From NCBI RefSeq assembly GCF_963678975.1, contig NC_089272.1:25857471-25921470 (forward strand): DNA of 64,000 nucleotides, read 5' to 3'. A program made the translations under genes and the position numbers. The notes under the pieces are model-generated. The model did no database searches. It had not been told where the DNA came from and saw only the letters and a list, made by a program, of their open reading frames with translations. The stretch is from Dysidea avara (Eukaryota > Porifera > Demospongiae > Dictyoceratida > Dysideidae). This document shows positions 1 to 64,000 of this stretch, piece by piece (position 1 is the stretch's first letter; the number at the start of each line of letters is the position of its first letter).

Positions 1-1846
1 TTGTTTGTAGCTGAATTCTCTACAGGGTGATTTATTTGCAGCTTAACTATCTACAAGGTGACTTCTTCTAGCTGAACTCTCAACAGAGTGATTGATTTTT
101 TTTGCAGCTGAACTCTCTACATGGTGGTTTCTTTGTAACTGAACTCTCTACAGGGTGATTTGTTTGTAGCTGAACTCTCTACAGGGTGATTTGTTTGTAG
201 CTGAACTCTCTACAAGGTGATCTGTTCATAGCTGAACTCCCTATAAGGTAACTTCTTCTAGCTAATCTTTCTAAAGGGCGATTTGTTTGTAGCTGAGTTC
301 TCTACAAGGTGATTTGTTTGCAGCTGAACTCTACATGGTAGTTTCTTTGTAGCTCTACAATGTGACTTCTTCTAGCTGAACTCTCTACAAGGTGACTTGT
401 TTCTAGCTGATCTCTCTACAGGGTGACTTGTTTCTAGCTGAACTCTCTACAGGTGATTTGTTTGCAGCTGAACTCTCTACAATGTGACTTGTTTCTAGCT
501 GATCTCTGTACAGGGTGACTTGTTTCTAGCTGAACTCTCTACAGGTGATTTATTTGCAGCTGAACTCTCTACATGGTGGTTTCTTTGTAACTGAACTCCC
601 TGCAAGGTGACTTCTTTTAGCTGATCTCTCTACAGGGAGATTTGTTTGTAGCTTAACTCTCTACAGGTGATTTGTTTGCAGCTGAACTCTCTACATGATG
701 GTTTCTTTGTAGCTGAACTCTCTACAAGGTGATTTCTTCTATAGCTGATCTTTCTACAGGGTGATTTGTTTGTAGTTGAACTCTCTACATGATAGTTTCT
801 TTGTAGCTGAACTCTCTACAAGGTGATTTCTTCTATAGCTGATCTTTCTACAGGGTGATTTGTTTGTACCTGAACTATCTACATGATGGTTTCTTTGTAG
901 CTGAACTCTCTACAAGGTAACTTCTTCTAGCTGATCTCTCTACAGGACAATTTGTTTGTACCTGAACTCTCACATGATTGCTTCTTTGAAGCTGAACTCT
1001 CTACAAGGTGATTTCTTCTAGCTGATCTTTCTACAGGGTGATTTGTTTGTAGCAGAACTCTCTACAAGGAAACTTCTTCTAGCTGATCTCTCTACAGGGA
1101 GATTTGTTTGTAGCTGAACTCTCTACACATGATTTGTTTGCGGCTGAATTCTCTACATGATGGTTTCTTTGTAGCTGAACTCTCTACAAGGTAACTTCTT
1201 CTAGCTGATCTCTTTACAGGGTGAATTGTTTGTAGCTGAACGATCTACAAGGTAACTTCTTCTAACTGATCTCTCTACAGGGTGATTTGTCTGTAGCTGA
1301 ACTCTCTACAAGGAAACCTCTTTTAACTGAGCTCTGTACAGGGTGAATTGTTTGTAGCTGAACTATCTACAAGGTAACTTCTTCTAGCTGATCTCTCTAC
1401 AGGATGATTTGTTTGTAGCTGAACTATCTACAAGGTAACTTCTTCTAGCTGATCTCTCTACAGGGTGATTTGTTTGTAGCTGAATTCTGTATAGGTGATT
1501 TGTTTGCAGCTGAGCTCTTTACAGAATGGTTTCTTTGTAGCTGAACTCTCTACAAGGTAACTTCTTCTAGCTGATGTATCTACAGGGTCACTAGTTTGTA
1601 GCTGAATTCTCTACATGGTGGTTTCTTTGTAACTGAACTATCTATAAGGTGACATCTTCTAGCTGATCTTTCAACAGGGTGATTTGTTTGTAACTGAACT
1701 GTCTACAAGAAAACTTCTTCTAACTGATGTCTGAACAGGGTGAATTGTTTGTAGCTGAACTCTCTACAGGGTGATTTGTTTGTAGCTGATCTCTATACAG
1801 GTTACTTATTTCTAACTGATCTCTTGAATTCTGTTCAGGGTGACTA
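1..1846 (+). repeat. Satellite array, ~31-bp units, orientation A
   Basis: Degenerate tandem units of about 30-32 bp with the core AGCTGAACTCTCTACA followed by GGTGAYTTGTTTGT or GGTGACTTCTTCT variants. Two subtypes (GAACTC versus GATCTC; TTGTTTGT versus CTTCTTCT) roughly alternate, suggesting a ~62-bp higher-order unit. The array runs off the left window edge. The reverse complement of the same units forms the array at 47216-49486, and a short relic lies at 32740-32895. Short ORFs across it are by-products of the repeat. Confidence 0.93.
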
Positions 1847-2044
1847 CTCTATTAGGATGACTGCTCTATTAGAGTATCTCGATCTCGCACTTGCTACACC
1901 AAGTTGGATTTCGTGTTATAACTCCGTGGCTTTAAGTCTGATTTTTCTACACCATTGAAGAGCCTTTCTAAGATGATAACTCCATCTGTACAGCGATTTT
2001 CAAAGCATTACCCCAAGTGGTTTATCTGGTTGGCGTGGCAAGCA
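1847..2044 (+). repeat. Array-flanking module containing the CTCTATTAGAG motif
   Basis: A unique ~200-bp block directly follows the satellite and recurs as reverse complement at 46998-47215, where it again sits at the edge of a satellite array. The two copies match from the doublet of ACTGCTCTATTAGAG-type motifs through the GGCGTGGCAAGCA end, so array plus module behave as one composite repeat. The match stops abruptly at 2044, where a TAA run starts. A 60-codon ORF spans both copies with few amino-acid differences, but nothing else suggests it is coding. Confidence 0.85.
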
Positions 2045-2202
2045 TAATAATAATAATAATAATAATAACATAATTACATTACCAAGTAATAATAATAATA
2101 AGAACGTGACGTCATAAATAATTAATTAATTAATTACATAACCAAGTAATAATAATAATAAGAACGTGACGTCATAAATAATTAAATAATTAATTAATTA
2201 AT
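2045..2202 (+). promoter_or_regulatory. TAA runs plus a 60-bp direct duplication carrying CRE palindromes
   Basis: A (TAA)n tract is followed by two copies of a ~60-bp unit. Each copy contains the perfect palindrome TGACGTCA (2107-2114 and 2167-2174), the consensus site of CREB/ATF bZIP factors, followed by TTAAT runs. It lies ~0.6 kb upstream of the Helitron ORF, so a promoter role is possible; this is inference from motif and position only. Confidence 0.5.
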
Positions 2203-2836
2203 GTCCAGACGAAACTGCGTAGTGCACACAAGAACACTCACCGGAATTGAGTTAGACGAAACCCGAACGTCAAATTGAAGTGAGCGTTTTTTCTCCGGTG
2301 CCTTCGTTAAGCAGGACACTTTTCTAAATAGTGCCTTTCTTCTAACAAACATTGAACTCCTTAACAACCACTTTCCAGCGCAATTCACTCAAAATCCACG
2401 TTCAACCCGCAAAACAAGCTGTACACACTGCGCGTTAAACAGGTCGCCAAACACGTAAAACCTGTCTGAATACATAGCAACCAGCCGTACGCGCGCCACT
2501 AAAATATTTTTGTTTATTAAGTTAAAACTGAGAACGTTGTCTTCCTGCCTTGAACTGCATTACTTACACTTACAGGTGTTTGAAGGTTAGTCCTAACTAG
2601 TTTGTTTACCGCATGGAATGCCATGGTTGGAATAAATTTCTGTCGAAGTGCTAGTCTGAATAAAGTGTGTTACTGGTGTTACCAGGCACTGTACTGCTTT
2701 CTTCGGATAGGCTAAATGTTTCACAGTTGTTGTACAATTACAGAAGTTATTTTTACGTTATTTTACAATAAAATAACTAGTTGTTTCCTGTTACTTGTAC
2801 ATTTTTTTGTTGTAGTGCGAAGAAACAAGCAGGGCA
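2203..2836 (+). promoter_or_regulatory. Helitron leader / 5' UTR region
   Basis: No gene is supported here. An in-frame TAG at 2813-2815 closes the Helitron frame upstream of the ATG at 2837. The T-rich tract ending in TTGTTGTAG just before it (AG at 2814-2815) looks like a splice acceptor, so a 5'-UTR intron is possible. I could not identify a convincing Helitron 5' terminus (TC...) in this stretch. Confidence 0.35.
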
Positions 2837-5800
2837 ATGATAGACATAACGCAATGGAGAATAGCGATAGGTACTCATCACCTCCGGTGGAGGCGTAATT
2901 CTAATTACGGGTTAACAACTTTAGGTGAGTACCATGTAGACAGATTAATGTTCTTCATTACGGTATCGGTTAAGGTATTCATTACTATGCATGTTTTTAT
3001 TACTATGCTACTGCTGCTACAAGCAGGTGATGTTGAAAGTAACCCAGGCCCAAACTTTTTAAGGACTTGTCCAAATTGTGATGAAAAAGTGCCGGCAAGA
3101 AAAAAGTTGTGTAAATGTGGATACGTGCTTAACAAAAAAATAGGTAGGCCTACTGGCACCAGTGCAGAAGCGGGCTTTAGGGTAACCACTGGTCGTGCTG
3201 TAGGTACCACTGCAGAAGCAGGGTATAAGGTTTCTAATGGCCGTACTGTAGGTACCACTGCAGAAGCAGGGTATAAGGTTTCTAATGGCCGTACTGTAGG
3301 TACCACTGCAGAAGCAGGATATAAGGTTTCTAATGGCCGTAGTATAGGTACCTCTGCAGAAGCAGGATATAAGGTTTCTAATGGCCGTAGTAGAGGTACC
3401 ACTGAAGAAGCAGGTTTTCATGTTTCATGTGGAAGACCTGTGGTATATAAATCAAATACAAGTGACAAACTAATCACCACAGATGTGAACTGCGTGTCGC
3501 TTAGTGATGAGCTCCTAGCTTTAGGAAACAAGAGGATTGCACAACAAGTTCGCTTTGACTCTAAGCCATTAGCAATTGGGATGTGTTACTGTTGCGGCAG
3601 TATACTTTGGTCCAGAGTAGATAATAGTCATACCAACCTAGTAGACATCAAGTTAACAGAGGGACAAATACCAGCAGTAGCATACCAGAAGGCAATGTTA
3701 TCTGCTGGTAAAGGTTTACTAGAGTACCGTCATAAAAGTGGTAAAATGTATGCACGTGCTGTATGCAAAACATTAAAATGCCCTTCAGAATTTGAATTTC
3801 ATGTTGGAAAATATGAAGGCATAGATATAGAAGAATGGGATATGAGATTTCCTGAAGTCATATTGAATTTAAAAAATCCAGTAGAGCATTGTCAGATAGC
3901 GTTATGTGGAATCTTTTCTACAACGGTGAAAGACGCCAAAAGGCACCAGTGGCGTCACATTCAAGGAGAGGTAAATGCCTTACACAAGCTAGATAGGCAC
4001 TATTATGGATTGTTTGGATTTTTATTAATAAACGAAGACTTAAGTGATAAGTTTGTAAAGTATCCAGAAGCATATGAAAGAATCAGACTGGCTTTACATT
4101 GGCTTAAAAAGAATAATCATCTATACCAAGACTTCCTAGCACGCTTCGAAACCCTTTATAGATATGTTAGACAGGAAATTGTAAATCCAGATGTTTTAAA
4201 GCTTGACCAGAATAAAATATTAGACAGTGAAGCAATAGGTTTGGCATTTCCTGTTGACTCGGAATATTTTGAACAATACTCACCATTGTATGGTGAGATG
4301 GACATTGCCGGTATACAAAATCCAAAGTCACACCTAACTGATAAGGTACAAGATAACATTGAGCAGCTAAGGGAAACCACCAGTGTACAGTATGGACAAA
4401 AATATTTGTTAGAAAAAACATTTCCACACCTTTTCCCATATGGAAAAGGCGGGTGGTTTTACAAGTGTGTCCACGGGCTATCACATTTTACTAAAACTAA
4501 GTTGATGGACTGTAGAGGTTATTTTTCAAACGATCAAAATTTCCCATTTTTTATGTTTGATTATATGACTAAAATGAGGCTGCGGCAATACAACAGTAAA
4601 AAAATAGTAGCAGTTAGTAAACTAGAGCAAAGTTTAACTGCTGGTGAAGTAATAGCAGCTGACAGACCAAAAGATAATGATAACTATGCTTCGTATGGCA
4701 CTGATGTGCCACGTGTGATTCCAGGCTCGAAACAATATTGGAAGTCTTTTGGGTACGACCTTATAGCTACAGTAGAACAGCTTGGAGTTCCCGACTATTT
4801 TATTACTTTGTCCCCAAATGACAATTGGCCCCAAATTCAAGCAACCATTAGGAAAGGCTGGGGAGCCAGTGCTGAACCATGGGAACTCAATGACCTATCC
4901 ACTAAAGGTGACAAAGGAGAATCAGTTGGCTCTCACCCCTTAGAGTCTGTGCTTGGTGCTGAGAAAAGATTCAGTGCCTTTATGGATTTGCTTTTGGACA
5001 AGAAATCTGGCCCAGTAGGTGAAGTAACAGACTATGTAACTAAAAAGGAATATCAGAGAAGGGGAGGGATCCACTGGCATATTTTAGTGTGGGTAAAGCC
5101 TGGTACTGCCCCTGAAAATGTCGTAATGGCTGAGCTACCTCGGGCCAGTGATCCCAATGATAAAAGGGCACAACATATTAGACGAATGGTACAGAAATTT
5201 CAAATGCATCGGGAATGCCATCCTGAGAGATGTTTCAAAGGATACGGTGGCAAAGTCCTTAGTAAATGTAAGTATGGGTTTCCCTTTAAGGTCCCCCAAT
5301 TGGTTGAGGAATTGGACGAGGAAGGAATACGTTACTTGTATAAACGTCGGTGTAAAGAGGACTGCCTAGTTGTACCCTATAATCTTGAAATTCTTCTATT
5401 TTGGGGAGCTTCAATGAATATACAACGTGTGTCAAAGCATGGGTTTGAAATGTATCTAGCCAAATACGTATCTAAACCTGAACCAAGTTTTCAGGTTAAT
5501 TTGTCTGAAAATGCAAGCGATCCAGAAAAGTATTTGCGTACCAGAGTGGTAGGGTCTTGTGAAGCAATAGATGTCCAATTGGGTTTTAACCAGTATCATA
5601 TAAGCAGAATGACTGAATTTCTGCCAACTGAATTAAGGCCAAAACAAAAGTTTTTAAAGAATAAGGCAACACTTGCTTTCCTGCCTGCTAATTCAGTTGA
5701 TGTGTACCAAAAGTCTAAATTTCAAGCTTATATGGAGAGAAACGACAAATTGTGTGATATAACATATCCAATGTATTTTCAGTGGTGGCGCAAAGCAAAT

Positions 5801-8800
5801 GGTGGGGAGCAGAGTAAAGGTGAAAATTGTGTAAAGAAGGGTGTGGCACCTAGTGTAGGATACAAGGGAATAGATGAGTTTAACGAATTGATATTGTCTA
5901 TGCAAAACAGAAGTGATCTTATGGTTGAGCTTAGTGCTAAATTAGATGTTTTAGTGGATAATTTAAATAGTAGTGATAGCAGCGTGACTTCTGGAATAGT
6001 CATAGTCCTAGGTAATGTACTAAGTGATGATATCCTAGGAGTGTGTAAAAAACATTTAGCGGAAAATGGGTACGGTGACATTTTGTGTGATAGTGTCAGT
6101 GATGATGACATCACCAAAGCCACCACTTTAATAAATAATGCTGAATTGTTAGATGATGAATTTGTAGCTAAATTTAAAGTAAAATTACATTGGCTTCACA
6201 AAAAGTTATTGATGTGTAATGAAGAAAACGAAATCACTGTAACTCCATTGTACATAATGTTACAAGCTCACCCTCCTGGCTCTATGTTAATGGATACTGA
6301 TGGCAATTATTGGATACGACGAGCACGTGCATGCGTTACTCGGCACAGATTTATTTCCTTAGATGATCAAGAAGCATTTTATGAAAAAAAATATTTGTTA
6401 GAAATACTATTAACTTCAAATGATAATATAGTGTCTGATCCACCTTCGTCTTGGATTAAAGCAGCAATGGTAGCTGGGCTAGTAGATGAAAGTCACGATG
6501 CAAAGGCTAATTTAATGGATGCTGTCAACCGTGGCTTCTCATTCGACAATATTAAATCAATTGTCAACCTGTATGTAGAGCATAGGTTCCTTGATGAAGG
6601 TGATGCAGATGTGTTTCTATCAACAATACCTATTGGTTCAATAAATAATGAAGAAACTAAAGAAGTGACAGACCAGTTGTTAGATGATGGCGAGGGTAAA
6701 TGCTTGCTTCCTCCACATCATGCACCTCTAGAAGACTATATGAGCAAATTTACACCATCCCAAAAACGTGCATTTGAGCATTTAAAAAGTGGAATGCAAA
6801 GTAGTAATACACAAGTATTGGCTGCACTGGTAGGTGCTGCAGGCTGTGGTAAGTCTTTCCTTATGGGTGCTGTTGTAGAACACTTACGGCAATGTAATAT
6901 GGTAGTAACCAAACTGGCTCCAAGTGGCGTGGCGGCTGGTTTAATTCACGGAAAAACAATACATAATTTCTTTAGGTTAGATATTACCGGTAAAATGTCA
7001 CTCCAAAATGGAACAGTTGATGCAACTGCACTTAGAAAGACTGACGTGATAATTTGTGATGAGTTTGGAATGATAGATTGCAAAATTTTTTTAACAATGG
7101 AACATCTTTGTAGGCGTTTTTCTACAAAGGATGGACGTTATAAACCATGGGGTGGACGTCATATACTATTGTTTGGCGATCCTGCACAATTGCCACCTGT
7201 TTCAAACACAGATATATTTAACACAAAATTGTGGTCTCACTTTAGTATTTTGCAACTAAGAGAAATAGTCAGAAGTAAGGACACACAATTAAGTTCCATA
7301 CTGACTAAAATTAGGAAGGGAGAATGTGACGAAACGGTCAGTTCTGTGTTAAAAAGTCGCCTGAGAGATGTTGATATTGATGCAGTGGACTTGACCCGAA
7401 CTGTTATAATATGCTCCAAGCGTAAAGAGGTAGACTTAATCAATGAGGAGTGTCTAAAACGAATAGATGGTGAGACACATGAATACGAGGCCAACGATAC
7501 TGATAGTAATGGTCAGCCATTGAGAGAGGCAGACAAACAAAGATTACAACGAGATTCCATGCGCCTACCTGATAGAATTAGTTTAAAGAAAGGTTGTCGC
7601 ATAGTACTGAGACGTAACTTACAAGTATCACAAGGTTGGGTAAATGGAGCATTATGTGAGGTGTTGGACATGACTCCTAATTGTATATTAGTGTGCAAAC
7701 TAGGAAATCCTGATAGCATGTACCCTGTTGCAAGAACCAGACAGAGAATAGACATTAAAGGTGCATCGTATTCAATACTACGATCACAGTTTCCAGTACA
7801 GTTAGCTTATGCAGTAACTGTGCATCGTGTACAGGGCTTAACAGTAGACAGTGCTATCGTAACTTTAAATAACAATTTCTTTGCTTCTGGTCAAGCCTAT
7901 GTTGCACTCAGTAGAGTAAGGAAACTTGAGGATTTAACCCTATGGGATTTTTCACCCAGTGCCATAAAAATAGCACCTTACTATAGACAATTACTAGAAT
8001 GGTGCGACTGTTTCGACCAAATCAGACCAACAGCATATGATGGGCCACCTGTAAGACACCCAGATAGACAGCATGATGATATTAGCTGTGCCACGGTGGA
8101 AGGCAATATGGAGGCTGCTTTGGATGCAATGTATCAGGCATGTGAAGCTGCTACCATGCTTCATTCAAATGCAAATTTAACTGCCGAGCAGCCTCGAAAA
8201 GCTGATAACTCTAATAGTGTGCCATCTTCTGAATCAGCTATTAATCAGAATAAGAAAAAGAAAGTAAGAGTTACCATAGCTAAAACTAACAACAAAGGTA
8301 AAGGAAAAAGAGTTAAACAGGCAAAAAAAGCAACTGCAAAATCTGTGGATGTATCCACCAGAAAAAGAAATCGTGTTCCAGACAAGTCCACAAAAGGGGT
8401 TAAGAAAACTAAAATTTGTAAAGATTGTGTAATCACTGATGTTGAAAACGTTATAGGCCCTAATAGGATAACCTGGCCAGAATATCGGTATTATCAAATT
8501 GACCAAGCATGGCAGGAGAATGCTTGTTTAAGGACAGGTGTGCATCTTACAAGTGCCAACGAATTTCAACCAGGTGGCCCACATGTAATTTTAACACGAC
8601 CTGACTTGAATTCACTAGTCAATGTCCAGGCTGATGGTAATTGTCTTTTCCGCGCATTGGCATGCGTTGTAACGGGGAGTGAATCACAACACATGCAAAT
8701 GCGCAATGCAATAGTTAGTTACATGTATTCCATTGAGAACTTAGTAGTTGGTCATGATTCAGAAGGACATGCCAATTATTTACAACCATTGCGTTGTTCC

Positions 8801-9052
8801 ACAGTTGAACAATATGTCAACCAAAGTAGCATGCTGACAAACGGAACTTGGGGTTCCGAATTCGAAATAATGATTTTTTCTCATATGTTGAATACTAATG
8901 TATTTAGTTTTGATGCAAGTAGTAATACCTGGAGTGTATTCTGTGCAGCCAACATTGATAGAGATAGACGCAGAGACTACCATTCTATGAGCATTTATAT
9001 TTACTTCAGACACTCTCATTTCTACGTTGTGTCATCAGTAAGGAGAGTGTAG
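2837..9052 (+). CDS. Helitron Rep-helicase-OTU polyprotein with an N-terminal 2A-like peptide (intact, 2071 aa)
   Basis: Replication initiator and helicase of a rolling-circle (Helitron-type) transposon. In order: hydrophobic leader (residues ~37-62); 2A-like [15 protein letters not shown] (58-72); cysteine pairs CPNC and CKC (78-94, zinc-ribbon-like); six 16-residue GRxxGT repeats (103-198); a CYCCG cluster; Helitron-like N domain with [10 protein letters not shown] (from 529); HUH nuclease HWH (H746, H748); two-tyrosine motif YLAKY (Y873, Y877). The PIF1-type SF1 helicase follows: Walker A GAAGCGKS (1333-1340), DEFGM (1408-1412), GDPAQLPPV (1447 on), HRVQG (1663-1667), YVALSR (1688-1693). 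Next come a lysine-rich linker (~1806-1868) and an OTU cysteine protease domain (D1933, C1936, H2061). No stop or frameshift interrupts it, so it is probably young. No AP-endonuclease domain is visible. Translation could also start at M38. Classification as Helitron versus Helentron rests on ends I could not define. Confidence 0.96.
3008..3052 (+). other. 2A-like ribosome-skipping sequence inside the Helitron ORF
   Basis: These codons give [15 protein letters not shown], a full match to the 2A consensus D(V/I)ExNPGP with a leucine-rich stretch upstream. In known 2As the ribosome omits the bond between the final Gly and Pro (here G71/P72, Pro codon 3050-3052), releasing the upstream peptide and restarting at Pro. 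That would separate a ~71-residue hydrophobic leader from the Rep-Hel-OTU body. 2A-like peptides are known in some non-LTR retrotransposons and in sea urchin NLR genes; activity here is inferred from the motif. Confidence 0.9.
3143..3430 (+). repeat. In-frame 48-bp coding minisatellite (six units)
   Basis: Six consecutive 16-codon units encode GRxxGT(S/T)AEAG(F/Y)xVSN-type repeats. The middle units are nearly identical at DNA level, most with a GGTACC site, so the array was amplified recently and kept in frame. The GR(P/T/S) core recalls AT-hook minor-groove binders, and similar GRPxGT-EAG repeats occur in other invertebrate proteins. A DNA-contact role beside the Rep domain is inference. Confidence 0.9.
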
Positions 9053-9675
9053 CCTTGTGGTAATTTTCTTGTATCCTTTCAAAGTTAATATTGTTTGCAG
9101 AATATATATATAGCCTGAAGGATATGTGTGCTGAGTCAGCTACAAGTGCAGTATTACTGTGCATATACATTTGGCACCATATGGTGGATATTCGGCCAAA
9201 ATGCTCATTTTTGTGAGTATAAAGATGGTCATGATATGAGTGGGGAAGGTGGTGGGAATAGCAAAGCAAAGAGAGTTGGCTATAATGTAAGTAACTTAAT
9301 AATGTATGTATTACTGTATGTACTTTTAACTTCTCTTGCAGAATTTATATACGTGTTAGCAATCTTGTTAACACCAAATTAACAACACTTGCTAACATTA
9401 CTTGTTAGCAACTATGATGTGTTGAGTTTAGCCGGGAAAGGTGGTGGGTAAAGCAAAGGAGATGGAATTTACTAACCATGTAAGTACTGTATCTATTTTG
9501 TGCTTAAAAATTTATTAATAGTACTTTTAGTTAACTAGAAATGTACTTTTGGACTCATACATAAACGTATGTGTCAGAGACTATTTGGGCACATAGTAGC
9601 CTAGACAACGCACTGTAGAGGGAACAACATAACGCGAGGAAATCTGTAATGTAAGTACATTTATGTGAATTATAA
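9053..9675 (+). other. Helitron 3' tail with several candidate mini-introns
   Basis: No long ORF. Short GT-AG intervals resemble introns: 9060-9100 (GTAATT...TTTGCAG), 9288 onward for ~55 bp (GTAAGT...CTCTTGCAG), and one of ~51 bp starting after CTAACCAT near 9481. A sequence around 9241-9275 (GGAAGGTGGTGGG...AAAGCAAAG) recurs at ~9430-9465, so the tail itself contains diverged duplications. Splicing is inferred from consensus sites only. Confidence 0.45.
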
Positions 9676-9860
9676 ATGGTGGATGCTTTTGACTCATTCA
9701 CGACTTCACTAAAACAAAAAAAAATTAGAGTAACTATGAGTAAAAACATTAAAGTAAAACAAGCTAAACAGCTATCAAAAACAAATACCTCAATTGTAAA
9801 TGATAAGTTATCTAGGAAAAGAAATCATGTGTCAGACAAGCGCTCAAAACAACAAAAATA
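9676..9860 (+). pseudogene. Diverged partial copy of the Helitron basic linker
   Basis: Reading this stretch gives a lysine-rich peptide with KKIRVTMSK...KVKQAK...SRKRNHVSDKRSK. It aligns with the linker inside the main ORF (KKVRVTIAK...RVKQAK...[13 protein letters not shown], coded around 8250-8420). It is therefore a duplicated fragment of the Rep-Hel gene lying 0.6 kb downstream of its stop. Its final codons CAACAAAAATA run straight into the first donor of the 137-bp array, and every array unit ends the same way. Confidence 0.75.
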
Positions 9861-11470
9861 GTAAGTTCATCAATTGTAGTGTTAACTTGTATCTATTAAT
9901 TTATCATCATTCAGGACTCCACAAGTAGTGTTGAGTCCCCTAAAGGGTTCGAAACGTGTGGAGGAAGGATGGGTTACGTTAACAAACAACAAAAATAGTA
10001 AGTTCATCAATCGTAGTGTTAACTTGTATCTATTAATTTATCATCATTCAGGACTCCACAAGTGTTGAGTCCCCTAAAGGGTTCGAAACGTGTGGAGGAA
10101 GGATGGGTTACGTTAACAAACAACAAAAATAGTAAGTTCATCAATTGTAGTGATAACTTGTATCTATTAATTTATCACCATTAAGGACTCCACAGGTAGT
10201 GTTGAGTCCCCTAAAGGGTTCGAAACGTGTGGAGGAAGGATGGGTTACGTTAACAAACAACAAAAATAGTAAGTTCATCAATTGTAGTGATAACTTGTAT
10301 CTATTAATTTATCACCATTAAGGACTCCACAAGTAGTGTTGAGTCCCCTAAAGGGTTCGAAACGTGTGGAAGAAGGATGGGTTACGTTAACAAACAACAA
10401 AAATAGTAAGTTCATCAATCGTAGTGTTAACTTGTATCTATTAATTTATCACCATTAAGGACTCCACATGTAGTGTTGAGTCCCCTAAAGGGTTCGAAAC
10501 GTGTGGAGGAAGGATGGGTTACGTTAACAAACAACAAAAATAGTAAGTTCATCAATTGTAGTGATAACTTGTATCTATTAATTTATCACCATTAAGGACT
10601 CTACAGGTAGTGTTGAGTCCCCTAAAGGGTTCGAAACGTGTGGAGGAAGGATGGGTTACGTTAACAAACAACAAAAATAGTAAGTTCATCAATTGTAGTG
10701 TTAACTTGTATCTATTAATTTATCACCATTAAGGACTCCACAAGTAGAGTCCCCTAAAGGGTTCAAAACGTGTGGAGGAAGGATGGGTTACGTTAACAAA
10801 CAACGAAAATAGTAAGTTCATCAATTGTAGTGATAACTTGTATCTATTAATCTATCACCATTAAGGACTCCACAAGTAGTGTTGAGTCCCCTAAAGGGTT
10901 CGAAACGTGTGGAGGAAGGATGGGTTACGTTAACAAACAACAAAAATAGTAAGTTCATCAATCGTAGTGTTAACTTGTATCTATTAATTTATCACCATTA
11001 AGGACTCCACAAGTAGTGTTGAGTCCCCTAAAGGGTTCGAAACGTGTGGAGGAAGGATGGGTTACGTTAACAAACAACAAAAATAGTAAGTTCATCAATC
11101 GTAGTGTTAACTTGTATCTATTAATTTATCATCATTCAGGACTCCACAAGTAGTGTTGAGTCCCCTAAAGGGTTCGAAACGTGTGGAGGAAGGATGGGTT
11201 ACGTTAACAAACAACAAAAATAGTAAGTTCATCAATCGTAGTGTTAACTTGTATCTATTAATTTATCATCATTCAGGACTCCACAAGTAGTGTTGAATCC
11301 CCTAAAGGGTTCGAAACGTGTGGAGGAAGGATGGGTTACGTTAACAAACAACAAAAATAGTAAGTTCATCAATTGTAGTGATAACTTGTATCTATTAATT
11401 TATCACCATTCAGGACTCCACAAGTAGTGTTGAGTCCCCTAAAGGGTTCGAAACGTGTGGAGGAAGGATG
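9861..11470 (+). repeat. Tandem array of ~137-bp units, each with splice donor and acceptor
   Basis: Twelve GTAAGTTCATCAAT starts occur at 9861, 9998, 10132, 10269, 10406, 10543, 10680, 10812, 10949, 11086, 11223 and 11360, giving a period of 137 bp (134 and 132 in two units with small deletions). In every unit the GTAAGT is followed 54 nt later by CAG or AAG before GACTCCACA, then ~83 nt including CCCCTAAAGGGTTCGAAACG. This fits an exon-intron-exon minisatellite. Because 83 is not a multiple of three, chained exons hit stops, so the array is probably non-coding or 3' UTR. CCCT/AGGG and TTCGAA are small palindromes. Confidence 0.93.
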
Positions 11471-12064
11471 TAACAACAGAAATAATGTATTATCTAGAGT
11501 GACTCTGTATTGGTTATCTATCTATTTGTTGTATATTATTGAGCACAAAAGGCAATTGTTGGTATTAAATTTGATAATAGAATTTCACTTAAAGAATGAG
11601 TTTTGTGTAGACGTGATAAAATAGGGGAATATCCCTACGGATAAAAGAGGAATTTTCTAACATCACTTGATCTATTATATCACCTAGAGTGACGTAGCGT
11701 CCGTGTCACTTCCTCGGTCACTTCTCTGACAAAGACTTTTGCTATATATAATTATTTGTTTGGCTGGTGTAATATGTGCCACAGGCTGGCGAAGCGCTAC
11801 CTGTATAGTGCGAATCGAAGCGCAAGCGTATTAGGTGAAGCGCAATTATAATTAGCTAATGTCTTCCCGCACTCATACACCAAAAGTTTCTGCTTAGGCC
11901 GCCAAAGATAGAAACTTCCATTGGCTAATATAACCAGGCTAATACACTTTGCGATAAACTTTTGACACTGTTAGCGTCGAGTGTAGCTGGACTGGCTTTA
12001 TTACCTGGTAATACATGTAGCTATGGGATAGCGCATTTAGTATTGTTCTAATGTCGTTTTAGAA
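11471..12064 (+). promoter_or_regulatory. Element end and probable promoter of the RGG gene
   Basis: The array stops at ~11470. A small inverted repeat AGGG...CCCT at ~11622-11636 could be the Helitron 3' hairpin, but no clear CTRR end was found. From ~11690 base composition becomes less AT-rich, with GAAGCGC repeated three times (11788-11850), an inverted CCAAT (ATTGG) near 11920, and a T-rich ...GTTTTAG just before the ATG at 12065. I infer a promoter/5' UTR here. Confidence 0.35.
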
Positions 12065-13273
12065 ATGACTGAATCTGGAGAAGAACTTCTAGATATGGAA
12101 GTTTCACTGCCTACCACCAACAGCCATGAACCAAGGACATATGGGCCACACACCCCTCTGCTGGAAGCGTCTTCCGGGGCCTCCAACGCAACACAGCCCC
12201 CTACTCCACCACCCAACAAAAAGAAACTGCCACCCACTCCTCCACAGCAACCAAGGCCACCTACCCCTCCGCAAGCAAGACCTTTCACTCCTCAACCGCA
12301 ACATGGGTTAATGAGGCCCCTTACCGCCCCACCACAACAACTTCAAAGTTGGAGGGGCACAGGACATCAAAATTGGAGGGGCACAGGACATCAAAATTTG
12401 AGGGGCACAGGACATCAAAATTTGAGGGGCACAGGACAATCTCCTCAGCAAAGACGGCGTCAAAGAAGTGGGAGAGGTAGAGGTGGCTTCAGAGGAAGAG
12501 GACGTGGCTACAGAGGTGGCTTCAGAGGAAGAGGACGTGGCTACAGAGGTGGTAATAGGTATGATATTACAAAATTGAGCCAGATAAAAATAATTTTATC
12601 TACAGGGGAGGGAGATATAACCCTAATCGCCCCAGTGCAAGAGGCCACCATGACAATCATGAAAGGTTAGTGCATAAACAGTTTAAATGTTAGTGACATG
12701 TGCCTCTTTTACAGGCACACATCTACTATTATTTATTGCAACAATTGCAACTATTATTAGCCAATAACATTATGACATCATCTACTATATACTATTAAAC
12801 TTATTGTTAAAAGAAAATATTACAGAACATACTGTACATGATCTTAAGGGATGCGATTACATGTGCATGATGCATTTTGTTCTCATCATGTGTTCTTTAG
12901 ACAATAGCACATCAGTTGATCACTTTGTCAAGATTCGCTCCCCGTACCTACACATAAAAACATAAGTATCAACATAATTCTATTCCACACCTATAAAACA
13001 TTGCATAATAATGGTAGGAACTACACCAGGACAACAATGGGTTCATATGGTGTACAATGTATGTCCTTACACACATGAACAGTTTTGTTCCCACAATTAC
13101 ACAAGAAGTGAGACAGGTAATTTGGTCAGATTTCTAATAAACTAATGTTGATTTATTATCTTAAAACAGCACTGGCTGTGACAAAGCTGAATTTACTCAA
13201 GGCCAGCAAAGAAAAGGCGACCAACAGATTAGACCAGGTCTCAACATACGATTGGGGTCAATTGATACTATAA
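12065..13273 (+). CDS. Proline-rich RGG-box protein, two exons (12065-12665, 13170-13273), unrecognised
   Basis: Exon 1 encodes 200 codons: acidic start (MTESGEELLDMEVS), a Thr/Pro-rich segment with PPTPP repeats (~45-80), four 8-residue (W/L)RGTGHQN repeats (96-127), then an Arg/Gly-rich box with FRGRGRGYRGG twice (~140-165). The donor G|GTTAGT at 12665/12666 is phase 1. An acceptor at 13169 joins in frame to a lysine-rich, 33-codon tail (ALAVTKLNLLKASKEKAT...) ending with TAA at 13271. RGG boxes usually bind RNA and are arginine-methylated; a nuclear or granule RNA-binding role is inference. A nearer acceptor (CTTTTACAG, ~12714) would give a short hydrophobic tail instead. An upstream 5'-UTR exon is possible. 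I do not recognise the family. Confidence 0.65.
12350..12445 (+). repeat. 24-bp coding repeat x4 in the RGG gene
   Basis: Four in-frame units of GGAGGGGCACAGGACATCAA type encode (W/L)RGTGHQN. The last unit diverges to RGTGQSP. Near identity suggests recent slippage. Confidence 0.9.
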
Positions 13274-13770
13274 AAGTTCACCATGATAAAGTCATCAACC
13301 AGGAGTATTTATCACGATGAACAATATCACTATATTTGTTGATACAACATAACTATGCACGTACATACAAGTATTATCATGGTTGCATTGTTGTAAGTTT
13401 TAGTTCCGCCTCAGTTTTCATTGCATCATTCTAACACCTCTGCCTCAGGCATTTAATAATTCCAATATGCTACTGTGGAGCATCTTACTGTCTTAGGAAA
13501 TGGTCTGCACCAGAAGCAGAGAAAAGGAGGTTGTAGCTATGCCCCTCGCCATGGTGTGGGTAACCGCAAGTCTCTTAGTGATAAGAGACTCAACCATGAG
13601 TTTATTTGTGAATAATTAAATGGCATTTTAATCAGACTTCAAAGAATTGCTTACATACCATTTTCTAAGCACAATAATGGAAGCCAACCATTCCCCAAGG
13701 AGTAGCATAGGTGCAAGAGACCATGACTATACGTAATAATAATTATTTTGTCAGTGGATTCATGTCTGCA
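13274..13770. other. Non-coding, downstream of the RGG gene
   Basis: I see no ORF of interest and no repeat with definable ends. Confidence 0.4.
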
Positions 13771-14180
13771 TGCAAGGGGCAGAAACTACCAATAACAATC
13801 CACAACTGAGATATTTGTGGATTATTGGTGACAAATTTCTGACTCCTGGGGACAACTTCCTAGTTGCAAATCCTCTACTAAAACCCTAAAAACAATTGAC
13901 TATCCCTGGGGTTTGTTACTCGGAGCTAGTAGGTGGGGATTTGTAATTTTCAGAAGTGAAAATCCCGGCCTTCCCCCCATCTCAGCCCGTATCTGTGGTA
14001 GTCGGAGATTACATTGATAGGTCCATTAAACAAACAATATTGTATGGCTATTTGTGCTGCAAATGCCCCTACCCTGGGGATAAGTAACAGTATGAAGGCC
14101 TCTACTAATCCTCACCCACTGTCTGACCTGAGGTAGGTAGGTGGGGCGTGACACTGACAGTCAAATAGTGCAAATTTCTA
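13771..14180. repeat. Diverged MITE-like sequence related to 24953-25272
   Basis: Contains GTGGGGATTTG followed by a short inverted A/T stem and ACATTGATAGGTCCATTA, all features of the Harbinger-like MITE at 24953-25272. Ends are not definable, so this is probably an old, rearranged copy or two overlapping copies. Confidence 0.4.
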
Positions 14181-14698
14181 ATTAATGCACCCTAAACATG
14201 AGGTTTTTGCAATGTTTTTGTATAAATCGTCCAAGAACTGTTAAACATTATTCACTCACAAATCGGGAGAATAGGTAGGGGTGTCTATAAACTTCATCAT
14301 CCTAAACTCTACAATGAAATTGGGGAGACCCGAGAGACCGGGCTTGTGAATTGAGAAACGTAAATGAACAGTGTTACAAAGGCTTACTTGTTACGAAGTC
14401 GAAGGGATGAACACCAGAGTTCAATTCCTTTCTGTGATCTTGGCTTGAACCTACGTCCTCTGCTCAAACATTCTTCTATGAACGCGAACGTTGACTACGC
14501 GAATAATTAAACCATAAATGTCTTTAATTTCAATTGTGGGTTTTGCCACGTTATTTGTTAATTAACAAAACCCGCTGGGGACAAAACTCTGATGTAGAGA
14601 AACAAAAAAGTGTTAATTAAAACGCTAGTGTACAAAACATATGATTACTAGTGACTAGTAATGAAGTAATCTGGTTTGCAATTAGCTAGCAGTGGCTA
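14181..14698. other. Non-coding; small palindrome
   Basis: GGGTTTTG (~14537) pairs with CAAAACCC (~14566) across a TTAATTAA-containing loop. Nothing else is evident. Confidence 0.35.
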
Positions 14699-14884
14699 TC
14701 AGACGTGACTGCAGCTGCTCCGATCGAGTCTCAGTACAGTTTTCAAGCCAGTGTTGGCCAGTTTAGCTATATTTAGTTCCATTAACATGTCAGTTATAGC
14801 CATGCAGTGCTTATGAGCTACTGGTTTCACTGTCCCTAGTAATGATATCGTCTCCAGAGTCTGTTCAATACCAAACGTGAACAT
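14699..14884 (-). CDS. Possible exon of an unknown gene (61 codons)
   Basis: A minus-strand ORF reading MFTFGIEQTLETISLLGT... to ...KTVLRLDRSSCSHV has balanced composition and hydrophobic/charged alternation, better than chance ORFs nearby. No domain is recognised and flanking exons are not certain. It may be a chance ORF. Confidence 0.2.
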   Translation of the reverse strand: MFTFGIEQTLETISLLGTVKPVAHKHCMAITDMLMELNIAKLANTGLKTVLRLDRSSCSHV

Positions 14885-16820
14885 GATGTTGTAGCTACTG
14901 ATGCCCGTTATGTACTAAAGCAATGTGCGAGGCAATATGGTAAAGTCCGCTTCCAATGCAAATTCACTGTAAAGGCATGATAAAGCTTTCTTGTCTTGAT
15001 ACTTAACTGTTGGAGCTCTTGCAGTGTAAATTTTCCATCTGCAAAGTACAACATTGTGTGATAGATCCAAAAGGTTATCTAGGTAGAGTCATCAGTGATG
15101 AAAATAATTTCATTTCACAGTAGCTATATAGTTCACAGCCCACACAGCCCAGTAGACATAATGTTCGCTGTATAAACGAACGTACAATCAAATACAACAA
15201 AATTACAGTCTTAAAAGACTTACTCAGCATGACTTAGCTAACTTAGTGACTAACAATGATAGAGTAGCTATATTCTATTTATTTTTTTGCCAATATTTGT
15301 ATGTTCTGTTAGAGTACTGTAAATCCATCAAACTTGTATTGTAATGAAGCACGGACCAGCTGTCCAGGTATTTAGTAATTCTGTGAAGTCCTTTAACTGC
15401 TGGAAATGTATATCAAAAAGTACTTTAAAGAATTATGATTGTCCTACTATCCACATCCTCCAGTTTTCACTTCTGTAAATAAATTAATAATGTAAAGTGA
15501 CCACAACGGACATTAAATATGTTACAAGTTACAAAACTTACATATAGTACAAAGGTTACAGACATCACGTACGTTACAAATATACAATACATGCCTTAAT
15601 TGTTACAAATATATTACATACATTATACCAAGAGTTCATAATAATTATATAGTAGTAGATAGAGTATCCAACACTGCAATAGCCCTTCAAAACATACTGC
15701 ATTATGAAATTACATCAGTATTACATCATATCTGAATGCTCTAGGATATTTTCAGTAAATTTCAGCATAAGGATTCGACATGAAAGGTGATAGGTGTTGA
15801 TACGCATTGCATGATATATCTAAGGGAAACCTGTAATTGTACTTCAAATGTTATAGGCAAAGATAAGACCTTTGAGGCAGTTAACATGTTGTGGTGATAA
15901 TAAACTATTAGATATAACAATAACGCAGTGTGTTTTGAAGGGTTATTGCAGTATTGGATACTCTCCTGACTACTATGAACTCTTGATTATATACATGTTA
16001 CATAATGACATTGGAAATATAATGACATTAGAATCCTATCAATTGGAACTAGCCTATATGACACAGAAACCTTTTTTGTGGTGTAAAGAACGATGCAATC
16101 ATCTGTTCGGAGTTAATGGCCACACAGAACTGAATATTTGACCACAACTTATACAATTACTTCCTAATTGCACCCAAATCTGTGTAATTACTTTTAAGTA
16201 TTAAGTGCAGGTCATTTACCAATAAGCTGGGGTGGAGGCAGGGGCAGTCCATCCGCTGGCACAAGAAAATATTGGCAGTAAATAAAACGGTGACTGCATG
16301 TTCTTAACTGACTGCTCTATTACAGTATTTTGATCTTTTATGAACTGGAAAGTTGAAGGAACAGAGAAGGTATAGGGGGAATGCTACCCCCTTGGTTTAC
16401 ATTTACATTTACTTACACTGCAGTCTGTGGTTGTATTATAGGTACTATTTTTGTTGTAATAATTGGTTGTGTTTGATCCAAGGTCAATATTTGAATTTTC
16501 TATTAAGGAACTGTAGCTAAACCATTTAAACTTCCAGGTGACTTGAGCATGTTATGCAAGAAGGTTTACATTTCAGCATTAATATATCCTACTATATCAC
16601 TTCACAAAAACGTAATCAATTATGATTATAGACAGTAGATACAGTGATTGTTTTATTAGAGATTCATGTGTTATAATAAAACCAGTTGCCCAAACATGTG
16701 CCAAAATGAAAAACAAGAAACTAACAAAACAAAAAAACCAGTCCGGTCCACCAGCCCAGTCCAGTGATTGTATACAACCATACTGTACAATTCTATTTTT
16801 CTATAGTTGTATATATTCCA
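14885..16820. other. Long non-coding stretch
   Basis: AT-rich with no recognisable gene. An 89-codon ORF at 15872-16141 has no features to support it. A weak copy of the CTCTATTA-type motif (GACTGCTCTATTACAGTATT) is at ~16310. Confidence 0.4.
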
Positions 16821-17067
16821 TATATGTGACTGGATTTGCAAAAAGGGGTCTTCCACACACATCCAATTTAGTAACTTTGACGACTCGTAACTTCAGATTG
16901 AAAAAGGCTACTGACTTGAAATTTGGTCAGTTGTGAGTACTAACATACCTTAGTGGATGGAAAAAATTCAGGTTAATATGCTTTTTTTCCCACTCAGTTA
17001 TGGTCTTCAGATTTCATGGAATTGGATGTGTGTGGAAGACCCCTTTTCACAAATCCGGTCACATATA
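16821..17067. mobile_element. MITE with ~45-bp terminal inverted repeats (TGTGACCGGATTTG family)
   Basis: The left end TATATGTGACTGGATTTG continues through CAAAAAGGGGTCTTCCACAC; the right end is its near-perfect inverse. Ends extend into TATA, consistent with a TA target site as in Tc1/mariner relatives. Degraded relatives lie at ~39045-39260, ~44555-44755, ~53244-53290 and ~60480-60510. Confidence 0.85.
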
Positions 17068-20000
17068 GTCATTGAACCTTTAGGGTAGTATACTAGACAT
17101 TCAGATATATAACTCACTATTGTAGGATAAATTCATTGCATTAAATATTTAAGACTTAGATTTTATTTTAACCTGCACTTTGAAAAGTGAAAATTGTCTC
17201 AAGAAAATTAGGCATAACCTTGAGACATCCCAAGCATAATGGTCTCATGCAATAAAGAAACCTATTAATTTTGTAGTTTATTTTTATCTATTATAGTCTA
17301 TAGGTGTTAATCTACTCATATGAAGTTCCCACCATGGTATGGCATCATGTAAGCCATTAACTTTATTATTCAGCTTTAAGCCTGTCTTTGTGATGATTGT
17401 GGATATCGCCAATCCTTTACTAGGTCTTGTATAGAATCGTCACAGGTATCTTGTACAAATCTGGCCTCTAGTCTGGCTCATGACACATTTCCCACCCTCT
17501 ATCCTATAACCAAAAGCTGATCAATGCTAGTGAAAAACATATGCACATTTGTCTCTACTGTAACATTGTGATCTTCCATCAATGTTAATAACTTTTACCT
17601 TGTGCTGCCATACATACAGTATACAGTATATCATAATTGTATAGCCACACTTCTCATATGAATATTACACTTATGCGTATACCATTAACATACACACATT
17701 ATTATAATACTATATGTAATGTTTTTGGTGTGGTGTACCACATAGTATTAAATGGAACTATAGGGACAATCATAGTTGCTTCATGATTGGTGCTAAGAAA
17801 AGCTGGAGTGTTTACGTATAAAATTTTGACCTATAATGTGTAGTGATCACACAATTTATTAACAAAAATGACCAGGCAGAGAAGCGGAATGTACGTATAT
17901 TAACATTTCATGGCCTAATAGGCAAAAGTACATGCATGTATAGTGAATGATGCTACACTGTAACTCACTGTAGTTAAGCCCTTAATTACTTGTGAAGTAC
18001 ATGTTACAGAATACTGATAAAAGCCAACAGTAGTAATACAACAGCTAATAGCTCTGATACAGTAAAGCAGGTAATTTTTCCAAGTGACTGTTGAATGTAT
18101 AAAAGATATTGTTAAACTTTGTAATTTATATACACATTGTATTTTATTGACAGGTAATTACACAACCTTATAAGGTATTATTATCTATTCAGGAAGTATG
18201 AAATTAATAACAAAACTTGTAGACTGTGACAAGAATAAATAAATAAAAGATAATTGAGAATAGATTAAATTTTTGAGCTCTGCTTGCAGCATATTAAAAT
18301 ACTGTAAAGGAATAATAGTTTGGTGCCCACAAGATTACAAGAATCAGTTTAAAATGGCAGCTAAATGCATTAAATTGAACTTGAAAATATTTTTGCGACT
18401 ACAGAGTGTGCTTTGTATAAGAATGTGATAATTATATTCATGTAATTTTTGGAAATAATAGGTAGCTACTACACACAAATCATATTATTAGCTATGTTTT
18501 ACTATAATCAGGTGGAATGGTGAAGTAAAGTATAATAAGTTAATAATATGTTAACATAACATACTGTAGCAATTAGATAAAAGAATAGAAGAAGACGCTA
18601 AGATTTTTATTCGTAGCTGAAAACATTTTATAACATAAGTGGTCTGAACTGCCATTATTAACAAAAGGTAATTGGTATTTCTGATGAGCATAATATGTGA
18701 ATTTTAGTACTGCACAAAAGTACAATGCTCAATATATTTTGCAAGCATAATTGTGATAGTCTAGTTAGGTGACCTCACCTTTTTCACTACTTTTTATTTC
18801 TTTGATCCTAATTAAACTTAAAATTACTAATTTCATTATGCTTGTTTAAATAAGTTTCAAATAACTTCGTGGTGACTATATACAAGCCATATTTTACAAT
18901 TAGTTACATGCTTTCTAAGGCAGTCTGTCCTGCTTCCTCATTCACACAAATTATAAAGGCCTAGTGCCTGTCCATTTCTTGCCTGCCACTGCTCTGCATC
19001 AACTATATCAATGCACCTGACTGCATCATCTGCAGTATATGTGACAGCTATACAAAGGTAGCAATAGCACATGTACAGTTCATTACAGTTGTGCATCAAT
19101 TACAGTAGATGTAACAGCTACATAGAGAACACGGTTGATTACAGTGGTGCATCAGTTATTACACTTGACTGAATGATGTGACAGCTACATTGGCAACTGC
19201 CTCTAAGGCAGTCAATGGTTACATTGGTAGTAAATATCAGATACAGTCAGCTATGGTACAAGTACGGGACTGCATCAACCTTCCAACTACTGTATGTCTG
19301 GCACATATATTCACAGCCCAGGGACACAACAGTGTTACAATTATAATAACTGCACATGATTGCATCATTGGCTTCAAATTTAACAGGCACTTGTAGCACA
19401 GTGCAATCTGTCACATGCCAACAATATCAATAATAGCATATGCCAATAACAGTATGTTATTGCTTGCAATTGTGTGATAATTAACCAACACATACGATAG
19501 CTATTAATTTTGTGATGACAACCATGCCAGCTACATTGCAACACCAGCATGTTGAAGTCACATGTAGAGAAGGCTAAACACAGACGTCTATATATATGAT
19601 GTGTAGAGAAGTCATATTGCTCAGGACTTGGTTAGCATGCAGATTAGTAACACATGGACAGTTCAGACTGGGCTGTACTTGTTGCCTTACTGCTAGTCAA
19701 TATATATATACCAATTCAGTGACAGGATAGCAATCTTGGATGCAAATAATTAAGTTGGTGGCAGTCAAGAACAGCCTTAACCATCTGGATATACAGGAAC
19801 ACATCAGATGTGCCAAGAGTGACTGCACCCTACTAGCAAGTAAGCCAATATTATACTCACTATGACTGCACCATAAGCAGCTGATTGTCCGGTAGTATAG
19901 TGCAGTGGCACATCAGCTAAGTTATCACTTCACTATACATGACTGTAATATACATTGCTGATATCCAACAGGCACTTACAGGCCATATACGTAGCCTCTG

Positions 20001-20196
20001 AAATGTCTTATTTGCTTTTGCTCCTCAGTACTGCAACTACAGACTGCACATCAGCAGTCGTGGTTACATACAGCTATAGTTTAGCAAACTATACCAGTAC
20101 AGATATTGGTCAACTTATGCTGACCACTGCACATATGAAATATACAGTATTATATCAAGTCAGGACTGTGACCATAAATCTTGAATCTACCAGACA
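17068..20196. other. Long non-coding stretch
   Basis: AT-rich sequence with no supported gene, including many short ACAGCTAC-like motifs at 18990-19240 that do not form a clean array. I see no intact element. Confidence 0.45.
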
Positions 20197-20526
20197 CAGG
20201 GGCATACGCAGGAATTTTGCAAAGGGGTTTCCACTACAGCTAAGTGACTACTGTTATATTAGAGTAGTTTATATTGCCTGACTGCTTTATTAGAGTATCT
20301 CGATCTTTTCACCAGGATCATAATTCAGAACAATGCTATAATATAAGTGTTGCTATCATGTGAGAAACTATTATCTAACTAAGATAAAAGTTTACAATGT
20401 GTCCTGTTCCATGACAGATTTCAGATTCTGGAAACCTGAAGTTTCAAATTCTTAATGTTTCAAGTACTGAGTAAAATCCAAATGGGTTTCCTGAAACCCC
20501 TGGAAACCCCCCTCCGTACGCCCCTG
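20197..20526 (-). mobile_element. 330-bp MITE, copy 1 of 3 (CAGGGG ends, 5-bp TSD)
   Basis: Starts CAGGGGCATACGCAGG and ends CCGTACGCCCCTG, flanked by a perfect AGACA duplication. Orientation is inverted relative to copies at 58036-58335 and 63246-63564. Internally it carries the CTTTATTAGAGTATCTCGAT motif. The CAGGGG ends suggest hAT, but the 5-bp TSD is shorter than the usual 8. Confidence 0.9.
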
Positions 20527-21216
20527 AGACATATATACTGTATGTGTCACGTCTAGTAAAGTATTGGGGTCGGAAGGCCTCACAACTGGCTGCATGCTAC
20601 ACAAGACATGGTACTGTCACAAAAGTAGTAGACCTACTCAAGGTTTTTTTGATTATGCGCGCCTATGCTGGCCAGTAATTATAATGGCAGTATCAACAAC
20701 CACTCAATTAACAACTGTCTTCCAGTCCGGCCAGGAATATTACTTCTGCAACCATTATGTAGGATATTCTTGATCCTTTCCACTACCCTTGGTGTTGCAT
20801 ACTTAGCATATATAAGTTTTGGAGAATCTGCGGATGCCGGTAGCCACATGTATTAAAACTGAGTAGCTATAGCTAAACGTTTTCTGCAAACAGCCCAACC
20901 TTTCAGTGGCCAGCCTTCTTGACTAGCAACATCCTAATCTCGGTCCTAATACTTTTCTACTTGGTAATTCGTGAGTGACCATCTATGGTTCACCGTTCTT
21001 GAACATTATAACGGGTTTCCTGATGGAGGGGCCTTTACATAATATGTGACTCCCATAATTAAATTCATGGAAAGTGCAAGAATCACGTGATTATTAAAGC
21101 AGTCTAGATTCATAGTCTATTTCACTGTTTGTTATTTGGCCCTTCTCATAGCCCGGAAAAGTCAATTTGGTGAGTGTCACGTCATGACTGTCACAGTGGT
21201 TCAGTGAACCGCCGGA
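20527..21216. other. Non-coding
   Basis: No supported gene or element ends. Confidence 0.4.
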
Positions 21217-21425
21217 CTTTCGGTTCAGTATAACCACTTCCTATTATTTTTACGGCAGTCCCCTAAAGTCGAATGCTCGGGGCAACTACTGGGCGCATCC
21301 CCTAAAGTCGAATGCTCTGGGAAACTACTGGGTACGTCCCCTAAAGTCGAATGCTCGGGGAAACTACTATAGACGCGAAAATACAAACCTTTAGGTTCAG
21401 TAACTACTTTCTATTTTTATTGCGG
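21217..21425 (+). repeat. Dispersed repeat with a 39-bp tandem core (x3)
   Basis: TCCCCTAAAGTCGAATGCTC recurs at 21259, 21298 and 21337 (39-bp period), bounded on both sides by GGTTCAGTA...CTATTTTTA sequences. A reverse-complement copy with two core units lies at ~29445-29570. Confidence 0.85.
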
Positions 21426-22202
21426 TCTACAGGGGCTGCACGTAGCTACCTTAATAGACAAGTACGCGACATGGGTAACCAATGGTATGTGGATTATGGT
21501 TAATTGTTTACATATATATATATATGAAGCTGTGGAATCGTAGTCACACAGATAGTCGTGACAACGATAATAGTCATAGCTGCATACTCTACTAGCAGCT
21601 AGCTACACATTGACAGTGGAAAAGCTGATCAGAGACTCACTCCTGTGTGTAAGTGTGTGTATAGATTACACGTATAACTGTAACACGTTTTGCTAGTTGT
21701 ATGTGCATAGTTCAGTTGCATGGTTTATATCAATGACAGTTCCGAAACAGTTGCATATGTATAGCTAGCTACACCCTACTTTTTTCTCGCACTAGATGTT
21801 AGATGCCACATACTGTAGCTACAGTACAAGGTCGACATTGTAGCAGAATTATTAACTAGTAGCAAAAGACTTCACAAAAATGAATACATGTACGTACGAA
21901 GCTATAGCTAACTAGCTATATATGCTCAAGCTAAATTTAATATTGTGAGCGTAGCTATAGCCTATTATTGCTGCTGGTGACATTATGAATTTTGTCACTG
22001 AAGAGACTGGGTTATACAATAGGACAAGCCTATAAACGTAGCTACTCCTCACAAAAAGTGAAATTAGAAGTAGACGGACAACTTCAATAAAATTTCTTTC
22101 AATGCCGCTTTAGCTACGTACCACTTCCCCTTGAAGGCAGGCAGAGTTTTAGCAGTGGATTATACGCCACCTAGCCAGCTATATACAGAATATTACTGCT
22201 GT
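21426..22202. other. Non-coding
   Basis: Short TA runs (~21518) and GTAGCTA-rich sequence. No gene seen. Confidence 0.4.
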
Positions 22203-22381
22203 GTTCACCAGAGTTGAAACGGGGTCACTATTGCTGACCCGAGTGCCGACTAGCGCGTTAAGCACGAGGTGTCTATACTTAACGATGGTGACTAGTCAGT
22301 AGGCAAGATTCCACGTAAATTTGCATAAAGCAAGATACGTTTCCTGCAAGTAGGTGTGGCTTTGCGCATACCTAACACACC
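22203..22381. repeat. Dispersed repeat with GGGTCA palindrome (inverted partner at 24820-24920)
   Basis: GGTGAACAC/GTTCACC, GTTGAAAC and GGGTCA...TGACCC occur here in the order that appears reversed at 24820-24920. The two copies flank the LINE remnants in inverted orientation. Confidence 0.5.
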
Positions 22382-22459
22382 ATGATTTTAAAAAGTACGA
22401 CACATTCCGATATAAAATGGGCGTGGCTCACGAAAGAAATTAGCCTTGACCTATCTCGT

Positions 22460-22935
22460 ACAATAACAATCGATGCCCTTTCACAGGATCAGCCTGGGGT
22501 TCTTAGGGAACAGAGAGCTTCTTATGATGATGGGTTGCGCCCTGGCGATGTTTTTCATCCTGACTTCCAGCATGGTCGTCCAGCTTACTTCGATGTCTCC
22601 ATACGCTGCACCACTCAGCCTGCTTTTATCTCCTCCTGTGCTTCATGTGCTGGGGTGGCTGCTGCTGCTGGAGAGGTTGCCAAGGATGAGAAGCATTTGG
22701 CAGCTGTGGAGAAGGTGGGGTCAGATTTCATTCCATTAGTTGTGGAAACATTTGGAGTTTGGACACCTTTTGCTCTAAAACCTTTACAGAATATAGCTGA
22801 CCGTACCACTCCTCGCAGCGATGTCCCTCTGAAAGTTGCTAGAAAGAACTTGCCACAACAACTGTCTGTGCAACTGTGGTCCAACAATGCTAAGATGATC
22901 TTGAGGTACTGGGCCCTTCAGGGCTCGGATGATGA
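22460..22935 (+). pseudogene. Fragment of a mobile-element protein C-terminal domain (possible PD-(D/E)XK-like)
   Basis: The frame encodes RPGDVFHPDF...RPAYFDVSI...EKDEKH...FIPLVVETFGVWTPFAL...QLSVQLWSNNAKMILRYWAL. I recognise this as a domain found with reverse-transcriptase-type elements in invertebrates. The RPxDV...FDV(S/T)...VVETFG pattern resembles a restriction-endonuclease-like fold, which is inference. It is cut off at ~22935, where a different frame of a LINE begins. No upstream RT of the same element is present. Confidence 0.6.
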
Positions 22936-22956
22936 TGACAATCCCCGGTTTCCGTA

Positions 22957-23943
22957 CTATCAGGTGTGCCTCAAGGGACTGTCTTGGGTCCCTTATTGTT
23001 TTTATTATACATTAACGATATTGCAAATAGAGTGTCATCTTCAATTCGTCTGTTTGCTGATGACTGCATCTTATACAGAGTTATTAAGTGTGAAAATGAT
23101 TCTATTATCCTTCAGCGTGATCTTGATCTATTATCTCAGTGGGCAACACTTTGGCAAATGAAGTTCAACGTATCTAAGTGTGTACTAATTCGATGCTCTC
23201 GATCACTTGATCCATTTCAATATGACTACCAACTACATAATCATATTCTAGAAGTAAGAGATGAGCATTTGTATTTGGGTGTCCTGTTACACGAATCCCT
23301 ATCATGGTCTAATCATATTACTAGAACTGCTGCAAAAGCATCACAATTATTCAACTTTTTAAGACGAAACTTGAGTAACTGTTCTCCCTCAGTTAAAGCC
23401 ACTGCCTACCTTACTATAGTTCGTCCTGTTTTAGAGTATGCAGCATCAGTATGGGACCCATACCAACAAAATGACATCTTGTCCCTAGAAAAGGTCCAAC
23501 GTAGAGCTGCTCGGTGGGCACTGTCTGACTATAATAGACTTAGCAGTGTAACTGATATGCTAGAGATTTTGGGTTGGCCGTCACTTGAATCTAGACGAAG
23601 AATTGGTCGACTACAAACATTTTATAAAGGAATCAACAACTTATCAGGATTATCCATTCCACCATATTTCTTGCCAACTCAACGATCCACCAGACACCAC
23701 CACACTCACCACTTTATCCAACCCAGTACACGGTCCAGTTATTATCAACATGCTTTTTTTCCAAGAACAATCAAAGATTGGAACAGCTTGCCAGTATCTG
23801 TCATAGAATCAGAAAACATAGATACATTTACTAATTACTTATTGTCTATCTAATTGTTTGCTGTATATCTTATGTGTATGTGTGATTTCTTTGGGGTGTT
23901 GATCGCCCCCTGGGCGCATCGGCAATTGCCGTCTGCCCAGTAA
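22957..23943 (+). pseudogene. 5'-truncated LINE: reverse transcriptase C-terminal half plus 3' tail
   Basis: From SGVPQGTVLGPLLFLLYIND onward this is a non-LTR reverse transcriptase with the catalytic LFADD, the LYLGVLL thumb region, and the C-terminal VWDPYQQNDI...LEKVQRRAARW...WNSLP pattern of CR1/L2/jockey-type LINEs. The frame stays open to a TAA at 23851. The 3' UTR contains CGCCCCCTGGGCGCATCGGC and ends in AATAAATAAAT. It is truncated at the 5' end, as usual for LINE insertions, and out of frame with 22460-22935. Confidence 0.88.
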
Positions 23944-23999
23944 CAATAAATAAATCCCCTTTTCCCTAGTAATAGTTTCCCCCCTGTAGCTAGCTGTAG

Positions 24000-24540
24000 T
24001 TTATTTATTTATTATTTATTAATGCTTTATAGTACACACATACAAGCATGAGCTTAGGTACACACACAGATACAAGAATTGACAATACACATGGTGTACT
24101 AAAGGTCTGTAGGCTTGTGCCTATACAGCCAAAAGTAGTAATTATAAAATAATAATAAAAGAACACATGATAAATTGTCTAAAACAGTGTGTAGTTAATC
24201 GAGAAATGATCAGTAACACACCGACTACAGGGACAGTGGTAGTGCAGTGTATGGGATTGAGGGGGTCAAAGTTATGAATGAAATGATTCCAGAAGTGGGA
24301 CTTGACTCTGTTTCTGATAGTATCAATAGACAGATTAATGTCAATTAATGGAAGTGCATTCCATAAGCGACAGATCCTTACAAAGTAAAAGTGTCATTGC
24401 TTGTTAGTGGTGGAGGGATTGTGATGTAATTTGAAGCCTCCTGATCTGGCACTGGTAGAGAAGGAAATGAAATGGTGATATGTAGTTGTAATAGTTGTTT
24501 GTAATAAGTTATTGTGGATCTGAAAAAAAATTAAGCGTAA
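24000..24540 (-). pseudogene. Second 5'-truncated LINE fragment, reverse orientation
   Basis: The reverse complement encodes a decayed tail with RLWNALPLIDINLSIDTIRN, the usual end of LINE RT proteins, then a 3' UTR ending in an AATAAATAAATAA-type tail at ~24000. Its orientation opposes the LINE just upstream (tail-to-tail). Confidence 0.65.
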
Positions 24541-24559
24541 AAGAACAAAACAAACAATC

Positions 24560-24800
24560 GATTAATGGGCGTGGCTCCTCATAAGCCAGCAGGCAGCTAT
24601 GACCATAGTTTCGTGCATACCTGTAGACTTTAATATCACCGATAAATGGGCGTGGCTGCACATATGGTTCCAGGCAGTCGTCCGATAAGTGGGCGTGGTT
24701 AACGGAAGAAGCTGAGTTGCATCAAGACTTGACTATGACGCGTTTATACACTTCCGTACCGTCCAACTAAACAATTTGCTCCCGTACCGTCCAACTAAAC
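24560..24800 (+). repeat. GGGCGTGG-containing dispersed repeats
   Basis: Three GATAAnTGGGCGTGG-like units occur at ~24566, ~24648 and ~24690, with a fourth at ~22418. The GC-box-like core matches KLF/Sp consensus, but the shared flanks show these are copies of a repeat. A direct duplication of CCGTACCGTCCAACTAAACA lies at ~24755-24800. Confidence 0.55.
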
Positions 24801-24819
24801 AATATGCTTCGCACGTGAT

Positions 24820-24920
24820 CCAATCCGGGTCATACCCGGATAATTTTTAAAGCGGGTCTGACCCGGACAAAATATGACCCGGGTGACACACCCGGTTTCA
24901 ACGCTGGTGTTCACCATACA
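24820..24920. promoter_or_regulatory. Cluster of GGGTC/GACCC palindromes
   Basis: CCGGGTCATACCCGG, CGGGTCTGACCCGG and TGACCCGGGTGACA lie within 80 bp. The half-site GGGTCA is close to nuclear-receptor half-sites; the partner copy at ~22215 implies this is part of a repeat. Function is unknown. Confidence 0.4.
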
Positions 24921-24952
24921 GTACCCAAGTGATAGAGTAATGCACTGGCTTA

Positions 24953-25272
24953 TGCACCTATCAATGTTATCCCCCACCTCCCCCCTCCCGGGCGTAGTGG
25001 GGGAAATGGTGGGGATTTGACTTTTTGAAAAATCAAATTCTCCACCCACTGGGGAACAACTAGTGGTCAAATCTCCATGTAGTATCGCTGAAATAAACTT
25101 TAGGAAACAGATCAATTCTCATAGCTCGCAAGCTAAAGCAAACGCCTAAAATTTCGAACGGTCAAATGCCCCACTGGTGGGGCAAAATTTCTGATCAAAT
25201 CGGCGAAAATCCCCCACTAATCCCTTAGTAAGCCCGGGAGGGGGGTAGTGGGGCTTAACATTGATAGGTGCA
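24953..25272. mobile_element. PIF/Harbinger-like MITE, 320 bp
   Basis: Imperfect ~42-bp terminal inverted repeats begin TGCACCTATCAATGTTA and are flanked by TTA on both sides (24950-24952 and 25273-25275), the 3-bp TSD typical of Harbinger elements. The interior holds GGGG/CCCC-rich inverted segments. Confidence 0.85.
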
Positions 25273-25275
25273 TTA

Positions 25276-26722
25276 GCTTGAGGTGCGTAGCTAAGCAAAA
25301 ATAAAAAAAAGATAACATCATAAATTAATAGTGCAGTGCTACCTTTGCATGCATTTGTAAAACTATCATCATGTAGAATTCCGTTGCAAACTATAGGTGA
25401 CGAAGGAAACTGGCCACAATGGGATGGGTATTTACACAGTCAATAGCCTGATATTCCCAGAAAGAATACCTATCACCTTCCAGTGTCAAGTACTTTCCAC
25501 TGCTCAGTGGTAACAGAGCCTACAATCAATTTGATTTTCATAAATTATGGACCCTACTAGAGAAATTAGAAATTTAAAAATGTTATGCATAGCTATTATA
25601 CTGTATCTACATATTGTGTGCCACTGTGTGCAAGCTTATTTATGCTAGCTATTCACTATGACTACATAAAATATTATTGTGATTAAAGTGTCAAATACTC
25701 CACAGAGGTGCATGATTAACTCTGTCTATAATATTGAATACCCTCCACATAATTTTGCAGACAGCTTACTGTTCAATTCCCAAGAGATCCATGTACAGTA
25801 GCTATTGCTGTCAGACTGTACAAAGACTTTACTTAATTATGTTGTCTGGTCAGTCACACTGTTGTGTTGTAAAGATTTCAGGCAACTTGCATCATGCATA
25901 GTACCAGTAGATTTTGTTGTAGTTTGATTATATTTAGCTATTAACACTTCCTTTTTGAAACACTATGTTACATCTTGCATACCTTATACTGAAACAGGAT
26001 TTTAAAAGGTGTCACTGGTGGATTTTTTAGTGTAGCTAAACAGACAAGCAAGTACACAATTACACGTTAATATAATTTTCTCTGGAAATCATGTAGTTGA
26101 TAAATACTGCAGGTACTGTTTGATTACCTTATGCTAGTATAAATCATTAATCATTCATAGCATAATTATACCACTTAAGCACAAATATTTTTGATATACC
26201 CTACACTAAGGTGTGGTTCATATCTATAGTTGGGATGAGGACAAGTACAAGAGGATTCACTTAGCAGATACTGTGTATTTTCTGATCCGGCTAAGTAAAC
26301 TTACCATGTACTGTATTAATGATGTCAATCCCAAATGTGACAAAAATTTTAGACGTGGAGAAAAATAATTAGAGATATATTGATAGATGCCATGGTTGGC
26401 AATTAAATGGAATTCACAAGTGCTTGTGATCTAACCCACAGTGAAATTATTTGTACATAATATTGCAATGTCAGATCAAAGGTGCACTACCATAATAGCC
26501 ACAATGTATAATAACAGATACTGTAACTGTATTGTGGGGCCATTCAAAAAATGAAATTTGGAAACTTAAACATTGTGAAATTGAAAACAGAAAATCAAAC
26601 TGAATAACTGAACTTGATATTGGTCAAATATTTCAGGTCAGGAGGTCATTAAACTATAGTGTAGGTGCATGGAAAGGCTGGCTGTATACATGTGCCTGGT
26701 TTACAAAACTTGTTTTTGTAAA

Positions 26723-26726
<4 letters not shown>
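25276..26726. other. Non-coding
   Basis: AT-rich, no gene or clear element. Confidence 0.4.

Positions 26727-26782
<56 letters not shown>
26727..26782 (+). repeat. (TG)28 microsatellite
   Basis: Uninterrupted TG dinucleotide run of 28 repeats. Confidence 0.98.
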
Positions 26783-26783
<1 letters not shown>

Positions 26784-27786
26784 CCTCGTATACTACCATG
26801 TACCCAAACGAAAATGAAGAGCAGCTCTTTTTTTTGAGGCTTTATTGAGAGAATTTGTGGGGGAAAAACACTACACTATGGTAAAACTATAAAACAGTAA
26901 ATTAGAAGATACTTCTGTGTGTTAAAAGTGGTTTGTTTAGCAAGCACTTCCTTAGAAAAATATCATGAATTAGTAGTTACAATATTTGATGCATTATTGC
27001 AAAATCAAAGACCTTTTAGCTAAAATAATAACATGGTTAGTTAATTCCAGATGAGTTAGCTACGAAGCTGCAAGGTGCCTGAATTTTAGAAGTAGTACAA
27101 CATCAACTTGTTTCTCACACTGATGTACGTATACATATGTAGTAGTAAAAGCAAGGTAACCTTATTAATCAACATATCAACATAGCTGTATGTGACTTAA
27201 TTTGATAAAATCTCATATGCACAAATATCCAGTTTCATGAGTTTGGAGAACAATATAGGAGTGTATCATCAGATTAATAGTCTGACCTGTCATTCTACAT
27301 CAATACCATGCTGAGAGGCAAAAGAATTGGATGTGTATGGAACCATAGTTTTGTCAAGTTTGGTTACATATTGTGGTCTCAATTGTGTCACTTTAAAACA
27401 TCATGAGACAGTATAAATCACACATGATAGCAGCTTTTTGGGAACTGATTGACAAATACGTGGTCTTTCATGAGATGCTCTTGTAAAAAGGAAGTTTTGA
27501 CAATTTAGGGATTTCAGCTTCAATCTTTTATTCTCAATTCGGTTTTCAGTTTCAATATTTAATTTTGCTGTTTTCAACTATATGGTGTACCCTGTGTTGT
27601 AGTAGGTAAATTTAAAGGAGTTATATCAGGGTGGTACATGTGGACTCTATTAGGTTTTAAACAAACAGCACTGCCATTCCCTGACAAGCATCAGAAAAGG
27701 TACAATAAAATATAAGCTTAGGCTTCTTAGAGATGTAACATAAACCAGTTGTGTCATGATTGACTTAACCTATACTCATCCTTAAT
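26783..27786. other. Non-coding
   Basis: No gene seen. A weak relative of the TGTGACCGGATTTG MITE end is at ~27330-27375. Confidence 0.35.
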
Positions 27787-27955
27787 CAGATGGCTGCAGG
27801 TTTGAGGCTGCCCAGGTCCAGTGATGGATTCCTTTCTCCTTTCTCCACCTTTTCAAACACACTTTCTGTAACAACTTTAAACAGGCTGTAGGACCAGGTG
27901 TCCTACAGACCTTCAGCACTTGTGCTGTAAAACCTTAATAAATAATATCCATTCG
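27787..27955 (+). mobile_element. SINE copy 1 (tRNA-like head)
   Basis: Shares GGCTGCAGGTTTGAGGCTGC, TGTCCTACAGACCTTCAGCA and an AATAAAT tail with copies at 28048 and 30129. The GGTTTGAGG in B-box position is one step from the copy 2 box. Confidence 0.75.
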
Positions 27956-28047
27956 GTTCCACATGGGGTACTTAGAGATAATACACTCTCTAGAGTTCCT
28001 ATGGATAAATATACATGAAATTGACTAGAAGAAAACATCCTGACTGC

Positions 28048-28243
28048 CTGGCAGACTCATGTAAGTGTTCGAGCGCTAATCGGATGGCTGCAGGTTCAAG
28101 GCTGCCCAGGTCCAGTCATGGATTTTTTCTCCTTTCTCCACCTTTCCAAACACACTTTCTGTAATAACTTTAAACAGGCTGTAGGACCAGGTATCCTACA
28201 GACCTTCAGCACTTGTGCTGTAAAGCCTTAATAAATAAATAAC
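28048..28243 (+). mobile_element. SINE copy 2 (best B box)
   Basis: CTGGCAGACTCATGTAAGTG starts the unit, and GGTTCAAGGC at 28093-28102 matches the RNA polymerase III B box of tRNA-derived SINEs. It ends in TAATAAATAAATAA. It lies about 100-130 bp upstream of the signal-peptide exon. Confidence 0.78.
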
Positions 28244-28373
28244 ACTGATATCATTAAATGGATGATACAGCTGCAGAACAAAATTTATTTTGAAAAATTG
28301 CCAACTACCTATGAACTGATTATATATATTTGTAGTTTGTATATAACATGTTTTATTTCAGTATAGCGACATC

Positions 28374-60052
<31,679 letters not shown>

Positions 60053-61213
60053 GTAAGTACAGTAGATAGTCTTATATATAGCATAACATGCAACATACAC
60101 TATACATACAGTATTCTTCTGTATGTATTCAATTCAAAACTATGCCAGCAAATAGTATAACAATTCTTCAGTAAAACCATGTATATCAATGAGTCGGTAG
60201 CACAGGATTCTACGTAATACTGTAGTAACTTGAAGTCCTTGAGTTGTGGTACCTGAGTGCAGTGAGAGCATTACTACAAGGTGTAAGGGTTACTAAATTA
60301 CATACAACTCTGTGTTTTGAAGTCATAGACTATAACCTCTACTTAAGGCTTTCACAGCATCTGACAAAAGCTGCTACAGAAACCAGACTCACTAGTTCTG
60401 AAGAAAAGATAGAGTGGAATATGCATAAGCCCAGCAGTCCATTTGTGGTAAAAACACGAATTCAGTTTTGTGTTCGTGGAAGCCAGTTTATCTCAAATCT
60501 GGTCACATATACAGTAATAAAAGGACATATTTTTTTTGTTACACATGCTTGTTTCTCCATAATATTATTACATACTTGTGCTACATGTTTATGTCACACG
60601 TCTAGTTGTCTATCTATACATACTGTATTATTATTATTATTATGTCAATTACATGTAACGTGAGCAAATGATGAAACCAATTATCACCAAATTCCACAAG
60701 TTTTCACTTAGTTGTCCATCATGATTTATATTAGTAAAGTTTGTTGCTATATATCTCTACTTCATTTAGCTTTTAAAAACATAATAGTACATATGTAAAA
60801 TTATATAGTGTATATACTTATAATTATTCAGTATGCATTTGAATTTTAGTATCAATTTGGTGCTGCTGCATATATAGGCGTATTTAGGCTGGCATAATGC
60901 TTCTTCCCTAGCCCTAGCTATGCACATAATTATTGTGCTTGGGAATTTGTTATATAATTATAATAATGCATATTAAACCATGACAATCTATTGGAGTCTT
61001 GGATGTTAACGCTCTAAACTTTTAGGCATTATACCATAAAACAGGAAATTTTTCATACACAAAATATTCGTTATTTTAAAATTCGTTTTGATAAAATTTT
61101 AGTGTGTTAGGCCACCCACGAAAATATTTTAGTACAAATTTGCATGCAAACTACAGAGTATCAACTATTTAGTGTCTATTCATTCTCAACACAATCTCTG
61201 AGCCATGCATCCT
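60053..61213. other. aGPCR intron, no TM4 exon seen
   Basis: I searched for a TM4-type G(W/Y)GxP stretch and found none. An (ATT)n run is at ~60630. The 139-codon ORF at 60244 contains part of a TGTGACC-type repeat and is not supported. Confidence 0.4.
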
Positions 61214-62079
61214 CAGGGGCGGATCTAGGATTTATAAAAGGGGGGGGGGCTAACTCAAGGTACTAATCTCTTGGCTAAAGGTGTGCGAAGCACACTTCCC
61301 AGCATGCGAAACATGCTGGAATTAGGGGGGTCTGGGGGTATGCCCCCAGGAAAATTTTGAAAAATAGATGCTAAAATACTGCAATTTGGAGACATTTCCA
61401 CATAAAATTCATGATATTTTCTGCCTGTAGATATTTTATATACTGCCTATAGACTACAGATATGGCTCTCTGAAGCATTTGCTAATGGAAAAGTTTGGGT
61501 AGGTACAGACAACCAAGTACATGATGCACCCCTCTCACAATTGCACAACACTGAATAGGTGCATGTTAGAATAATAATGTTGAAAGTGGAAAATTTTGAA
61601 ATTTGAACAATACAAGATTGAATCTGAGAGCATTTTCAATGGAAATTGTGTACCTGAATTAAGTATTGCCATACATATTAACTACACAAGTAGATGAATG
61701 AAGCCCTTTAAACAGACCAATGCACTTCATTGTATGTTTAGGTGCAGTGGAAAAATTCCATAACAGAACCAACTACATGTTTCCAGTGAATGTTCTATTA
61801 GAGTAGTTAGTTGACTGCTCTATTAGAGTATCTTGATCTTGTACACCTCCAATGCTGATCCGTGTCCTTGTTGCATAAACTTTAGCATAAATCCACTGAT
61901 AATACATTGGAAAGATGTTTATAAGGTGGTTTATGAGTATTTGTATTATTAGTGATCATATAATTATGCTAAGATAAAATTTCATTATAATACTCAGCAT
62001 ATTGATCAAGTAAAGCCTAAATATGAAGGGGGGGAGGGGGGGCTTCAGCCCCCAAAGCCCCCCCCCTGGGTCCGCCCCT
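61214..62079. mobile_element. MITE with CAGGGGYGGATCYAGG ends, copy 3 (866 bp)
   Basis: CAGGGGCGGATCTAGG to CCCTGGGTCCGCCCCTG with 6-bp CATCCT flanks. G-runs and C-runs near the ends can pair. Carries the motif CTCTATTAGAGTATCTTGAT at ~61822. Confidence 0.85.
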
Positions 62080-62445
62080 GCATCCTATATTGTAGGAAGT
62101 AGCCACCCCTTGCAAACTTTGATTGAGTCACGTGCAGTTAGCTACGTGATCCTCGTAATGAAACACAATTTACAAGGTTAACAGACAAGGAAGCCTGGGG
62201 TATATTTGGTATCGAATCCCAGTTGGAACCCACAATGTTAATACCCAACACCATTGCGCATGCAAATGGCCATCACACGATCTCTACTCGTGCAGAAGGG
62301 CTGCTATTTGGAATTGCTTCAGTCATAAAAATTGAATCTGCCACAAACATGCCAAAAATAGTCACCTTCTTACCTACCCTTGACTAATCATCCTGAGCTG
62401 CACCGTTTACACCCAAACTATGCATAGCAGGATGTTAATGTGATA

Positions 62446-62900
62446 TTAACGAATCATGGTTTCTTCACTAGACCAATACTTTGTAATGTGTGATGTCCCA
62501 CCCAACAGGAAGCTTGCACTTTGGATGACACCATTGTGTTTACTTTTATAAATCAACTGCACTGACAAAAAATCTCCTTCAATAGTGCCACAGAAAACAA
62601 CTGTTATCTGGTGCTTATCCTTCAACCCATTTTTGAACCTTTCTTGTCCATGGTCCAAGATGAATGTACAATGTTAAGACCAGTCTGATTCCAGTTCAAC
62701 ACTAGCTGTGGTGGGACATCTTCCATTGTAACACTTTCCTTTTGAAAACTTTCTTGATTTCAGCAAAATTGGTTCTGGTGCACTGTATTTACTGTACAAT
62801 GGCTTTTTGTTGTACAAAGTCAATAGAGAATAAGCCAAATACGTATTGATTACTTTGCAGCACCCATAACCACTGCAACTAAAATATTCCACTTCCCGCT
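62446..62900 (-). pseudogene. Decayed pogo/Tigger-type transposase fragment (DDE domain)
   Basis: Across shifted frames the minus strand gives NFAEIKKVFKRKVLQWKM, LVLNWNQTGLNIVHSSWTM, then GLKDKHQITVVFCGTIEGDF and KYWSSEETM. These match the DDE-superfamily endonuclease of pogo/Tigger elements (the NWxQTG catalytic region, KxQITxVFCG and HWSxEETM blocks). At least one frameshift and several stops make it inactive. Confidence 0.8.
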
Positions 62901-63245
62901 CTTACATTTTTAATGTAAGCCTGAACCTTCTGGTACATATCATCATCAGTAAACTTGGATCTTCCACATCACATTTTTTTGTAGCTTGTTTTAACAGCTG
63001 ACTCTACTAGCTTGATATGTTTTTGTTAACTGCACAATGATATGCATCACTGATATATAGACCTTACTGCTGTTTTACTCAAGGATACTATAGAATATTT
63101 GTACTGTCATTGAAACTCCTAGATACTTACCATTATTACTGCTATTGTTGTGGTGTAGCTACAGTAACTAAACCTATGTATTAAAATATGCAATATTTTA
63201 TAATTACCTGTCTATCATGTAAGTTCACTTCATTTCAGTCAAAAC
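62901..63245. other. Non-coding
   Basis: No exon or element ends identified. Confidence 0.35.
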
Positions 63246-63564
63246 CAGGGCTGTACCGAGGGGGTTTCCAGGGGTTTCAGAAAACCACTTTGGATTTTAC
63301 ACACTACTTGAAACATTAAGAAAATTAATTGTAACCTCAGGTTTCCAGACTCTGGAATCTATCATGGAACGGGACACATTTTAAACTTTTATCTTAGTTT
63401 CTAACATGATAGCAACACTTATAGCATTGTTCTGAGTTATGATTTTGGTGAAAAGATCGAGATACTCTAATAGAGCAGTCAGGTAATATAAATAAATTAC
63501 TCTTATATAACAGTCACTTAGCTGTAGTGGAAACCCCTTTTCAAAATTCCTGCGTACGCCCCTG
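63246..63564 (+). mobile_element. CAGGGG/5-bp-TSD MITE, copy 3
   Basis: CAGGGCTGTACCGAGG to GCGTACGCCCCTG, flanked by AAAAC / CAAAC (4 of 5). Same orientation and close in sequence to copy 2. Confidence 0.88.
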
Positions 63565-64000
63565 CAAACATTTCATCGTTGTGCTTGATAAGTACTGTAA
63601 GCACTGTCTAGCTGTGCCGGACATAACATTCTTTTCCATGGTTGAATCATAGCTAACTGCATAAACGCTCACACTCTAATTAAACTGCTTTAGTCTACTT
63701 CACCAATTATATACCCTTTGGACTATGTATCTACTGTATGGCCGAATGTTTAGCTAGTATCATTATAAAGATCCACCAGTATGTAGATATTCCAGGCTGA
63801 TACTAAAGCTAGCTACCTCTCAGTCTACCTCACTAGCTAGTCACGATAACTGCTATATACTCATCTTTATACAAGGATTATATTATTCTCCTGTGACAAG
63901 GTTCAGGCTTACACTTGTTCATTTAATATTGAAAACAGTTGCTTATGGAGGTAGTTGTACATGTCTTGACAGTGGTCCCTCAGTTTGGGTCAGGCAAATT
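63565..64000. other. Non-coding to the window end
   Basis: CAGTGGTCCCTCAGTTTGGG from 63970 resembles the start of another pogo-type terminal repeat, cut by the window edge. Confidence 0.35.

Follow-up and report, generated by a model that had tools for sequence, protein, structure and literature searches.

Sequences of the 2A type are reportedly present in non-LTR retrotransposons, both L1Tc and APE-type, and are said to have been described there by Heras (2006) and Odon (2013). In sea urchin NLR genes, 2A-like signal sequences stand at the head of the protein (Roulston et al. 2016, PMC4981915). For RNA viruses, PMC12846837 lists an LLLLSG-like group as one of four formed from the 20 commonest StopGo hexapeptides of viruses. 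The L-rich StopGo motifs 2 and 6 end in (A/S/C)G, D is preferred at p12 and S at p15, and p16 is almost exclusively N. Motifs 1, 3, 4 and 6 were tested in that study, and with few exceptions activity was nearly lost once characteristic residues were mutated. Neither PMC12846837 nor PMC4981915 mentions Helitrons, and no report linking a Helitron to 2A, NPGP or ribosome skipping was found in the open-licence literature. The latter result fits the remark in the earlier note on this DNA that no rolling-circle transposon with a 2A peptide had been described. Here, we compare with these systems a Helitron gene in which a 2A/StopGo sequence lies in frame between a leader and the transposase.

An intact Helitron gene carries an in-frame 2A sequence

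The window, that is, the whole 64,000-nucleotide stretch of Dysidea avara DNA that was analysed, contains a long Helitron reading frame with the following parts.

2837..9052, + strand: Helitron Rep-Helicase-OTU open reading frame, 2071 aa, without internal stop
3062..3127, + strand: zinc ribbon (UPF0547-like), aa 76-97; Pfam score 24.7 bits, below the cut-off of 29
3158..3414, + strand: tandem 48-nt units, 5.4 copies, encoding amino-acid repeats, inside the DUF5568 match
4523..5089, + strand: Helitron_like_N (Rep) Pfam match
5072-5080, + strand: HWH of Rep
5453-5467, + strand: YLAKY (Y-x-x-K-Y), outside and past the Helitron_like_N match
6752..7333, + strand: PIF1-type helicase, with Walker A at 6833-6856
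8627..8905, + strand: OTU-like cysteine protease domain, with DGNC at 8633-8644

Stop codons close the frame upstream, and the ATG at 2837 is the first one past them; its use as the start is supported by the first 30 aa, which are alike in the window's copy, P0003 and P0007. Pfam matched DUF5568, Helitron_like_N, PIF1 and OTU to the frame, and a 16-residue sequence was found in it together with DGNC. A Rep with HUH and Y-x-x-K-Y is thus joined to a PIF1-type helicase in one protein, as in the Helitron class, and the Helraiser helicase (PDB 7lcc) matched aa 1304-1701 with an E-value of 1.8e-32. The possibility that the DUF5568 match marks the leader as an already described domain was considered and rejected: 102.2 of its 111 bits came from sequence past the 2A, and the leader with the 2A by itself gave no Pfam match at E 0.01. 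No mention of DUF5568 or PF17724 was found in the open-licence literature.

The N-terminal part of the frame is divided as follows.

2837..3049, + strand: leader, the predicted upstream StopGo product, aa 1-71
2963..3019, + strand: hydrophobic segment, aa 43-61, mean Kyte-Doolittle value 2.16
3008..3052, + strand: 2A/StopGo sequence of 15 residues, aa 58-72, in frame, ending at codon 72
between Gly71 (3047-3049) and Pro72 (3050-3052), + strand: predicted skip site
3050..9049, + strand: downstream product predicted from the StopGo mechanism, aa 72-2071, 2000 aa, starting Pro-Asn-Phe

The full 2A consensus that the earlier note had placed behind a hydrophobic segment in an intact Helitron gene was confirmed at 3008-3052, the segment being aa 43-61. 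Its octapeptide DVESNPGP (3029-3052) fits the core pattern (D/G/C/N)(V/I)ExNPGP; from the composition and length of the protein, 1.4e-5 matches to this pattern are expected. The core was seen once in the six frames of the 64 kb window, with no second occurrence. When the upstream context was compared by eye, without the motif models of PMC12846837, the preceding LLLQAG proved to be L-rich and to end in AG, with D at p12 and S at p15.

Repeats and fragments around the gene

Several other repeats were observed in the window. A 61-aa reading frame at 9676-9861 is similar to the Helitron protein's Lys-rich linker and may be what is left of a broken second copy; 8360-8395 and 9814-9849 match over 36 nt at 81%. 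Downstream of the gene, 9847-11470 is a tandem array of 11.9 copies of a 137-bp unit with 96% matches; by eye, the unit carries the inverted repeat CTCCACA...TGTGGAG. Satellite arrays carried by Helentrons have reportedly been described (PMC7492417). What appears by eye to be one 31/61-bp satellite occupies 1-1824 and, some 45 kb away and in the reverse orientation, 47218-49486. A reverse transcriptase fragment (RVT_1, E 1.9e-11) lies at 22966-23850, and a nearly pure TGCC tetranucleotide array of 134 copies at 43498-44032; the long reading frames on both strands of this array are probably spurious.

The 2A core is conserved in Helitron relatives with a long leader

Three protein searches yielded at least 40 distinct proteins, all resting on automatic gene models. 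The second search brought no new relative among 7988 scored candidates, its list probably having been filled by the GRxxGTT repeats, and the third added five distant proteins without 2A among 7987 scored candidates. The sizes of the search clusters, for example 67 members for that of P0026, were taken as given. One protein, P0001, is the window's Helitron family itself (100% over the region, in a model of 1235 aa).

On scanning for the motif, the strict core was located in 11 of the 40 proteins (P0001, P0003, P0006, P0007, P0018 and P0023-P0028). Among the 12 proteins with at least 60 residues ahead of the zinc ribbon it was present in 11, or in 10 of 11 when P0001 is left aside. The twelfth, P0004, has KPGP; with p16 almost exclusively N in PMC12846837, this K predicts an inactive site. 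P0003 and P0004 agree at 96-99% over most regions and are 96-100% alike around the changed core, so close copies do lose it. Where fewer than 60 residues precede the ribbon, the core is absent from nine of ten proteins, and the model of the tenth, P0005, starts inside the motif (MNPGP). These nine, which reach the ribbon without a 2A, are P0010, P0012, P0013, P0014, P0016 and P0019-P0022; P0013 has 54 residues ahead of the ribbon. The ribbon was not seen in ten models, mostly starting downstream of it (P0002, P0008, P0009, P0011, P0015, P0017 and P0029-P0032), and eight distant Helitron-type proteins (P0033-P0040) have neither ribbon nor core. The conservation that the earlier note named as a check was borne out in 11 of 40 proteins including P0001; among those with at least 60 pre-ribbon residues the share is 11 of 12. 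P0004 with its KPGP, and P0021 of clade B, which has no leader, depart from this conservation.

The hexapeptides preceding the core are LLLQAG, LLLLCG, RLLLCG, IILCHG and LLI(V/I)(S/A)G, with (A/S/C)G at the end in 10 of the 11 strict proteins and HG in P0007. Judged by its letters, the octapeptide with this L-rich, mostly (A/S/C)G context is a StopGo signature, not a generic turn.

A quick tree was built of 33 rows (P0001, P0032 and P0034 omitted, P0036-P0040 absent), which fixes neither the root nor the number of gains. Clade A has the 2A in four of nine rows, the window's copy among them; of the five rows scored 'no', one is P0004 and the other four are models whose start falls within or beyond the motif, which makes a lower true count of losses probable. 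In clade B the 2A is present in seven of eight rows, and P0021, without leader or 2A, is sister to the other seven. Clade C has it in none of 14 rows; eight reach the ribbon, and the six models that stop short of it are uninformative on the 2A. Two long outgroup rows are both without 2A. The 2A label required 5 changes on the tree, compared with a shuffled mean of 9.5, and 1 of 500 shuffles was as low, a comparison that near-copies make easy to pass.

No relative was found in viral contigs searched with the protein and with alignment A1 (23 and 62 pattern matches), nor in genome contigs searched with alignment A1 (79 pattern matches). In the phage collection 367 records matched, all below 60% identity and none over more than 80% of the query; the 20 matches listed all fall in the helicase part or extend slightly beyond its end (query 1302-1816). 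On the sequence evidence, the 2A leader is real and conserved in two Helitron clades, and the site is very likely functional in skipping.

Leaders change while the core persists

The leaders were judged by hydropathy (19-residue window, threshold 1.6) and not by a signal-peptide predictor. In the window's copy the hydrophobic segment starts 42 residues past the ATG at 2837, not at the extreme N-terminus, and abuts the 2A core directly. Hydrophobic segments were found in 11 of the 12 leaders examined. Each of the seven leaders in clade B contains two to four, one of them about 100 aa upstream, while the bodies have 0 or 1 each. Counted through the last core residue, the leaders of the relatives span 72 to 391 aa; those of the window's copy, P0003, P0004 and P0006 fall within 72-75 aa. 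Residues 1-391 of P0007, up to the end of the 2A, hold nine hydrophobic segments. The exception among the 12 is P0006, whose 74-aa leader has no segment above the threshold.

Identity of leader and body was compared in clade A only. Between the window's copy and P0003, Rep is 71% identical and the 18 residues preceding the core 33%; the corresponding values are 68% and 22% for P0006, and 68% and 17% for P0007. P0006 and P0007 are 88% identical in Rep, 24% in the 18 pre-core residues and 31% over 48 aligned positions of the remaining leader. All of these pairs agree in six core residues, and V or I occupies the seventh. The chance of keeping seven core residues at a leader-like identity of 20-33% is 1e-5 to 4e-4 per pair, a rough value that may be up to 10 times too low for pairs in which V and I alternate. 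The 18 pre-core residues of clade B are 50-100% identical, the remaining leader 31-97% and the ribbon 50-94%.

Over the first 30 aa, none of 2000 shuffles reached the score of the pairs formed by the window's copy, P0003 and P0007, while for the three pairs with P0006 the score was reached by 247, 436 and 644 of 2000. This unlikeness of P0006 to the other three suggests that its leader was replaced. The alignments thus show leaders that, within clade A, appear to swap or diverge while the 2A core persists.

The predicted skip site also bears on where the body begins. Numbered from the Pro that follows this site (Pro72 in the window's copy), the first Cys of the ribbon falls at residue 7 in the window's copy and at residue 6 or 7 in P0003, P0006 and P0007. 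In leaderless proteins starting with Met it is residue 6-10 in seven of nine, 18 in P0019 and 55 in P0013. In clade B it is residue 27-43 from the Pro. Skipping would thus restore the usual start of the body in clade A only, where the Cys positions match those of leaderless relatives.

Skipping would free the transposase from its leader

We propose that an active StopGo releases the transposase body from a membrane-type leader. The skipping that frees the body is probable on this evidence, and the membrane part, taken alone, has about an even chance. The ribosome would translate the 71-aa membrane-prone leader, skip the Gly71-Pro72 bond and let the leader go, and would then continue to make a free 2000-aa Rep-helicase-OTU body. 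The freed body would begin just ahead of the zinc ribbon, like most leaderless relatives, and would be able to enter the nucleus. The membrane system would retain or take in the leader, together with the minor share of fusion protein left unskipped; such retention could limit the dose of active transposase, or the leader may have a job of its own. Skipping, the destinations of the products and their purpose are what we infer here.

The strongest competitor accepts the same skipping step and differs only in the membrane part. StopGo would be active and nearly complete, the hydrophobic stretch mere L-rich context for the exit tunnel, and the leader thrown away with neither membrane targeting nor dual localisation. 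An LLLLSG-like group is among the frequent viral hexapeptides, the motifs tested in PMC12846837 need their characteristic residues in almost all cases, and the segment of the window's copy abuts the core. The L-rich stretch itself belongs to this known upstream class, which complicates the signal-sequence reading of the earlier note. However, the leaders extend well past a hexapeptide, with two to four segments in the seven clade B leaders and nine in P0007, and the first 30 residues are alike among the window's copy, P0003 and P0007. We consider this account plausible, with a likelihood of roughly one in three.

A further alternative concerns one feature.

2925..3026, + strand: possible optional in-phase intron, 102 nt; its removal deletes aa 31-64 (hydrophobic segment and L-rich context) and retains DVESNPGP

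Here the hydrophobic segment would be an intron or an alternatively spliced cassette, and splicing of 2925-3026, which joins GLTTLG to DVESNPGP, would switch the leader-2A on or off. The sole AG/GTGAGT of the reading frame starts at 2923 (codon-shuffle mean 0.11), and an in-phase CAG/G acceptor ends at 3026. This in-phase pair around the hydrophobic segment complicates what the earlier note read in the window's copy, and its use could strip the L-rich 2A context from some or all transcripts. However, T gathers at codon position 2 within 2925-3026 (20/34 vs 18/68, Fisher p 0.0016), and of 514 presumed non-coding stretches containing 30-46 T, 1 is equally skewed in any frame; this pattern looks coding and speaks against an ordinary intron. 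The pyrimidine fraction of the acceptor is 0.60 and at least 10 other YAG sites in the frame are better, while relatives retain L-rich sequence and the G at the putative intron, and leaders of 72-75 aa recur. We therefore regard splicing of this kind as unlikely.

NPGP could also be retained independently of skipping, for example as a turn ahead of the zinc ribbon or as a protease site, and its place at a domain border would suit such a role; with nine of the ten short-leader proteins lacking NPGP, the tenth (P0005) starting inside the motif, and the context of the octapeptide being that of StopGo, this is very improbable. A chance motif in a decaying copy, for which P0004 shows that a copy can lose the core, is untenable and its likelihood negligible, since a core expected 1.4e-5 times per protein is also seen in divergent relatives, in two clades.

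Returning to the release of the body by skipping, a broader version is a speculative and rather unlikely one. Whole clades of Helitrons would then be two-protein elements, in which one StopGo-cut frame gives a nuclear transposase and a membrane protein, the latter 390 aa long in P0007, with nine hydrophobic segments. The leader would evolve fast, be exchangeable as a module and serve a function of its own in the life cycle, for example dose control through ER partition or a membrane step aiding passage between cells or hosts; in the window's copy the balance may depend on optional splicing of the cassette that encodes the hydrophobic segment.

Comparison with known systems

With Helitrons that carry OTU the element shares Rep (Helitron_like_N), the PIF1 helicase and OTU, and with Helraiser the helicase; we know of no 2A leader or GRxxGTT repeats in Helraiser. 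The 2A-bearing non-LTR retrotransposons are likewise mobile elements with an in-frame 2A, but they have a reverse transcriptase, whereas the window's element is a DNA rolling-circle element with an HUH nuclease and a Pif1 helicase. RNA-virus StopGo motifs 2 and 6 of the L-rich kind (PMC12846837) resemble the window's copy in a hexapeptide ending (A/S/C)G, in D at p12 and in S at p15; they sit in polyproteins, whereas the present one is in a DNA transposon. Closest in layout are the sea urchin NLR signal sequences (PMC4981915), where a hydrophobic N-terminal leader ends in D(V/I)ExNPGP and the body follows. The NLR leader is 26 aa long, belongs to a host immune receptor and was assayed for skipping and secretion; the Helitron leader is 71 aa (to 390 in P0007), belongs to a transposase, and its skipping is a prediction from the sequence. 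The Helitron 2A would thus be a third, unrelated setting outside RNA viruses, besides non-LTR retrotransposons and sea urchin NLR genes. Its order of membrane-type leader, 2A and body, as in the NLR genes, suggests that the leader-2A is a transferable device by which an enzyme of the nucleus or cytosol is released from a membrane leader.
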